Assembly: GCA_027485675.1 (NCBI GenBank)
Contig: JAIXQP010000044.1
Coordinates: 1-64,000 of the forward strand
Direction of reading: 5' to 3'
Source of the DNA: Terriglobales bacterium
GTDB lineage: Bacteria; Acidobacteriota; Terriglobia; Bryobacterales; Bryobacteraceae
DNA: 64,000 bases
Position numbers and translations under genes: made by a program. Positions 1 through 64,000 of this stretch are shown here, one piece after another (positions within the stretch are counted from its first letter, which is position 1; each line of letters opens with the position of its first letter). The notes under the pieces were generated by a model. That model saw only the letters and a program-made list of their open reading frames with translations, did not search any database and was not told the DNA's origin.

Positions 1-277
1 ATAGGTGCGGGGGCGGCGTGGGGAGTTGGACATGAGGGCGTGGCGCGGGTGCGCGATCGTCCTCTTAGCTTGCAGAAATCGGGGCTGAATCGCTAGACGG
101 CCGAGACCGGACGCTTACCTCGTTGTAGGAGTTGCCTCAAGCGCTATACTCGACCTAACCGAATCAGACGCGGATTTCCGTCGGCACGGTGAACATGAGT
201 ATCGAAAATACCGGGAGGAGAAGGTTTTCGAAGTTGGGGCGACACTCCTTACACCAGACTTCGCACTGCGCACCCCT
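1..277. other. no gene recognised at left edge
   Basis: This stretch lies downstream of the minus-strand helicase gene that ends at 278. No reading frame here resembles a known protein, and no rho-independent terminator with a T tract is visible. A weak inverted repeat (CGAAAA near 198 against TTTTCG near 220) is the only structure noticed, and its loop is long. It may hold the end of another accessory gene outside the window. Confidence 0.5.
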
Positions 278-3200
278 TCATTCGTTTGCACTCGCTCCAA
301 TTGAAATCTGCACGTCCACGGCGGACTCATCGCAGCGAACCTCGTAGTGTCGTTCGGCTCGCTTGTAGACATTCACCATCTGATGCCCGGTCGAGAAGGT
401 GTTGTCTTCCAGATACGACCTGCTGCCCAAGATAACTTCTTCGAGCTGGTGTGCGGTTGACTCGGAGTATGCGCCAGTTCGCTCTTTGACGAGGCGCTCG
501 ATCAGAGAGACTTTTCGCAGATTTTGGATGTTCTCGGTCCGCTCGTCGGGCATCATGATGAATAGGTAGTCCCGCGCGCGGCTGATGGCGACATTGAGAA
601 TATTCTGCCGGTTGAGGAACATCTGTGGATTTGGTGAAATGAAGGGTGGAGGGTTGAACACTGCAATGATCGCGTCGCACTCGTCGCCCTGGAACCCGTG
701 GATCGTGCCAACCTGCACGGTCACGTCATCTGGTCTCTCATCCCATGAGTCCACCAGTCTGTCGATGATGTTCGCCTGAGCTCGGTAAGGGGCGATGATG
801 CCGATTTTGAACGGAGCACCGCCGCTGCCGTCTGTCGCTACCTGCCCAGCCAAGTGACACATGAATTCGAACGAGAACAGCGCCGAATAGGTCTGGTAGG
901 GCGTTCCGGTCTTCAAACGCCTGGGTCGGTAAATGCTCTCATACTTGCTGACGGGGAACTTGATGAGGTTGAGCGGCTTTGCCTCGACACCGTTCATCAG
1001 CAGGATGCGCCGCGCCGAAGCCCCGCGGTAATGCGATAGCATCCCGTCGTAGGTGAAGCGACTGAACACCTCACCGACGTCGGGGATGCTGCGGAACTGC
1101 GTCTTCAGATGGGTGATGTTAAAACTGTGGGGTTCCGTCACCGGATGACGGAAAGAGCCTGGTCTGCTGAGTCCCGTCAGGGTGTAGATGTTCTCGTCCT
1201 TCCATTGTTCAACCACGACAATTGGTTCAATCTGAAAGGGGTCGCCGGCGATGATGAATTTTTCAGGATCCTTTTCGTAGATCGGGTAGAGAATGCTCGC
1301 AACCGGAATCATCGAGGCCTCGTCCACCACGATGACATCCCAATCCATCTCATAGAGCTTTCCCTTGTTTACGGAAAAGCCGTCGTAGGCAAAGCGGGCC
1401 ACGGTCGTGACCACGACCGATTGCGACAAGCCATGGATATCGAAGGAGCGGTCGCGCCAGACGCCGGCCCGTTCGATGCGCTCATCCGACGACGTGCCGA
1501 AGCGCACGAGCCATTCTGTGTAGCTCGTATCAGTCGCCATCGCGTCGAGAATGCGGGCGATGAGCACATCCGCTGCCTTGTTCGTGGGCGCAAGCACCAA
1601 AACACGCGTCGGCTCGGAGCCTTTCATCAGCGGCAGCAACACCTTCTGAGCCAGATGAGTGGTCTTGCCGGTTCCTGGCGGTCCAAATACAAACTCGATG
1701 TTCTCGGGCAAGCCGCCTTTCAGGTCGTGCGTTTCGTCGAGCCCGAGCGACCGGAATCGTTCCAGCAATGACTGAAGCAGGAAGGAGGGGTTCTGGACGT
1801 CGATACGGGCTTCGACGACCATGCTCAAGTCCATGCCCTCAATCTCGTCCGAGGAGCCCAGTTTGCCCTCCAAAGAAAACTCTCTGGCTGTGAACGAGTC
1901 AACGTGCAGCTTGTCCTGGGTCCCGTCACCAAACCTGACATCGACGCGGATACCGGAGAACTCCTCAATCGATTGCGGAATAAAACGGTCCGGTTCCTTG
2001 AGAACGATGGTTCGCGTAGATCTGGTGTCGCGCTCAACCTTCCCGAACCGAATGGAGAGAGTCTGGCCGTCCGCATTTTTTTCCGCGCTGGCCATGCACT
2101 CTAGTTCCAGCAACGCGAGGAACCAGCCGTAGCTGTACTTCGGCAGCGAAGCGGCCTTTTCCGCCAACTCTTGCTCGCGCTCCAACCGATTAATCTCGTC
2201 GGCGAGGCGGTCCTTCGCGCGGTCGATCTTCTTGGCGTAGTCCACAGGGCAGGGCCGGAAGTCGTCCACGTCAACGTCGGGCTCTATCGGGGACGCGGCT
2301 GGGTCTTGATTGTCGCCGTCGGGCGTGTTGACACGCTTGTGCTTCTTGGCATCCATTCGAGCACGAATACCTCCAAGTACCTGGCGTTCAGCCGGATCTG
2401 TCTCTGGACGGTTGCTGTGATTTCTGCCTGCGGAGTCGTCATCAGTCTCTCTCTTCCGCCTAGCAGCATCGAGGATCGCTGCGCGGAGCTCCTCGCCGGA
2501 AAGCCCCGACTGTTCGATTTCCTCCGCCAGCTTGATCTTGCGCTTCTGCTCTTCGCTCAGTTGCGCCGTGTCCAGCGACTCGTCGCGGATGCCCAGGAAT
2601 TTGATGAACGACTCTGCCGCGGCGCCCGTCGTGTCGTAGTCTTCCGAAAGCGTTTGAACAGATGCTTCTCTGGCAGAGACCATCTCACCGGACCTGGTGA
2701 CGATCCACTTCTCCGCGCGCAGTCGGATCGCTTCTGTCGACGGGTGAGACGCAGAACGGCTCTTGCGGTGAAACCAGGAATGAACGCCATAAAGGGACTG
2801 CATCCTGCTCTGCGCAATTTGCCATACAAGGAGCGAGCGGGCCGGGTTGATGTCTTGAATGACTTCTTTGCATCCATCTATAGCCCTGTCATCGAACTTG
2901 TGGTTGTATCCCTCAATAGTCCATCCGCGTCGATTCAGATCGGATCGGCCCAGATCCGATCTTGAAGGCACGATACGAGGCGTCGTCTCGACTCCGAGTC
3001 GCATCAGGAAATCGTCAAGTCGCGCCCAGTCCTTCTCGCCAACTGCTTTTCGATATTTATCCAGACGCAAGAACCTGGTATCGGGCTTTGGCTCGAACCA
3101 TTTCTTCAAGTCGTCGGTGGGTAGGTAGATGTCTCTGCCTCGACCGCGATGAACGGTGTCCTCGGCGCCGGTGGTGTATTCCAAAAAGTCTTTGTCGGCG

Positions 3201-5038
3201 AGGAACCGGATGAAGTCGCCAACATCTTCGTTCTTGCACTCCTTGAAGTAGCGAAAAAACTTCATGAAGTGGGGCGTGGTGTCGATGCTCTCGTTGGTAG
3301 GGTACAGGGGAAGGATCTTGTTGTAGATGTCATCGCGAAGGCTCGGCTTCTTGATCCCAAACTTCTCAATAAATTCACAGGTGTCCTCGTTTGATAGGAG
3401 TTCCTTCTTGATGGTCGTGTAGCCGTCGATGTCGTCGTCCGGTAAGAAAAGGACGAGCTGACCGTTGGAGTCAAATGCCGGAACTGCATTGCCGTCCTGG
3501 TCGAGAAAGATCGGACGGTCCTTACAGAGCCTTCGATATGACTCGCGCTCGGAGAGATATGCATAGAGGCGGTGCAGCCAGTCGTGTGTCTGTGCGGTGA
3601 TGAAATCCGCTGTCAGCAGCTTGAGGACAGCCTCGGGGTCGAGACTCGAGAGAATTAGGTTCGGTTCTTTGCGGTTCCACGCACGGGCGTCGCCACCGTC
3701 GATGTACTCTGCGAGCGCCTTCTTCTTTGCGCTCCGAACCTCTTTCCATCCCAAACTCCGAAAGACCCACTGAGCGCCTTTCGTGCCGGTAAGATGAGCG
3801 AGTTGCTGATCGGAAAATAGCTCGATCAGTTCCGTGTCGGATGCCCAATAGGATCGACTCTTGTCGGAGTACGCGCCGTCGGCTGCCGGCAACAAAGTGT
3901 CGATCTTCAGCCGGTCCCTGATGGCAGTGTAGAACGGCCTGAAGGAAATGCTGCTCCTATCGAAGGGGTCGCCGAAGTGCGCTTCGTCGTAGGGGACGAT
4001 ATCGAGGACGCCATCATCTATCAAATGCTCGTCGCGCAGAACGGGCAGACTGTCGGCCGCAAGGCGGGCCAGGTTCTCCACCATGTCCTGATTGTGCTTT
4101 TCCCCGGCCTTGATCCCTTCACGGCTGTCCGTCAGCAAGAACGGAGCATGAACGATGAAGCTGAGATTTGTGAACTCCTTGGTAGGGAAGAAGCAGAACG
4201 CGGGTTGGGACGTGGCTCTCAATTTGCCATCGGACACGGCATAGCCGACGCAATACGGAAGTCCTTGGCCCGTGGCGCGCGAAAACTGCCAGAGGTCCTG
4301 CCCCGTCGTTTCTCGGCCTACTGTGGACGCGAACCTGACGAATTTGGCAGTCAAGTCGTCACGCTGTACTGTCCGTATGACTCGCTTTGAATAAGCGCCG
4401 GCTTCGCCGTTCACCTCCCATGAGACCAATTCGAGCTTGGAGAGAAACAATGTCGGGAAGATCAGCGACTTCAGCTTTTCGGCAATTTCATCGTGGCATT
4501 CGACGGGCCGCTTCTTGTCGTCGTTGAACGGGAACCAGAAGACCGTCTCGTGATCGTGTCGACCGGAAAAATCGGAATCCAATGCGTGCGGTACAATGAA
4601 GCGCTCAATCCTGAAGCAAAAGGCGGGGTCGTAGATGTGAGGGGTCTTGGTGTACTGGAATACGGCCTTGAACCCTACGCCGAACTTGCCGATTGAGGCT
4701 GCGGTCTTGTTGGAGTTGGCGATTGAGGTAATGGCATTGACATGTCCCAAGGCTCCGCTTGCCGAATCGGCGTCTTCCGTTGCCGGATCCGAAATCGAGA
4801 ACCGTGTCTCTCCGTCATGCTTAAAAACCAAGCCATCTCGCGTCAGGACGAATGAGGCGGATGTCGCTCTGGCGTCGTCGGCGTTCTGGAGTAGCTCGTA
4901 AATGAAGTGCGCCTGATCGGAGTACTTGTCCACCACGCTCCTTTGAACGCCACGCATGGAAGGCTTTTCCAGCGTGTTCGCATTCTCGGTGCGGTCCTGC
5001 GTCAAGGCGTCGAACCATCGTCGTTGCTGGGGGGACAT
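278..5038 (-). CDS. HSP90/sacsin-type ATPase fused to SF1 (Upf1-like) helicase
   Basis: This 1586-residue protein has two nucleotide-binding ends. The N-terminus carries a GHKL/HSP90-like ATPase of the sacsin type: an N-box E48-xx-N52-ADD and the glycine motif SIGKFGVGFKAV at about 115-126. The C-terminus is an SF1 helicase of the Upf1/AAA_11-AAA_12 kind: Walker A GPPGTGKTT near 1118, Walker B VIVVDEAS near 1236, AGDPFQIEP, a motif V-like GTIHGFQGDE and motif VI NVAISRARD near 1480. The middle 900 residues are not recognised apart from a charged stretch near 900-1000. The gene stands alone and is visibly less GC-rich than the che or RND genes. An AGGAG lies 16 nt before the ATG, which is longer than ideal. 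Similar ATPase-helicase fusions are common among suspected phage-defence or nucleic-acid surveillance proteins; that role is inference. Confidence 0.85.
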   Translation of the reverse strand: MSPQQRRWFDALTQDRTENANTLEKPSMRGVQRSVVDKYSDQAHFIYELLQNADDARATSASFVLTRDGLVFKHDGETRFSISDPATEDADSASGALGHVNAITSIANSNKTAASIGKFGVGFKAVFQYTKTPHIYDPAFCFRIERFIVPHALDSDFSGRHDHETVFWFPFNDDKKRPVECHDEIAEKLKSLIFPTLFLSKLELVSWEVNGEAGAYSKRVIRTVQRDDLTAKFVRFASTVGRETTGQDLWQFSRATGQGLPYCVGYAVSDGKLRATSQPAFCFFPTKEFTNLSFIVHAPFLLTDSREGIKAGEKHNQDMVENLARLAADSLPVLRDEHLIDDGVLDIVPYDEAHFGDPFDRSSISFRPFYTAIRDRLKIDTLLPAADGAYSDKSRSYWASDTELIELFSDQQLAHLTGTKGAQWVFRSLGWKEVRSAKKKALAEYIDGGDARAWNRKEPNLILSSLDPEAVLKLLTADFITAQTHDWLHRLYAYLSERESYRRLCKDRPIFLDQDGNAVPAFDSNGQLVLFLPDDDIDGYTTIKKELLSNEDTCEFIEKFGIKKPSLRDDIYNKILPLYPTNESIDTTPHFMKFFRYFKECKNEDVGDFIRFLADKDFLEYTTGAEDTVHRGRGRDIYLPTDDLKKWFEPKPDTRFLRLDKYRKAVGEKDWARLDDFLMRLGVETTPRIVPSRSDLGRSDLNRRGWTIEGYNHKFDDRAIDGCKEVIQDINPARSLLVWQIAQSRMQSLYGVHSWFHRKSRSASHPSTEAIRLRAEKWIVTRSGEMVSAREASVQTLSEDYDTTGAAAESFIKFLGIRDESLDTAQLSEEQKRKIKLAEEIEQSGLSGEELRAAILDAARRKRETDDDSAGRNHSNRPETDPAERQVLGGIRARMDAKKHKRVNTPDGDNQDPAASPIEPDVDVDDFRPCPVDYAKKIDRAKDRLADEINRLEREQELAEKAASLPKYSYGWFLALLELECMASAEKNADGQTLSIRFGKVERDTRSTRTIVLKEPDRFIPQSIEEFSGIRVDVRFGDGTQDKLHVDSFTAREFSLEGKLGSSDEIEGMDLSMVVEARIDVQNPSFLLQSLLERFRSLGLDETHDLKGGLPENIEFVFGPPGTGKTTHLAQKVLLPLMKGSEPTRVLVLAPTNKAADVLIARILDAMATDTSYTEWLVRFGTSSDERIERAGVWRDRSFDIHGLSQSVVVTTVARFAYDGFSVNKGKLYEMDWDVIVVDEASMIPVASILYPIYEKDPEKFIIAGDPFQIEPIVVVEQWKDENIYTLTGLSRPGSFRHPVTEPHSFNITHLKTQFRSIPDVGEVFSRFTYDGMLSHYRGASARRILLMNGVEAKPLNLIKFPVSKYESIYRPRRLKTGTPYQTYSALFSFEFMCHLAGQVATDGSGGAPFKIGIIAPYRAQANIIDRLVDSWDERPDDVTVQVGTIHGFQGDECDAIIAVFNPPPFISPNPQMFLNRQNILNVAISRARDYLFIMMPDERTENIQNLRKVSLIERLVKERTGAYSESTAHQLEEVILGSRSYLEDNTFSTGHQMVNVYKRAERHYEVRCDESAVDVQISIGASANE

Positions 5039-5334
5039 AAGCCTGAGCTTTCTTCTCCTCTTCTTATTCCACTGGCATTGTGCACGACCCCTGATGTCGT
5101 CCGAGTGCGGAACGAGGCGGCCACTTAGAGCCCCGAAACTTCTGCGTCAAAACGGTCAGGTCCGCTAAGCTCACCGCTTCCCATAGGCCACCCAGCTGTG
5201 TAGAACAAGACACAGAATAGCGCTGGAGAGACTGCTACACAAGTGGTTGGTGCCGCTACACTGGACGCAACTGAATTAGGGTTTCCACGCCATAGGGCTT
5301 TGAGGGCTGGAATCTGACCCCGTATGGAGGGCTT
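5039..5334. other. gene-free stretch upstream of the helicase gene
   Basis: About 300 bases separate the start of the helicase gene from the VapC remnant. It should contain the helicase promoter on the minus strand, but I could not pick out a convincing -35/-10 pair. No coding sequence, tRNA or insertion-sequence end was recognised. Base composition is more AT-rich than the core genes further right. Confidence 0.4.
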
Positions 5335-5517
5335 TTACCAGTCGCCAAGATACTGGAGAAACTCGGTCTTCTTGATTGGATTGCCTTATGGTACTTCCCC
5401 GATGGCGGTCTGAATGTTCTCAATCGCTTGGGCGGGGGTTAACTTGCGGCGCTCAGCGGCGATGAGCACGCTTGAGTCGAGGACCAAGCCCGTTAGTCCC
5501 AAGCTGGTGGATTCCAT
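5335..5517 (-). pseudogene. truncated VapC-type PIN-domain toxin
   Basis: Starting at the ATG at 5517, inside the end of the antitoxin gene, the minus strand reads a typical PIN-domain opening: GLVLDSSVLIAAERRKLTP, then AQAIENIQTAIGEVP, and stops at a TAA (5386-5388) after 43 residues. Full VapC toxins run to roughly 130 residues and carry further conserved acidic residues, all missing here. Sixteen more in-frame codons follow the stop and end at a second TAA (5335-5337); they do not resemble the VapC core. The antitoxin-toxin overlap of about 25 nt is the usual arrangement, so this is probably the remnant of the partner toxin, removed by a deletion. The short ORF could still be translated but should not be an active ribonuclease. 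Confidence 0.75.
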
Positions 5518-5768
5518 GGCTGGCGCTGTAACTTGATCCCTTCCTCAATGTCGCGGGCGAAGTCGTCGTCCATCACCGCGTTCGACCCTTGCGCCTTCAG
5601 ATCGGCTACGATCTCGGAGATCATACGACCTACGGGCGGAGACGGCCTTAACACAGCGATGGGCCGGTGATCCTGCTCGATGACGATCTCGAAGCCCTGC
5701 TGCAGCTTGGCCAGCACGGCGTGAAGATCTCGAGCCACCTCGGCTTCGCTCATGTGGACGGTTTCCAT
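5493..5768 (-). CDS. VapB/Phd-type antitoxin, partner toxin truncated
   Basis: This encodes a 91-residue protein beginning METVHMSEAEVARDL. Its N-terminal half has the Phd/YefM look (a short DNA-binding and dimerisation region followed by IEQDHRPIAVLRPS), and the C-terminal tail is the toxin-wrapping type, ending near NPPAWD. The reading frame is open upstream to 6002, but those codons belong to a decayed RND sequence, so the ATG at 5768, preceded by GGGAG, is the better start. The toxin gene overlapping its 3' end is truncated. It may be an orphan antitoxin kept for repression or for neutralising a related toxin elsewhere; that is inference. Confidence 0.75.
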   Translation of the reverse strand: METVHMSEAEVARDLHAVLAKLQQGFEIVIEQDHRPIAVLRPSPPVGRMISEIVADLKAQGSNAVMDDDFARDIEEGIKLQRQPWNPPAWD

Positions 5769-5823
5769 TGCTCCCGTTATGACTCTCGCTTCTCGGCTTC
5801 GTCTTGTTTCGCTACCAGTCCAA

Positions 5824-5972
5824 CCTTCGTTCGCAGCGAGTGGGACGACGACGGCTTCAGTTGCGGGTCGGGGCGAATGCCGTTTTCCGGGGTGGCTTGG
5901 GTGATTATGGGGCGTCTCATGCGGTCTTGGAGTTTTGCCAGATACACGGAGACTGCTGGGGGCAGGTTGAGG
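5824..5972 (-). pseudogene. decayed copy of an RND pump 3' end and its flank
   Basis: Read on the minus strand, this segment translates to LPPAVSVYLAKLQDRMRRP followed by IITQATPENGIRP. It aligns without gaps to the last residues of the intact RND pump ending at 6342 (LTPVVYLYLAKVQSKISRP, then KITPATPGERAFAP). The similarity continues past the pump's stop codon into the flanking GTCCCACTCGCTGCGA. It is therefore a duplicated gene end plus 3' flank, now diverged and without the original stop. The ParD-type antitoxin gene sits between it and the intact copy, which suggests that a tandem RND paralogue, or its tail, was mostly deleted or replaced when the antitoxin genes arrived. Confidence 0.75.
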
Positions 5973-5998
5973 GGCTTGGGAGCTGAGTTTGTACTCGC

Positions 5999-6268
5999 TC
6001 ACCGGCTCGCTTGGCGTACTGCATCCGATTGCGCAGCCATCTGGCGGAAGAACTCCTCTCCGTCCATCCCACCGTTCGCGTCCAAGTCCTTTAGGCCTTC
6101 CGCGATTAGCTTGTGCACTTCCTCTGGGCTGAACTCCTGGCCCGGATCCCAGGCGATGACGAAGTTATGAACGGCTTGGTTCAGGAACTCGGCAGAATTG
6201 GAGTATCGGCCGCACTTGACCTCGTCGTTGATCAACTTCTCCACTTCAGGATTCAGGGTAACGTCCAT
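5999..6268 (-). CDS. ParD-type (ribbon-helix-helix) antitoxin without ParE
   Basis: The 89-residue product starts MDVTLNPEVEKLINDEVKCG. This is a ribbon-helix-helix DNA-binding segment of the ParD/CopG kind. It ends with the motif DGEEFFRQM that is typical of ParD tails that wrap the ParE toxin. In a normal operon parE would follow directly, but the next bases are the decayed RND fragment and no ParE-like frame is visible. It is probably an orphan antitoxin and likely binds its own promoter. No strong Shine-Dalgarno sequence precedes the ATG. Confidence 0.75.
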   Translation of the reverse strand: MDVTLNPEVEKLINDEVKCGRYSNSAEFLNQAVHNFVIAWDPGQEFSPEEVHKLIAEGLKDLDANGGMDGEEFFRQMAAQSDAVRQASR

Positions 6269-6310
6269 GGTGCCGTGGCGCTTGTTTGATTTTAGGCTAG
6301 CCGGGTATCC

Positions 6311-6325
6311 CTCGCTCGCAGCGAG
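6311..6325. repeat. CTCGCT/AGCGAG hairpin after the RND gene
   Basis: A perfect 6-bp stem (CTCGCT 6311-6316, AGCGAG 6320-6325) with a CGC loop lies 17 bases beyond the RND stop codon. There is no T tract, so it is not a standard intrinsic terminator. A diverged version occurs at about 5827-5841 next to the RND ghost, showing that this flank was copied together with the gene end. Confidence 0.5.
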
Positions 6326-6341
6326 TGGGACGACGGCTTGA

Positions 6342-9300
6342 TTAGTCGCCGGTCGGGGCGAAGGCCCTTTCTCCTGGGGTGGCCGGGGTGATTTTGGGGC
6401 GGCTGATCTTCGATTGTACCTTGGCCAGGTAGAGGTAGACTACCGGGGTCAGGTATAGCGTGATCAACTGCGAGAAGAGCAGGCCACCCACGACGCACAA
6501 GCCCAGGGGCCGGCGGGATTCTCCTCCGGCTCCTTGGCCCATCGCGATCGGCAGGGCGCCGAGCAGGGCGCACATCGTCGTCATCATGATCGGGCGGAAG
6601 CGGACCAGGCAGCCTTGGTAGATGGCTTCATAGGGCGTCTTGCCTTCGTTTCTCTCGGCCTCTAGGGCGAAGTCGATCTGCATGATGGCGTTCTTCTTCA
6701 CGATGCCGATCAGGAGGATCAGGCCGACGAACGAGTAGATGTTGAGGTCTAGCTTGAAGAGGTAGAGCGTCAGCAGGGCTCCGAAGCCGGCGGAGGGGAG
6801 GCCGCTCAGGATCGTTACCGGGTGGATGAAGCTCTCGTAGAGGATGCCGAGGACCAGGTAGACGACGAAGATGGCTACGAATAAGAGCAGGAGCAGGTTC
6901 TTTGAGGACTGCTGGAAGGCGGCGGCGGCTCCTTGGAAGGTCCGGCTCACGTTCGTCGGGAGGGTCTTGTCGGCGATCTCTTCGATCTTCTGGACCGCGT
7001 CTCCCAGCGAGGTGCCGGGGGCGGTGTTGAAGGCGATCGTCACGGCGGTGAGCTGGCCGTAGTGGTTGATAGCTTGGGGGCCGGCCTTCGGCTGCATCTT
7101 CACGACGGAGTCGATGGGGACCAGGGTTCCGTCGAGCGAGCGGACGTAGAGGTTCGAGACGTCGCCTGGGTTCGATTGGAAGTTGCGCTCGACTTCGAGG
7201 AGGACTCGGTATTGATTGTCCGGGGCGTAGATCGTCGAGATCCAGCGGGGGCCGTAGGCGTCGAAGAGGGCGTTCTCGATCTGCTCCGGGGTGACGCGGA
7301 GCGTGGCGGCTTTGTCGCGGTCGATCTCGACGTGTAACTCGGGGTTCTTGATCTGTAAGTCTGAGGTTACGTCCATCAGGCCAGGAAGTTTGGCCATCTC
7401 TCGCTCTAACTCCGGGGCGGCTTTGTAGAGGGCGGCGGTGTCTCCGCTGAGGAGGGTGTACTGATAGAGGCTCTTGGTGAGGGAGCCTCCGATGCGGATG
7501 GTGGGCGGGTTCTGGAGGAAGACCCGCATGTTGGGGAGGGCGTTGAGCTTGGGGCGGAGACGGTTGATGACGTCGTCGACGGACTCGTGGCGCTCGTGGC
7601 GGGGGATGAGGTGGAAGAACATGCGGCCGAAGTTGGGGCCGCCGGTGGCGACCGCTCCGGAGGTGCCGCCGGTGCCGGAGAAGAAGGCTTCGACGGCAGG
7701 GTCCTGACGGGCGATTTCGGCGAGCTTCTGGACGTTGGCCATCATGTCGTAGTGGGAGGTTCCCTGGGGGGCTTCGACGATGGCGAGGATGTTGCCCTGG
7801 TCTTCGTTGGGGATGAAGCCCTTGGGGACGAGCTGGAAGAGATAGACGGTTCCGCCGAGGATGGCGAAAGAGGCGAGGAGGACGGCGGCGCGGTGGCGGA
7901 GGGTCCAGAGGAGGGTGACGTCGTAGGCGTGGAGGAGGCCGTCGAAGATCTTTTCGGTGAAGTTATAGAGGGCTCCGTGGCGGCCATGGTGGGGCTGGAG
8001 GAAGCGGGCCGAGAGCATGGGGGTGAGGGTGACGGAGACGAAGCCGGAGACGAGGATGGCGACGACGATGGTGACGGAGAACTCGCGGAAGAGTCGGCCG
8101 AGGATGCCGCCCATGAAGAGGAGGGGGATGAAGACGGCGGCGAGGGAGACCGTCATGGAGACGATGGTGAAGGCGACTTCGCGGGAGCCATCGAGGGCGG
8201 CCTGGAGGGGCGGGACGCCGTTTTCCATGTGGCGGACGATGTTTTCCAGGACGACGATGGCGTCGTCGACAACGAAACCGATGGCGAGGATGAGCGCCAT
8301 CATGGAGAGGTTGTTGAGGCTGTACCCGCAGAGGTACATGACGGAGAAGGTGCCGAGGACCGAGAGGGGGAGGGCGAGGGAGGGGATGATGGTGGCGGAG
8401 ACGTTGCGGAGGAAGAGGAAGATGACCATGATGACGAGGCCGAGGGTGAGGGCCATGGTGAACTGGACATCTTCAAAGGATTCACGGATGGTGGCGGCGC
8501 GGTCCGTGAGGACTTGGAGCTTGACGGTGGGGGGGAGGGCGGCGAGGAAGGAGGGGAAGAGGGCCTTGACGCCGTCGGCGACTTCGACGGCGTTGGTGCC
8601 GGGCTGGCGGAGGACGGCGAGCGTGATGGAGCGTTCGGCGCCTTGGGGGGTGTTGAACCAGGAGGCGGCTTTGTCGTCTTCGACGCTGTCGGTAATGGTG
8701 GCGATTTCGTCGAGGCGGACGGGGGAGCCGGCGACGTAGGCGACGATCATGGGTTTATAGGCGTCGGCGTTGGTGAGCTGGCCGGTGGCATGGATGGTGA
8801 CCATTTGGTCCTTGCCATAGAGGGTGCCGGTGGGGATGTTGACGTTGTGGCGGCGGATGGCGGCTTCGACCTGGTCGATGCCGAGGTTGCGGGAGGCGAG
8901 GGCGTCGGGGTTGACCTGGACGCGGACGGCGTATTTCTGGGAGCCCATGATTTGGACCTGGGCGACGCCGGGGACCATGGACATGCGCTGGGCCATCATG
9001 GTGTCGGCGTATTCATGGAGGGCGTAGAGGGGGAGGATTTTGGTGGTGAGGGCGATGTAGAGGACGGGCTGGTCGGCGGGATTGACCTTTTTGAAGGTGG
9101 GGGGGTTGGGCATGCCCGGGGGGAGGAGGGGGGAGGCCTGGGTGATGGCGGCCTGGACGTCCTGGGCGGCGGCGTCGAGATCGCGGGAGAGGGCGAACTG
9201 GAGGGTGACGGAGGTGGCGCCGAGGGTGTTGGACGAGTTCATGGAATCGAGGCCTTCGATGGTGGAGAACTGGCGCTCGAGGGGGGTGGCGACGGCGGAG

Positions 9301-9494
9301 GCCATGGTTTCCGGGTTGGCCCCGGGGAGGGAGGCGGAGACGACGAGGGTGGGGAGGTCGACGTTGGGGAGGTCCGAGACGGGGAGGAACTTGTAGGCGA
9401 CGAGCCCGAAGAGGGAGATCGCCAGCATGATGAGGGTGGTGGCGATGGGGCGGTAGATGAAGGTGCTGGTGAAGCCTTGGGAGCGAGGGGTCAT
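6342..9494 (-). CDS. RND-family multidrug efflux pump, inner-membrane subunit
   Basis: This 1050-residue protein is a hydrophobe/amphiphile efflux pump of the AcrB/MdtBC type. It would work as a trimer that exports drugs or detergents using the proton gradient, with the upstream periplasmic adaptor and an outer-membrane channel not seen here. The N-terminus (FIYRPIATTLIMLAISLFG) is the first membrane helix and FLPVSDLP is family typical. The proton-relay acids in TM4 (GFVVDDAIVVLENI, near 407) and the lysine pair in TM10 (GIVKKNAIMQIDF, near 931) are present. The start overlaps the adaptor stop by one base (TAATG), so the two are probably translationally coupled. The full length is normal for the family. 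Confidence 0.95.
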   Translation of the reverse strand: MTPRSQGFTSTFIYRPIATTLIMLAISLFGLVAYKFLPVSDLPNVDLPTLVVSASLPGANPETMASAVATPLERQFSTIEGLDSMNSSNTLGATSVTLQFALSRDLDAAAQDVQAAITQASPLLPPGMPNPPTFKKVNPADQPVLYIALTTKILPLYALHEYADTMMAQRMSMVPGVAQVQIMGSQKYAVRVQVNPDALASRNLGIDQVEAAIRRHNVNIPTGTLYGKDQMVTIHATGQLTNADAYKPMIVAYVAGSPVRLDEIATITDSVEDDKAASWFNTPQGAERSITLAVLRQPGTNAVEVADGVKALFPSFLAALPPTVKLQVLTDRAATIRESFEDVQFTMALTLGLVIMVIFLFLRNVSATIIPSLALPLSVLGTFSVMYLCGYSLNNLSMMALILAIGFVVDDAIVVLENIVRHMENGVPPLQAALDGSREVAFTIVSMTVSLAAVFIPLLFMGGILGRLFREFSVTIVVAILVSGFVSVTLTPMLSARFLQPHHGRHGALYNFTEKIFDGLLHAYDVTLLWTLRHRAAVLLASFAILGGTVYLFQLVPKGFIPNEDQGNILAIVEAPQGTSHYDMMANVQKLAEIARQDPAVEAFFSGTGGTSGAVATGGPNFGRMFFHLIPRHERHESVDDVINRLRPKLNALPNMRVFLQNPPTIRIGGSLTKSLYQYTLLSGDTAALYKAAPELEREMAKLPGLMDVTSDLQIKNPELHVEIDRDKAATLRVTPEQIENALFDAYGPRWISTIYAPDNQYRVLLEVERNFQSNPGDVSNLYVRSLDGTLVPIDSVVKMQPKAGPQAINHYGQLTAVTIAFNTAPGTSLGDAVQKIEEIADKTLPTNVSRTFQGAAAAFQQSSKNLLLLLFVAIFVVYLVLGILYESFIHPVTILSGLPSAGFGALLTLYLFKLDLNIYSFVGLILLIGIVKKNAIMQIDFALEAERNEGKTPYEAIYQGCLVRFRPIMMTTMCALLGALPIAMGQGAGGESRRPLGLCVVGGLLFSQLITLYLTPVVYLYLAKVQSKISRPKITPATPGERAFAPTGD

Positions 9495-10663
9495 TAGGAG
9501 GCCGCCTTGATTTTGGAGCCGGGTGCGAGCCGGAGCTGGCCTTCGACGACGACGGATTCGCCGCCGGAGAGGCCGGATTCGATGGCGATGTCGCGGTCGA
9601 TGCGGGGACCGAGGGTGACGGGGCGGAGTTCGACGGTTTGGGCGGGGGTGACGACGTAGACGTAGGAGCCGGACTGACTGTTTTGGAGGGCGGCGGCGGG
9701 GATGACGACGGCGTTTTGTTGTTCGGAGAGGAGGACGCGGACGTGGACGAACTGGCCGGGCCAGAGGCGGGTATCGGGGTTGGGGAAGGTGGCTTTGAGG
9801 CGGATGGTGCCGGTGGCGGCGTCGACGGCGTTATCGAGGAAGGCGAGGTGGCCGGTGGCGTCGGGGCGGGGGTCGCCGGGGATGTTGGCGGAGACGGTGA
9901 GGCGGCCGGATTGGAGGCGTTCGCGGAGGGTGGCGAGGCGGATTTCGGGGACGGTGAAGGCGACGAAGGCGGGTTGGACCTGGTGGATGGTGACGAGGTC
10001 GGAGTCGTTGGCTTTGATGAGGTTGCCGGGTTTGATGCGCATATCTCCGGTTCGGCCGGAGAGGTTGGCGCGGATGGAGCAGTAGGAGAGATTGAGTTTG
10101 GCGTTATCGAGGGCGGCTTCGTCGGCGCGGATGGTGGCTTTGATGGAGTCGATGTTGGCGGAGACGGCGCGGACGTTGGTGCGGCGGGCGCGGGCTTCGA
10201 CGGCGGCCTGGTCGGCTTGTTCGCGGGAGCCGAGGCCTTCGGCGGCGAGGCGTTCGTAGCGGGTGGCCTGCATGGCGTAGAACGTTTCTTGAGACTGGGC
10301 GGAGGCTAGGGTGGCTTCGGCCTGGGCTTGGAGGGCTTTGTCGCGGGCGAGGTTAGCTTCCCATTGGCGGACGGATTCGAGGTAGGGGCGGGGGTCGATT
10401 TCAAAGAGGAGGTCGTTGGCTTTGACGAAGTCGCCTTCGGTGAAGTGGGCTTTTTGGATGACGCCGGCGATTTGGGAGCGGACCTGGACGGAGGCGTAGG
10501 GTTCGACTTTGCCGATGGCTTTGACTTCGAGGGGGACGGCGCGGAGGGTGGCGGTGGCGAGTTTGACGGGGACGGGGGGGACGGCGGCGGCCTGGGTGGG
10601 GGGCGCGGCCTTTTCGCAGGCGGTGAGGGCGAGGAGGAGTGTTAGGGGAATGAGGGCTTTCAT
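9494..10663 (-). CDS. RND efflux periplasmic adaptor (membrane fusion lipoprotein)
   Basis: This 389-residue adaptor begins with a lipoprotein signal ending in the lipobox LTAC (Cys16), so it should be anchored to the inner membrane. Family order is visible: a barrel-sandwich half ([17 protein letters not shown]), a coiled-coil hairpin of about 100 residues rich in Ala, Gln and Arg, the second lipoyl half ([20 protein letters not shown]), and a beta-barrel plus membrane-proximal domain. It links the RND pump to an outer-membrane factor. The start overlaps the tetR stop by 4 bases (ATGA). No outer-membrane TolC gene accompanies it, so the channel must be encoded elsewhere. Confidence 0.93.
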
Positions 10664-11262
10664 GATGGGCTGATGCCTTTCCAGATGAATTGGAAGACGG
10701 TGGCTTCCGGGTGGGGGTTATCCGCGGGCTCGTTCAGGATGTGCTGGGCGAGGGCGGAACGGATGAGGTCGTAGACGAGACGGGCGGTGCTGGGGACGGG
10801 GCAGGGCCGCAGGTGGCCGGAGCGGATGCCGTCGGCGAGGACGGACTCTAAGAGTTTAGCTTGTTGTTCGTAGAGGTCCTGGAGTTCGGGCTGGACGGTG
10901 GCGAGTTGGGGGAACTCGGTGTAATAGATTTTGAAGAAGTCGCGGTTGCGGGTGAAGTAGTCGAAGCGGGCGTTGATGAAGGCTTGGAGCTGGGCTTGGG
11001 GGGTGGGGGCGGCGCGGAGTTGGGCGGCGACTTCGGCGTGGAGGGCGAGGACGCCCTGGCGGAGGGAGGCGAGGAAGAGGTCGCGTTTGGAGTCGAAGTA
11101 GAGGTAGACGGTGCCTTTGGCGACGCCGGCGTGGGCGGCGATTTGGTCGATGGTGGCGGCGTGGTAGCCGCGGAGGGCGAAGACGTGGCGGGCGGCTTCG
11201 AGGATTTCGGTGGTGCGGAACTCCTGGAGGACGTCCTTTTTGGTCTTGCCGGCGACAGCCAT
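10660..11262 (-). CDS. TetR-family transcriptional regulator of the efflux operon
   Basis: The 200-residue protein has a TetR-type helix-turn-helix at about residues 20-65 ([19 protein letters not shown], then [20 protein letters not shown]). A variable C-terminal ligand-binding domain follows. It is the first gene of the tetR-adaptor-pump operon, so it probably represses its own operon and is released by a pump substrate. The ATG at 11262 lies only a few bases from a good promoter, and the palindrome TGACC-GGCG-GGTCA overlapping the -35 is the likely operator. No Shine-Dalgarno sequence is visible, in keeping with a leaderless message. Confidence 0.92.
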
Positions 11263-11268
11263 TGACTG

Positions 11269-11297
11269 AGGGTACAGGACACTGACCGGCGGGTCAA
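11269..11297 (-). promoter_or_regulatory. promoter and palindromic operator of tetR-MFP-RND
   Basis: On the minus strand TTGACC (11297-11292) and TACCCT (11274-11269) are separated by exactly 17 bases, a sigma70-like promoter. The inverted repeat TGACC-GGCG-GGTCA (11283-11296) overlaps the -35. The predicted transcription start falls at or next to the ATG of tetR. The arrangement fits autorepression by TetR. Binding is not proven. Confidence 0.55.
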
Positions 11298-11309
11298 TTC
11301 GGGAGGGAG

Positions 11310-13121
11310 TTAGAAGAGTTCGATATCGAATTCGGCGGAGGCTTCGGTTTCGGTTTCGGTGAAGGGGAGGCCGAGGGCTTCGCAGTGGACGCGGCGTTCC
11401 GAGGCCATGGTGTAGCGGGCGAGCCAGGCATCGAAGAGGGCGGTGGCGGCGGGGGAGAGGGAGGCGGGTAGCGGGACGGTGGGGGCGAGGAGTTCCGTGG
11501 CGGCGGAGGGGGCGGCGAGGGTATCGCGGAACACGGCGAGGGCCTGGTGGGCGACGTCGAGTTGGTGGCGGAGAGACTGCTGGAGGCCGCTTTGCTGCTC
11601 CATTTTGGCGTGCATGGCGCCATGGAGCTGGGTGAAGAGAGCGGTGCTGGTTTCGATGACGGGGCGGATGCCTTGTTGGCCGAGGGAGCCGACATTGGCG
11701 CGGGAGTAGGCGTCGACATCCTGGCGGAGCTCAAGGAGGGCGGTGCGGATGTGGGCGCACTCAGCGTCGACGGCGCCGGCGAGGGAGGCGGTGCGGTCGC
11801 CGAGGATTTCGATGGCGGAGCCGGCCTGGGGGTGGTTGGCGCTTTGGATGGTGGCGTTGAGGCCGAGCCAGCGCATGTTGAGCATGGCGAGGCTGACGCG
11901 TTGGGCGATGTCGAGGATGGAGGCGGCGCCGGCGAGGAGGCCATCGAGGGCTTGCGCCAGGGCGGCATCGCCCTGTTCGACGGCGGGGAGAGCGTCGAGG
12001 ATGGCGGCGGTGCTGGAGCGGAGGGTTTCCTGGGAGGGGGAGTCGAGACTGGTGAGGCCGGAGACGCCGTGGGAGATGGTGGCGATGCGTTCGAGCTGTT
12101 CGCCGGCGGAGAAGAGGCCGGCTTCGACGTTTTCGGCGGCCTGTTGGCAGAGGGTGAGGGTGTTGGTGAGCTGGCCGTGGAGGATGGCGCGGCCGGTGTG
12201 GAGTTCCGGGCCGGCGAGCTGGGTGGTTTCGTCGAGATCGGTGAGACTGGCGAGAGTGTGCTCGGACTGCTGGCGGAGGATGTCGTGGATCTGGAGGGCG
12301 CAGACGAGGTCGCCAATGGAGTTGCGGATGCGTTCGAGGCCGGCCATGGTGGTGTCGGCCGCGTTGCCGAGGGATTCGTGTTCGGCGGCCATGGCGGCTT
12401 CGAGGACGGTGACCTGTTCGAGGAGGGTGGCGATGGTTTTTTCGGAGTTGGCGTTGAGGCGGGCAAGTTCGCGGGAGACGGTGCGGAAGGAGACGCGGAG
12501 GGCGGAGGTGGCTTCGCGGATCTGCTGGACGAGTTCGGCGAGGTTGGTGGCGATGCTGGCGGACTGGGCGGAGATGGTGACGAAGTCGTCGGAGTCGGCG
12601 GTGCGGGTGGTGCCTTCGATGCGGATGAGGGTGCCGAGGACGCGGAACTCGCGGACACCGGCTTCGAGGCCGGCGAAATCGGTGATGACGGCGGCGAGGC
12701 GGCGGTCGAGGGCGGTGACGAGGGCGCGGCTTTGGTGGAGGCGGGAGAGGGATTGACGGAGAGTGGCGGCGATTTCGAGGAGTTTGTCGTTGGCGTTTTC
12801 GGCGAGGGTGGCGATGGAGTGGCGGAAGCCTTCGGCGTCGGTGCGGATGTGTTCGGCGCCGGAGAAGAGGTCGGCCATGACGGCGCCGATGGAGGTGAGG
12901 GCGGTTTCGGATTGGTGGATGAAGGGTTCGACGGTGGCGGCGCAGTGACGGAGGGGGAGGCGGGGGTCCTCGTCCGGGGGAGGGTCAGGTGAGGGGCTGC
13001 CTTCGGGGGAGGCGAGGGGCGCCGGGGGAGCGGGAGGGGTTGGGGCGAGCCAACCCGACGGGATGCGGAGGGCGTGGAACGCGCTGGGCCAGCCGAGTTT
13101 TTGCTCGAGGTGTTGCAGCAT
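11310..13121 (-). CDS. soluble MCP-like protein with a CheZ-like Asp/Gln motif
   Basis: This 603-residue protein has no signal peptide or membrane helix. Most of it is alpha-helical heptad-like sequence, as in methyl-accepting chemotaxis proteins. A degenerate receptor hairpin tip is visible near 413-430 ([16 protein letters not shown], compared with the usual [13 protein letters not shown]), but the following glycine-rich part is lost. Near 276-285 the sequence [10 protein letters not shown] places Asp280 and Gln284 four residues apart on a helix, the spacing of the catalytic Asp/Gln of CheZ phosphatases (QDLTGQ). It lies 72 bases beyond the cheA stop in the same direction and so may be part of the che operon. 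It could be a CheY-phosphate phosphatase, an adaptor or a decayed receptor; the first is my inference. Confidence 0.6.
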
Positions 13122-13193
13122 GAGGTTGAAATTGTCTTATCGGACAGGGAGCGCGATTGTTTAACGGGCGCGGGGCGACATTGCCTTTAGCTT

Positions 13194-15122
13194 TTACGCC
13201 GCCCTTCGGCCGGCTTCGTCCACCGCCGACTGCGCGAGGCGATCGGCGTCGAGGATCAGGGCGATGCTGCCGTCGCCGAGGATGGTGGCTCCGGAGACGC
13301 CTTCGACGTGGCGATAGAGAGGCCCCAACTGCTTGATGACGGTTTTGTGGTCGCCGATCACTTCGTCGACGACGAAGCCGAAGTGGCCGGCGGCGGTTTG
13401 AGCGATGAGGATCTGGGAACGCGCCCCGGAACCCGTGGAGAGGCGGAGGAACCGCTCGAGAAAGACGAGCGGCACGAGTTGGCCGCGGACTTCGAGGAAC
13501 TCGCGGCGGCCGCAGTGGAGATCCGCCGTACTGGCTTCGAGGCACTCGAGAACCTGCGCGACGGGGAAGACAAAGTGCTGAGCGGCGACGCGGACAAGCA
13601 ACCCGTCGATGATGGCCAAGGTTAAGGGCAGCTTGAGGGTGAAGACGGTGCCTTGCCCGGGGGTGGAGGTGACGTCGATGGTGCCGCGCAGGGCTTCCAC
13701 ATTGCGCTTGACGACGTCCATGCCGACGCCGCGGCCGGAGACGGAGGAGACCGCGGCGGCGGTGGAGAAGCCGGTGCGGAACAGGAGGGCGAAGATCTCG
13801 GACTCCGAGAGTTCGGCATGGGCGTCGATGAGCCCCTTTTCAATGGCCTTGGCGCGGACGCGGGCCGGATGGATGCCGCGGCCGTCATCGGTGACGCGGA
13901 TGAGGACCTGGGAGCCGGAGTGGGACGCCGCGAGGACGAGACGGCCGCAGGGGGGCTTGCCGGCCTCGCGGCGTTCGGCGGGGGACTCGATGCCGTGGTC
14001 GACGGAGTTGCGAATCAGGTGGACGAGCGGATCGGCAATCTGATCGATGACGCCCTTGTCGAGTTCGGTGTCGCCGCCTTCGGTGACCAGTTCGATCTCC
14101 TTGCCGAGTTCGCCGGCGAGGTCGCGCACGAGGCGGCGGTAGCGGGCGAAGGTGGCTTCGATGGGCAGCATGCGGATGCTCATCGTGTTGTCGCGGAGCA
14201 TGCTGGTGAGGCGTTCGGTCTCTTCGGCGATGTGGGCGATTTCGATTTCGCCGGACTGGGCGGCGAAGCGGGAGAGGCGGGCCTGCATGGTGACCAGTTC
14301 GCCGACGATGTTGATGAGCTCGTCGAGCTTGGTGGCCGAGACGCGGAGGCTGGAGGGCGTGGGACGGGCGGCGGGCGCGGCGGCGGCGGCCTCGCGCTCC
14401 GGGGTGGGCGCAGTGGGTTCGGCGAGTTCGGCGGGTTCCGTAATGGTGAGGCAGTCGCCTTCGTCGACGAAGACGAAGACGTCGCGGATGGCTTCCGGAG
14501 GCGCCGGGGAGCGCAGACGCATCTGCCAGGAGAGATAGCAGTGGCCGGGGTGGAGCTGGTCGAGCGGCGGGAGAGCGGCGGTATCGCACTCGATGGTGAG
14601 TGCGCCGAGGCCGCGGAGCTCTTCAAACAGCGGCAGGAGATTGGCGCCGCGCTCGAACAGACCCGGAGGCGGGACGAAGCGGATGGAGTAGTCCCGCGCA
14701 GTGGTGACCGGAGCGGGGGCTTCGCCGCCGGAGGCGACCGTCTCGCGGATGGCGGCCAGCAGGCTCTCGCCGGCGGCGAGGTCGGGAGCCGTGCCGCTGA
14801 CGGTGGCTTCGAGCAGGTGATGGATGTGGTCGCGCGAGGCGAGGGTGAGCGAGATGAGACGCGGGGTGACGGCGAGACGGCCGGAGCGGACGAGATCGTA
14901 GGCGGACTCGATATCGTGCGTGAAGGCGGCGACGTCGTCGAAGCCGAACATGGCGCCGGAGCCCTTGATGGTGTGCATGGCGCGGAAGACGCGGCCGATG
15001 GTTTCCTGATCGCGGGGGTCGGCTTCCAGTTGCAGGAGAGCGGCTTCGAGATCGGTAAGGAGGTCGCGGGCCTCTTCACAGAACGCAAGGCGGCGGTCCG
15101 GGAAGCCATCGGCCCCGTTCAT
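13194..15122 (-). CDS. cheA: chemotaxis histidine kinase CheA
   Basis: The 642-residue kinase has the classical order. The HPt domain carries the phospho-accepting His50 in HTIKGSG. A P2-like or linker region follows, then a dimerisation segment (LDELINIVGELVTMQARLS). The ATP-binding domain has the N-box LVHLIRNSVDHGIE, G1 VTDDGRGI and G2 GRGVGMDVVK, and the C-terminus is a CheW-like P5 domain. Together with CheW and receptors it phosphorylates CheY and CheB. The start overlaps the cheY stop by 4 bases. It is the last classical che gene of this operon. Confidence 0.96.
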   Translation of the reverse strand: MNGADGFPDRRLAFCEEARDLLTDLEAALLQLEADPRDQETIGRVFRAMHTIKGSGAMFGFDDVAAFTHDIESAYDLVRSGRLAVTPRLISLTLASRDHIHHLLEATVSGTAPDLAAGESLLAAIRETVASGGEAPAPVTTARDYSIRFVPPPGLFERGANLLPLFEELRGLGALTIECDTAALPPLDQLHPGHCYLSWQMRLRSPAPPEAIRDVFVFVDEGDCLTITEPAELAEPTAPTPEREAAAAAPAARPTPSSLRVSATKLDELINIVGELVTMQARLSRFAAQSGEIEIAHIAEETERLTSMLRDNTMSIRMLPIEATFARYRRLVRDLAGELGKEIELVTEGGDTELDKGVIDQIADPLVHLIRNSVDHGIESPAERREAGKPPCGRLVLAASHSGSQVLIRVTDDGRGIHPARVRAKAIEKGLIDAHAELSESEIFALLFRTGFSTAAAVSSVSGRGVGMDVVKRNVEALRGTIDVTSTPGQGTVFTLKLPLTLAIIDGLLVRVAAQHFVFPVAQVLECLEASTADLHCGRREFLEVRGQLVPLVFLERFLRLSTGSGARSQILIAQTAAGHFGFVVDEVIGDHKTVIKQLGPLYRHVEGVSGATILGDGSIALILDADRLAQSAVDEAGRRAA

Positions 15123-15481
15123 CCGAGCACCTTGCGGATGGTGGCCAGCAACTGCTCGGGCTGGAAGGGCTTGACGAGCCAGCCGGTGGCGCCGGCGGCC
15201 TTGCCTTCGAGCTTGCGGGCGGGTTCGGATTCGGTGGTGAGGAGGAGGATGGGGGTGTAGCGATGGTCGGTGGAGGCGCGGATGGCGCGGGTGAGCGAGA
15301 GGCCATCGACGCGGGGCATATTGAGGTCGGTGAGGACCAGGTTGACGGGGCTCTTGAGTTTATCGAGAGCGTCCTGGCCGTCACAGGCTTCGATGACCGT
15401 GAAGCCGGCCGTGCGCAGGGTATGGCTCACCAGTTGCCGGATACTGGCGGAATCATCGACGGCGAGAATAGTTTTAGACAT
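15119..15481 (-). CDS. cheY: CheY-type single-domain response regulator
   Basis: This 120-residue receiver domain keeps the acidic pair D9-D10, the phospho-acceptor D52 (LTDLNMPRVDG), the switch threonine T81 (LLLTTES) and the conserved K102 (WLVKPF). It is the diffusible output of CheA. It overlaps the STAS gene by 8 bases upstream and cheA by 4 bases downstream. The Ala-Gly-Ala-Thr-Gly run before K102 resembles che-operon CheYs that stay near the array, so whether it binds the flagellar switch is not certain. Confidence 0.93.
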   Translation of the reverse strand: MSKTILAVDDSASIRQLVSHTLRTAGFTVIEACDGQDALDKLKSPVNLVLTDLNMPRVDGLSLTRAIRASTDHRYTPILLLTTESEPARKLEGKAAGATGWLVKPFQPEQLLATIRKVLG

Positions 15482-15743
15482 GGGGTACTCCGAAAAGGAA
15501 GATGGCGGATTCGACCCCGGCCGCGAAGCAGGCTGCTTCGAGCGGTGGGGAGGGTAAGGGCGTGAAGGTGAAGCGCGGGTCGCGGGCGGCGGCGAGGAGA
15601 AGTTGCAAGCCGGCCAGATCGATCTCGGTGGTGGCGCCGAGGTCGATCTCGACCGGGCCGGGGAGGGCCAGCAACTGATCGAGGAAGCCGGAGGTGGCCG
15701 GGAGCGTGAGCTCGACCGGGGCGGTGAGAGTCTGCGGGGTCAT
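15474..15743 (-). CDS. small STAS-domain protein within the che operon
   Basis: The 89-residue product looks like a STAS (anti-sigma-antagonist-like) domain: an N-terminal strand ([12 protein letters not shown]), then [20 protein letters not shown]. That last motif sits where STAS proteins usually have D-S-x-G with a phosphorylatable Ser. Here it reads D-L-A-G, so phosphorylation by an anti-sigma-type kinase is unlikely. STAS proteins occur in some che operons, with poorly known roles in array or signalling control. It overlaps cheB by 4 bases and cheY by 8, so it is certainly expressed with them. Confidence 0.75.
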
Positions 15744-16813
15744 GCTTTGCGCTCCTTGGCCAATTGAATGAGCGCGGCGGCGATGCGATTGAGCGGCAGG
15801 ACGCGTTCGACACCGCCGCGCTTGATGGCTTCGTTGGGCATACCGAAGACGACCGAAGAGTCCTTATCCTGGGCGATGGTGTAGGCTCCGGCCTCCTTGA
15901 GCTCCAACATGCCGGTGGCGCCATCGTCGCCCATGCCCGTGAGAAGGACGCCGATGGCGGAGCTGCCCGCCTGCTGGGCGGCGGAGCGGAACAGGACATC
16001 AACCGAGGGCCGGTGGCGGGAGACCGGGGGCCCATCGAGCAGATTGACCCGGAAGCTCTTTTGGCGGCGTTGGAGAACCAGATGATGGTTGCCGCGGGCG
16101 AGCAGGACCTGACCGGGGCGGACTTCGTCACCCTCCTCGGCTTCCTTGACCGAGAGCGCGGAGATGCGGTCGAGCCGCTCGGCAAACGAGGCGGTGAAGT
16201 ATTCGGGCATGTGCTGGACGATGACCATGCCCGGCATGCCGGCGGGCAGTTCGCTCAACAGGTTAGCCAGAGCGTCCGTGCCGCCGGTGGAGGCGCCGAC
16301 GACGACGATGGAATCGGCCAGACCGGATGGCTGGGCGGCGCGGGTTTTGGGCAGGACGGCGTCAGCGCTGAGCTTGGGAGTGACCGGGACGGGCCGCCGA
16401 GAACGGACCCGGACCTGCGAAGCGGCATAGACGACGTTGCAGATGGCGTCGCGCGACTCTTCAAAGTACTGCTTGGTGCCGATGCTAGGTTTGGAGATGA
16501 CTTCGACGGCGCCAGCATCGAGCGCTTCAAACGCGACGCGGGAGCCGTTTTCCGCCGCGCCGGAGCACATGACGACCGGGATGGGGTGCTGCGCCATCAG
16601 GCGGCGGAGGAAGGTGATGCCATCCATGCGGGGCATCTCGACATCGAGGACAATGACGTCGGGGACCCGCTCCTTCATGCGAGCGGCGGCGACGAAGGGG
16701 TCGCTGGCGGGCGGGAGAACGAGCAGCCGGGGGTCCGAACTCAGGATTTCGGCCAAGGATCCCCGCACGAGGGCGGAATCGTCAACGATTAGAACGGAGA
16801 CCGGTGGCTTCAT
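15740..16813 (-). CDS. cheB: chemotaxis methylesterase/glutaminase CheB
   Basis: The 357-residue protein has an N-terminal receiver domain (acceptor D57 in [13 protein letters not shown]) and a C-terminal methylesterase. Its Ser-His-Asp triad is visible: S175 in GASTGG, H201 in VQHMP and D297 in TGMGDDG. It removes methyl groups from receptors when phosphorylated by CheA. The frame is open further upstream, but the ATG at 16813 begins the receiver domain exactly ([13 protein letters not shown]) and overlaps the cheD stop by ATGA, so it is the true start. Confidence 0.95.
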
Positions 16814-17310
16814 AGAGGGTACTCCTGGGTGAGGGGGCGGACCCAGACGGCGCCGGTGGCGGTATCGAAGACAAGGTAACGCCCGGCGGGGCCACCGGTG
16901 GCCTGGGCTTGCGGGGTGAGGCCATGGCGGGCGAGCGCGGCCAGAGCTTGCTGGGCGTTGAGTTGGCCGACCGAGCTGCCGGTGGCGCCAAAGAGCACTT
17001 CCGCGCCGCCAAACAGCTTGACCTCGAGACGGGAGACAGGAACCCGGCGGCGGGCAAACCACTCGAGCATCCCTTCAACAGCGGTATCGCAAAAGCGGAA
17101 GCGCTCGGCCGGGGGGGTGGTGGGCGGCGCCGCGGGGAGCACGCAGTGGCAGATGGCGGCGAGCGCGGTGCGCGGGTCGCGCAGGGAGACCGAGACGCAG
17201 GAGCCCAGGATGGTTTCGATGCGTTCCGGGGCATTGGCAAAGCGGGCCGCGCCGGGGTGGAGAAAGTGGCGCGGCGCGGCTCCCTCGCGCAGTGTGGCGG
17301 CTGGGCGCAT
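16810..17310 (-). CDS. cheD: chemoreceptor glutamine deamidase CheD
   Basis: This 166-residue protein has the CheD signature: the nucleophile Cys in [13 protein letters not shown], the catalytic His region AICHCVLP and the FGGAEVLFG segment. It deamidates glutamines of receptors and, in some bacteria, works with CheC-type phosphatases. The ATG at 17310 (MRPAATL) overlaps the cheR stop by one base (TAATG) and is preferred to an upstream in-frame start at 17343 inside cheR. No cheC is seen in this operon. Confidence 0.9.
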
Positions 17311-18191
17311 TAGACCTCCTCCCCGGCTTGGAGAGATCCCCACTGGTAGGCGCTGGGCGCGACAGTGACGAGGGGCAGATCGTGGGACTGCAGGGATTCC
17401 GAGTGGCCGACAAAGAGGTAACCGCCGGGGATCAGGTTGTGCGTCAGCTTCCGGATGACGTCAGCCTGGGTCTTCCGGTTGAAGTAGATCATGACGTTGC
17501 GGCAGAAGATGATGGCGTAGCGGTGGGGCAGGGCGTAGTCGTCGTCCATCAGGTTGAGCTGGCCGAAGCGGACGCGGGCGCGGAGTTCGGGGGCGATGCG
17601 GAAGGGCGCCGGGGCGGAGGCCGTGCGGGCGCGAAGGAGGTAGGCGCGCCGCCAAGCTTCGGGGAGAGGAGCGATGGCGGCCTCGCTGTAGGTTCCCTGG
17701 CGGGCCTGGGCGAGTACTTGCGTGGAGATGTCGGTGCCGAGGACCGAGAAATCGAAGGAGCGCTCGGTGCGGCCCCACTCGGAGAGCACCATGCCCAGGG
17801 TATAGGGCTCTTCGCCGGTGGAAGCGGCCGCGCTCCAGACCCGCAACGGCTTGCGGCGGCCGAGGCCCGCGGCGTAGAGAGCGGGCAGGACTGTTTTTTC
17901 GAGGAGGGCAAAGTGGGCCGGTTCCCGGAGGAAGTCCGTTTTGTTGGTGGTTAGAGCATCGGTAAGCGGGATGAGTTCGGCGGCCTGATGGACGGGGTGG
18001 AACAGGAGACGCCAGTAGTCGGAAAAGGAGTTGAGTCCGAGTTGGAGGAGGCGCTTGCGGAGACGAGCTTCGACCATGGGGCGCTTGGTTTCCGGCAGTT
18101 GGATTCCGCAACGGTCCTGGACGAGCGCGCTGAGCCGGGCGAAGTCGGCGGGAACGATCGAGGTTAAGGTATCCGTAGAGATCGCGGCCAT
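17310..18191 (-). CDS. cheR: chemotaxis protein methyltransferase CheR
   Basis: This SAM-dependent methyltransferase of about 293 residues methylates receptor glutamates. An N-terminal helical domain precedes the Rossmann domain, which carries SAASTGEEPYTLGM (SAM binding), VLGTDIS and FCRNVMIYFN (the typical CheR motif). An alternative start at 18227 would overlap cheW by about 30 bases; the ATG at 18191, four bases after the cheW stop, gives the usual N-terminus. It acts opposite to CheB on the large receptor of this operon. Confidence 0.93.
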   Translation of the reverse strand: MAAISTDTLTSIVPADFARLSALVQDRCGIQLPETKRPMVEARLRKRLLQLGLNSFSDYWRLLFHPVHQAAELIPLTDALTTNKTDFLREPAHFALLEKTVLPALYAAGLGRRKPLRVWSAAASTGEEPYTLGMVLSEWGRTERSFDFSVLGTDISTQVLAQARQGTYSEAAIAPLPEAWRRAYLLRARTASAPAPFRIAPELRARVRFGQLNLMDDDYALPHRYAIIFCRNVMIYFNRKTQADVIRKLTHNLIPGGYLFVGHSESLQSHDLPLVTVAPSAYQWGSLQAGEEV

Positions 18192-18195
18192 GGCG

Positions 18196-18696
18196 CTACC
18201 GAACGGCCTGGGCCAACTGGGAGGCATCGGCGGCCGTAAAGATGCGATCGATGTTGAGGATCATGAGGAAGCCGCTCTCGCGTTTCCCCATGCCCTGAAT
18301 GAAGTCGGTGTGGATGGCCGAGCCGAGGCGGGGCGGCGGTTGAATCTGGGCGGCGTCGATGTCGATGACCTCTTCGACCGCGTCAGCGAGGGCGCCGACG
18401 ACAATGGTTTCGCCTTCGATCGCCACTTCGACCACGATGATGCAGGTGTTGACGGTGGGTTCGACAGGTTCCAGGCCGAAGCCAAGGCGGAGGTCGACGA
18501 CCGGCACGACGCTGCCGCGAAGATTGATAACCCCGCGGAGGAAGTCCGGTGTGCGGGGGATTTTGGTGATGGCGGTGAAATCGAGAACCTCGCGGACCTT
18601 GCGCACTTCGAGGGCAAAAACCTCCGCGCCCAGCTTGAAGGTGAGGTAGGGCTGAACGGCGCAATCTTCGATAACAGATCCTGCGGCGACGGTCAT
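18196..18696 (-). CDS. cheW: chemotaxis coupling protein CheW
   Basis: The 166-residue CheW scaffold links CheA to receptors. Recognisable segments are YLTFKLGAEVFALEVRKVRE, RGVINLRGSVVPVVDLR and IVVGALADAVEEVIDID. The ATG at 18696 follows AGGAG by 6 bases, which decides it over an upstream in-frame start. It is the second gene of the operon, between the receptor gene and cheR. Confidence 0.95.
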   Translation of the reverse strand: MTVAAGSVIEDCAVQPYLTFKLGAEVFALEVRKVREVLDFTAITKIPRTPDFLRGVINLRGSVVPVVDLRLGFGLEPVEPTVNTCIIVVEVAIEGETIVVGALADAVEEVIDIDAAQIQPPPRLGSAIHTDFIQGMGKRESGFLMILNIDRIFTAADASQLAQAVR

Positions 18697-18739
18697 GGTG
18701 ATCTCCTGGAATCGGCTCGCATGGGGAAGGAGCGCGTCG

Positions 18740-21700
18740 TTAGTAGCGCTTGTAGTGCTGGTCCAGCTCGTCGGCACCCGAGAGGAGGTCGAGGCTCACG
18801 CCACCCCCCTTCTTTGCCTGCCCCAAGGGCCGGGAGAGGGATGGGTTGGCCTTCCGCGCGGGGGACGCGGGGGCGTTGCGGGGCCGTGCGAGGCCGCCAC
18901 CCTGCCGAGCGGGAGCCGGGGCGGCAGGACGAACGGCGACCGCGCGATCGAGCCGGAGAATCGAGCTCTCGGCGTCCTCGGGTTCTCCCACCTGGAACCG
19001 ATCCACCGAGCTGAGCATCTGCTGGGCTTGCGAGGAGAGCTCCTCGCTGGTAGCCGCCATCTCTTCGGACGCGCTGGCGTTCTGCTGAATCACGGATTGC
19101 AGCTGTTGCAGGGCGGTGTTGATCTGCTCGGCCCCGGTCTGCTGCTCCGCACTCGCGGCGCTGATCTCCTGCACGAGCGTGGCCGTCCTTTCGATATTGG
19201 GCACGAGCCGGTGCAGCATCTCGCCGGCTCGTTCGGCGACCTTGACGGTCAACGAGGAGAGACGGTTGATTTCGCCGGCGGCCTTCTGGCTGCGCTCGGC
19301 CAGCTTGCGTACTTCGGCGGCGACTACCGCAAAGCCCTTGCCGTGTTCGCCGGCGCGCGCGGCTTCGATGGCCGCATTGAGGGCGAGCATATTGGTCTGG
19401 CGGGCGATCTCTTCAATGATCGAGACCTTGCTGGCAATCTCCTTCATGGCCTCGACGGCATCCCCGACCGAGCGACCGCTCTCTTTGGCGTCCGTGGACG
19501 ACTGCGTGGCAATCTTCTCTGTCTGCTCGGCATTCGAGGCGTTCTGGCGGATATTCGCGACCATCTGCTCCATCGCCGCGGAGGCCTGCTCGGCAGCGGC
19601 GGACTGTTCGCTGGCGCCTTCGGACAACTGCGTGGTGGCGGTGGAGAGCGCGACGCTACCCGAGGATACCTCGCTGGCCGCCGTCTTGATCTGGCCGATG
19701 GTGGAAGTGAGCGCGCCCACCATTTGCGAGAGCGCCCGCATGAGTTGATCCCGCTCCGAGCGCAGTTCGATTTGGACGGTCAAATCGCCTTGGGCAATGT
19801 TGTCGGAGGTCTGAGCCACCAACCGGAGCGACGCCACCATCAAGCCGAGTGAGATCATCAACTGGTCCTGATCCGACCGGGGACGAACCTCGATGGCGAG
19901 ATCGCCCTGGGCGACCGAATCAGCGGTTCGGCTGACGAGTTCCATCGATTCGATGAGGGCGTTCAGATTCATGCGCAGCTTGTCGAAATCGCCTTGATAA
20001 ACTTGCGTAATGATCGGCGGCAGGTCGCCGATGCTGATGCGCTCAACATAGCCAGCGGCGGTGTCGAGCGGCCCGACGACGGCGTCGAGGGCTTGGTTGA
20101 CCCCTTCGACGACTTTTCGGAAGCTGCCCTGGTGAATGGCGGCGTCCACGCGGAACTTCAGTTGGCCGGCCTGGGCCGAGGTGGCGAGTGTACTGGTATC
20201 GGCGATCAGCCGTTGCATGGCGGAGACGGTGGAGGCAAGTCCGAGATTTATTCTTTCGAAGTTGCCGACGACGGCCTGAATATCCTCTTCGCCTTGGGAA
20301 ATGGAGGCATCCACGCCATCGAGAGATCCGGCGGCCATCCGCTCCAGGTTGGTCACGAGCCGGGCCACTTCCCGGTCCTGGAAGGCTGCCTCCCGGCGGT
20401 TGCGCTCTTCAATGGAGAGCCGTTCGATAGCGCGGGAGACGAGGCGTCCGACATTGCGTAACGCCTCCAGGCGTTCCGGGCTGGGCGAGATGGTGCTCAT
20501 CACGAAGAAGTCGAGCGTACCCAGGACGGCGCCTTGCAGGAGGAGCGGGAAGGCGACCCCGCTCTTCACGCCCAGGCGCAGAGCGGAATCGCGGCGCGGA
20601 CAGTCGACTACCGTGCCCAGATCTTCGACGAAGACCAGATCACGGGCTCGCCAGGCGCGACCGTTGAAGCCTTCCCCCTCGCGGAAACGAGCCTCGGCCG
20701 AAACGCGGCGGAACTCCTCACTGACGGCGCCAGAATCCTGGGCGAAGCGGAGAGTTTGGGTGGCTGGGTCGACCATCCAGTAAGACCCGTAGGCCCAGCC
20801 AAAGGCCTCGCGAACGATCTCTAGGCCATTACTGATGGCTTGGGCGACCGTGGTGGCGCGGCCCATGGCTTCGAGGACACGATTGAGGGCCTCGGTATCG
20901 CGGGCAGTTTCGGCCTGACGCGTCGCATCCCGGAGGCGTTCAAAGGTCGCCGAGACCAGCTGGCCGACCGTGCGCAGCGCGTTCAATCTTTCGGGGCTGG
21001 GTTCAATCGTCTCCAGCACAAAAAAGTCCATGGTGCCAGCGACTTCCCCGCCAACCATAATGGGGAAGCAGACGCCCGACTTTACTCCGGCCCGCTGCGC
21101 GGACTCACGACGCGCACAGTCGGTCAGCTCGCCCAGGTCACGCACGAAATAGAGGTCGCGGGCCTTCCAGGTGCGTCCGGACAGCCCGACCCCTTCGACG
21201 AAGCGGGTGTTCTGCGTGACGCGCCGGAACTCTTCGGTAACGCTGCCGGACTCAGCGCTGAAGCGGAGGTTCTTTTCCTTTCGATCGAGAGCCCAAAAGG
21301 ATCCGTAAGCCCAGCCGAAGGCGGTGCGCACACTCTCGAGAGCGATCAGGGACGCTTCCTCCTCCGACGACGCTGCGTTGATCGCAATGATGACGCGGTT
21401 GACCGCATCGGCATCCTGCGCGGCGCTCTTCTGGCGTTGCGTTTCCCGAATGCGGGCGATGGCGGACGACAGGAGCCTCCCGACGCTGCGCATCGCATCC
21501 AGGCGCGCGGGGGTGGGACAAAGCGTTTCCATGGCGAAGAAGTCCATGGTGGCGACCACTTGGCCATCGATTTCAATCGGGAAGCAGATACCGGACCGAA
21601 CGCCCGCCAACTGGGCGACCGGGGCTCGCACGCAATCTTTCACCTCGGCCAAATCCGCGACAAAGACGAGGTCGCGGCGAGCCCAAGCGCGACCGTTCAG

Positions 21701-22192
21701 GCCCACGCCCTCGCGGAAGGTAGCCTTTTGCGAAACGCGGCGAAAGTCGTCACTGACCGCGCCGGTCTCAGCTGCAAAGCGAAGAACTCGTTCCTGGCTA
21801 TCAACGACCCAATACGAACCGTACGCCCAGCCGAAGGAATCCCGTAAGGCTTCGAGCGCGAGGCAGGCGGCCTGTTCGGGGGTGGCCGCGTCGGCGAACC
21901 CGGTCATAATCCGCGCGATGGCGCGGGCGTCAGCGAGTTCTTCGTCGAGGACCGCCTTCCGCTCTTCCGCTGCGCGGGTGCTCGTGGCGAGCTGATCCGC
22001 TAGATGGGCGATCAGGTCGTTAACGGCGCCCCCCATCTCCCGCTCGCTTGTGGGCAGATCCTCCACCGCCAGCCGCCCGGAGAGGCTTTCACCGCTCAGC
22101 TTTGGCTGCAGCGCGCGAAGTTTCTCCGCGAATTGCGGTTGCTTCGATATACGCGCCTGCGTCTCAAGAGTCCTCTTCCCGGTGGGCTTCAT
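18740..22192 (-). CDS. soluble chemoreceptor with three GAF domains and HAMP repeats
   Basis: The 1150-residue receptor has no transmembrane segment. Three tandem GAF domains (about 92-248, 262-422 and 434-592) repeat the motif FGWAYGSYW, and each has a conserved Cys in a [KTV]DC[VAP]R motif about 172 residues apart. A poly-HAMP-like stretch (about 600-835) and a full MCP signalling hairpin follow, with the tip [20 protein letters not shown] at 927-946. The C-terminal tail is low-complexity and ends HYKRY, not a CheR/CheB-tethering NWETF. The start at 22192 is preceded by GGAG at a good distance; the upstream TTG at 22204 is less likely. As first gene of the che operon it probably senses a cytoplasmic ligand or redox state. 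Confidence 0.9.
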
Positions 22193-22354
22193 CGATATCT
22201 CCAAGCAGCAAGGGGACTGGAACTTTTCCTTGCGCTTGTACCCATATCGGAACCAAGAGCACTTGTAATACGTTTTATGAGATTTTTTTTAAGTGGTCCG
22301 GGATCTGTTCGTCCACTTTTCGCCTGGTCCAGCGCACGATAAGGGGGTTGTCTT
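22193..22354. promoter_or_regulatory. divergent intergenic region, presumed che operon promoter
   Basis: This AT-richer gap separates the divergent receptor and hypothetical genes and must contain the che operon promoter on the minus strand. A sigma28-like -10 (TCCGATAT, complement of about 22245-22252) is present, but no good TAAA lies at the right distance, so the promoter class remains open. A GGGGG Shine-Dalgarno precedes the plus-strand gene. Confidence 0.35.
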
Positions 22355-23122
22355 ATGCCGCTTACCCGCCGCCAGTGGTTCGCCGCGCAATTGCAGGCGC
22401 GGATTGCGCCGCGAGTGGAGATCTACTCTGAGTTTGTCCGCGCGGATCCTTTCGGTTCGGTGGTGGCCGCAGACCGCGGAGCGAAGCCCCGGGAGATCCT
22501 TTCGCCGGCCGGGCCGCGCGGGGCAAACCTGAGTTTTCACGTCGCGGTGACGGCGCCGGAGCGCGCGAGTTACTTCCTGTACCTGGTGCCGAATCCGTTG
22601 GAGGCGTGCGGGGTGAGGCTGTTCCGGGAACATTTCGCGGGGGGCGTGCCGGACCGGCTCGAGGAGATCCGGCGGTTGCCGGAGTTTGGGGTGATGCCGG
22701 ATCCCGAGCAGCGGACGCCGGGGCAGAAGACGAGCGTCTATCTGCTGGACCTGGCGATTCCGCGGGAGACAAAGCTGGCGGGCTTCCGGCTGGAGGTGCA
22801 GGTGAAGATGGGGAACTGGATGGTACGTCCGCTGGAGGTGAGAGTGCTGCCGTGGGCGATGCCGGAGTTGCCGGCGGCGGGGGAGGGGGCGGTGGCGCCG
22901 GTGGCTGCCGCGGCGCGGGCCACGGCGGACCTGGCGGTGGGCGAGTTCCGGGCGGGGCGGCCGGCGCGATGGGACGGGAGGATGGGGACGGTGCGGGACG
23001 TGATCCGGCGGAATGCGGTGGCGGATCTGCAGCTTGTGCAGGAGGTGGTGGGGATGCCGGCGGTGGAGGCGGGGCCGGAGGGATTTTTGAAGTTCCGGTC
23101 CGCGCTGTACGCCAGGAGATAG
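22355..23122 (+). CDS. hypothetical protein
   Basis: I do not recognise this 255-residue protein. It begins MPLTRRQWFAAQ, a start often seen in exported Acidobacteria proteins, but no clear signal peptide or lipobox follows. The middle looks beta-rich (LSFHVAVTAPERASYFLYLV, then TSVYLLDLAIP) and resembles an immunoglobulin-like or DUF fold. Residues 165-200 are Ala/Gly rich. GGGGG lies 7 bases before the ATG. It stands alone between the che operon and the convergent amine oxidase gene. Confidence 0.7.
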   Translation: MPLTRRQWFAAQLQARIAPRVEIYSEFVRADPFGSVVAADRGAKPREILSPAGPRGANLSFHVAVTAPERASYFLYLVPNPLEACGVRLFREHFAGGVPDRLEEIRRLPEFGVMPDPEQRTPGQKTSVYLLDLAIPRETKLAGFRLEVQVKMGNWMVRPLEVRVLPWAMPELPAAGEGAVAPVAAAARATADLAVGEFRAGRPARWDGRMGTVRDVIRRNAVADLQLVQEVVGMPAVEAGPEGFLKFRSALYARR

Positions 23123-23138
23123 GAGTGGCTAGGACTGG

Positions 23139-23161
23139 GCGCCGACAGTTCGTTCCGGCGC
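23139..23161. terminator. candidate bidirectional hairpin between convergent genes
   Basis: GCGCCG (23139-23144) and CGGCGC (23156-23161) form a 6-bp perfect stem with an 11-base loop between the stop codons of two convergent genes. There is no clear T tract on either strand, so this is a weak terminator call. Confidence 0.3.
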
Positions 23162-23168
23162 GAATGCT

Positions 23169-25118
23169 CTAGGGTACAGCGTCCAGGGACTTGGGCAGAT
23201 CCAGAACCGGGTTCTTGCCAAAGAAATGAAACGGCCGGATCTGGAAGCTATGCCACATGGTGGGCATGACGGGCCAATCCTCAGCGCGGGGGATGTGGTG
23301 GAACCCGAGCGTATACCAGCCGACGAGATCGGTATTGACGATGGGGCGGTTGGCCTTGGTCCAGGCGGCCAGGCCGTCTTCGCCCTTGCCGTCGGTGACG
23401 TAGGTGCCGGAGGCGTAGATCTGTTTGGGATCGTAGGGAGTCACCCAGAACTGGTGTTCGGAAAAGGCGCCTACCTTCTGGACGGGATCATCGCTGGACA
23501 TGAGGGACTTGGCGGTGACCCCGGGCATTACTTCGTAGGCGGTGGGGTAGTTCTGGGGGCCTTTCACGGCCGGATTCATGAACATCCACATGGAGGGCCG
23601 TTCGAGCCGGATGTCCATGATGGCATCCTGCTCCCGCTGGGCCAGGAACGGCTTGGCCACCCAGATGGATTTTCGCATGGGGTCGCCGGTAAGTTTCTTT
23701 TCCTCCATGCGGTGCACCATGAAGCTGTTGGCCGGGCCATCGACATCCAGATCGAGCCGGTAGGAGAAGTAGTGGTCGTGGTTCACCCCCAGCGTATTCT
23801 CCCCGACGAATTGTCCGGTCTCCTCCTGGCTGTGGTCCGTGTGGCCGGACGCTTTCGCTTCCCGCATCGCGCGGGTCTCGATAATCCCCGTAGCGCCAAC
23901 CGCCACCTCGATGGTGCCATCCGGATCGAAGCGCCAGTCCATGATGTAGTCATAATTGCCGACCACGGCGGTGGAACGTAAGACCAGTTGCCGGGTGGGG
24001 CGGCCGTAAATCTGATCGCCTTCCATGTGGCGCCAGGCCGGGCCTTCGACGTTGCGCTCAAACAGGCAAACCATGTTGTCGCGGATCACGGGAGCCCCCC
24101 GTTCCGTCGAGAACACCCCAGGAAACCAGGATGCATTCTTCGGGCAATCGAGACCCGGCCGGAGGGGCTGCATGAAGCCGGAAGAGGCGTAGAACTGACC
24201 GGCGTCGAGAAACGCCCGGTTGTTCCAACCCGTGGCGGAGTCCATGTAGGGGACGAAGAGTTCGCTCACGCTGCCTTCGTACATCACTGAACGTTCGCGG
24301 CCGCCATCGCGGTAACGAACCAGATTCAGAACCACGCCGATGCGTTGATCGAGGCGGAAGCGGAAGTGCCAGTTCTGCCACTGTACCTCGCCATCCTTGA
24401 CGCGAAAGGACGGGCCCATCGGGTGCTCGGTACGGAGGGGCGTGGAGTGAGGACGGTGGTTCTCCAGGATCTCCTCAAACCGGGTGTCGGAGGCGGCCAC
24501 CGGGAAAACTTCCTTGTCTTCGAACCGGACCACCTTCTTACTGGTCACGTCGACCAGAATCGTTAACCCCTCGATGGACCGGCCCCAACTGTGATAGGCG
24601 CCGTTCTTCGTCGAGCACGATACCAAACCGATGCGGCGATCCTTCTGTTCCGGAAAGGCCTGGTAACTCAGGGGGAGCGCAAAGCAGTCAATCATCCGGA
24701 GGTCCTTGATGCCGCGTCTCCGCATGGCCTCCAGGAAGCGATCGTCCTTCATGAGCGGTTCGATAGCGGAGGTGAACTCGCTACTCACAAAGGGGGCTTT
24801 TCCGGCCACTTCGGCGATCTGCGCTACCCGCTTAGCGACGAGATCGACGGTAGCGGCGAAGGTCTTGCCTTCGCGGTGCAAGATCACGTCGGCCTGCCGG
24901 GCGGCGGGGCTGCCCGGCTTCCACGACAACACCGCTGACTTGGCAGGACGACTGAGAAGGACGCTCGCGAAGATCGTCTCTGGAGTTACGTGGCCGCCCG
25001 AACGGAGTGTCTCGTAAGCGGTCCAGTATTCGGAGGTAGTTAGTCCGTCGAGCGGGTGCAACTGGGACTGCGCCACCACCGGGGAGAGCGCGAGAAAGAC
25101 TATGGCCAGGAGTCTCAT
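23169..25118 (-). CDS. secreted copper amine oxidase
   Basis: The 649-residue enzyme oxidises primary amines to aldehydes with release of ammonia and hydrogen peroxide. The topaquinone precursor motif N-Y-D-Y is present with Tyr389, as in bacterial family members. Copper ligands are visible as HDH in NHDHYFSYRLD and in a later GFHHIPRAEDWP. The N-terminus (MRLLAIVFLALSPVVAQSQ) is a signal peptide, so it should act outside the cytoplasm. The open frame extends upstream to 25544, but that part overlaps the next gene and is not amine-oxidase-like; the ATG at 25118 fits the signal peptide. Confidence 0.93.
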   Translation of the reverse strand: MRLLAIVFLALSPVVAQSQLHPLDGLTTSEYWTAYETLRSGGHVTPETIFASVLLSRPAKSAVLSWKPGSPAARQADVILHREGKTFAATVDLVAKRVAQIAEVAGKAPFVSSEFTSAIEPLMKDDRFLEAMRRRGIKDLRMIDCFALPLSYQAFPEQKDRRIGLVSCSTKNGAYHSWGRSIEGLTILVDVTSKKVVRFEDKEVFPVAASDTRFEEILENHRPHSTPLRTEHPMGPSFRVKDGEVQWQNWHFRFRLDQRIGVVLNLVRYRDGGRERSVMYEGSVSELFVPYMDSATGWNNRAFLDAGQFYASSGFMQPLRPGLDCPKNASWFPGVFSTERGAPVIRDNMVCLFERNVEGPAWRHMEGDQIYGRPTRQLVLRSTAVVGNYDYIMDWRFDPDGTIEVAVGATGIIETRAMREAKASGHTDHSQEETGQFVGENTLGVNHDHYFSYRLDLDVDGPANSFMVHRMEEKKLTGDPMRKSIWVAKPFLAQREQDAIMDIRLERPSMWMFMNPAVKGPQNYPTAYEVMPGVTAKSLMSSDDPVQKVGAFSEHQFWVTPYDPKQIYASGTYVTDGKGEDGLAAWTKANRPIVNTDLVGWYTLGFHHIPRAEDWPVMPTMWHSFQIRPFHFFGKNPVLDLPKSLDAVP

Positions 25119-25150
25119 GGATGGAGCCAGAATAGCAGGAGATTTTCGGG

Positions 25151-26818
25151 CTAGCGATTGCGGATGCTGAACCAGCGGTGGGCGCGGCGGCGGGCGTGGC
25201 GGCCGCGGAGGATATAGCGGTAGTCGCGCCAGTTGGAGGCGACGAGATAGACGCCGAAGCCGATGATGCCAAAGGCGATTAAGGAGACGGCCAGGACGGC
25301 GCCATAGTGCACCCATTCGCTGCCCGGGGCGGCTTCGAAAAAGAAGGCCCCGAACTCGCGGCCGAAGTTCATGCCGAAGAAGCCGGTCAAGACGGCGCCG
25401 GCGCCGAAGATCATGCTGAGGACGGCGAGGCGGTTCACCGAGTCCGTGGAGCGGCTTTGGTTGAACTCGAGGATGGAGGCGTTCATGCTTTCGAGTTCTT
25501 CGCGGATCTCTTTCCGGAGGTCTTCGACGCGGAAGGCACGGCATTGGAGTTCGAAGTGTTCGATCTCCTCGTCTTTATTGGCGAGTTCGCTGAAGTACCA
25601 ATAGTTCGAGAAGTTGAGGAAGTCGCCGCGAAGATCGGTGGCGATTTCCATATTCTGGCGGGTGAGGGCGCCGGCCTGGAGGTCGATGAAGATGCGGCGG
25701 GAGACGAGAGCGATGTTTTCGGTGAAGTCGAGGAGGGAGGCGCGGTAGAAGCTGGCGACGACGGCCATGAGGTAGTAGCGCGTGACGAACATGCGATGGA
25801 TGAGCGCGCCTTCGCGGACGAGGTGGTCCCCGCGGTCGGAGATGCCGAGGGTGAGGGTGACGTTGGAGTAGCGGGTGAAGCCGTAGTAGGTGCCTTCGTG
25901 GGCCCAGCGGGTGTAGAGATGCTCCTTCATCTGCTGGCGGAGGAAGAGGGGGTCATAGCGGAACTCATCGCCGGCGCGGTCGACGTAAAGGAAGCGGCTG
26001 AGCATGACCTGGAGCTCGTCGCTGTGGACGTAGCTTTCGCCGGTGGTGGAGGGATCGACGGCGGCGTAGGAGTAGACGATCATGCGTTCGTCGAAGATCT
26101 GTTCGTACTCGCGCTTCGCGTAGTCGAGGAAGTAGAGGAGGTCGCGGACGACGTGGGTGAGGGGGGGCTGGAAGTTGACGAGGGCCCCTTCCTCGAAGGT
26201 CTCTTCGGCGAGGGTAGTGGGGCCGGTGTGGAGGCGGGAGAGGTGGGGGATGCGGCCTTCGCGGCGTTGGCGGCCGCTGGTGGGATAGACCTTGCGGAAC
26301 ATCTCGTTGATCCAGAGGGCTTCCGCGAAGGGGAGGTTGTTTTTCTCGACGCCAATGGAGAGGAGGCCGACGCCGTTGGCGAACAGGAAGAGGCGGAGGT
26401 CGGTGACGGCAACGGTGACGGAGCGGCGGTGGGAGACGGAGGCGGTCCATTCGATGCCTTCGGCGGGGAGAGGCATTTCGTAGCAGCGGACCATGGTGTC
26501 CTGCTCGGCGGCGGTATCCCGGCCGGCTTTGACGTCGAAGAAGACGCGGCGGACGAAGGGGTGGAAGAACACCATGTCCTGGTAGGCGGGGGAGTCGAGA
26601 TCGAAGCGATCGTAGGAGGTGCGCCGCCAGGGGCCGAGGTGTTCGAGGAGGGGCTTATGGGCGGCGTCGCGGCTTTCGGATTGGATGAACTCGTCGATGC
26701 CTTCAATCCAAGTGCGGTTGCCGTCCCAATGCTGAGGATGCGCCTCGGCGACCACTTCGCGTTCGATGACGAACGGGAAGAGGAAATAGGTATGGAGGTG
26801 GAGCACCTGTCGGGACAT
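25151..26818 (-). CDS. CorA-like membrane protein with long N-terminal domain
   Basis: The 555-residue protein has two membrane helices near its C-terminus (about 466-485 and 505-530), and the first ends GFFGMNFG (GMN at 482-484). This matches the GMN signature of CorA-type magnesium channels. Before it lies a helical segment with many acidic residues (EELESMNASILEFNQSR) comparable to the CorA stalk. The first 370 residues are larger than and different from the usual CorA cytoplasmic domain. The basic tail after the second helix (RGRHARRRAHRW) is also CorA-like. It probably transports a divalent cation, but substrate is unknown. Confidence 0.65.
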   Translation of the reverse strand: MSRQVLHLHTYFLFPFVIEREVVAEAHPQHWDGNRTWIEGIDEFIQSESRDAAHKPLLEHLGPWRRTSYDRFDLDSPAYQDMVFFHPFVRRVFFDVKAGRDTAAEQDTMVRCYEMPLPAEGIEWTASVSHRRSVTVAVTDLRLFLFANGVGLLSIGVEKNNLPFAEALWINEMFRKVYPTSGRQRREGRIPHLSRLHTGPTTLAEETFEEGALVNFQPPLTHVVRDLLYFLDYAKREYEQIFDERMIVYSYAAVDPSTTGESYVHSDELQVMLSRFLYVDRAGDEFRYDPLFLRQQMKEHLYTRWAHEGTYYGFTRYSNVTLTLGISDRGDHLVREGALIHRMFVTRYYLMAVVASFYRASLLDFTENIALVSRRIFIDLQAGALTRQNMEIATDLRGDFLNFSNYWYFSELANKDEEIEHFELQCRAFRVEDLRKEIREELESMNASILEFNQSRSTDSVNRLAVLSMIFGAGAVLTGFFGMNFGREFGAFFFEAAPGSEWVHYGAVLAVSLIAFGIIGFGVYLVASNWRDYRYILRGRHARRRAHRWFSIRNR

Positions 26819-26873
26819 GGAGTGGCCGCTACCTTCCAGTGTAGTCGGCAGGTGCTCCGGGACCGGGCACTTT

Positions 26874-27671
26874 TTACCGGTTGGGGAGGGCGAGGCCGGA
26901 GATTTGGTCCGCCCGGTCGAAGATGCCGAGGAGGAGGGCGGAGGCGTTCATGAGGTTGACCTGGTAGAGCACGCTGGCGTTGGCGCCGCGGACGCGGGCG
27001 GCGACGTAAGCCATGCCGGTGGTAGGGGAGATGTCGAAGCCAGCGAGATCGGACAGATCGATATTGAGCATGCCGACGCGGTTCTGGCGGCCATCGTTGG
27101 GCGGGATCTGGGTTTGGAGGTCGCGGGTTTCGGCGTCGATGGTGTAGAGGGTGGTGGAGGTGGCTCCGGGGACGCTGTTGGTATAGGCGGCAGCGACGAC
27201 GGCGGGGCGGGAGTCGCCGGCGATATTGAGGGGCAGGTCGACGGCGACGATGGCGCCAGTGTCCGGGTGGGCGCGGAGGTTCTGGCCGGTATTGCTGACG
27301 ATGCGGATGCGGTCGACGGTGGGATTGAAGTCGAAGCCGAACTCAGAGCCTTCGAGAGCGAGGGTGAAGGCTCGGTCGCCGACAGGGCGGGCGAGGGCAG
27401 TGGCGACGTCGATGGTATACAGGCGGCTTGCGCTGCTGAGGCCGTAGAGGACGCCGTTAGCGGGGCGGAAGTCGATGCCGAGGAGCCGTTCGCCGGGGGC
27501 GAGGCCGCGAATGACTTGGGTGCTCTCGATGAAGCCGGGGGAGTTCGTATCGAACTTGAGGAGCAGGCAGCGGGAGTCTAGGGCGTAGGCCGTTTCCGCC
27601 GCCAAAGGCGCAGGGGCCAAGAGGGCGGCGGCGGACAGGGCAAGGAGTGGGAGTGTATGGGAAATTCGCAT
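26874..27671 (-). CDS. secreted DUF4394 protein
   Basis: The 265-residue product has a signal peptide (MRISHTLPLLALSAAALLAP) and then repeated short beta-strand units of the DUF4394 family (LLGIDFRPANGVLYGL, GFDFNPTVDRIRIVS, FDISPTTGMAYVAARV). It is probably a beta-propeller-like exported protein. No catalytic residues are known for the family. It is transcribed in the same direction as trigger factor, which lies 51 bases upstream. Confidence 0.8.
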   Translation of the reverse strand: MRISHTLPLLALSAAALLAPAPLAAETAYALDSRCLLLKFDTNSPGFIESTQVIRGLAPGERLLGIDFRPANGVLYGLSSASRLYTIDVATALARPVGDRAFTLALEGSEFGFDFNPTVDRIRIVSNTGQNLRAHPDTGAIVAVDLPLNIAGDSRPAVVAAAYTNSVPGATSTTLYTIDAETRDLQTQIPPNDGRQNRVGMLNIDLSDLAGFDISPTTGMAYVAARVRGANASVLYQVNLMNASALLLGIFDRADQISGLALPNR

Positions 27672-27722
27672 AGCACTCCCAGGTACGAGATCCGCGGGGG
27701 ATCGGATGTAACGCGGGCGCGA

Positions 27723-29030
27723 TTATTCGGCGGGCGTTTCGGCGGCGGCGGGTTCCGGCTCGGGTTCCGGGGTGACCTTGGTTGCCTGTTCGAAAAGGAA
27801 AGAGAGGACTTTTTCGGTGCGGATGTGGCCGGCGATGCGGCCGATGATGCCATCCTTTTCGAGGCGGCGGCGGACGGCGGCCACGGCTTCCCGCTCCTGA
27901 CGGGCGATGCGGTTCACTTCGGCGTCAACCTCTTCCGAGGTGGTGTGGATGGCTTCGCGCTCGGCGATCCGTTCGAGGAGGAGCGAGGCGCGAACGTCCT
28001 TTTTCGCCTGGGGGGCCTGCCCTTCGCGGATCTTCGCCCAATCGAGGTTCAGCTTGCGGGGGTCGATGCCTTGCTCGGCGAGGCTGCGGAAACGCTGTTC
28101 GAGGGTGCTTTCGATCTGGCGGTCGACGTAGGCATCCGGGAGGGGGAAATCGTAGAGGGCGACGAGGGCGTCGAGCATCTTCTCGCGGGCCTTGCCCTGA
28201 GCTTCGCGCTCGCGTTCGGCGAGCATGGAGCGGTGGACGGCTTGCTTGAGTTCGTCGAGGCTCTTGAAGTCGCCAAGATCCTGGGCGAATTCGTCGTTGA
28301 GTTCGGGCAGTTCCTTGCGGCGGACGGTGGTGAGCTTGACGCGGAACTTGACGGTTTTCCCGGCGAGGTGTTCGGCGCCGTAGTCGGCCGGGTAGGTGAT
28401 TTCGATCTGCTTTTCATCGCCGGGTTCCATGCCGACGACGTTTTCGTTGAACTCAGGCAGCGTGGCTTCGTCGCCGAGGGCGAGGGCGATATCCTTCTCG
28501 TTGATCGGCTGGTCGACGCCACCGAGGCTTTCGAGTTCGACGAGGACGTTGTCGCCGCTGGCGGCAGGGCGGGGATCTTCGTTGACGAACTCCGCCTTCT
28601 GCTGCTGGAGGGCGAGGAGGCGTTCTTCCACCTTGGCATCTTCGACCACGGGTTGCAGATAGGGAACGGTGAGGCCGCGGTAGTTGTCTTCGAGTTCAAA
28701 CTGGGGGGCCACTTCAAACTGCGCCTTGAACCAGAGGGGTTCGTTGGGTTCCCATTTCAGATCGACGACGTTGGGCTGGCTGACCACTTCCAACTTTTCG
28801 GCCTGGGCGTGTTCGTGGAACACCTTGGGGATGACGGACTCCATCACGTCCTGCCGGATTTCGCTTTGGAACCGCTGGCGGATGAGAGAGGCCGGGACCT
28901 TGCCGGGACGGAAGCCGGGGATCTGAACCTTGGCGCGGATTATTTCTACCGCTTTGTCCGTTTCGTCCGCCAGGGTAAGCAGGGGGACAGTCAATTCAAC
29001 TTCGTGCTTGCAACCTTCGAGTAAAGCCAT
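27723..29030 (-). CDS. tig: trigger factor, ribosome-bound chaperone
   Basis: This 435-residue chaperone binds the ribosome exit tunnel and holds nascent chains. The N-terminal ribosome-binding domain is recognisable (IIRAKVQIPGFRPGKVP, the trigger-factor signature GFRxGKxP). A central FKBP-type peptidyl-prolyl isomerase domain and a long C-terminal helical arm follow. It ends with an acidic tail rich in Pro, Glu and Ala. Twelve bases separate it from the SAH-hydrolase-like gene upstream, so co-transcription is likely. tig is often near clpP, which is not seen here. Confidence 0.92.
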   Translation of the reverse strand: MALLEGCKHEVELTVPLLTLADETDKAVEIIRAKVQIPGFRPGKVPASLIRQRFQSEIRQDVMESVIPKVFHEHAQAEKLEVVSQPNVVDLKWEPNEPLWFKAQFEVAPQFELEDNYRGLTVPYLQPVVEDAKVEERLLALQQQKAEFVNEDPRPAASGDNVLVELESLGGVDQPINEKDIALALGDEATLPEFNENVVGMEPGDEKQIEITYPADYGAEHLAGKTVKFRVKLTTVRRKELPELNDEFAQDLGDFKSLDELKQAVHRSMLAEREREAQGKAREKMLDALVALYDFPLPDAYVDRQIESTLEQRFRSLAEQGIDPRKLNLDWAKIREGQAPQAKKDVRASLLLERIAEREAIHTTSEEVDAEVNRIARQEREAVAAVRRRLEKDGIIGRIAGHIRTEKVLSFLFEQATKVTPEPEPEPAAAETPAE

Positions 29031-29042
29031 GGAATCCTTATC

Positions 29043-30230
29043 TTAATTTGCTTCGGGGCGGGTCGCCAAATAAGCTTCCTGCTCCGGCGTCAGGCGGTCG
29101 ATTTTCAAACCGAGCGCCTCGAGTTTGAGGCGGGCAACCTGGCGGTCGATCTCCTCGGGCACGGGGTGGATGCGGTGCGGCATCTCCGTGTGATTTCTGC
29201 TCAAGAATTCGAGCGAAAGCGAATGAATCGCGAGACTGATGTCGCGGACGGCGGTAGGCTGGCCGCTGGCGGCATTGACCGACTGGGCTTGCGCGAGCAC
29301 CTGGATCCGGCGGCCGTCGCGGAGCACGTACTCTTCGACGGACTCGCGGACCGGCCGGTGGCTGGAGGCGATGCGGTCGAGGGCGCCGAGGTCGATTTCG
29401 GCGGGGGAGTGCCCGGCGTTGGCGAGGAGAGCCCCGCTTTTGAGACGGTCAAAATGATCGCGGCCGATGACATTCTTGTTGCCGGTGGCCGTGAGGAAGA
29501 GATCGCCCAGGGCGGCGGCTTCGGCCATGGACATGACCCGGTTGCCGTCCATGAGGGCTTCGAGGGCGCGGGTGGGATCGATCTCGGTAACGATGACATT
29601 AGCGCCCATGCCGCGGGCGCGGGTGGCGATGCCACGGCCGCACCAGCCGTAGCCGGCGATGACGACGGTGATGCCGCAGAGGAAGAGATTGGTGTAGCGC
29701 AGGACGCCATCGAGGACCGATTGGCCGACGCCATAGCGGTGATCGAACAGATGGGTGGCCTGGGCTTGATCGACCGAGATGGCCGGAAACGGGAACTGGC
29801 GGGAGGAGGTGAATTCGAGGGTGGCGCCGAGAAGGCTGGGACCGGGCTCGCGGAGCAGCCGGCCATGAGGATCGATGATCCAATGGGGGTCCGTGGCGAG
29901 GGCGGCGGCGGTAGGGAGGACGGGGATGCCGTAATCCTTGCTGAGACAGGCGAGCAGGTCGGGCGGCTTGGGTGAAGTTTCGGTGGCAGCACCGGTGACC
30001 TGGGCCCCGCCATCCCGAAGGGTAATGAGGAGGTTGGCGGCTTCCGGAGAAAGGGAAAGCCCAGCTAGCACGCGGAATCCCGCGAGCGGCTGGGCTTTGA
30101 TGAACTGCTTACGAACCGCTTGGAGGACGGGCATCGACTGGAAAACCCATTCGGTGCGCCGCCTTCCAGGCTCGGCCAGGCCGAGATCCAGGATGTCGGG
30201 GTCGACAATCGGATCCACGTTCATGGCCAT
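29043..30230 (-). CDS. SAH-hydrolase-like protein lacking canonical active-site residues
   Basis: This 395-residue protein is related to the short archaeal/Thermotoga-type S-adenosylhomocysteine hydrolases. The NAD-binding half is well kept: GYGWCGRG at 193-200, VTEIDPTRALEALMDG, TATGNKNVI and NAGHSPAEID. The substrate half has lost key residues: Ser59 stands where the family has His (LHL), Thr159 where it has the catalytic Lys, His164 where it has Asn (FDNRYG), Gln324 where it has His (HP), and STQDD is unrecognisable. It lies 24 bases after metK on the same strand, so a link to the methionine cycle is likely, but SAH hydrolysis by the usual mechanism is doubtful. It may be a regulator or act on a different substrate. 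Confidence 0.75.
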   Translation of the reverse strand: MAMNVDPIVDPDILDLGLAEPGRRRTEWVFQSMPVLQAVRKQFIKAQPLAGFRVLAGLSLSPEAANLLITLRDGGAQVTGAATETSPKPPDLLACLSKDYGIPVLPTAAALATDPHWIIDPHGRLLREPGPSLLGATLEFTSSRQFPFPAISVDQAQATHLFDHRYGVGQSVLDGVLRYTNLFLCGITVVIAGYGWCGRGIATRARGMGANVIVTEIDPTRALEALMDGNRVMSMAEAAALGDLFLTATGNKNVIGRDHFDRLKSGALLANAGHSPAEIDLGALDRIASSHRPVRESVEEYVLRDGRRIQVLAQAQSVNAASGQPTAVRDISLAIHSLSLEFLSRNHTEMPHRIHPVPEEIDRQVARLKLEALGLKIDRLTPEQEAYLATRPEAN

Positions 30231-30254
30231 CGTATCCCTCAGACGAAGAGTGCG

Positions 30255-31406
<1,152 letters not shown>

Positions 31407-31440
31407 GAAAAAGCCAGCCTCCAAAGCTGATTAGTTAATT

Positions 31441-31458
31441 ATTGGTTGACAAACCAAT
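31441..31458 (-). promoter_or_regulatory. perfect 7-bp hairpin in the metK leader
   Basis: ATTGGTT (31441-31447) and AACCAAT (31452-31458) form a 7-bp stem with a 4-base loop, about 20 bases upstream of the metK Shine-Dalgarno. The surroundings are unusually AT-rich. It could be an operator for a dimeric repressor or an RNA element. I see no match to the SAM riboswitch cores I know. Confidence 0.4.
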
Positions 31459-31478
31459 CTTTCAGTCTACCACACCTG

Positions 31479-31844
31479 CTAGGGCGTATCGCGATGCACG
31501 GTTTCCGGCGTGAACGCCGGCAGGCAGACGGCGATGTATTCGGCGCCCTCCTCGCCCGGGGTGCTGTAGCGAATCCACTCCCCTGCCCTGGTGAGGATGG
31601 CCTGGCCGGCGTTGACCAGCATTTGACCGCCTTCGAACTCCACCTGCACGGCGCCGCGCAGGACGACGGTGTATTCGTCAAACTCGGGCCGCTGGCCGGG
31701 CTCGACCCAGCCGCCGGGCGACCGCATGTGGGCGATGCTGAGGGCGGCGGAGCCGGTGTTGACGCGGCCCACGTATTCATCGATGAGTTTGGGTTTGTTG
31801 CCGGCGGCGGTGATGCGGGTGGGTTGGGGAATGAGTTGAGGCAT
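31479..31844 (-). CDS. small cupin-domain protein
   Basis: This 121-residue single cupin has the two half-barrel motifs in relaxed form: PGGWVEPGQRPEFDEYTVVL followed by GQAILTRAGEWIRYSTPG. The usual metal-binding histidines are not obvious, so it may bind a small ligand rather than a metal. It starts 4 bases after the stop of the zinc-ribbon gene, which suggests they are co-transcribed. An upstream in-frame start at 31892 would overlap that gene and is less likely. Confidence 0.7.
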   Translation of the reverse strand: MPQLIPQPTRITAAGNKPKLIDEYVGRVNTGSAALSIAHMRSPGGWVEPGQRPEFDEYTVVLRGAVQVEFEGGQMLVNAGQAILTRAGEWIRYSTPGEEGAEYIAVCLPAFTPETVHRDTP

Positions 31845-31848
31845 GGCG

Positions 31849-32127
31849 TTATTCGGAGAGAAACGACATCGTCTTGATGCCGGAGATTTCAAAAGTCTTG
31901 CGGCAGCGGGGGTTGGCGCAGCGCATTTTGTCGTCGAGGAGCACGAGGTAGCTCTGCGACTTGGCGAACTTGGCGCGGTCGCGTTCGTCGGCGCCGGGCG
32001 GGAGGCGGTCCCGCTTTTTCCGGAGCAGGTAGCGCAGTTCGTACGAGCTGGTGGTGCGGCAATAGGGACAATGGAGAGTGGCGGGCCGCGTGGTGTTGCT
32101 TTCGAGGAAGTATTGCCGTTCGTCCAT
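31849..32127 (-). CDS. small zinc-ribbon-like protein
   Basis: The 92-residue protein has a C-x-x-C pair (CPYC near residue 20) and a second pair C-x4-C (CANPRC) near residue 75, together enough to hold one zinc ion. Between them is a basic helical segment (YLLRKKRDRLPPGADERDR). Function is unknown. It is divergent from sbcD, with only 30 bases between the start codons, and precedes the cupin gene. The start is uncertain because no good Shine-Dalgarno is seen; longer in-frame starts would run through sbcD. Confidence 0.6.
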   Translation of the reverse strand: MDERQYFLESNTTRPATLHCPYCRTTSSYELRYLLRKKRDRLPPGADERDRAKFAKSQSYLVLLDDKMRCANPRCRKTFEISGIKTMSFLSE

Positions 32128-32157
32128 GAGGCCGTCGCACGCTACTCTAACAAGTTC

Positions 32158-33222
32158 ATGCGGATTCTGCATACTGCCGATTGGCATTTGGGCCGGATTC
32201 TCGGCAGTCACTCGCTGCTCGAGGATCAGGAATACGTTCTGCGCCAGTTTCTCGATCTGGCGGTGGACACGCGTCCGGACGCGATTGTGATTGCGGGGGA
32301 CCTGTACGACCGGTCGGTGCCGCCGGCCGATGCCGTGACGTTGCTCGATGACACGCTGCACGCCCTGATGGACCGGTGCACGGCGCCGGTGATCGCGATC
32401 AGCGGGAACCACGATGGGCAGCAACGGCTGGATTTCGGCGCGCGGCTGCTGCGCCACCGGGGCCTGCATCTGTTTGGGTCGCTGGCGTCGGCGGGGGTAG
32501 TCCAGGTGGGCGATACGGCGTTTGTGGCGGTGCCGTTTGCCGAGCCCGCGGCGGTGCGGAGCGCGTTTCCGGAGTTTGCCGGGCAGGACTACCATTCGGC
32601 GCTCGCGTTTTTACTCGACCGGTTCCGGCCGTCCGCGGGCAGAGCGGTGGCGGTGGCGCACGCGTTTGTGGCGGGGGGAGCGGAGTCGGATTCCGAGCGG
32701 CCGCTTTCGGTGGGGACGGCGGGCCAGGTGGGGGTGCAGGTTTTCGCGGGGTTCGCCTACGCGGCATTGGGGCATCTGCACCGGCCGCAGACGCTGGGCA
32801 ATGCGCGATATTCGGGATCGCTGCTCAAGTACAGCACGAGCGAGGCGGGGCAGAAAAAGTCAGTGACACTGGTGGATCTCGATGGCGGCATGGAGGAGTT
32901 TGCGTTGTCGCCGCGGCGGGATTTGCGGTGCATGACCGGGACGTTTGACGAGTTATTGCAAGGGCCGCCGAGCCAGGACTACTTGTACTGCACGTTGACG
33001 GATAGCGGGCTGATCCCGAACGCGGCGCAGCGGTTGCGGGAGGTGTATCCGCAGTTCCTCGGCTTGGAGATGCGGAAGGCGAACGAGGCCGGGGAGACGC
33101 GGGTGGGCAAATCGGCGTCACCGATGGAGCTGTTCGCGGGCTTCTGGGAGTATGTGGCGGGGGAAGCGGCGACGGACGAGCAGCGATCTGTCGTGGCGCC
33201 GTGGCTCAAGGAGGCGGAATGA
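32158..33222 (+). CDS. sbcD: exonuclease subunit SbcD (Mre11-like)
   Basis: This 354-residue nuclease is the bacterial Mre11 equivalent. The calcineurin-like metallophosphoesterase motifs are all visible: DWHLGR, GDLYDRS, GNHDG, AHAFVAGG and GHLHRPQ. With SbcC it opens hairpins and trims blocked DNA ends. The ATG at 32158 (MRILHTADWHLG) is the family start, although the frame is open further upstream. The stop overlaps the sbcC start by ATGA, so the two are coupled. Confidence 0.94.
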   Translation: MRILHTADWHLGRILGSHSLLEDQEYVLRQFLDLAVDTRPDAIVIAGDLYDRSVPPADAVTLLDDTLHALMDRCTAPVIAISGNHDGQQRLDFGARLLRHRGLHLFGSLASAGVVQVGDTAFVAVPFAEPAAVRSAFPEFAGQDYHSALAFLLDRFRPSAGRAVAVAHAFVAGGAESDSERPLSVGTAGQVGVQVFAGFAYAALGHLHRPQTLGNARYSGSLLKYSTSEAGQKKSVTLVDLDGGMEEFALSPRRDLRCMTGTFDELLQGPPSQDYLYCTLTDSGLIPNAAQRLREVYPQFLGLEMRKANEAGETRVGKSASPMELFAGFWEYVAGEAATDEQRSVVAPWLKEAE

Positions 33223-36032
33223 AGCCGCTGCAGTTGGAGATGCGGGCGTTTGGACCCTACGCCGGGGCCGAGACCGTAGATTTTGCCCGGTTGGGCGAGG
33301 CGCCGCTGTTCCTGATCTGCGGACCGACAGGGTCCGGGAAGACGTCGATTTTGGATGGCATCTGCTACGCGCTGTACGGGGATTCGGCGGGCGGGGAGCG
33401 GACGGGCCGGACGATGCGGAGTGACTTCGCCGATCCGGGGGTGACCACCCAGGTGACCTTTGCGTTCGACCTGGGCGGCAAGCGGTACCGGGTGCAGCGA
33501 ACGCCCGAGCAGCTGCTGCCGAAGGTGCGCGGAGAGGGATTCACGACGAAGCCAGCCGAGGCCCGCATCTGGGAGGGGGACCGGCTGCTCACGAGTAAGG
33601 TGGGCGAGGTGACAGCGCGAGTGACGGAGTTGCTGGGCTTCAAGGGCGACCAGTTCCGGCAGGTGGTCCTATTGCCGCAGGGTCAGTTTCAGCGCTTTCT
33701 GATGGCGACGGGGGCGGAGCGGGAGACCATTCTCGCGGTGCTGTTTCAGACGCACATCTACCTCCGGGTGGAAAACACGCTGAAGCTGCAAAAGAAGGAA
33801 CTGGATGATCAGTTCAGACAGTTGGAGGTGAAGCGGAAGGCGATCCTCTCGATGGTGGGCTGTGCGTCCGAAGAGGACTTGGCGGCCAAGCAGGAGAGTT
33901 TGGCAGGCGATGGGGGAAAGCTCGAAGCGGAGATGGGAGCGGCTGCGGAGGCCCTGCTCCGGGCCGACGCCGCCTATCAGGAGGCGGCCCACCGGGGGCG
34001 GCTCTTCGCGGAACAGGAGGCAGCCAGGGCGGCCCTGCAGGCGCAAGAGTCGCGGCGGGAGAACGCCAGAGCTACCGAGGAGCGGCTGGAGGCAGCCAAG
34101 CGGGCGGAGGCAGCCTGGCCGGCGTGGGAGGAGCGCGGGAAGCGGCAGCAGGCGATGGAGAAGGCGCAGGGCCGCTATCGCGAGGCGGAGCAGAAGGTGA
34201 CCGCGACGACGACAGCGCTACTCGAAGCCACTAGCGCGCTGCGGGAGACGGAGGCGACGCAACCGCTGCGGGAACGGCTGGCCGGCGAGCGGGTGCAGTT
34301 GGACGCGCTGCGGCCGCTGGTGGGCCGATTGGTGGCGCAGCGGGAGGCGATGCAAGGCGCCGAGAGGGAGCACAAAAAGGCCAAGGGCGAGTGGGAGCGC
34401 CGGGTGGCCGAACGGGAGGCGATTGACGCCCAACTGCCGGAGGTGGAGGCACTGGCAGAACAGGAGGGTGCGCGGGCGGCGGCGCGGGTGGAGGCCCGGC
34501 AGCGTCTGGAGCAGCGCCGCAACTGGGAGCGATGGTCCAAGGAGTTAGCGGAGATTGCACCCCAAGCGGCGGCGGCGGAGCAGGCTGAGGCCGCGGCGCT
34601 GGCCGAACGGCTGCGCGAGGGCGAGCCGTGCCCGGTCTGCGGGTCGACGGAGCATCCGAACCCGGCGGCGCATGGCGGGGGAACGGGATCCGGTTGGCGG
34701 GAGCTTTCCGAGCGGGTGGCCGTGCTGCGCGGGCAATTGGCGGATTTACCGGCGGACTTGCCCGCGGATGCGGCGGAGCGGTTGCAGGCAGCCGAGTCCG
34801 CCGAGCAAGCGTGTAAGCGGGCGGCGGCGGCGCGGACGGAGTTGACGAAACGCAAGGCCGCGTTGCAAGTGGAGGAGTGGCAGAAGCGCGTGGGGGAGTT
34901 GTACAGCGAATGGGTTCGGATCAGCACGCTGGTGGAGCAAGAGGAGGGCGCGGTACCGGAGGGATTGCGACAGGCGGGCGCGCTGGAACGGGCGTTAGGG
35001 GAGACCGAAAGGAGGATCGCGGCACTGGACCTCGAGCGGGCCGAGGCGCAGGCGCAGGAGAGCCGGGCACGGACGGAGACGGGAGCCGCGGCGGCGGCGC
35101 GGGAGGTGGTTGCCCGGAACCAGCAGGAGGCCATGGATGCGCTGGCCGATGGCGAGAAGGCGGCCGCAAGGGCCCTGGCGGGGAGCGCTTTCGCCAATTG
35201 GGAGGCGGTCGAGGCGGCGCGGTTGCCCATTGAGAAGCAGGAGAACTGGGCCAAGCAGCTGCGCGAATTCTGGGAGCAGTTGGCGGCGGTGCGGGCGCGG
35301 GCGGAGGCGGCGGACAAGGCCGTGGAGGGATTGACTCCGGTGGCGTTGGAGGCCGTGCAGGCGGCCAAGGAGGCCGCGGCGGAGACCGTGCGGCGGCTGA
35401 CGGAGCGCCGGGGGCAGTTGGCCCAGGAGTCGGCCACACTGCGGGAGACGGCGGAGGCCGTGCGGCAGGTGAGCGGGGAGGCCGCGAAGGTGGAGGCCGA
35501 GTTGCGGCTGGTGGGTCAGGTGGCCGAGGTGGTGCAGGGGAAGAACGCGCGGAAGCTGAGCCTGCAGGAGTACGCGCAGATGGCGTTTCTCGAAGAGGTG
35601 CTGGCGGCAGCGACGGTGCGGCTACAGCGGATGAGCAGCGGACGGTACGAGTTGCTGCATCCGGAGGGCGCGAAGGGGTTAGAGTTGGCGGTGCGGGACT
35701 ACTATTCGGGGCAGTTGCGGGGCGTGGAGACCCTTTCGGGCGGCGAGATGTTTCTGGCCTCGCTGGCGCTGGCGCTGGGTCTTTCGGACGTGGTGCAAGC
35801 CAATAGCGGGGGCACGCGGCTCGATTCGCTGTTCGTGGACGAGGGGTTCGGCACGTTGGACCCGGAGGTGCTGGATCTGGCGATGAACACGTTGATGGAG
35901 TTGCAGCGGAGCGGACGCTTGGTGGGCTTAATCTCGCACGTCGCCGACATGCGGGACCGGATTCCGTTGCGGCTGGAAGTGGTCCCGGGCAAACGGGGGA
36001 GCACGACGCGAATGGCGGGATTACTGGACTAA
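33219..36032 (+). CDS. sbcC: exonuclease subunit SbcC (Rad50-like ATPase)
   Basis: The 937-residue SMC-like protein has the Walker A GPTGSGKTSILDG near residue 35. Two long coiled coils rich in Ala, Glu and Arg flank a zinc hook (CPVC near 471). The ABC signature LSGGEMFLASLALALGLSD and Walker B LFVDEGFGTLD are near the C-terminus. It forms the ATP-driven half of the SbcCD nuclease. It starts 4 bases inside the end of sbcD. Confidence 0.95.
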   Translation: MKPLQLEMRAFGPYAGAETVDFARLGEAPLFLICGPTGSGKTSILDGICYALYGDSAGGERTGRTMRSDFADPGVTTQVTFAFDLGGKRYRVQRTPEQLLPKVRGEGFTTKPAEARIWEGDRLLTSKVGEVTARVTELLGFKGDQFRQVVLLPQGQFQRFLMATGAERETILAVLFQTHIYLRVENTLKLQKKELDDQFRQLEVKRKAILSMVGCASEEDLAAKQESLAGDGGKLEAEMGAAAEALLRADAAYQEAAHRGRLFAEQEAARAALQAQESRRENARATEERLEAAKRAEAAWPAWEERGKRQQAMEKAQGRYREAEQKVTATTTALLEATSALRETEATQPLRERLAGERVQLDALRPLVGRLVAQREAMQGAEREHKKAKGEWERRVAEREAIDAQLPEVEALAEQEGARAAARVEARQRLEQRRNWERWSKELAEIAPQAAAAEQAEAAALAERLREGEPCPVCGSTEHPNPAAHGGGTGSGWRELSERVAVLRGQLADLPADLPADAAERLQAAESAEQACKRAAAARTELTKRKAALQVEEWQKRVGELYSEWVRISTLVEQEEGAVPEGLRQAGALERALGETERRIAALDLERAEAQAQESRARTETGAAAAAREVVARNQQEAMDALADGEKAAARALAGSAFANWEAVEAARLPIEKQENWAKQLREFWEQLAAVRARAEAADKAVEGLTPVALEAVQAAKEAAAETVRRLTERRGQLAQESATLRETAEAVRQVSGEAAKVEAELRLVGQVAEVVQGKNARKLSLQEYAQMAFLEEVLAAATVRLQRMSSGRYELLHPEGAKGLELAVRDYYSGQLRGVETLSGGEMFLASLALALGLSDVVQANSGGTRLDSLFVDEGFGTLDPEVLDLAMNTLMELQRSGRLVGLISHVADMRDRIPLRLEVVPGKRGSTTRMAGLLD

Positions 36033-36043
36033 GTGGGTTGGCG

Positions 36044-36083
36044 GCGGATCCCCGTTGCATCCGCACCGGGCAGACAGAGCCCG
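36044..36083 (+). terminator. two hairpins after sbcC
   Basis: GCGGAT (36044-36049) pairs with ATCCGC (36059-36064), and CGGGC (36067-36071) pairs with GCCCG (36079-36083). Neither is followed by a T tract, so this is a possible, unproven end for the sbcDC message. Confidence 0.3.
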
Positions 36084-36253
36084 TATCAGCCCCCACTCCT
36101 CCCGGCGCTGCGGAAGTTCCGCGAACCCTCGAACCGCAAGACGATTCCAATCTAATCGGCCGCGGGACTCGAGACTTACTCCCATCGCGCGGTCAGCCGT
36201 GTCCGCAGTGAGAAATCGTTTTGTAACGCGGCCGGGTTAGCATAAGAGATATC

Positions 36254-39200
36254 ATGCTGAGATTTGGTCTCTGTTTCCTCCTCGGGTTTTCTCTGCTCGT
36301 TCCACTCGCCGAGGCGCAGTCGCTCGCTGGAATGGCTGCCGTAAGTGGCACCGTGACTGACGCCAGCAACGCTCCTGTCCCGAACGCGACCGTATTGGTT
36401 ACCAACTCCGAAACCGGGCTAAGCCGGCGCCTGACGACCAACGACTCCGGCTACTTCCTCGCCGCCTCGTTGCAGCCGGGTCCGGGCTACACGGTGTCCG
36501 TGCAGAGGGAAGGCTTCGCCACGTACGAGGCTAAGAACCTGCTGCTGCAAGTCGGCCAGAACGTGTCCCTACGCATTCAAGTCTCCGTGGCCCAGCAGGC
36601 GCAGACGCTTACGGTGGAAGACAGTACGCCCGTGGTCGAAGCCACCAAAACCGGCGTTTCCTCCGTCGTGAATTCCCAGCAGATTCTCAATCTGCCCATC
36701 AACGGCCGCCGCGTGGACAGCTTCGTTTTGCTCAGCCCCGGCGTGACCTCCGACGGCACGTTTGGCGCCGTGAGCTTCCGCGGAGTGCCCGCCGGCAATA
36801 CCTTCCTGCAGGACGGCAACGACACCACCCAGCAGTTCTACAACGAGAACGCGGGCCGCACCCGGATCAGTTCGAACATCAGCCAGGATTCCGTGCAGGA
36901 GTTCCAGGTGCTGACGTCCGGTTATAACGCCGAATTTGGCCGTGCGGCGGGTGGCGTGATCAACACCGTTACCAAGAGCGGCACCAACACAGTGCACGGA
37001 ACCGGTTATTGGTTTTACCGCAATCAGGATTTCAACGCACGGGACCGGTATGCGGCTATCAATCCGCAGGAGTCCCGCCACCAGGCCGGGGGCAGCATCG
37101 GCGGCCCGATCCGGAAGGATAAGCTGTTTTACTTCGGCAATTTCGAAGCCACGCGCCGCGACTTTCCGCTGATCAGCTCGATCCTCAACCCTCAGTTCTT
37201 TAACGCCTCCGGAACATTTATTGGCAACTGCGGCGCTCCCGCCACCCCCCAACAGTGCTCGAACGCGGTTGATTATTTCCGTCGCTTTTTCGGCACCGTG
37301 GAGCGTACGGTTGCGCAGAATGCGGGTTTTGCCAAGATCGACTGGCAGGCTACCGCTAACCAGACCATTAGCGCGAGTTTCAACCTGATGAACTGGGAGT
37401 CGCCGAACGGAATTCAGACGGCGGCAGTGCTGACCAACGCGGGCGCGATCGGCAACAATGGCCTGTCGACGGTGCGGACGCGGTGGGCGCGTTTGGCCCA
37501 CACCGGAATCCTAAGCGCCCGCGCGATCAACGAATTCCGCTTTGGCTGGTTTAAGGACCGTCTCGCCGACGAAGCGAACTACGCGCTGGCGCCTCCGGGA
37601 GTCCGGACGGCCGTTTCGGTGCAGGGGCAAGGGAATCTCGGTGTTCCCAATTACCTGCCGCGCGTGCAACCCACGGAAGACCGCTTCCAGTTCGCCAACA
37701 ACTTCTCGCTCACGTCGGGCCGGCATCAGTACAAGTTCGGTTTCGACATCGCCCATACGCGCGACATCGAAGACGCCCTTTTCAACGGCACTGGTTCCTA
37801 CAATTACGGGACGATCACCGATTTCGCGCGCGACCTGACCAATCTGGACGGCGGCAAGCGCTGGCAGTCCTATAGCCAGGCATTCGGCCAGAGCTTCACC
37901 AACATTTTCGTTCGGGACTTTAACTTCTACGCGCAGGATCAATGGAGGATCACCAATTCGGTTACCTTCAACTACGGCCTGCGCTATGAGTTCGCGCAGT
38001 TTGCCCAACCCACGCTCTCCAACCCCGACTATCCCTTAACGGCACGGATCAACGAACCGAATCGCAACTTCAGTCCGCGCGTCGGGATCGCCTGGAGCTT
38101 GAACTCCAAGACCGTTCTGCGCGCCGGCTACGGCATTTTTTACGCCCGCCTGCCCTCAGCGACATTGGCCCGGCTGCACCAATTGAATGGGGTGGCGCAA
38201 CGTGCCCTGACGCTGCAAGGCAATAACGCCACCGATGCGGCCGCCGGCCCGGTGTTCCCGGCCTCGCTCGCCTCGCTCGACCGCACCCCGCCTCCCGGCA
38301 CCGTCTCAGTGAGTTTTGCCGATCCGAATCTTGCCACCCCGTATACCCAACAGGGCGACCTGAGTCTGGAGCGCGAAATTACGAAGAAGGTCGGCATCAC
38401 GGTCTCTTACCTGTGGAATCGCGGCCTGCAGTTCCTTACGCGCCGGGACCTGAATATCGGCCCCGAAACCGGTTCGTTCACCTACCGGATTCTGGACGCC
38501 GCCGGCAACCAAACCGGCACCTATACGACGCCCACCTATTTGACGGCCAACCGGGTGGACCGGCGGTATCAGCGGGTGGTCTCGGTCGATAACGGCGGAC
38601 GCGTCTGGTACGACGGCCTGGCCGTGAGCATGCGAGGGCGCGCTACTTCCTGGATGGAGGGCACGCTCGCCTACACGTGGTCCCATGCACGGGACCTCTC
38701 GCAAGGCGGGGCCAGCAACAACGTCTTCTTCACGGACGGACCGGCCACGCTGCGGAACGGAGATTTCCAGGGGGAGAAGGGGACCTCGGTGCTGGATCAG
38801 CGGCATCGCACGGTCTTCACGGCGATCGTTACTCCGCCCAAGTGGAAGACGGCCAATGCGTTTGCCGGCCACATCATCAACGGCTGGCAGATCTCGATGC
38901 TCGGGACGTTCGCCTCGCCTCAGTACGTCACCCCGTCGATGTTGGTATCCGGCGCACAGTTCCCCGGCCAGGCCTTCAACAATACGTTGAACGGGTTCGG
39001 CGGCAGCAACCAGGTCCCGTTTCTCTCGCGGCAGAGCATCCCGGTGGACTCGATCCAGCGGGTGGATAGCCGGTTGACGAAGATTTTCTACCTGCCCAGG
39101 GAGACCCAGGCGCACTTCAACTTTGAGGTCTTCAACACCTTCAATCGGGTATCGAACACGGTTGTGAACTCCACTGCCTTCCAAGCGGTGGCGGGTGTTA

Positions 39201-39301
39201 TCCGCCCTGTCGCGGGGCTCGGCGTGGGAACGGCTTCCGGCGGCTTCCCCGATGGAACGAACGCCCGCCGCGCGCAGATCTCGCTACGGGTGATCTTCTA
39301 G
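36254..39301 (+). CDS. Oar-like TonB-dependent outer-membrane receptor
   Basis: This 1015-residue protein starts with a signal peptide (MLRFGLCFLLGFSLLVPLAEAQ). Next comes a carboxypeptidase-regulatory-like beta-sandwich (VSGTVTDASNAPVPNATVLV), then a plug (LPINGRRVDSFVLLSPGV and SVQEFQVLTSGYNAEFGRA). A large beta-barrel ends with an aromatic residue (ISLRVIF). Proteins of this Oar-like type are numerous in Acidobacteriota and probably take up large organic molecules, though some act in surface adhesion. No TonB box was identified. Its stop overlaps the end of the convergent metallo-hydrolase gene by 4 bases. Confidence 0.9.
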   Translation: MLRFGLCFLLGFSLLVPLAEAQSLAGMAAVSGTVTDASNAPVPNATVLVTNSETGLSRRLTTNDSGYFLAASLQPGPGYTVSVQREGFATYEAKNLLLQVGQNVSLRIQVSVAQQAQTLTVEDSTPVVEATKTGVSSVVNSQQILNLPINGRRVDSFVLLSPGVTSDGTFGAVSFRGVPAGNTFLQDGNDTTQQFYNENAGRTRISSNISQDSVQEFQVLTSGYNAEFGRAAGGVINTVTKSGTNTVHGTGYWFYRNQDFNARDRYAAINPQESRHQAGGSIGGPIRKDKLFYFGNFEATRRDFPLISSILNPQFFNASGTFIGNCGAPATPQQCSNAVDYFRRFFGTVERTVAQNAGFAKIDWQATANQTISASFNLMNWESPNGIQTAAVLTNAGAIGNNGLSTVRTRWARLAHTGILSARAINEFRFGWFKDRLADEANYALAPPGVRTAVSVQGQGNLGVPNYLPRVQPTEDRFQFANNFSLTSGRHQYKFGFDIAHTRDIEDALFNGTGSYNYGTITDFARDLTNLDGGKRWQSYSQAFGQSFTNIFVRDFNFYAQDQWRITNSVTFNYGLRYEFAQFAQPTLSNPDYPLTARINEPNRNFSPRVGIAWSLNSKTVLRAGYGIFYARLPSATLARLHQLNGVAQRALTLQGNNATDAAAGPVFPASLASLDRTPPPGTVSVSFADPNLATPYTQQGDLSLEREITKKVGITVSYLWNRGLQFLTRRDLNIGPETGSFTYRILDAAGNQTGTYTTPTYLTANRVDRRYQRVVSVDNGGRVWYDGLAVSMRGRATSWMEGTLAYTWSHARDLSQGGASNNVFFTDGPATLRNGDFQGEKGTSVLDQRHRTVFTAIVTPPKWKTANAFAGHIINGWQISMLGTFASPQYVTPSMLVSGAQFPGQAFNNTLNGFGGSNQVPFLSRQSIPVDSIQRVDSRLTKIFYLPRETQAHFNFEVFNTFNRVSNTVVNSTAFQAVAGVIRPVAGLGVGTASGGFPDGTNARRAQISLRVIF

Positions 39302-40410
39302 CGGGCGGCTTTGGCCGCGTACGGCCCATGCACCGATAAAATTCGTCCGTCTTCACGCGTGGCATCCAGCACGAAAACGCGGTACTCCTTTCCGCCGGGC
39401 GCCACGCGGACTACGATATGGCCTTCGGTGTTGCGGAAGGGCTGACCGAGATAGCGGAAGATGGCGGCGGGGGCGCCCAGTAACGTGGTGGTAAAGAGAT
39501 CCGGCCGCGGACCACGCGGGGACTTGAGCCGCCGCAGCACACCGTGGTCAGGATGCGAGACATGCCAGGCCGGGAGAATCGCAACCCGCGGGGTGAGGGT
39601 CCGGAGGAAGAACTCGTTGGTGGTGTCGAGCCAGCCGTGATGGTTGAGAACGGCGACATCCACGGGGCCGGTCACCTTCGCGACCGGTGTTTCGAGATCA
39701 TGCCATTCCGGTAATCCGTCGAGCACCACGCCGATCAGGTCGGCGCCCGCGAAGTAGCGGAAGGCGCCGTAGCGAATCCGGAACGAAACGCTGAAGTGGT
39801 TTTCGTTGGGGTGGAGTTCGGCGGGCAGCTCTTGCCAGTCCGGTGGGAAGGCGCTGGCGGCGGAGGCGTCGCGGCCGGTCCATACGTGACCATTCGCCGC
39901 CACGGTTCGGATTTCGAAATCTTCGGCGGTGATCAGCGCTTCGCCGGCTCGGATCGGCCGGTAGGCTTTGTGTTTCGCTCGCTCAACCAGGTAGCGCCCC
40001 ACGACGGGAAAGGCGGGCGGCGGGGGATGATCCCCCCGGTCCATCAGCCGCGTCACGGGCAGATTCGCCAGGAGATCCTTCACGCCGCCCAAATGGTCAT
40101 CGTGATAGTGCGAGACGACCAGGGTGTCCAATCGTTCGTACCCCAGCCGGCGAATGTAGTGGGCGACCCACGCCCCGGCCGGGCGCGAGGCATCCGGCCG
40201 GCGTGGGCCGACCTCTAACGGGCGGCCGTCTGGCACGTCGCCGGCGTCGACGAGAATGGTCTCGCCGCGCGGTGTCACGATGAGCAGTGCGTTGCCCCGG
40301 CCGGTGTGGATCTGGTGCAGGTCGAACTCACCGCGGACGCAGGGGGGCAGCACCTCGCCCGGCTGCTGCGCCAGCAGCGCGCACGACATTAGCCATAACC
40401 AGCTTCGCAT
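39298..40410 (-). CDS. secreted metallo-beta-lactamase-fold hydrolase
   Basis: The 370-residue protein starts with a short signal-like segment (MRSWLWLMSCALLAQQPG). It contains the metallo-beta-lactamase motif HYHDDHLGG near residue 100 and a later Asp-rich strand (YFAGADLIGV) and NHHGWLD, giving the usual two-metal site. The overall layout resembles the C-terminal MBL domain of ComEC-type proteins. The substrate is unknown. A second protein of the same class, in the same direction, lies just upstream. Confidence 0.85.
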   Translation of the reverse strand: MRSWLWLMSCALLAQQPGEVLPPCVRGEFDLHQIHTGRGNALLIVTPRGETILVDAGDVPDGRPLEVGPRRPDASRPAGAWVAHYIRRLGYERLDTLVVSHYHDDHLGGVKDLLANLPVTRLMDRGDHPPPPAFPVVGRYLVERAKHKAYRPIRAGEALITAEDFEIRTVAANGHVWTGRDASAASAFPPDWQELPAELHPNENHFSVSFRIRYGAFRYFAGADLIGVVLDGLPEWHDLETPVAKVTGPVDVAVLNHHGWLDTTNEFFLRTLTPRVAILPAWHVSHPDHGVLRRLKSPRGPRPDLFTTTLLGAPAAIFRYLGQPFRNTEGHIVVRVAPGGKEYRVFVLDATREDGRILSVHGPYAAKAAR

Positions 40411-40428
40411 CGCCCAATTATGAACGAT

Positions 40429-40444
40429 GCCGCGCGAACGCGGC
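40429..40444 (-). terminator. GCCGCG-TTCG-CGCGGC hairpin after the second MBL gene
   Basis: On the minus strand a perfect 6-bp stem with a UUCG tetraloop begins one base after the stop codon of the gene ending at 40446. No T run follows, so it is a stabilising or weak termination hairpin. Confidence 0.45.
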
Positions 40445-40445
40445 T

Positions 40446-41456
40446 TTAGCGGGCGGCGTAGGACTTGGTGAATTTGTTCCGGGAGTTGAATACCGAGAAC
40501 GAGCCATCCTTGGCGGCGCTGACTTTGATGTAGTTGCCGGAGCCGAATTCGGCCGTGTCGGCGAGGAGGGCGTCAGGGGCGTTGTTCTCCTTGCCGCCGG
40601 CGATGGCGTAGTGGAGCTGCCAGAGGTCTTCGAGGCCAGGCGAGGAGCGGACGATCTGCCAGGCCGAGGGGGAGCCGCCTTTCTTCGAACCGTTGTTCAT
40701 GATGGCAACCTGCGGACGGAGGGCATGCACGAGCTCCTTGGGGCCGGAGGCGTCCATGCCGTGGTGCGTCGTCAGGTAGACCGAAATCGGGCCGAGGCGA
40801 TTGGCCGGGCAGGCGAGTTCGAGCTCCTTGTTCCAGGTGAGGTCGCCGATGTCGAGGAACTTGAACTTCCCAAAGGAGAGCAGAAAGCCGAGGCTGCGGG
40901 CATTTTCGGTGGGATCGTCGGCCTTTTTCACCGCATCGGAGCAAAGCGGGTTCTTCGATCCGGCCTGGTTGATGATCTCGCCATCGGAGGAGACCACCAA
41001 AATCTCGGCGCCTTTCAGCGGGATCTTCTCGCCGGCCTTGACGGAGGAGCGCTGGCCCGTGGCGGTGGCTTTCAGATAGGCGTTCATCAGCTGTTCGGCG
41101 GGCAGGCCGGTTTCGCGGTTCGGGCCGTGGTCGACGAAGTTCACGACCGGCATCTTCTGCAGGAGCTGCGAGATCCCGCCGACGTGGTCGCGGTGGTAGT
41201 GGGTAATGAGCAGGTAGTCGATCTTCTTGAGCCCGGCTTTCTTGGCTGTTTTGACGATCCGGTCGGCGTCGCGGTCTTCAAAGCCGGGCCAGCCGGTGTC
41301 GACCAGCAGGGACTGCTTCTCGGGGGTGACGATTAGAGTCGCCTGGCCGCCTTCGACATCGATAAAGTAGATGTCGAGGGTCTTGTCGGCGGCTGCAAGG
41401 CCGAACGAGAACAGAAGGAGCGTGAAGAGTGCCGGCAGGAGTTTCATCGCAGTCAT
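40446..41456 (-). CDS. secreted metallo-beta-lactamase-fold hydrolase (second copy)
   Basis: This 336-residue protein has a signal peptide (MKLLPALFTLLLFSFGLAAA) and an MBL core: IDVEGGQATLIVTP, HYHRDHVGG near residue 88, DIGDLTW and THHGMDASG. The Asp-Val-Glu-Gly-Gly opening is typical of ComEC-like MBL proteins. Either the ATG at 41456 or the one at 41447 could be used; neither has a strong Shine-Dalgarno. It is a diverged paralogue of the neighbour ending at 39298. The substrate is unknown. Confidence 0.85.
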   Translation of the reverse strand: MTAMKLLPALFTLLLFSFGLAAADKTLDIYFIDVEGGQATLIVTPEKQSLLVDTGWPGFEDRDADRIVKTAKKAGLKKIDYLLITHYHRDHVGGISQLLQKMPVVNFVDHGPNRETGLPAEQLMNAYLKATATGQRSSVKAGEKIPLKGAEILVVSSDGEIINQAGSKNPLCSDAVKKADDPTENARSLGFLLSFGKFKFLDIGDLTWNKELELACPANRLGPISVYLTTHHGMDASGPKELVHALRPQVAIMNNGSKKGGSPSAWQIVRSSPGLEDLWQLHYAIAGGKENNAPDALLADTAEFGSGNYIKVSAAKDGSFSVFNSRNKFTKSYAAR

Positions 41457-41520
41457 GCTACTGGAGACGGAAGGAACATCGCAAGCGGGAATTGCGTAGG
41501 GTTGAATAGGGAGGCGGCAA

Positions 41521-41988
41521 ATGCCCTTTTGCACAAATTGCGGGACTGCGGTTGGCGACCAGGCGGCGTTTTGCCAGAAGTGCGGCAAGGCGCAGCCGAT
41601 GACCGCCGTGCCCCCGGCGACGGATCCGCTGAGCGGCGTGAGTGGTGAGACGGCGTCCACGCTGTGTTACATACCCTGGGTGGGGTGGATTGTCAGCCTG
41701 GTGGTGCTGTCGACGAACCGGTTCCGCGGGGATGGCTTGGTGCGCTTCCATGCGTTCCAAGGGATGTATCTGGCTGTGGTGTGGATGATCGTTGACATTG
41801 CGCTGGAGCCGGCGATGCGGATCTCCGGAATCAGCCGGGGCCTGATTCCGCTGCTGAAGCTCGGCGTGCTGGGGACCTGGGTGTTTATGCTGATCAAGAC
41901 CAACGCCCGGCAATTGGTGCGGCTGCCGGTGATCGGCGAAATGGCGGAACGCAGCGTGAACGAGCAGGGGAACGGCTGGAAAGCCTAA
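41521..41988 (+). CDS. zinc-ribbon plus DUF4870-like membrane protein
   Basis: The 155-residue protein opens with a zinc ribbon (CTNCGTAVGDQAAFCQKC, four cysteines in two C-x-x-C pairs). A membrane region of three or so helices follows (LCYIPWVGWIVSLVVL, FHAFQGMYLAVVWMIVDIA, LIPLLKLGVLGTWVFMLI), resembling the Tic20/DUF4870 type. Its biochemical role is not known. It is the only plus-strand gene before the arginine operon, and the operon's regulatory sites lie just after its stop. Confidence 0.75.
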   Translation: MPFCTNCGTAVGDQAAFCQKCGKAQPMTAVPPATDPLSGVSGETASTLCYIPWVGWIVSLVVLSTNRFRGDGLVRFHAFQGMYLAVVWMIVDIALEPAMRISGISRGLIPLLKLGVLGTWVFMLIKTNARQLVRLPVIGEMAERSVNEQGNGWKA

Positions 41989-42005
41989 GCGGGACCGGGC
42001 GCAAT

Positions 42006-42039
42006 GGTATATTTATTCATGGGGATGAATAAATAGTCA
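42006..42039 (+). promoter_or_regulatory. two tandem ARG-box-like sites upstream of argC
   Basis: GGTATATTTATTCA (42006-42019) and TGAATAAATAGTCA (42026-42039) match the ArgR half-site pattern TGAAT-N4-ATTCA at 12/14 and 13/14 positions. Their centres are 20 bases apart, close to the 21 usual for tandem ARG boxes. The pair sits directly before the argC start, where a bound ArgR hexamer would block transcription or translation. ArgR itself is not in the window. Confidence 0.65.
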
Positions 42040-42042
42040 ACC

Positions 42043-43023
42043 ATGAAGAAAATCGGGATTGTAGGTTTCCGGGGCTACAGCGGCGCTGAGCTGGTGCAGA
42101 TCGGCAAACGGCACGGCGGGCTGGAGGTGTTCCTGATGGAGCATCGCGACGAGAAAGCCCCGGCGAAGGGTTTGGCGACGATGAGCACCTCCGCCGAAGC
42201 GGTGGCCGAGCAGGGTCTGGACGGCGTTTTTCTGGCGACTCCTCCCGAAGTCTCGATGGAGCTGGCAGGCGGCTACCTAGCCGCGGGCGCGAAGGTGGTA
42301 GATCTGTCCGGGGCGTTCCGCCTGGGTACCGGGGAGAACTACCAGCGCTGGTACAAGGAAGAGCACACCCAGCCGGAGTTGTTGGCCGAGGCGGTCTATT
42401 CCATTCCCGAGTTGCACCGTGATCAGGTGCCGGGCAAGCGTTTGATTTCGAATCCCGGATGCTACCCGACGGCGGCGAGCCTGGCGCTGGCGCCGCTGGT
42501 GGACGTGATCGACCGGCAGGCGGGAGTGGTCTGTGACGCCAAGAGCGGGGTGAGCGGCGCCGGGCGGAAGCCTTCGCTGACCACGCACTTCTGCGAAGTG
42601 ACGGAGAACTTTACTGCGTATTCGATCCTGTATCACCGGCATGTGGCCGAGGTGCTGCAGAACACCGGATTGCGGGAGGCTGAGTTCAGCTTCACGGCGC
42701 AGCTGTTGCCGGTGCACCGGGGCATTCTCGAAACCATTTACTTCCGGGCATCGGACGTGAAGAGCGCGGCGGAATTGGCCGGCATGTACGAGACGCGCTA
42801 CGGCAACGAACCGTTTATCCGCATCCATGAGCCCGGCAAAGTGCCGGATCTGACGGCGGTGGCGCGGACCAACTTCTGCGACATCGGCGTGGTGTTCGAC
42901 GGCCGGACGAAGCGTGGCGTGGTGGTGGCCGCGATTGATAACCTCGTCAAGGGCGCGGCGGGACAAGCGATGCAGAACATGAATCTCGCGCTGGGCTTCC
43001 CGGAGACGCAAGGATTGCTATGA
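42043..43023 (+). CDS. argC: N-acetyl-gamma-glutamyl-phosphate reductase ArgC
   Basis: The 326-residue enzyme performs the third step of arginine synthesis. An N-terminal NAD(P)-binding motif (GFRGYSGAELV) and the active-site Cys in SNPGCYPTAASLAL are visible, and the C-terminal SAPxDNLVKGAAGQA-type segment reads AIDNLVKGAAGQAMQNMN. It is the first gene of argC-argB-acetyltransferase. Two ARG-box-like repeats lie immediately before it. The stop overlaps the argB start by 4 bases. Confidence 0.95.
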   Translation: MKKIGIVGFRGYSGAELVQIGKRHGGLEVFLMEHRDEKAPAKGLATMSTSAEAVAEQGLDGVFLATPPEVSMELAGGYLAAGAKVVDLSGAFRLGTGENYQRWYKEEHTQPELLAEAVYSIPELHRDQVPGKRLISNPGCYPTAASLALAPLVDVIDRQAGVVCDAKSGVSGAGRKPSLTTHFCEVTENFTAYSILYHRHVAEVLQNTGLREAEFSFTAQLLPVHRGILETIYFRASDVKSAAELAGMYETRYGNEPFIRIHEPGKVPDLTAVARTNFCDIGVVFDGRTKRGVVVAAIDNLVKGAAGQAMQNMNLALGFPETQGLL

Positions 43024-43793
43024 GAGTGCTGGTGAAATTGGGCGGGACGCTGCTGGACAGCGAGGATTCGCGGGCGGCGATCGCCGAACAGTTGACGCGC
43101 GCCTTTGCGGCCAATCGGGAGATGGTGGTCGTGCATGGTGGCGGGAAGCAGATGACCCGGTTCCTGGCCGAGCGGAACGTGCCGAGCGAGTTCGTCGAGG
43201 GGCTGCGGGTAACCACGCCAGAGGTCTTGGACGCTGTGTTGAAGGTCTTCGCCGGAACGGTGAACCATCTTCTGGTGGCGTCGCTCGTGAAGGCGGGAAC
43301 GATGGCCGTGGGGCTGAGCGGCATTGATGCGTGCCTGACGGAGGCGGTGCAGCTGCGCCCGGAGCTCGGAGCAGTGGGGCGGCCGGTGAGTTCAAACCCG
43401 GCGGTGCTCGAAACGCTGACGGGCGGCGGATTCCTGCCGGTGGTGGCCTGCGTGGCGGGTGACCGGCAGGGCAACATCTACAACGTGAACGCCGACCAGA
43501 TGGCCGTGGCCTGCGCGAGCGGGTACGGCGCGGCGAAGTTGCTGTTTCTGACCGACGTCGATGGGGTGAAGGGCGCGGATGGGAACGTGATTCCCCGGCT
43601 GACGCTCGCCGAGAGCCGCCAACTGATTGCCGATGGCGTGGCCACCGGCGGGATGCAGGCGAAGCTGAACGCCGCGGCGGACGCTTTGCTGGGAGGAGTA
43701 GGAGAAGTCGTCATCGCTCCCGGGGCGGCGGCGGAGATTGTGGCGCGGTTGCTGGCGGGCGAGGCCGTGGGCACGCGGTTCGTGAAAGGATAA
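43020..43793 (+). CDS. argB: acetylglutamate kinase ArgB
   Basis: This 257-residue amino-acid kinase phosphorylates N-acetylglutamate. Typical motifs are VKLGGTLLDSED, VHGGGKQMT, and NVNADQMAVACASG with FLTDVDGV for nucleotide binding. It overlaps argC by 4 bases and is followed after 7 bases by the acetyltransferase gene. Its length is a little below the usual 260-300 residues. Confidence 0.94.
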   Translation: MRVLVKLGGTLLDSEDSRAAIAEQLTRAFAANREMVVVHGGGKQMTRFLAERNVPSEFVEGLRVTTPEVLDAVLKVFAGTVNHLLVASLVKAGTMAVGLSGIDACLTEAVQLRPELGAVGRPVSSNPAVLETLTGGGFLPVVACVAGDRQGNIYNVNADQMAVACASGYGAAKLLFLTDVDGVKGADGNVIPRLTLAESRQLIADGVATGGMQAKLNAAADALLGGVGEVVIAPGAAAEIVARLLAGEAVGTRFVKG

Positions 43794-43800
43794 AGGCCTG

Positions 43801-44325
43801 ATGAGCGGTCCCCTGATTTCGATTACCGCACCGCGGTTGGCGCAGCCATCGGTCTACACCGAGGGCCCGACGGAGTTGCGGAAGGCGACGCTGCGGGACA
43901 TCGGCCCGCTGTTGGAGCTGATTAACGCCTACGCGGCGCAAGGCATTATGCTGCCGCGGACCGAGTTTGAAATGGCGGAGAATATTCGGGACTTTACGGT
44001 AATATATGCCGGTTCCCGATTGGTCGCATGCGCGGCATTACACATCTATAGTCCCTCCGCGGCGGAGATCCGCAGCCTGGCCGTAGACCCGGGCTGGAAG
44101 AAGCATGGTTTGGGCCGCAAACTGTTGGAGGCTGTGGAAATCGAGGCCCGGGAGTTCGGGTTGAAGACTCTGTTTGCGTTTACGTACGTGGATGGGTTCT
44201 TCCGGAAGCTGGGCTATGACGTGGTGGACCGGGGGGAACTACCGCTAAAGGCGTGGAAAGATTGCCTTCGTTGCCCGAAATTTCAGGCCTGCGACGAAAT
44301 TGCGATGCTGAAGCACCTAGGGTAG
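43801..44325 (+). CDS. GNAT N-acetyltransferase, likely N-acetylglutamate synthase
   Basis: The 174-residue GNAT protein has the acetyl-CoA motif A region (IRSLAVDPGWKKHGLGRKLLEAVE) with a Q/R-x-x-G-x-G/A-like loop. It lies third in the arginine cluster. Short GNAT enzymes of this kind supply N-acetylglutamate (ArgA activity) in bacteria lacking the long enzyme, and no argJ is present here. The conserved C-terminal FxACDEIAM stretch (FQACDEIAMLKHL) is typical of that subfamily. I give no symbol, since activity needs confirmation. Confidence 0.75.
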   Translation: MSGPLISITAPRLAQPSVYTEGPTELRKATLRDIGPLLELINAYAAQGIMLPRTEFEMAENIRDFTVIYAGSRLVACAALHIYSPSAAEIRSLAVDPGWKKHGLGRKLLEAVEIEAREFGLKTLFAFTYVDGFFRKLGYDVVDRGELPLKAWKDCLRCPKFQACDEIAMLKHLG

Positions 44326-44611
44326 CCCTGGGGGGAGAGGCGATACCCCCATTTGCGGGGTACGACCACCCACAGTACCAATGCTTAAGTGGGAAATCTT
44401 GCAACAGATGCAACAGATCCAGTACTACCAAGGCCGGGATACGGGATATTGCAATTGCGTTACGCCGAGCAATTGATTACCCGCAAATGAACTAAAAAAT
44501 ATTCCGAGAACTTTAGTACGACTATTGCCACCTGTCTGTATAATCAATAACAAAGAATCGGAAGAGTGGTAAAAAATCAACCGGGATTCTTTGGTTTTTG
44601 CGAGGCAAGAT
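44326..44611. other. gene-free stretch before the molybdopterin-binding gene
   Basis: About 290 bases without a gene. The left half carries the inverted repeat at 44344-44489. A TATAAT at 44539-44544 may be the -10 of the next gene, but no clear -35 lies 16-18 bases upstream. The right half is AT-rich. No tRNA or known riboswitch was recognised. Confidence 0.4.
44344..44489. repeat. imperfect long-range inverted repeat downstream of the arginine genes
   Basis: CATTTGCGGG (44350-44359) and CCCGCAAATG (44480-44489) are a perfect 10-bp inverted repeat. Inside, TACCCC/GGGGTA (44344-44349/44357-44362) competes with the first arm, and CAATTGC/GCAATTG (44452-44458/44469-44475) forms a 7-bp hairpin. 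This could be a structured leader RNA for the gene at 44612 or the relic of a small mobile element. Nothing is proven. The first hairpin may also end the arginine message. Confidence 0.45.
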
Positions 44612-45583
44612 ATGAAGGCTCTGACCGTCGATGTCCGGGAGTCCACCGGACGCATTCTCTGCTGTACGATATTTCGGCCGGGCGGCAAGAAGCTTTTGGC
44701 CAAGGGCCATGTGCTCAGCGACGAGGATGTCCGCCTGCTTGAGACCGAAGGGATGGCGGAGGTCTGGGTGACCTCGCTCGACGAGGGCGAGATTGGCGAG
44801 GACGACGCGGTGCTGCAGGTCGCGACAGCGATGGGCTGCGGTTCGCTCGAGATCCGCCCGGCAGCGGGTGGGCGCGCCAATATCGTAGCGACCCAGGATT
44901 GTTGTGTGCTGGTGGACGATGAGCTGCTGAAGCAGATTAACTGCACGGCCTCGATCGTGATCGCCACGATGACGAACTTCAGCTTTGCGCTGGCGGGTCA
45001 GCGGGTGGCGACCATTAAGTCGACGCCGTTTGCAGTGGCGGCGCCGGAGTTGGAGGCAGTGACCTCGATTCTGCGGGAGCGGGGACCGATTCTGCAGGCG
45101 CGGCCGATGCAGGATCCGCAGGCGGCGGTGCTGTACACCGATCCGGTGGCCGGTGACCGGGCGCGTCAATTGTTTGAGAATGTGATGCGGCAGCGTCTGG
45201 AGCGGTTTGGGACGACGCCGAACTTTGTGTTGAGTGCGCTTGAAGAAGAGGCCGCGGTGGCCCGCGCGCTGCAGCATTTGGTGCGGGCGAAACCTTCCGT
45301 GATTCTGATCGCGTCGACGACCGCCCCGGCGGGCCCGGAGGACGTGATTGGCCGGGCGATGCTGCGGGTGGGGTGTCATCTGGAGCGTTTTCTCGCGCCG
45401 GTGGAGCCGGGAAGCCTGCTTTTGATGGGATATAAGGACGAAATTCCGATTGTTTCGGCACCGGGGTGCTTCCGTTCGGCCAAGACCAACGTCGTGGATT
45501 TGATCCTGCCGGCGCTCCTGGCCAAATACCGGATTTCCGGTTGGGAGATTGCGTGTTTAGGTCACGGTGGCCTGCTGAGTTAG
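44612..45583 (+). CDS. molybdopterin-binding (MoeA-like fold) protein
   Basis: This 323-residue protein resembles the molybdopterin-binding family seen next to molybdenum hydroxylases. The N-terminal half looks like a MoeA-type beta-layer region (ALTVDVRESTGRILCCTIF). The C-terminal half contains PAGPEDVIGRAMLRVG, EPGSLLLMGYKDEIPIVSAPGC and SAKTNVVDLILPALL, the family's conserved parts. The ATG at 44612 is preferred (MKALTVDV), with a weak GAGGC upstream. No other Moco gene is nearby. It may act in cofactor handling, but substrate is unknown. Confidence 0.7.
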   Translation: MKALTVDVRESTGRILCCTIFRPGGKKLLAKGHVLSDEDVRLLETEGMAEVWVTSLDEGEIGEDDAVLQVATAMGCGSLEIRPAAGGRANIVATQDCCVLVDDELLKQINCTASIVIATMTNFSFALAGQRVATIKSTPFAVAAPELEAVTSILRERGPILQARPMQDPQAAVLYTDPVAGDRARQLFENVMRQRLERFGTTPNFVLSALEEEAAVARALQHLVRAKPSVILIASTTAPAGPEDVIGRAMLRVGCHLERFLAPVEPGSLLLMGYKDEIPIVSAPGCFRSAKTNVVDLILPALLAKYRISGWEIACLGHGGLLS

Positions 45584-45602
45584 CGAGTTTTCCTCCAACG
45601 CG

Positions 45603-45673
45603 TTAGCCTTACCTCCGAGAGGCTAATGAAGACGAAGGCCGGGTGTGGTATTCCAGCACCCGGCCATTTTTTT
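45603..45673 (+). terminator. hairpin followed by strong rho-independent terminator
   Basis: TTAGCCT (45603-45609) pairs with AGGCTAA (45620-45626). Then GGCCGGGTG (45637-45645) pairs with CACCCGGCC (45657-45665), followed by seven T (45667-45673). The second is a classic intrinsic terminator for the molybdopterin-binding gene. The first hairpin may be an extra stabilising element. Confidence 0.85.
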
Positions 45674-45696
45674 GATTCGGGTATGCTGGAACCGAT

Positions 45697-46935
45697 ATGA
45701 AGATTCGTTCCGTGCAGGCGCACCTGCTCTCCTATGTGTTTCCGCAGCCGGTGGAGCTGACCTATTTCGGCGGGACCCGGCAGATCGTAAAGCGGGACGC
45801 GATGTTGATCCGCGTGGAGACGGACAACGGCCTGGTGGGTTACGGGCCGGGGGAGGCCAGCGAGAGCGCGGCGCGGTTGATTACGGAAACGATCAAGCCT
45901 TGGCTCGAAGGCCGGGTGCTGGCGGATGCGGACGCATTGCGGGTGCAGTTTCACCAGGCGGTGAAGCCGGATTTGCGCACCTCGCATACCTACGGGACCC
46001 TGGAAGTGGCGCTGTACGACATTTTGGGCAAGGCGGCCGGGCTGCCGGTGTCGGAGCTGTTGGGCGGCCGGATCCGCGACCGGATCAAGTGCTACGGCTC
46101 GTCGGGGATGTACCAGCCGCCGGAGGGCTATGCCGCGGAGGCGAAGCTGGCGCAGGAGATGGGGTTTTCCGCCTACAAGATGCGGCCGGCGGCGGGTCCG
46201 GACGAGGACGTTGCCGCGGTGCGGGCGATGCGGGAGGCGACGGGGGCGGGGTTTGGCTTGATGGTGGATGCGCACGCGTGGTGGCGGATGGGCGACCGAT
46301 CCTACTCGGCCGCGACGGTAGAGAAAGTCGCCGAGCGGATGAGCGCCTACGAGTTGACGTGGCTCGAGGAGCCGCTCCCGCCGGCTGACCACGCCGGGTA
46401 CCGGAAGCTGCGGGAGACCGGCCTGGTGCCGCTGGCGAGCGGTGAGCACGAACCGTCCGAGGCCTCCTTTCTCGACCTGATTGAGGGCGGATGCGCCGAT
46501 TACATTCAAATGGACGTGGTGTGCCAAGGCGGCTATGCGCAGGGCCGCCGTTTGTTCGATGCCGTGGAGCGGGAGGGCCTGCGGTTCGCATTTCACTCCT
46601 GGGGGAGCGAATTGGAGCTGGCCGCGGCGGCGCAATTAGGCGTTTGCTGGCCGGAGCAGGTGGTGGAGTGGCTCGAGTACCCGCTGTACTCGCAGGACGG
46701 CCGCAAGTTCATGTACGAATTCCCGCTGGCGGTAGAGATGCTGAAGGAGCCTTTACCGGTGGAGGCCGGAGAGTTAGTGGTTCCACGGGGCCCGGGACTG
46801 GGCGTGACAGTAGATGAGCGGGTGCTCGAGAAGTATCCGTGGGTGAGCGGACCTTGGTCGTACTTCACATTGATTTCCCCGCCGGGCCGATTTGCGGTGA
46901 CCGGGGACCACGCCAATACCGGCCTGGGACAATGA
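45697..46935 (+). CDS. enolase-superfamily enzyme, mandelate racemase/MLE type
   Basis: The 412-residue protein has the superfamily's two-domain layout, with likely catalytic and metal residues: K161-x-R163 (AYKMR), D191 (VDAH), E224/E225 (LEEP), E250 (SGEHEP), D273 and H300 (FHSWG), spaced as in the mandelate-racemase subgroup (Asp-His dyad). It probably dehydrates or racemises an acid sugar. The exact substrate cannot be read from the sequence. Its stop overlaps the next gene by 4 bases. Confidence 0.85.
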   Translation: MKIRSVQAHLLSYVFPQPVELTYFGGTRQIVKRDAMLIRVETDNGLVGYGPGEASESAARLITETIKPWLEGRVLADADALRVQFHQAVKPDLRTSHTYGTLEVALYDILGKAAGLPVSELLGGRIRDRIKCYGSSGMYQPPEGYAAEAKLAQEMGFSAYKMRPAAGPDEDVAAVRAMREATGAGFGLMVDAHAWWRMGDRSYSAATVEKVAERMSAYELTWLEEPLPPADHAGYRKLRETGLVPLASGEHEPSEASFLDLIEGGCADYIQMDVVCQGGYAQGRRLFDAVEREGLRFAFHSWGSELELAAAAQLGVCWPEQVVEWLEYPLYSQDGRKFMYEFPLAVEMLKEPLPVEAGELVVPRGPGLGVTVDERVLEKYPWVSGPWSYFTLISPPGRFAVTGDHANTGLGQ

Positions 46936-47624
46936 TCCCGGAGTACGGCGCGCTGGCGCTGGCGACACTGGGCGGGGGCGCGGCGTGGGCGGTGCGGGGA
47001 CGGTCCGCGCAGGTGCTGGCGCCTTCGATCTGGCACGGGGACCGGCAGCGGCGCGCGGTGGCGTTGACGTTTGACGATGGTCCCTCGGCGGGAACCGGGG
47101 AGATCCTGGAGACCCTGGAGGCAGCGGGCGCGCGGGCAACGTTTTTCCAGTGCGGCGTGAACGCTGAGCGGCATCCGGATTGGGCGCGGGCCGTTTCGAC
47201 GGCCGGCCACGAGATTGGGAACCATACCTGGTCGCACCGGCGGCTGGATTTCGCCTCCGTGACGGTGATGCGCGAGGAGTTGGGCCGGGCGCAGAGAGTG
47301 CTGACCGAGATCCACGGGAGCGCGCCACGTTGGTTTCGGGCGCCGTTTGGAGTTCGCTGGATCGGCCTGGGGGGAGTACAGCGGGAGTTCGGACTGATGG
47401 GCGCGATGTGGACCTGTATGGGGCGGGACTGGAAACTGCCGTCCGGGGCCATTGCCGAGCGGGTTTTGCAGAGCGCGGAGAACGGCGCCATTATCTGCCT
47501 GCATGACGGCCGGGGGGTGGCCGAAGGGGCCGACGTCAGCCAAACGGTGGCCGCGGTGCGGCGGATTACGCGGGAGTTGGGAGACCGGGGATGGAAGATG
47601 GTGAGCCTGAGTGAGCTGGTTTGA
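46932..47624 (+). CDS. polysaccharide deacetylase (NodB-like)
   Basis: The 230-residue protein has the carbohydrate esterase 4 motifs: LTFDDGPSAGT (catalytic Asp pair), NHTWSHRRL (metal-binding His), RWFRAPFG and ICLHDGRG. The N-terminal 30 residues look like a short membrane anchor (YGALALATLGGGAAWAV). Such enzymes remove acetyl groups from peptidoglycan or capsular sugars. It starts inside the end of the enolase gene (ATGA). Confidence 0.9.
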   Translation: MIPEYGALALATLGGGAAWAVRGRSAQVLAPSIWHGDRQRRAVALTFDDGPSAGTGEILETLEAAGARATFFQCGVNAERHPDWARAVSTAGHEIGNHTWSHRRLDFASVTVMREELGRAQRVLTEIHGSAPRWFRAPFGVRWIGLGGVQREFGLMGAMWTCMGRDWKLPSGAIAERVLQSAENGAIICLHDGRGVAEGADVSQTVAAVRRITRELGDRGWKMVSLSELV

Positions 47625-47659
47625 TGCGAATCGGTCAGAACTTTGCGATGCTGGAATGC

Positions 47660-47908
47660 ATGTCTGACGACATCCTGCAGCGGGTGATCAAAGTTGTGGC
47701 CGAAGCCCAGAAGCTTCCGATCGAGAAGGTGACCGTGGACTCCACGTTTGAGGAGTTAGCGATCGATTCGTTGGACGGAATCCAACTTCTGTTCCACTTG
47801 GAAACGGAGTTTGATGTCAACATTCCGGACGAAGCGGCACGGCAGGTGCGGGGCATCAAGGAGTTGGCGGAGGGCGTCGAAAAATTGGTAGCGCAGAAGA
47901 GCGCGTGA
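47660..47908 (+). CDS. acyl carrier protein
   Basis: The 82-residue acyl carrier protein has the phosphopantetheine site DSLDG, with Ser37 (AIDSLDGIQLL). The four-helix pattern and acidic character are typical. Several ATG codons upstream are in frame, but MSDDILQRVIKVVAEAQ matches the family start. It is followed with a 4-base overlap by a ketosynthase, so the two probably work together in a dedicated lipid or polyketide path. Confidence 0.9.
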   Translation: MSDDILQRVIKVVAEAQKLPIEKVTVDSTFEELAIDSLDGIQLLFHLETEFDVNIPDEAARQVRGIKELAEGVEKLVAQKSA

Positions 47909-49128
47909 GCGGACGCCGGGTAGTGGTGACGGGCCTAGGCTGCATCTCCGCGCTGGGTCCGGATGTGGAGACGTTCTGGCGGCGGGCGCGGGCGGGAGAC
48001 TCGGCGATTGGCCCGATTCGCAATCTGGACATGAGCGATGTGCGCTTTCAGAACGGCGCGGAGATCACCGGCTTTGTTCCAACGGATCACTTTGACGACA
48101 AGCAGTTGATCCCGCTGGATCGTTTCGCGCAGTTGGCGGTCGTGGCCGCCCGGCAGGCGGTGGGGCAGGCGGCGCCCGAGTGGACCGACGCAGAGCGCCG
48201 GCAGACGGCGGTGGTGACCGGGTCCTGTTACGGCGGCAAGACCAGTGAGGACGAGGGGTTCCGGGAGATCTACGGGAGCGGGACCAAGAGGGCACGGGTG
48301 CATCCGATGACGATTCCCCGGCTGATGGCCAACGCGGGCAGCAGTTGGATTGCGATGGAGTATGGGCTGCAGGGCCCGGCCTACACGGTTTCGACGGCCT
48401 GTTCGTCGGCGAACCATGCAATCGGCCAAGCCTTCTGGCTGGTCCGAAACGGCATTTGTGACGTGGCGCTGACGGGCGGCTGCGAAGCTCCGTTCACGCC
48501 GGGGTCGATGAAGGCCTGGGAAGCGTTGCGGGTGGTGAGCGGGGATACCTGCCGGCCCTTTTCGAAAGACCGCAAGGGACTCATCCTGGGCGAGGGCGCC
48601 GCGATGCTGGTGCTCGAGACGGAGGAGCGGGCCAAGGCGCGGGGAGCCCGGATTCTCGGCGAGATTGCCGGCTTTGGCATGAGTGCCGATGCGCATCATG
48701 TGACGCAGCCGAGCGTGGACGGTCCGGCGATGGCCATCGAACGCGCGTTGGCGGACGGCGGGGTGGACGGCGCGGCGATCGGGCACATCAACGCGCACGG
48801 CACGGGAACGCCGGCGAACGATCCGGTGGAGACGGCAGCCATCCGGCGGGTGCTGGGGGGCCAGGCCGATAAGGTGCGGGTCACTTCGACGAAATCACTG
48901 CATGGGCACGCGTTGGGCGCAGCCGGCGCCATTGAAGCGGTGGCGACGGTCCTGACGCTCGAACGCGGGGAGGCGCCGCCCACGGCCAACTATCTGGGAC
49001 TGGACCCCGAGTGCGAGCTGCCGCTGATTCTCTCGCCGGAGGGCTGCACCGCGGAGTACGCCCTCTCGCATTCGTTCGCCTTCGGTGGACTGAACGCTGT
49101 CGTGTTGTTCCGGGCTTATCGGGCCTGA
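47905..49128 (+). CDS. beta-ketoacyl-ACP synthase (KAS II type)
   Basis: This 407-residue thiolase-fold enzyme elongates acyl chains. The active-site Cys166 is in STACSSANHAIG, with the His motifs INAHGTGTPANDP and KSLHGHALGAAG. It starts at a GTG that overlaps the ACP stop (GTGA). Its closest housekeeping relative is FabF, but location with a private ACP, deacetylase and enolase-like gene suggests a specialised pathway. I therefore give no symbol. Confidence 0.88.
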   Translation: MSGRRVVVTGLGCISALGPDVETFWRRARAGDSAIGPIRNLDMSDVRFQNGAEITGFVPTDHFDDKQLIPLDRFAQLAVVAARQAVGQAAPEWTDAERRQTAVVTGSCYGGKTSEDEGFREIYGSGTKRARVHPMTIPRLMANAGSSWIAMEYGLQGPAYTVSTACSSANHAIGQAFWLVRNGICDVALTGGCEAPFTPGSMKAWEALRVVSGDTCRPFSKDRKGLILGEGAAMLVLETEERAKARGARILGEIAGFGMSADAHHVTQPSVDGPAMAIERALADGGVDGAAIGHINAHGTGTPANDPVETAAIRRVLGGQADKVRVTSTKSLHGHALGAAGAIEAVATVLTLERGEAPPTANYLGLDPECELPLILSPEGCTAEYALSHSFAFGGLNAVVLFRAYRA

Positions 49129-50267
49129 CGGTATTCGAGGGTCTCGGCGACGCTTGTCCGGTCCTTCGGATATACCTCGAGCCGGAAGATGACGGTGCTG
49201 GGGGAACTCCGGTAAATGAGTTGGCCCGCCTGCAGGTCGTTAAAGCTGAGGTCAATGCGGCGGCTGTCATCGCCGGCCAGGATGGTCATGACGCCGCGGT
49301 TGGCGTTGCGCACGGCGGGCGCCGTGCGGTCCCAACTGACGACCAGCCGGTCTTCGAGCCGTTGGACGCCCAGGGCGAGGTTCCACGCTTCGAGATAGGG
49401 GTTGGCCGGGGTGCGGGGGCGCATGCTGATGGCGATTTGGAAGCCGAGGATGACGCCGAGGAGCATGAAAATGAACGATAGGGGGATCCACACCCAGCCG
49501 CTTCGGGCCGGCTTGGCCTTTGCCGGATCGGGAAGCGGCGCGGGCGGCGGATCAAGGGTAGGGGTGAGAAGCGGCGATGCCGGGGCGGCAGGCGGCGCGG
49601 CGGCGCCCGTTGTGGATCGGGACTGTTGTTGACCAAAGCGCGCGGCCGTGACGACGCGGTCGAGTGGTGAGACGCCCCCGCCGAGCTCCTTCCGGCGGAA
49701 AGGGAACTCGAGGTAGGTGGAATCGCTGCGAAGCGAATCGCCTTCCCAGAAGAAAAATCCGGCCACGCTGGCGCGGGTGGCGTAAGGCTTCACGATCAAC
49801 GAGACGAGGTCGCGGTTCGGGAAGTACTCATTGAGGAGATTGAGATCTTCTTCGGCCAAGTGCAGACCGTCGCGGGTGTGGCTGCGGTAGAAGCCGACAA
49901 TCTGGCGCCCAGAAGCCTGGAGCCGGGCGATGGTCTCGTTCCATAGCCGGAGGTCATTGGCCGAGAGGATAAACGATGGTCCTTCGGCGTGCTCGCACAG
50001 GATCGGCTCGAAATCGTGAATTTCGACCGTGAGATGGTCACCGGACTGATCCCGCGTACCGAGCAGGAAGCCGCCCACTTCGGCGCCGCGCCGCGGCACC
50101 GCGCCGAATCCTTTCATCACTTCGAGCAATAAGCGGTCGACAACGTCGAAATGAAGCTGGATGTTGATGGGCTTCTGCGGAGGCTGCCAGGTATAGAAGG
50201 GGATCTTGGTGGCGGTGTCCGGTCCAGGGTTCAATTGCGTCAGCTCCTCAGGGGGAAATCTCTTCAA
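49116..50267 (-). CDS. JAMM/MPN-like protein with C-terminal membrane anchor
   Basis: The 383-residue protein has an N-terminal MPN-like domain. GAEVGGFLLGT supplies the usual Glu, and GFYRSHTRDGLHLAEEDL corresponds to the JAMM H-S-H-P...S-x-x-D motif. The first His is Arg here, Pro is missing, and Asp is kept, so zinc-dependent isopeptidase activity is doubtful. A Pro/Ala-rich linker (about 215-255) and one transmembrane helix (WIPLSFIFMLLGVILGFQIA) precede a beta-rich C-terminal domain. It is convergent with the ketosynthase gene, overlapping by 13 bases. Similar proteins appear common in Acidobacteria; the role is unknown. Confidence 0.65.
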   Translation of the reverse strand: MKRFPPEELTQLNPGPDTATKIPFYTWQPPQKPINIQLHFDVVDRLLLEVMKGFGAVPRRGAEVGGFLLGTRDQSGDHLTVEIHDFEPILCEHAEGPSFILSANDLRLWNETIARLQASGRQIVGFYRSHTRDGLHLAEEDLNLLNEYFPNRDLVSLIVKPYATRASVAGFFFWEGDSLRSDSTYLEFPFRRKELGGGVSPLDRVVTAARFGQQQSRSTTGAAAPPAAPASPLLTPTLDPPPAPLPDPAKAKPARSGWVWIPLSFIFMLLGVILGFQIAISMRPRTPANPYLEAWNLALGVQRLEDRLVVSWDRTAPAVRNANRGVMTILAGDDSRRIDLSFNDLQAGQLIYRSSPSTVIFRLEVYPKDRTSVAETLEYRQAR

Positions 50268-50281
50268 GTATAGTCAGGGAA

Positions 50282-51100
50282 GTGCCTGGAGTCTTGTATT
50301 TGATTGCAACGCCGATCGGCAACCTGGAAGACATGACGATCCGGGGGTTACGGTTGCTGCGGGAAGTGGATGTGATCGCCTGTGAGGACACCCGCCATAC
50401 GCAGCGGCTGCTTGAGCATTACGCGATTCCGACGCCGTGCGTGAGCTATCACGAGCATAACGAAGCCGCACGGGCCGAGCAGTTGGTGGAGCGGATTGTG
50501 GGCGGACAATCCGTGGCGGTGGTGAGCGATGCGGGGACGCCACTGATTTCCGACCCGGGCTATCGGGTGGTGCAGGCGGCGGTAGAGGCCGGGATCACCG
50601 TCATCCCGGTGCCGGGCGCCTCGGCGGTGCTGGCGGCGCTGGCGGCTTCCGGCTTGGCCACTGATGCATTCTGCTACGCCGGATTCCTGCCGCCGAAGCA
50701 GGGGCAGCGGCGGAAGGCGCTCGAGACTTGGGGGGCGGTGGAGGCGACGCTGATCTTCTACGAGGCGCCGCATCGAATTCTGGAGGCGCTGGCCGACGTC
50801 GCGTTGGTGCTGGGTGACCGGCAGATCGTCCTGGCTAGGGAGTTGACCAAGCTGCACGAGGAGTTTGTGCGAGGCCGGGTATCCGAGGTGATCGCGACGC
50901 TTTCCCAAAGAGCAGCGCAGAAGGGCGAGATGACGCTGCTGATTTCGCGGGAGAAGGCCGCGGTCGGCGAGGAGTTGCCCTTGGCGGAAGCCGTGCGGCG
51001 GTTGGTTTCGGGAGGCATGGACCGCATGGAGGCGATCAAAAAGATCGCCAAGGAGAGGGGCATTGCCAAGCGCGAGGTCTACGCCGCCTTGGAGCGATAA
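50282..51100 (+). CDS. rsmI: 16S rRNA (cytidine-1402-2'-O)-methyltransferase RsmI
   Basis: This 272-residue methyltransferase modifies C1402 in the ribosomal decoding centre. The tetrapyrrole-methylase fold is recognisable in LYLIATPIGNLEDMTIRGLR, ACEDTRHTQRLLEHY, SDAGTPLISDPGY and PVPGASAVLAALAASG. The start is a GTG 5 bases after an AGGGA. glpD follows after 10 bases. It is a housekeeping gene. Confidence 0.93.
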   Translation: MPGVLYLIATPIGNLEDMTIRGLRLLREVDVIACEDTRHTQRLLEHYAIPTPCVSYHEHNEAARAEQLVERIVGGQSVAVVSDAGTPLISDPGYRVVQAAVEAGITVIPVPGASAVLAALAASGLATDAFCYAGFLPPKQGQRRKALETWGAVEATLIFYEAPHRILEALADVALVLGDRQIVLARELTKLHEEFVRGRVSEVIATLSQRAAQKGEMTLLISREKAAVGEELPLAEAVRRLVSGGMDRMEAIKKIAKERGIAKREVYAALER

Positions 51101-51110
51101 TTAAAGCTGG

Positions 51111-52562
51111 ATGCAGCCACTCAGCAAGCTTACCGACCGGACGTACGACGTCGTGGTGATTGGCGGAGGAATCATCGGGGCGGGCGTCGCCCGCGATGCG
51201 GCCCTGCGCGGATTGTCCGTGGCGTTGGTGGAGAAGAACGATTTTGGCAGCGGAACGACGGCCGGTTCGACCCGGCTGATCCACGGCGGCCTGCGCTATC
51301 TCGAAATGTATGATTTCGGTTTGGTGCGGATGGACCTGCGGGAGCGCGAGATTCTCTTGCGAATCGCACCGCATCTGGTGAAGCCGCTCGAGTTTCTCAT
51401 TCCCTTCTATGGCGCCTCGCTGTGGTTCCGTACGAAGATGCGGGTGGGGATGGCCTTGTATGACCTGCTGAGCTACGACAAGAGCCTGCCGAACCATCGG
51501 ATGCTCTCGGCGGCGGAAACCCTGGCCGAAGAGCCCTCGCTACGGGCGGAGGGCTTGCAGGGCGCGGCGGCGTACTACGACGCGCAGGTGTCGATGCCGG
51601 AACGGCTTTGCCTGGAGAACATCATCGACGCGGAGCGGCATGGCGGAGTGGTGCGCTCGTACACGGAAGTGACGGGAGCGGAGCAGGAGGGCGGCCGGAT
51701 CCGGGCCGTCCGCGTCCGTTGCAGCGAGAGCGGCGAGACGGGGGAGTTACGGGCAAAAGTATTCGTGAACGCCACGGGGGCGTGGTTTGACCGGGTAGCC
51801 CGGCAGACGGGCGATGCGCATCCTCCGCGGATCCGGACGACGAAGGGTATTCACATCACCTGCGAGCGGATGAACCTGAAGGCCAACGTGCTGTTTTCGC
51901 CCGTGGATGGGCGTTTGTTTTTCGTGATTCCGCTGTTGGGACAATGCTGGATTGGCACGACGGATACCGACTTTAGTGAGGATCCGGGAGCGGTCAGGGC
52001 CGACGGAGAGGATGTGGAGTATCTGTTGCGATCGGTGGAGCCGTTCTTTCCCAGGGTGCGGGAGTTGGCGATCTACTCCTCGAACGCCGGGGTACGGGCG
52101 CTCGTGAAGCAGGAGGGCTCCGCGTCTTCGGTTTCGCGCATGCATCAGATCGCCGAGACACAGCCCGGGATGATTTCGGTGCTGGGCGGCAAGATTACGG
52201 GTTACCGCGCCATTGCCGAGGAGGCGGTGGACGCGGTCAGCAAATACCTGCAGCACCGGCAGCCTTGCCGAACCCACCAGGAGTTGCTGCCGGGAGCTTT
52301 GGCGGAATCGCCGTCAGACCGGGCCGAATCCATCCGCTATGCCGTGGAAAAGGAACATTGTTGGCACGTAGCCGACTACCTGTTGCGGCGGCGTCCGGCG
52401 GCCTTCGCGGCGGATCAGGGGCGGGGAGAAGCCGAGGCGGTGGCGGAGACGATGGCGGAGTTGCTGGGTTGGGGTGCCGAGGAGCGGGAGCGGGAACTGG
52501 GGCGTTATCGGGGCGAAGCGGACCGGGCGCTGCTATACCGGGGGGAGCTAGTCCGTCGGTAG
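51111..52562 (+). CDS. glpD: FAD-dependent glycerol-3-phosphate dehydrogenase GlpD
   Basis: The 483-residue enzyme oxidises glycerol-3-phosphate at the membrane. The FAD-binding motif VVIGGGIIGAGVARDAALRG and the signature GTTAGSTRLIHGGLRYLE are intact. A C-terminal DAO_C-like domain is shorter than in E. coli GlpD. It lies 10 bases after rsmI. Function could also include related hydroxy acids, but the family match is strong. Confidence 0.9.
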   Translation: MQPLSKLTDRTYDVVVIGGGIIGAGVARDAALRGLSVALVEKNDFGSGTTAGSTRLIHGGLRYLEMYDFGLVRMDLREREILLRIAPHLVKPLEFLIPFYGASLWFRTKMRVGMALYDLLSYDKSLPNHRMLSAAETLAEEPSLRAEGLQGAAAYYDAQVSMPERLCLENIIDAERHGGVVRSYTEVTGAEQEGGRIRAVRVRCSESGETGELRAKVFVNATGAWFDRVARQTGDAHPPRIRTTKGIHITCERMNLKANVLFSPVDGRLFFVIPLLGQCWIGTTDTDFSEDPGAVRADGEDVEYLLRSVEPFFPRVRELAIYSSNAGVRALVKQEGSASSVSRMHQIAETQPGMISVLGGKITGYRAIAEEAVDAVSKYLQHRQPCRTHQELLPGALAESPSDRAESIRYAVEKEHCWHVADYLLRRRPAAFAADQGRGEAEAVAETMAELLGWGAEERERELGRYRGEADRALLYRGELVRR

Positions 52563-52599
52563 TGACCGGGATAATCTGAGGGCAAATTGTTCGCTTTTT

Positions 52600-52617
52600 C
52601 TTCACATTTTCGTGAAG
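52600..52617. promoter_or_regulatory. hairpin and possible promoter upstream of fliW
   Basis: CTTCAC (52600-52605) and GTGAAG (52612-52617) form a perfect 6-bp stem in the 146-base gap before fliW. Just downstream, TGAA and GACGATAG are 16 bases apart and slightly resemble a sigma28 promoter. A T run lies upstream, not downstream, so it is not a terminator for glpD. Confidence 0.3.
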
Positions 52618-52708
52618 TCTGCCGAGGGGGCCGACGATAGACAGGCAGGGCCAAGAAATCGGTCGGCTAGAATCCGATGCGATTGAGGATCGGGCCTTTT
52701 GAAAGACT

Positions 52709-53194
52709 ATGGCGACGATAGACACTCAGCAATTTGGAACGCTTCAGTACAGTGAGGATGCGATCTTCGAGTTTCCGGAGGGGATACCCGGATTCGAGCA
52801 GGCGCATCACTTTGTGTGCGTGGAGCGACCGGGTCTCCGGCCGATCACGTTTCTGCAGAGCGTGGATGATCCGGGGGTCTGCTTCATCACCTTGCCGGCG
52901 AAGGCGGTGGAGCCGGAGTACGAGCTGGATCTAGCGAGGGAGGACCTGCGGGTGCTAGGATTGGCGCAGATGGAGGAGAGTCTGGCCTGCCTGGCGATCG
53001 TCTGCATGCCGCAAGATGCGGCGCCGACGGCAAACCTGTTGGGTCCGGTAGTCCTCTCTCGGGAGACGATGCGCGGGATCCAAGCCATACGGGAAGATAG
53101 CAAGTATTCGGCGGTTCACCCGTTGAAGACGAACCGTACGGAGCCTGTACCCAGCGCGGCGGCCAAGTCGACTACAGGAGAGACGGAGTGCTGA
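52709..53194 (+). CDS. fliW: flagellar assembly factor FliW
   Basis: The 161-residue protein binds CsrA and flagellin to coordinate flagellin synthesis with export. The FliW core is clear: FPEGIPGFEQAHHFVCVE, FLQSVDDPGVCFI, and ANLLGPVVLS. The last 25 residues are a Ser/Thr/Glu-rich extension. Its stop overlaps the csrA GTG by 7 bases, so the two are co-translated. The flagellin gene begins 136 bases after csrA. Confidence 0.95.
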   Translation: MATIDTQQFGTLQYSEDAIFEFPEGIPGFEQAHHFVCVERPGLRPITFLQSVDDPGVCFITLPAKAVEPEYELDLAREDLRVLGLAQMEESLACLAIVCMPQDAAPTANLLGPVVLSRETMRGIQAIREDSKYSAVHPLKTNRTEPVPSAAAKSTTGETEC

Positions 53195-53508
53195 TAATCC
53201 GGCGCAGGCGGGGCGAGTCCATCACGGTTGGGGACGACGTCGAGATTGAGATCCTGGAGACCTCGCCGACGCAGGTCAAGCTGGGAATCCGGGCTCCGAA
53301 GAGTGTTTCTGTCCTGCGGAAAGAGATTATCGTAACCCGCGAGCAGAACCGTGTCGCCTCCGGTTCGCCGGCGGTAGACGAGAAGTTGAATACGTTGGCC
53401 GAGCAATATCGAGCCACGGAAGCTAGCGTGGAGTTGCCGGATCCAGCGACACCGATAGCCCTCGAAGTATCCCACCCACCCGTCATCGATCCGAAGCGCA
53501 CCTCCTAG
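53188..53508 (+). CDS. csrA: translational regulator CsrA with extended C-terminus
   Basis: The first 60 residues match CsrA: MLIIRRRRGESITVGDDVEI, VKLGIRAPKSVSVLRKEI. This is the beta-strand dimer that binds GGA in RNA hairpins. The protein is 106 residues long, about 40 more than the usual 60-75, with a tail rich in Glu, Ala and Pro. It starts at a GTG with AGGAG 8 bases upstream, inside the end of fliW. In this setting it should repress flagellin translation until FliW is free to bind it. Confidence 0.9.
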   Translation: MLIIRRRRGESITVGDDVEIEILETSPTQVKLGIRAPKSVSVLRKEIIVTREQNRVASGSPAVDEKLNTLAEQYRATEASVELPDPATPIALEVSHPPVIDPKRTS

Positions 53509-53580
53509 CGCGCTTTCGTCCCCCCCACTCAGCAACGAATGAAAGGCAGCCCGCCGCGGCTAAGGGCGGACTGCGTTCCC

Positions 53581-53643
53581 GGGAATGGATTCCCGCATCC
53601 CCCATCCTCTGGCTCCCGCCAGAGCTGTTTCAAGGAGTGAAAC
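53581..53643 (+). promoter_or_regulatory. flagellin 1 leader with three hairpins, CsrA-site candidate
   Basis: GGGAA-TGGA-TTCCC (53581-53594), CTCTGGC-TCCC-GCCAGAG (53607-53624) and GTTTC-AAGGAGT-GAAAC (53627-53643) form three consecutive hairpins. The first and third show GGA in the loop, and the third contains the Shine-Dalgarno AGGAG and ends at the ATG. This is the layout of CsrA-repressed flagellin leaders. Confidence 0.7.
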
Positions 53644-56028
53644 ATGTCCTTTCGCATCAACACGAACATTGCATCGCTGCAGTCGCGCGAGTACTTGCGG
53701 ACGACTACCGAACAGCAGGCTAAAGCCATTGGCCGGGTCACATCGGGCTTACGAATTCTCTCGAGCGGCGACGACGCCGCTGGCCTGTCGATCGCCAACA
53801 GCTTCCGCAGCGACCAGGCCGTTCTGCAACAAGGTATCCGCAACGCCAACGATGGCCTAAGTACCTTGCAGACGATCGATGGTGGCATCAACAACATCAG
53901 CAAGTTATTGGACCGCGCGCGCACCCTCGCCACGCAGTCTGCCTCTGGCACCTTTACGGGGAGCCGCGAGGTGCTGAACACCGAGTTTTCGAGCGTCATC
54001 GCGGAGATTGACCGCCAGGCGCAGTCGATTGGCCTGAACACGGGCGGTGAGTTTGCCCGCGCCCTTTCGGTCTTTGTCGGTGGCGGCAAGAGTTCCAACG
54101 GAATCAATGCCATCCAGAATGGCGCTTCGAATGTGGATCTATCAAACTCGACGGTGGACGCCAAGAGTCTCGGGCTGAAGGGTTCGCAGGCGCAGGGTGT
54201 GCCAACGGTGGATATCGGCACCGGCTCGCCGTCGACGAGTGTGTCGGCCATTATCAACGACCCGACGAATCTCGCCTCGCTCGAAGCGGCGGGGTTCACT
54301 GATTTTTATTTCCGGGGTCCTGGGTTCGGCGACGCCGACAGGGTGAAAGTGTCCGTCAACCTTTCGGGCGTCACGAATATCGATAACCTGGTGGGGGCCA
54401 TCAATGCCGCCATCGAGAGCGCCGGACAGGTGGTGAGTCCGGCGGCAACTGCGTTCCAGAATGCCAACGTGCGCGCTTCCGTGATTACCGCCGCGGATGG
54501 AAAACGCTCGCTGGCCTTCACCTCAGCAAACTCGGCGTTTCAGGTTTCGGCGGGAGACCAGACGGCGAATGCACTGTTGGGCAATGTGACTTCAACGACC
54601 AACCCGACAGGGGCATCGCTAGCCAACACCGTGACGGGTGGTTCGACGACCGCCGCGGCGGCCACCACCTTCGGCGCTTCGGGCGCCGGCACGGTCACTG
54701 TCCGCTTTCAGGGCGCGGGACTTTCGGCGCCAGTCGACATCGACCTGACCGTTGCGGCCGGCACAACCATCGATCAGGCACTTAACACCCTTTCGACGGC
54801 GGTCGCCGCCAACGCGTCTTTACAGGCAGCTGGTATCGCAACGGCAACTACCACGCCAGGCTCCGCATTGGTATTCAGCAATTCGCGCGGTGAACGGTTT
54901 GAGGTGCTCAGTTCTGGTGACCTCAACAACCGGCTGGGCTTGGGCAGCTTCCGCGCCTCGGGCGGTGCGAGCGGTTCGTTTGACTACGCCGCGATAACCG
55001 GTTCTGGCGGCACTTTCGCGGCCGCCGCGCAGACGCTCGAATTTTCCTTGGGAGGTGGTTCGACGATCTCGCTGGCGATCACCCCGACAGCGGCGAACAT
55101 CGCGGGGGCCACGCAGGCACTCAACGCGGCGTTTGCCGGAAACACGTCGCTGGCAGCGGCGGGCCTGGTAGCCACCAATGACGGCACGAACATCACGATC
55201 ACAAGCAGCAGCGATACCCGCTTCCGGATTGCAACAGTGGGCGCCGCCAACGTCTTCGGTTTCAACTCTGCCGTCGCAACAGGCGTGGCTGATTTGGCTG
55301 AGACGCAAGCGGGCAACACCACCATCAATCAGTTCGTCTCTGGCGGTACCCAGCAGACATCCTTGATCTCCTTCTCGGGGATTCGCAGCGGCGGCGACGA
55401 CCAGACGATCACCATCACGGCAGCCGAGAACGGAAACGCCGAGCAGTCCCTGGCGGTGGTTCTCCGCAACGATGCGATTCGCAACGCCGGCACCGTGGAT
55501 GAGGCCATCAATGCAATCAACACCGCGTTGTACCAGTCGAACAATCCGACGCTGCAAAAGGTATTCGCGGTGAAGGCGAAGGCGTCAGCGGGCGGGCCGG
55601 AGGGAATCCAGTTCGTCAGTACGCTCAACTCGTTCAAGGTGACGGTCGGCACCAACGGAGGAGGGACGGGCCTGGGCTCGCAAGGCACCGTGGTCTCGTC
55701 GGCGACGACAGGCACCGGGGCGACCGCCGACATCAGCACACAGGAAAGCGCACAGGCGGCCGTTTCGGCCTTGGCGGATGCCGTAACGTCGCTCGGACAA
55801 GCGCAAGCCGTGGTTGGCCGCGGCCAGAATCAGTTCACCTTCGCCGTGAATCTGGCGGCGAGCCAACTCACCAATCTGGCAGCTGCCGAGTCCCGCATCC
55901 GCGACGCCGACCTTGCCGAAGAGGCCGCGAACCTGACGAAGGCGCAGATTCTGCTGCAGGCCGGCGTATCCGCGCTGGCGCAGGCGAACTCGGCACCCGA
56001 GCAGGTGCTATCGCTGCTCCGGTCGTAA
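53644..56028 (+). CDS. flagellin 1 (large)
   Basis: This 794-residue flagellin keeps the conserved D0/D1 ends: MSFRINTNIASLQSREYLR and SSGDDAAGLSIANSFRSDQ at the N-terminus, and RIRDADLAEEAANLTKAQIL with QANSAPEQVLSLLRS at the C-terminus. Between them lie about 500 residues of beta-repeat modules (flagellin-IN type), for example GAGTVTVRFQGAGLSAPVD. It is about twice the length of a minimal flagellin. It is first of three tandem flagellins behind fliW-csrA. Regulation by the leader hairpins is inferred. Confidence 0.95.
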   Translation: MSFRINTNIASLQSREYLRTTTEQQAKAIGRVTSGLRILSSGDDAAGLSIANSFRSDQAVLQQGIRNANDGLSTLQTIDGGINNISKLLDRARTLATQSASGTFTGSREVLNTEFSSVIAEIDRQAQSIGLNTGGEFARALSVFVGGGKSSNGINAIQNGASNVDLSNSTVDAKSLGLKGSQAQGVPTVDIGTGSPSTSVSAIINDPTNLASLEAAGFTDFYFRGPGFGDADRVKVSVNLSGVTNIDNLVGAINAAIESAGQVVSPAATAFQNANVRASVITAADGKRSLAFTSANSAFQVSAGDQTANALLGNVTSTTNPTGASLANTVTGGSTTAAAATTFGASGAGTVTVRFQGAGLSAPVDIDLTVAAGTTIDQALNTLSTAVAANASLQAAGIATATTTPGSALVFSNSRGERFEVLSSGDLNNRLGLGSFRASGGASGSFDYAAITGSGGTFAAAAQTLEFSLGGGSTISLAITPTAANIAGATQALNAAFAGNTSLAAAGLVATNDGTNITITSSSDTRFRIATVGAANVFGFNSAVATGVADLAETQAGNTTINQFVSGGTQQTSLISFSGIRSGGDDQTITITAAENGNAEQSLAVVLRNDAIRNAGTVDEAINAINTALYQSNNPTLQKVFAVKAKASAGGPEGIQFVSTLNSFKVTVGTNGGGTGLGSQGTVVSSATTGTGATADISTQESAQAAVSALADAVTSLGQAQAVVGRGQNQFTFAVNLAASQLTNLAAAESRIRDADLAEEAANLTKAQILLQAGVSALAQANSAPEQVLSLLRS

Positions 56029-56079
56029 CGGCGAGAGTAGGCGCGGGGCCGCGCGATGGACGGGGCGCGGCCCTCGCCG
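56029..56079 (+). promoter_or_regulatory. long hairpin between flagellins 1 and 2
   Basis: The outer arms CGGCGAG (56029-56035) and CTCGCCG (56073-56079) and the inner arms GGCCGCGC (56047-56054) and GCGCGGCC (56065-56072) enclose the loop GATGGACGGG, which again exposes GGA. No T tract follows, so it is not a clear terminator. It may attenuate read-through or stabilise the mRNA end. Confidence 0.55.
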
Positions 56080-56136
56080 TTGGGCGCATTTACCGGCTGG
56101 ACCGGAGCCCCGGTATGCCGTTTCAGAGAGAGGATC

Positions 56137-58533
56137 ATGTCATTTCGCGTCAATACCAACGTCGCGTCTTTGCGGTCACGCGAGTATTTGCGCCAGACGT
56201 CAGAGTCTCAGGGCAAGGCTGTCGGTCGCGTCACTTCCGGCCTCCGCATTGTCGCCAGCGGCGATGATGCGGCCGGATTGTCGATTGCCAATGCGTTGCG
56301 GAGCGATCAGGCCATTCTGGCGCAAGGGGTGCGGAACGCCAACGATGGGTTGAGTACCCTGCAGACGCTCGACGGCGGAATCAACAACATCAGTAAACTG
56401 CTCGACCGGGCGCGAACTCTGGCAACGCAGTCCGCCTCCGGCACATTCACCGGAGACCGGAGCGTGTTGAACGCCGAGTTCACCTCCGTGATCGCAGAAG
56501 TTGACCGTCAGGCCCAAGCGGTGGGACTGGCAACGGGCGGCGACTTTGCCCGGTCCCTTTCTGTTTTCGTTGGGGGCGGGCGCAGCGCGAACGGAGTTTC
56601 GACGACGGCCAACGGCTCGGTGGAGGTGGATCTATCCACGTCAACGGTAGACGCGAAGAGCCTGGGCCTGAAGGGCGTGCAGGCGCAGGGCGTCAGCACG
56701 GTGGACATCGGGACAGGCTCGGCGGGTACCAACGTGCAAGCCATCGTTAAGAACGCGACCAACCTGGCCTCGACAACGGTTAGCGGCTTTACGAACTTCT
56801 ACTTCCAAGGCCCGGGATTTAGCGACAGCGAGCGGATCAAAGTGGCGGTTAGCCTCTCCGGGATCACGAACGTCGACAATCTCGTGGAGAACATCAACAC
56901 CGCCATCGATACGGCGGGGAAAGCTTCGTCCCCAGAAGCCACCGCGTTTCAGAACGCGGGCATCCGAGCGATGGTGGTGACGAACGCTAGCGGCCAGAAG
57001 TCGATCGGTTTCACTTCGGCCACGGCAGCGTTTCAAGTTGCGGCGGGAGACCGCCTTTCGAACGCTCTGCTGGGCAACGTCACCTCCAGTTCCAACCCGG
57101 CGGGCCGGACATTGGGAAACCTGGTGCTGACGAGCGCGAATGCCGCACCGAGCGGGACCACCTTCGGAGCCACCGGGGCCGGTACCGTGACGTTTCGCTT
57201 CCAAGGAGGCAATCTCACCAATCCGGTCGATGTCGCCATCGCGGTAACCGCGACAACGACCATCGACCAAGCGATGGTCGCATTGAGTTCGGCCGTCGGC
57301 AGCAACGCGTCTCTCCAGGCTGCGGGGATTTCCGCACTGACGGCGGCTCCAGGCAGTCCGATGATCTTCGGGAGCGCCCAGGGCGAGAAGTTCGAAGTCC
57401 TGACGTCCGGGGACGTCAACGACCTCTTTAACCTCGGCTCCTATCAGGGGTCGGCAGGCGCCGGTGGCACCTTCGACTACTCTTCGATTACGGGAGCGGC
57501 GGGCACTTTCGCCGCCGCTGCGGAGACCTTGGAGTTTTCGATCGGGGGCGGGCCTAAAGTGTCGCTCCCGGTGACCCCGGTCGCAGCGACGATTGCCGGT
57601 GCGACGACGGCGCTGAACGCGGCCTTTGCCAGCAATGCGCAGACGTCCGCGGCGGGATTGCTGGCAACCAACGACGGCACAGCAATCACGATTACGAGCA
57701 CCAACGGATCGAAGTTCCGCTTGAACTCGGTGGGCTCCACAAATATTCTGGGCTTCAACGATCGGGGGGGAGCACAAGCGACGGGATACGCCGACACGGC
57801 CGAGACGCAAACCGCCGGTACTACGATTCATTACTTCGCTTCGGCGGGCGCTCAGCAGACGGGATTGTTGAGTTTTTCGCCCATTCGCATCGGCAATGAC
57901 GACCAAACCATCACCATCACGGCGATGGACCCGGCGGGGACCCAACAGTCGCTGGCCGTTATCCTCCGCAACGATAGCGTAGTGCAGAATGCGGCCACCG
58001 TTGATGAAGCGATTCACGCCATCAACGCGGCGCTCCAGCAATCCAACAACGCGACCTTGCGGCAAATCGTAGCCGTGAAAAACCGGGCCACGGCGACTGG
58101 GCCGGAGGGCATCAATTTCCTGAGTAACTTAGCCTCTTTTCAAGTCGGGATCGGCACCAACGGCGGGGGTACGGGGATTGGCAGCCAAGGTACGGTGGTC
58201 GCGGCCACGACGGTGGGAACCGGGGCAACGGCATCGATTAGCAGCCAAGATGCGGCGGAGAACGCCGTTGTCGCGCTGGGGGAAGCGATTGCGAAACTGG
58301 GCACGGCTCAGGCGGTCGTGGGCCGCGGTCAAAATCAATTCACCTATGCGGTGAACCTGGCGCAGTCGCAGTTGACGAATCTGGCGGCATCGGAATCCCG
58401 GATCCGCGATGCGGATTTCGCCGAGGAGGCCGCCAGCCTGACCAAGACGCAGATTTTGCTGCAGGCCGGCATTTCGGCGCTTTCGCAGGCGAACTCGGCC
58501 CCGGAACAGGTCCTGTCGCTGTTACGGAGTTAA
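56137..58533 (+). CDS. flagellin 2 (large)
   Basis: The 798-residue flagellin begins MSFRVNTNVASLRSREYLRQ and ends QANSAPEQVLSLLRS, with conserved D0/D1 ends. The central region of beta-repeats has the same modules as flagellin 1, but this part is the most divergent of the three (for example SGDVNDLFNLGSYQ where the others have SGDLNNRLGLGSFR). The start at 56137 follows an AGAGAGAGG. Its leader lacks the GGA hairpin seen before flagellins 1 and 3, and no own promoter was found, so it may be expressed by read-through. Confidence 0.95.
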   Translation: MSFRVNTNVASLRSREYLRQTSESQGKAVGRVTSGLRIVASGDDAAGLSIANALRSDQAILAQGVRNANDGLSTLQTLDGGINNISKLLDRARTLATQSASGTFTGDRSVLNAEFTSVIAEVDRQAQAVGLATGGDFARSLSVFVGGGRSANGVSTTANGSVEVDLSTSTVDAKSLGLKGVQAQGVSTVDIGTGSAGTNVQAIVKNATNLASTTVSGFTNFYFQGPGFSDSERIKVAVSLSGITNVDNLVENINTAIDTAGKASSPEATAFQNAGIRAMVVTNASGQKSIGFTSATAAFQVAAGDRLSNALLGNVTSSSNPAGRTLGNLVLTSANAAPSGTTFGATGAGTVTFRFQGGNLTNPVDVAIAVTATTTIDQAMVALSSAVGSNASLQAAGISALTAAPGSPMIFGSAQGEKFEVLTSGDVNDLFNLGSYQGSAGAGGTFDYSSITGAAGTFAAAAETLEFSIGGGPKVSLPVTPVAATIAGATTALNAAFASNAQTSAAGLLATNDGTAITITSTNGSKFRLNSVGSTNILGFNDRGGAQATGYADTAETQTAGTTIHYFASAGAQQTGLLSFSPIRIGNDDQTITITAMDPAGTQQSLAVILRNDSVVQNAATVDEAIHAINAALQQSNNATLRQIVAVKNRATATGPEGINFLSNLASFQVGIGTNGGGTGIGSQGTVVAATTVGTGATASISSQDAAENAVVALGEAIAKLGTAQAVVGRGQNQFTYAVNLAQSQLTNLAASESRIRDADFAEEAASLTKTQILLQAGISALSQANSAPEQVLSLLRS

Positions 58534-58602
58534 GCCACCGTTCTGCGGCGGGGGTATGGGCCGTATCCCAGAACCTTCTTACCCTACTCCTTCATATTTT
58601 TC

Positions 58603-58628
58603 TAAATCTCTCCGGAACGCTCCGATAA
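58603..58628 (+). promoter_or_regulatory. sigma28 (FliA) promoter candidate for flagellin 3
   Basis: TAAA (58603-58606) is followed after 14 bases by TCCGATAA (58621-58628). The sigma28 consensus is TAAA-N15-GCCGATAA, so 7 of 8 bases of the -10 match and spacing is one short. It lies 68 bases upstream of the flagellin 3 start. Confidence 0.6.
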
Positions 58629-58639
58629 GCCTTTTGTAA

Positions 58640-58695
58640 CCGGTGTATTCACCGGGCGGGAAGGACTCCCGGATCATCGTTTCAAGGAGAGAAAC
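58640..58695 (+). promoter_or_regulatory. flagellin 3 leader with GGA-loop hairpins
   Basis: CCGGTG-TATT-CACCGG (58640-58655), CGGGA-AGGAC-TCCCG (58657-58671) and GTTTC-AAGGAGA-GAAAC (58679-58695) mirror the leader of flagellin 1: GGA in two loops and the Shine-Dalgarno in the last. The ATG follows directly. Confidence 0.7.
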
Positions 58696-61083
58696 ATGTC
58701 ATTTCGTGTAAATACTAACGTCGCGTCTTTGCAGTCGCGGGAATATCTGCGTCAGACTTCAGAGTCGCAAGGAAAGACCATCAACCGCGTGACCTCCGGG
58801 TTGCGCATCATCGCCAGCGGCGACGACGCTGCCGGCTTGGCGATCGCAAACGGGTTCCGCAGCGATCAGGCGGTTCTGTCGCAAGGTGTGCGGAACGCCA
58901 ACGACGGCTTGAGCACGCTGCAGACGTTGGACGGCGGTATCAACAACATCAGCAAGCTGCTGGACCGGGCCCGGACGCTGGCGACCCAGTCGGCATCGGG
59001 CACGTTTACGGGTGACCGCGGCGTGTTGAACACCGAGTTTTCCTCGGTGATCGGTGAAATCGATCGGCAAGCCCAAGCGGTGGGTTTGACGACGGGTGGC
59101 GCGTTTGCCAAGTCGCTTTCGGTCTTTATCGGCGGTGGCCGGAGTGCGAACGGCATCACGACGACGACTAACGGGTCGGTCGGTGTGGATTTGTCCACTT
59201 CGACTGTGGACTCGAAGAGTCTGGGACTGAAGGGTGTGCAGGCGCAGGGCGTCAGCACGATCGATATCGGCACCGGGTCGGCTTCGACGAGCGTTTCGGC
59301 GATCGTGAATGATGCGACCAACACGGGTTCGACGGCGGTGGGTGGATTCACGGACTTCTACTTCAAGGGTCCGGGCTTCAGCGACAACGAGTCGATCAAG
59401 GTGGCGGTGAATCTTTCGGGCGTGACCAACGTCGACAACTTGGTGACGAACATCAACGCGGCCATTGAGTCGGCTGGGAATGCTTCGTCGCAACAGGCGA
59501 CGGCCTTCAAGAACGCCGGGATTCAGGCGACCGTGGTAACGGACTCGACGGGCAAGAAATCGATTGGCTTCACGTCGGCTTCTGCGGCGTTTCAGGTGGC
59601 GGCGGGCGACCGGCTTTCGAATGCGTTGCTGGGCAACGTGACCTCGACGTCGAACCCGGCCGGTCTTGCGCTGGCGAATACGGTGACGGGCGGTTCCGCG
59701 ACGGCGGCGACGACCACGACGTTCGGAGCCTCTGGCGCCGGAACGGTGACGGTTCGTTTTCAGGGCGCCAATCTGACCAGCCCGGTCGATCTCGCTTTGA
59801 CGGTGGCCTCGGGTACGACGATTGATGCGGCGCTGGCGTCGTTGAGTTCGGCGGTGGGCAGCAATGCCACGTTGCAGGCCGCTGGGATCACGGTGCAAAC
59901 GGCAACGGCGGGCTCGGCGTTGGTGTTTGGGAACTCTCGTGGCGAGAAGTTTGAGGTTTTGTCCTCGGGCGACTTGAACAACCGTCTCGGCCTCGGATCG
60001 TTCCGGAGCTCGACTGGCGCGAGTGGCACCTTCGACTACTCGGCGGTTACGGGCGTAGCTGGCACGTTCCTGGCGGCGGCGGAGACGCTGGAAATCTCCG
60101 TTGGTGGCGGTACCGCGCAATCGATTTCGGTAACTCCGACTGCGGCCACGATTGCCGGAGCCACTACGGCTCTGAATGCGGCGTTTGCAGCCAACTCGAC
60201 GTTGGCGGGGGCCGGGTTGGTGGCGACGAACAACGGTACTGTGATCACGATCACCAGCAGCACCGGGTCCAACTTCCGGCTCAACTCCGTGGGCGCGACC
60301 AACGTCCTCGGGTTCAATGGCGCAACAGCGACCGGTGTGGCGGATACGGCCGAAACCCAGAGTGCTGGCACGGACATCAACTTTTTCGCAGCCGCCGGCT
60401 CTCAGCAGACCAGTCTGCTGAGCTTCTCGGCGATTCGGAACGGTGATGACGACCAAACGATCACGCTGACGGCTAACGACACCGCCGGTGTCGAGCAGTC
60501 CTTGGCGGTAGTTCTGCGCAACGACAGCACGATTCGCAACGCCGGCACCGTCGATGAAGCGATTAATGCGATCAACACGGCCCTGCAACAGTCCAACAAC
60601 ACCACGCTGAATCAGATCGTGGCGGTGAAGGACAAAGCGAATGCGGGCGGCGCCGAGGGTATCAAGTTCGTCAGCAACCTGGCCTCGTTCAAGGTCGGTG
60701 TCGGCACCAACGGCAGCGGCACCGGCATCGGCAGCCAGGGTACGGTGGTCACGGCGGCAACGGTCGGGACCGGCGCCACGGCCGCCATCGATAGTCAGGA
60801 CTCGGCGGAAAAGGCGGTCACGGCGCTCGGCGAAGCCATCGCCAAGCTCGGCACCGCGCAAGCCGTCGTCGGTCGTGGTCAGAATCAGTTCACCTACGCG
60901 GTGAACCTGGCGCAATCGCAGCTGACCAACCTGGCCGCTTCTGAATCCCGGATCCGCGACGCGGACTTGGCCGAAGAAGCTGCCAACCTGACCAAAGCGC
61001 AGATCCTTCTGCAGGCCGGTATCTCTGCTCTCTCGCAGGCGAACTCGGCTCCGCAGCAGGTGTTGTCACTCCTCCGGGGCTAG
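58696..61083 (+). CDS. flagellin 3 (large)
   Basis: The 795-residue flagellin starts MSFRVNTNVASLQSREYLRQ and ends QANSAPQQVLSLLRG. The ends are closest to flagellin 2 (TSESQGK, QSQLTNLAASESRIRDADL), while the middle modules are closer to flagellin 1 (NTVTGGSxTAAxTTFGASGAG, SGDLNNRLGLGSFR). It has its own sigma28 promoter candidate and a strong terminator. It may be the major filament subunit; that is inference. Confidence 0.95.
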   Translation: MSFRVNTNVASLQSREYLRQTSESQGKTINRVTSGLRIIASGDDAAGLAIANGFRSDQAVLSQGVRNANDGLSTLQTLDGGINNISKLLDRARTLATQSASGTFTGDRGVLNTEFSSVIGEIDRQAQAVGLTTGGAFAKSLSVFIGGGRSANGITTTTNGSVGVDLSTSTVDSKSLGLKGVQAQGVSTIDIGTGSASTSVSAIVNDATNTGSTAVGGFTDFYFKGPGFSDNESIKVAVNLSGVTNVDNLVTNINAAIESAGNASSQQATAFKNAGIQATVVTDSTGKKSIGFTSASAAFQVAAGDRLSNALLGNVTSTSNPAGLALANTVTGGSATAATTTTFGASGAGTVTVRFQGANLTSPVDLALTVASGTTIDAALASLSSAVGSNATLQAAGITVQTATAGSALVFGNSRGEKFEVLSSGDLNNRLGLGSFRSSTGASGTFDYSAVTGVAGTFLAAAETLEISVGGGTAQSISVTPTAATIAGATTALNAAFAANSTLAGAGLVATNNGTVITITSSTGSNFRLNSVGATNVLGFNGATATGVADTAETQSAGTDINFFAAAGSQQTSLLSFSAIRNGDDDQTITLTANDTAGVEQSLAVVLRNDSTIRNAGTVDEAINAINTALQQSNNTTLNQIVAVKDKANAGGAEGIKFVSNLASFKVGVGTNGSGTGIGSQGTVVTAATVGTGATAAIDSQDSAEKAVTALGEAIAKLGTAQAVVGRGQNQFTYAVNLAQSQLTNLAASESRIRDADLAEEAANLTKAQILLQAGISALSQANSAPQQVLSLLRG

Positions 61084-61112
61084 TTAGCCTTCGGTAACCT
61101 TACTCCAAACTC

Positions 61113-61146
61113 GGCCCGGATTGTCAGAACAATCCGGGCCTTTTTT
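61113..61146 (+). terminator. strong intrinsic terminator after flagellin 3
   Basis: GGCCCGGATTGT (61113-61124) and ACAATCCGGGCC (61129-61140) form a perfect 12-bp stem with a CAGA loop, followed by six T (61141-61146). It closes the flagellin transcript. Confidence 0.93.
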
Positions 61147-61197
61147 CGTCTTTTCCTCCCTCCCCGTTCCGCTCCATCCCGCCGATGGTGAGGGTAG

Positions 61198-63045
61198 ATG
61201 ACCGTTGCGGCTCGCCTTATTGAAAATGCACAACAACTTCACCAGATCGGCCGATGGCAGGAGGCGGAACGCCTCTACTTGCAGGCCTTGGAACAGTCTC
61301 CCGGCGAGTCGAGCGGGTTGCACTTACTGGGCTTGCTCCACGCAGAAACCGGCCGGGAAGACACCGCAGCGCAACTTTTAAGCGCCGCGATTGGCATTGA
61401 GGGGCCTTCGCCCCATCTGTGCCGCAATCTGGGAATCATCCTGGAGCGGCAGGGCAAGGCCGAGGCGGCCCTAGCCTGTTACCGCCAAGCGCTCATGAGT
61501 GAACCGGAAAACCCTGAAATTTGGGCCCCTCTGGCGGCGCTTCTTTCGGGACAGGGACGCTTCGGCGAAGCGGCCCAAGCCTGGCGCCGCGCGGTGGAAA
61601 CCAGCCCCGATCCGGTCGAGAGCCAGCTCCCGTGGCGATTATCGTGGGCCAAGGCGCTTGCCCTGGCGGGAGACCGGGAGTCCGCCCGGGAGTTGCTCGA
61701 GCGGATCCTGCGCGTGGACACGACACATACCGCGGCCCGCTACGATCTTGGGGTGATCCTCATGCAGTTGGATCGCGCGGCGGAGGCAATCGCCCAATTC
61801 GAGCAGGTAGTCGCCGCCGAGCCCGACCATTGCGATGCACACAACAACCTCGGGGTGCTTCTCCACAGTCTTGGACATACTGATCGGGCGCGCCAGCACT
61901 ACTCCGCTTGTCTAGCGGCCCGGCCGGATGCCATCAACGCCCGGTACAACCTGGGGACGTTGCTGCAGGAGGAAGGCGAGATCGAACTGGCAGTAGCCGA
62001 ACTTCGCCACGTTCTCGACCTTGACGCCTGCCACGCCGGCGCCTGGACGAATCTCAGCAATTGCTGGCTCAGTCTCGGTGATCCGAAGGCAGCGATGGAA
62101 TGCGCCGGGAAAGCGCTTGTCCTGGCGCCGGGTCAGCCGTCGGCCCGCTGGAATGCCGGGTTGGCGCGGCTCACGGCAGGAGATCTGCGGGGAGGCTGGA
62201 CCGGCTACGAAGCCCGGTTCGAACTGCCGGGCGGCGCCCGGCGCCGCACCTTCCCCATGCCTCTGTGGACGGGGGAACCCCTGGTGGGCCGGTCGATCCT
62301 GGTCTACGCCGAACAGGGATTGGGCGACAGCCTGCACTTCTGCAGGTACCTGGCAGAACTGGCCGGGCGGGGGGCGCGCGTGATCTTCGAATGCCCCCAA
62401 AAGCTGGTTTCGATTCTCGAAACGTTGGATCCGAAGCCAGAACTGGTGGTGGCGCCCGCGAATCCCGCGCCCGCCGCCGACTACCATGTCCCACTGCTCA
62501 GCCTGCCGGGGCTGTTCGAGACAACCTTGCCGTCGATTCCCGGGACTTCCCCGTACCTCCTGGCCACTCCCGACGCCCAGGCTCGCTGGCGGAAGCGCCT
62601 GGCGCCGCTGCGGCCGCGCCGGCTGGTTGGGTTCGTTTCGCAAGGGAACCCCAAGTACAAGAACGATCGCAATCGGAGTATCCCTTTCCCGGCGTGGGCT
62701 CCGCTCCATTCCCAGCCCGGCACGGCGCTGGTGCACCTCCAATTCGGGGTCGCGGCCCCGCCGGAACTGGTGGACCTGGACTTGGGCGCCGAGGTGGGAG
62801 ACTTCGCGGACACGGCTGGACTGGTGGACGAGTTGGATCTGGTTCTTACAGTCGACACCTCGATGGTCCACTTGGCAGGCGCTCTCGGCAAGACAACCTG
62901 GTTACTGCTGCCTTACGCCGCCGATTGGCGGTGGCTCCGGGACAGAAGCGACTCGCCCTGGTACCCGTCGGTTCGGATCTTTCGCCAATCCCGGCCGGGG
63001 GATTGGTCATCCGTGATGGGCGAGGTGGTAGCTGCATTGGCCTGA
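61198..63045 (+). CDS. TPR-repeat glycosyltransferase, probably flagellin-modifying
   Basis: The first 340 residues of this 615-residue protein are tetratricopeptide repeats (e.g. AARYDLGVILMQLDRAAEAI, AHNNLGVLLHSLGHTDRAR). The C-terminal third is a glycosyltransferase of the GT-B kind related to family 9 and SPINDLY-type proteins (ILVYAEQGLGDSLHFCRYLA, VLTVDTSMVHLAGALGKTTW, DSPWYP). Such proteins often sit beside flagellin genes and add sugars to them. The ATG at 61198 follows GAGGG. It starts just after the flagellin terminator, so it has its own promoter, not identified here. Confidence 0.85.
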   Translation: MTVAARLIENAQQLHQIGRWQEAERLYLQALEQSPGESSGLHLLGLLHAETGREDTAAQLLSAAIGIEGPSPHLCRNLGIILERQGKAEAALACYRQALMSEPENPEIWAPLAALLSGQGRFGEAAQAWRRAVETSPDPVESQLPWRLSWAKALALAGDRESARELLERILRVDTTHTAARYDLGVILMQLDRAAEAIAQFEQVVAAEPDHCDAHNNLGVLLHSLGHTDRARQHYSACLAARPDAINARYNLGTLLQEEGEIELAVAELRHVLDLDACHAGAWTNLSNCWLSLGDPKAAMECAGKALVLAPGQPSARWNAGLARLTAGDLRGGWTGYEARFELPGGARRRTFPMPLWTGEPLVGRSILVYAEQGLGDSLHFCRYLAELAGRGARVIFECPQKLVSILETLDPKPELVVAPANPAPAADYHVPLLSLPGLFETTLPSIPGTSPYLLATPDAQARWRKRLAPLRPRRLVGFVSQGNPKYKNDRNRSIPFPAWAPLHSQPGTALVHLQFGVAAPPELVDLDLGAEVGDFADTAGLVDELDLVLTVDTSMVHLAGALGKTTWLLLPYAADWRWLRDRSDSPWYPSVRIFRQSRPGDWSSVMGEVVAALA

Positions 63046-63087
63046 CTTGCACATTGGCATCCATTCGTGTCATCCGTAGTCATACCA

Positions 63088-64000
63088 ATGCAGACAGTTC
63101 TCCTTAACGATTTCAAGCGCCAATGGTCCGAGATCGGCGGCGACGTGCTGCAGGCGGTGGAAAGGGTCGGAGCTAGTGGCTGGTATGTGCTGGGGGAACA
63201 AGTCCAGCGTTTCGAGGCCGAACTGGCAGCGTTCTGGGGACTGCCTGCCGCCGTGGGCGTGGCGAGCGGGCTGGACGCGCTGGAGATTGCCCTGCGTACG
63301 CTGAACCTGCGATGCGGGGACCGGGTGCTGACCACCCCGCTTTCGGCGTTCGCCACGACCATGGCGATCGTGCGGCTCGGTGGCGTTCCTGTGTTTTGCG
63401 ACACCGACGCGAATGGATTGATGGACCTCGAACTCGCCGCGTCGATTTTGAGCGCCGAGCCTGGAATTCGCTTCCTGCTGCCCGTTCATCTGTACGGACA
63501 AAGCTTGGATTTGGATCGATTGGCTGAACTACGCGACCGTTTTGGCGTTACCATCGTGGAGGACTGCGCGCAGTCGATCGGCGCGGCGTGGAACGGGCGG
63601 GCGACTGGGACCGTGGGCCGGTTGGCGGCTACGAGTTTCTATCCCACGAAGAACCTGGGGGCCATGGGCGACGGGGGCGCCTTGTTGACGAGTGACCCGG
63701 AGTTGGCCAGCCGGGCGCGGCGCCTGCGGGACTATGGACAGAGCGCCAAGTATCGCCACGATGAGATTGGCTGGAACAGCCGGCTCGACGAGTTGCATGC
63801 GGCGATTCTCACCGCGGCGGTACTGCCTCGACTGCCGGCTTGGACGTCCCGGCGCCAGGAGGTGGCAACCGCCTACAGCGCCGGCATCCACCATCCCGGC
63901 GTCCGCCTGCTGCGGCCAGCGGCGGGCGCCACGTCCTGCGAACATTTATTCCCCGTTTCGGTTGCCGGCCGGGAGCAGTTCGAGGCGCACCTGAAGAACC
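63088..64000 (+). CDS. DegT/DnrJ/EryC1-type sugar aminotransferase, truncated by window end
   Basis: The frame stays open from the ATG at 63088 to the window edge, giving 304 residues so far of a protein normally about 360-400 long. It is a PLP-dependent aminotransferase of the DegT/StrS family: ASGLDALEIALRTL, VEDCAQSIGA, and the PLP lysine Lys188 in SFYPTKNLGAMGDGG. Such enzymes aminate nucleotide-linked 3- or 4-keto sugars. Next to a flagellin glycosyltransferase, it probably helps make the amino sugar put on the filament; this is inference. The gene starts 42 bases after the glycosyltransferase stop. Confidence 0.9.
   Translation, partial: MQTVLLNDFKRQWSEIGGDVLQAVERVGASGWYVLGEQVQRFEAELAAFWGLPAAVGVASGLDALEIALRTLNLRCGDRVLTTPLSAFATTMAIVRLGGVPVFCDTDANGLMDLELAASILSAEPGIRFLLPVHLYGQSLDLDRLAELRDRFGVTIVEDCAQSIGAAWNGRATGTVGRLAATSFYPTKNLGAMGDGGALLTSDPELASRARRLRDYGQSAKYRHDEIGWNSRLDELHAAILTAAVLPRLPAWTSRRQEVATAYSAGIHHPGVRLLRPAAGATSCEHLFPVSVAGREQFEAHLKN

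Follow-up and report, generated by a model that had tools for sequence, protein, structure and literature searches.

Organization of the fliW-csrA-flagellin locus

The window, by which we mean the whole 64,000-nucleotide stretch of DNA analyzed here, comes from a soil-type acidobacterium and carries a fliW-csrA pair with three flagellin genes on its 3' side, all on the plus strand. fliW (52709-53194) encodes a protein of 161 aa (Pfam FliW, 9.5e-28), and csrA (53188-53508), which begins with a GTG that overlaps the fliW stop, encodes one of 106 aa (Pfam CsrA, 1.6e-18). The best solved relatives of the two proteins, 5dmb_A (FliW) and 5dmb_D (the CsrA chain), are chains of one entry, 5dmb, and a search of the window's own assembly found a single match to each gene. 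Alignment of CsrA indicated that R6, R7 and R44 were kept and that position 4 was I for L; we take these positions to be RNA-contact residues. Flagellin 1 (fl1; 53644-56028, 794 aa) begins 135 bp after the end of csrA and is followed by flagellin 2 (fl2; 56137-58533, 798 aa) and flagellin 3 (fl3; 58696-61083, 795 aa), each with Pfam Flagellin_N and Flagellin_C domains.

GGA-loop hairpins in the fl1 and fl3 leaders

The initial annotation had described a hairpin, GTTTC-AAGGAG(T/A)-GAAAC, directly 5' of the ATG of fl1 and fl3 and a second GGA-loop hairpin upstream of it, and both were found as claimed. The Shine-Dalgarno (SD) hairpin of fl1 reads (T)GTTTC-AAGGAGT-GAAAC(A) at 53626-53644 (+ strand; core at 53627-53643) and that of fl3 reads GTTTC-AAGGAGA-GAAAC at 58679-58695 (+), with GGA and the SD in the loop of each. 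The upstream hairpins are CGGGAA-TGGA-TTCCCG at 53580-53595 (+) for fl1 and CGGGA-AGGAC-TCCCG at 58657-58671 (+) for fl3. The pattern GTTTC-AAGGAGW-GAAAC followed by ATG occurred exactly twice in the 6,591,471 bases of the assembly, at fl1 and fl3, and its reversed-pattern control did not occur there at all. Rfam at gathering scores returned no match in 52500-61300.

As single folds the isolated SD stems were weak and unremarkable (-5.5 and -3.4 kcal/mol; z -1.29 and -1.06). Among 120 non-flagellin AGGAG sites used as a control, 9 lay in a loop closed by at least 5 bp, although one of the nine is located inside a flagellin gene. The two-hairpin fold of fl3 requires the predicted sigma-28 start; with promoter DNA included the leader adopted a different, very stable fold (z -4.42). 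The case for the hairpins rests on two paralogs with two hairpins each, and on conservation.

Within clade A (window included), the GTTTC SD hairpin was exact in 9/9 fl1, 9/9 fl3 and 3/3 fl4 leaders and in none of six fl2 leaders, and its stem was invariant. The upstream stem of fl1 was common to the window and eight other clade-A genomes, with variants that lay further upstream (-86 to -71, in G161) or had a CGGA loop (G177, G169 and G206). In the window's own assembly the covariance model R1 scored fl3 at 67.4 bits, fl1 at 33.1 and fl2 at 19.0, and an unrelated site scored as high as fl2 (19.1). When the search was local (6.5 kb), fl2 came third at 19.0 bits (E 7e-5) and fl1 scored 25.0; the scores of fl1 were modest because its hairpin spacing differs. 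The genome-wide R1 runs gave 31 matches under E 0.01, of which 10 were the model's own training leaders, and as at most 150 first-look candidates were scored per genome, sites may be missed.

Flagellin leaders in the wider group

FliW was searched for in 200 genomes drawn from a larger family, and 80 stretches were taken from the places listed; a few close to contig ends, others that were in the set before and the last of the list were passed over. For a census of leaders we used 153 flagellin leaders (loci L064-L237, cleared of identical 50-mers only, SD not required) and 275 controls (loci L064-L131 and the window, SD required), some of the loci lying outside the family in other Terriglobia. 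L132-L137 and L122, L123, L125, L128 and L131 were left out; the latter five are of Pyrinomonadaceae type, three being so named. Upstream GGA-loop stems of at least 6 bp were present in 58/153 flagellin leaders as compared to 8/275 others, and both hairpins, each of at least 5 bp, in 27/153 as compared to 1/275. The SD hairpin at this length was found in 51/153 flagellin leaders and 38/275 controls and is thus not general in the wider group.

GGA is the recognition core of CsrA. We examined the loops of 6-bp stems in 88 wider-group leaders, which remained of 106 once those more than 85% alike were removed and which lack, besides the loci left out of the census, the re-fetched loci L146-L157. 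GGA ranked first of the 64 trinucleotides, occurring in 28 leaders against 1.4 expected from shuffles, and the runners-up AGG (26) and AAG (24) both overlap it. Compensatory stem changes were found in the wider group alone, with counts inflated by relatedness, and automatic consensus folding of 35 leaders recovered the upstream hairpin but not the SD hairpin. Comparison with these relatives supports a function of the leader hairpins. Start-site stem-loops can work without a protein, and CsrA binding is here a prediction, so the hairpins might merely shape SD accessibility or mRNA stability with CsrA uninvolved. We consider this very improbable given that the letters of the loop are kept while the stems vary, that GGA leads the trinucleotides, and that csrA and fliW are adjacent.

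The fl2 leader

The fl2 counterpart of the SD hairpin is GTTTCAGAGAGAGGATC (56120-56136, +), in which the hairpin is lost. In the window leader of fl2 the SD is not enclosed by any GGA-loop stem of at least 4 bp, and folded by itself this stretch reaches only -1.8 kcal/mol. The proposal that neither stem nor AAGGAG remains here is correct for the window. The homologous stretch is GTTTCAGAGAGAGGAAC in G149 and GTTTCAAAGAGAGGAAC in G004; all three lack the GGA in the loop, and only the window lacks the stem. The possibility that fl2 has no SD was ruled out for the window, since the leader retains a GGA and pairs about equally strongly with the anti-SD (-8.2 vs -8.5 kcal/mol), though this pairing ends 3 bases before the ATG as compared to 6.

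The counterpart of the upstream hairpin (56092-56114, +) is a rearranged GC-rich stretch with GGA-loop stems of 4 bp at most, namely CCGG-CTGGA-CCGG (56093-56105) and GGCT-GGACCGG-AGCC (56095-56109), and in its predicted fold each GGA is partly paired. Among the other fl2 genes, that of G149 keeps CGGGA-AGGAA-TCCCG at this site, that of G004 has 4 bp with an 8-base loop, that of G113 has 4 bp further up and that of G202 has none. The fl1-fl2 gap of the window also contains a 10-bp stem whose 10-base loop carries AUGGA (56045-56074). We considered this stem as a concealed CsrA site of fl2 and provisionally set it aside because it was not seen in the fl1-fl2 gaps of G149 and G004. Taken together, the GGA near the SD, the two 4-bp stems, the AUGGA stem and the upstream hairpin of G149 suggest that some CsrA binding to fl2 may persist.

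Transcription of fl2

A predicted sigma-28-type promoter, TAAA-N15-CCGATAA, precedes fl3 (58603-58628, +). No sigma-28 site of this quality was detected in the leaders of fl1 and fl2, the best fl2 site being at shuffle level. A sigma-54 promoter for fl2, considered by analogy with flaB of Campylobacter jejuni, was rejected since no sigma-54-like match lay between fl1 and fl2; the scan of the window gave 30 matches and shuffles gave 59. The gap between fl1 and fl2 is 108 bp long and has no predicted terminator. On the plus strand a consensus terminator scan found none from 52500 up to the terminator-like hairpin after fl3 (61113-61140, +), although the scan as a whole was no richer than shuffles (7 sites vs 8.4). 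Because fl2 lies so close behind fl1 with no predicted terminator between them, CsrA acting on fl1 could reach fl2 via mRNA stability or polarity.

These features bear on the claim that fl2 is free of FliW-CsrA and allows filament composition to change. According to this reading fl2 would be well translated and CsrA-exempt, and filaments would become enriched in fl2 under active CsrA, and in fl1 and fl3 once FliW releases those two. The loss of the SD hairpin and of a strong upstream hairpin agrees with it. However, fl2 has no recognizable promoter and an SD only 3 bases from its ATG, short GGA stems persist, and reliance on fl1 transcription would link fl2 to CsrA indirectly. In C. jejuni, weaker sites do not free a leader from CsrA, which binds it at lower affinity, and this leader responds to fliW deletion (PMC4894983). 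With the erosion of the gene in the clade, described below, we find such a switch decidedly unlikely at the window.

Origin and erosion of fl2

We built a tree of 77 flagellins of at least 450 aa, taken from loci with two or more flagellins and from chosen single ones. The four fl2 copies in it grouped together (95/88) within the fl3 lineage (97/97), so that, most simply, fl2 would have lost its sites after duplication of an fl3-type gene. The length cut-off and the choice of loci leave the broken fl2 of G149 and the remnant of G161 out of the tree; these two were called fl2 by place and similarity. Across eight clade-A genomes, window included, fl2 was intact in four (797-798 codons), broken in two (a broken frame in G149 and a remnant in G161) and missing in two (G169 and G177). 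The fl2 leaders of G113 and G202 had no SD pairing at all (+0.7 kcal/mol). R1 scores of fl2 fell from 50.4 in G149 through 35.7 in G004 to 19.0 in the window, while G113 and G202 yielded no match with E below 1.

The losses of gene, frame and SD in these genomes and the series of R1 scores would also suit a decaying duplicate whose hairpin was lost by neutral erosion with no regulatory meaning. We measured dN/dS relative to G004 and found values of 0.091 for fl2, 0.063 for fl3 and 0.030 for fl1, fl2 being the faster-evolving gene; among fl2 copies the values were 0.06-0.16, indicating that purifying selection still acts, and four genomes maintain the frame at full length. Simple decay therefore appears unlikely, if somewhat less so than the switch described above, and for the window the view that fl2 is a pseudogene was ruled out by the full frame and the dN/dS of 0.091. 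Within the clade, the switch is favored by the fact that fl2 has lost the SD hairpin and yet stays full-length and under constraint in four of the eight genomes, while the four genomes in which it is broken or absent and the two without SD pairing argue against it.

Proposed mechanism and known systems

The explanation we regard as probable is that the fl1 and fl3 leaders are translational switches of the Bacillus hag or Campylobacter flaA type, repressed by CsrA and relieved by FliW, and that fl2 is a minor, eroding, read-through copy. In fl1 and fl3 one CsrA dimer would span both hairpins, the GGA hairpin upstream and the one that holds the SD, and would keep ribosomes off while cytoplasmic flagellin accumulates and occupies FliW. 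Once flagellin is exported, the freed FliW would bind CsrA and the two leaders would open. The initial annotation's assignment of fl1 and fl3 to FliW-CsrA control is thus favored by their two-hairpin, GGA-in-loop leaders adjoining the only fliW and csrA of the assembly. fl2 would have arisen from an fl3-type duplicate that then lost its sigma-28 promoter as well as the GGA in the loop over its SD, and direct CsrA repression should accordingly be weak or absent. In the window genome fl2 is probably a flagellin of minor abundance; its transcript would come from fl1 by read-through, and its SD sits close to the start codon. Purifying selection still maintains the gene, yet it is eroding in the clade.

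Bacillus subtilis has a single flagellin, Hag, and thus, unlike the window, no paralog to escape control. Its fliW and csrA genes are adjacent, CsrA occludes the hag SD, and flagellin export frees FliW to inhibit CsrA (PMC6529632); the window resembles it in its adjacent fliW-csrA pair and in having the SD within a candidate CsrA hairpin. In Treponema denticola fliW-csrA lies in a flagellar cluster and CsrA sites are predicted near the SD of flaB1 and flaB2, two of three core flagellins, the passage being silent on flaB3; its flagella are periplasmic, unlike those of the window host (PMC9481697). The closest precedent is flaA versus flaB of C. jejuni. There, flagellin mRNA forms two ANGGA stem-loops, of which the second covers the ribosome-binding site; the stem-loops show compensatory changes between species, and FliW antagonizes CsrA (PMC4894983). 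CsrA binds flaB more weakly than flaA (over 350 nM as compared to about 50 nM), and flaB, which has a sigma-54 promoter, is reported to show no substantial change on csrA deletion while being affected by fliW deletion (PMC4894983). By sequence only, fl2 is likewise a sister flagellin with a weaker or no CsrA site. Unlike flaB, it has no promoter that we could find and sits behind fl1, and unlike in C. jejuni, three similar flagellins (two to four elsewhere) lie directly behind fliW-csrA.

Weak-hairpin flagellins in other lineages

Similar asymmetry occurs elsewhere, mostly in intact, constrained genes. In nine two-flagellin loci elsewhere in the family the flagellin without a strong hairpin was intact, and five of the eight such second flagellins that were scored had a good sigma-28 site. 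Eight of these nine fall into one clade of the tree and may therefore count as one event. Labeling the 77 tree rows as having or lacking the hairpin (stem of 5 bp) required at least nine changes, a label that is threshold-dependent (the second flagellin of L092 was scored as having it through a weak SD stem) and cannot separate gain from loss. In two other lineages the weak-hairpin flagellin was constrained about as strongly as its partner, which also speaks for the composition switch. Judged from these comparisons, the idea of an exempt flagellin fits better elsewhere in the family than at the window.

Caulobacter crescentus FljJ is described as a paralog set apart that controls translation of the other flagellins, is produced first and sits closest to the hook (PMC7591256). 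FljJ works with FlbT and not with CsrA-FliW, and the likeness drawn here is one of described role. It is conceivable, though improbable, that acidobacteria of the Bryobacteraceae type have set a weak-hairpin flagellin apart more than once to serve as a pilot flagellin, the counterpart of FljJ. Such a pilot would be made regardless of CsrA and would bind FliW while export is closed, so that CsrA could keep repressing the flagellins with hairpins. On opening of export it would exit first, build the hook-proximal filament and release FliW, starting the others.

Our comparisons support extending FliW-CsrA control of flagellin to leaders of Acidobacteriota. They also provide a natural series of genes with both hairpins, one hairpin, remnants or no SD, with which one could test what each CsrA site contributes and how several flagellins are used. 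The recurrence of less-controlled paralogs raises the testable question of why one flagellin would be kept outside the brake.

Results

We analyzed the leaders of three neighbouring flagellin genes, fl1 (53644-56028), fl2 (56137-58533) and fl3 (58696-61083). The initial annotation had placed hairpins over the start sites of fl1 and fl3 and not of fl2, and this was borne out. The fl1 ATG was directly preceded by GTTTC-AAGGAGT-GAAAC and that of fl3 by GTTTC-AAGGAGA-GAAAC (the SD hairpin), with GGA and the Shine-Dalgarno (SD) in the loop, and the 20-mer GTTTC-AAGGAGW-GAAAC-ATG occurred exactly twice in the whole assembly, at these two genes. The second, upstream GGA-loop hairpin claimed for both was also found, for fl1 as CGGGAA-TGGA-TTCCCG (-64..-49) and for fl3 as CGGGA-AGGAC-TCCCG (-39..-25). 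When the fl3 RNA was folded from its predicted sigma-28 start, both GGA hairpins formed together with a third lacking GGA. The fl2 stretch (56120-56136) reads GTTTCAGAGAGAGGATC, and folding and stem searches detected no SD hairpin there. Yet pairing of the fl2 SD with the 16S end was about equal to that of fl3 (-8.2 vs -8.5 kcal/mol), with the SD ending 3 bases from the ATG as against 6 for fl3. The GGA stems near upstream of fl2 were of 4 bp only (56093-56105 and 56095-56109). Further upstream, in the fl1-fl2 gap, a 10-bp GC stem (56045-56074) held AUGGA in a 10-base loop; it was not seen in the same gaps of the relatives G149 and G004.

The source assembly (6.59 Mb, 97.4% complete) has fliW (52709-53194) first in order, overlapped by csrA (53188-53508), then the three flagellins and a terminator-like hairpin (61113-61140). 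Family searches of the assembly found a single fliW, a single csrA and, on a different contig, a fourth, weaker Flagellin_N match that we read as FlgL-like. The closest relatives of the window flagellins were from MAGs of Acidobacteriota that carry the labels Acidobacteria, Bryobacteraceae or Candidatus Sulfopaludibacter. Upstream of fliW, a block at ~52590-52660 with the dyad CTTCAC-N6-GTGAAG and GACGATAGAC appeared by eye to be strongly conserved in the eight printed genomes of clade A (defined below) and is a candidate promoter or operator of fliW-csrA. Directly past the fl3 terminator, a large TPR protein (61198-63045) is possibly a flagellin-modifying enzyme.

We named clade A the window's genome (G000) plus G149, G004, G113, G202, G161, G169, G177 and G206. 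The exact GTTTC SD hairpin was present in 9/9 fl1, 9/9 fl3 and 3/3 leaders of fl4, a further flagellin of some relatives, and in none of six fl2 leaders. The fl2 stretch was GTTTCAGAGAGAGGAAC in G149 and GTTTCAAAGAGAGGAAC in G004, where a 5-bp stem can form with one G-U pair around a loop without GGA; most simply, therefore, the loop change preceded the loss of the stem, which is particular to the window. In G149 the upstream hairpin of fl2 was retained, and the fl2 starts of G113 and G202 had no SD pairing. At L069 (7264-7350) and L072 (7225-7311), the fl2 ortholog had an intact frame of 798 codons but ACCACCATG before the ATG, with no SD. Of the eight clade-A genomes with a readable fl1-fl3 stretch (all but G206), four (G000, G004, G113, G202) had an intact fl2. 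The fl2 frame was broken in G149, a remnant was left in G161, and G169 and G177 had no fl2; most relatives are MAGs, in which frame breaks are possibly assembly errors. The two-gene loci of G169 and G177 had both hairpins on each gene. A covariance model built from ten fl3/fl4 leaders scored 67.4 bits at fl3, 33.1 at fl1 and 19.0 at fl2 in the window's assembly, an unrelated site reaching 19.1; across 19 genomes of the genus, all 31 matches under E 0.01 lay at flagellin starts. In a local 6.5-kb search fl2 still came third (E 7e-5), indicating that a trace of the leader persists.

In a tree of 77 flagellins, fl2 of the window, G004, G113 and G202 formed a starred clade (95/88) within the fl3 lineage (97/97), with a long branch (0.54) for G113/G202. 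The simplest account derives the fl2 copies from a gene that carried a sigma-28 promoter as well as the two hairpins. In the window-G004 comparison, dN/dS was 0.091 for fl2, 0.063 for fl3 and 0.030 for fl1 (protein identity 85.7%, 92.5% and 95.0%). Over all comparisons fl2 dN/dS was 1.6-3.6 times that of fl1 and 1.05-2.9 times that of fl3, ratios that are approximate since several synonymous distances approach saturation; selection was still purifying.

A lone SD in such a loop was not rare, with stems of at least 5 bp at 9/120 non-flagellin AGGAG sites of the fetched loci and, under laxer rules, at 38/275 non-flagellin leaders. Both hairpins together occurred in 27/153 flagellin leaders vs 1/275 non-flagellin ones, and an upstream hairpin of at least 6 bp in 58/153 vs 8/275; start codons were assigned by homology, and the cut-offs affect the verdict on borderline leaders. 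GGA was the best of 64 loop trinucleotides (28/88 leaders at ≥6 bp; 1.4 in dinucleotide shuffles), the runners-up AGG (26) and AAG (24) both overlapping it. Because these leaders share ancestry and are not independent trials, changes within stems are better evidence than counts. Around GGA, the 88 leaders contained the stems CCGGGAA/TTCCCGG, CGGCTGGA/TCCAGCCG, CCGGGT/ACCCGG, AGCTGGGC/GCCCAGTT and CCAGGGAA/TTCCCTGG, and three of five predicted pairs of the upstream hairpin had changed on both sides. The SD stem was invariant throughout clade A; outside the genus, AAGGAG was flanked by AUUC/GAAU, CUUC/GAAG and AAUAC/GUAUU. Its paired cells (92/170; 34 sequences, 5 pairs) exceeded the 74 of re-dealt columns (0/2000 as high), which is support and not proof, since kinship alone can beat re-dealt columns without structure. 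Pyrinomonadaceae-type leaders (L122, L123, L125, L128, L131) carried another GGA hairpin, GTTC-ACGGAG-GAAC, close to the start, which suggests that the arrangement extends past the family. Both flagellin leaders of L106 (10001, 13315) kept the upstream stem context by eye, with GGGAAAGA in the loop region, and GGA seems lost from both.

The asymmetry recurred elsewhere. In clade B, a second clade of the genus (G135, G197, G185, G201, G205, G203, G192), the first flagellin lacked the GTTTC stem and kept AGGAG in 7/7, while the second had the stem in 7/7; the single flagellin shown for G204 also had it. Since the SD of five of the seven first flagellins still had a GGA-loop stem of 4 bp and the G192 frame stops after 148 aa, this amounts to weakening and not clean loss. 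At nine two-flagellin loci (L079, L080, L081, L083, L087, L088, L089, L092, L190), the first flagellin had a GGA hairpin of at least 6 bp and the second none at 6 bp, although two of the second genes (L079, L092) had a 5-bp hairpin within -130..0. Six of these loci belong to three genera within the same family (g69: L079, L080, L081; g54: L083, L088; g31: L190). Eight of these second flagellins formed one starred clade in the 77-flagellin tree. Of the eight scored for promoters (all but L190), five had a sigma-28 site of 9 or 10/11, and those of L083, L088 and L092 scored 7 or 8/11. The copy without the strong hairpin was constrained about as much as its partner, with dN/dS of 0.067-0.172 vs 0.108-0.194 in five pairs and 0.033-0.106 vs 0.074-0.097 in three clade-B pairs. 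No asymmetry at 5 bp was seen at L104 (hairpins in both flagellins), L102, L106, L169 and L186 (in neither) or L185 and L198 (SD stems in both); as these loci and those of G169 and G177 show, the asymmetry recurs without being general.

A sigma-28-type promoter, TAAA-N15-CCGATAA, preceded fl3 (58603-58628; 11/11 positions). The best site before fl1 scored 8/11 (equalled by 4/60 shuffles) and that before fl2 only 6/11 (56/60). Since the fl1-fl2 interval had no sigma-54-like site either and a consensus scan found no coding-strand terminator from csrA to fl3, fl2 is most likely transcribed by read-through from fl1, perhaps starting at fliW-csrA. The fl3 promoter spacer contains CTCTCC (58607-58612), complementary to GGAGAG at the fl3 SD (58686-58691); RNA including it had a very stable predicted fold (z -4.42), which would mask the SD. 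The CTCTCC was present in 6/9 clade-A fl3 promoters (not G113, G161, G202) and 0/3 of fl4, and could silence fl3 on read-through RNA, whereas transcripts started at the fl3 promoter itself would escape. Another sigma-28-type promoter, TAAA-N16-CCGATAA (13137-13163, minus strand), preceded a 603-aa ORF (13121-11310), probably a motility regulon member, which follows an ORF named cheA-like by eye (15122-13194).

Discussion

The flagellin-leader system belongs to a known type. In the circuit outlined in PMC6529632 and PMC4894983, unexported flagellin would occupy FliW and CsrA would block fl1 and fl3, which export would release. C. jejuni flaA has the same architecture, with two ANGGA stem-loops, the second over the ribosome-binding site (~50 nM), and flaB (>350 nM, no substantial change in a csrA deletion) resembles the paralog asymmetry here (PMC4894983). 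That exemption is relative, since flaB responds to fliW deletion (PMC4894983). Among the papers listed by literature searches, mostly outside subscription journals, none appeared to deal with CsrA control of flagellin leaders in Acidobacteriota or with flagellin paralogs that repeatedly escape such control.

The proposed switch, in which FliW-CsrA controls fl1 and fl3 and leaves fl2 free, stands in part. With its SD hairpin gone, the fl2 leader would be expected to bind CsrA more poorly than those of fl1 and fl3. However, in B. subtilis the hag transcript also accumulates less when CsrA is bound (PMC6529632), so with likely read-through CsrA on the fl1 leader could affect fl2 without contacting its leader, which weakens the switch.

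The fl2 protein keeps both the N- and C-terminal flagellin domains and so may still bind FliW, whose binding was mapped in C. jejuni to the N-terminal part of flagellin (PMC5466977). A CsrA-free flagellin still occupying FliW might conceivably act as a pilot flagellin, on the model of Caulobacter FljJ, described with FlbT as pilot-like (PMC7591256), but we consider this, the boldest of the readings, improbable, and it is weakened for the window's fl2 because the gene is eroding. In other genera, whose second flagellins are stable, no observation spoke against a pilot role, though it is improbable there too.
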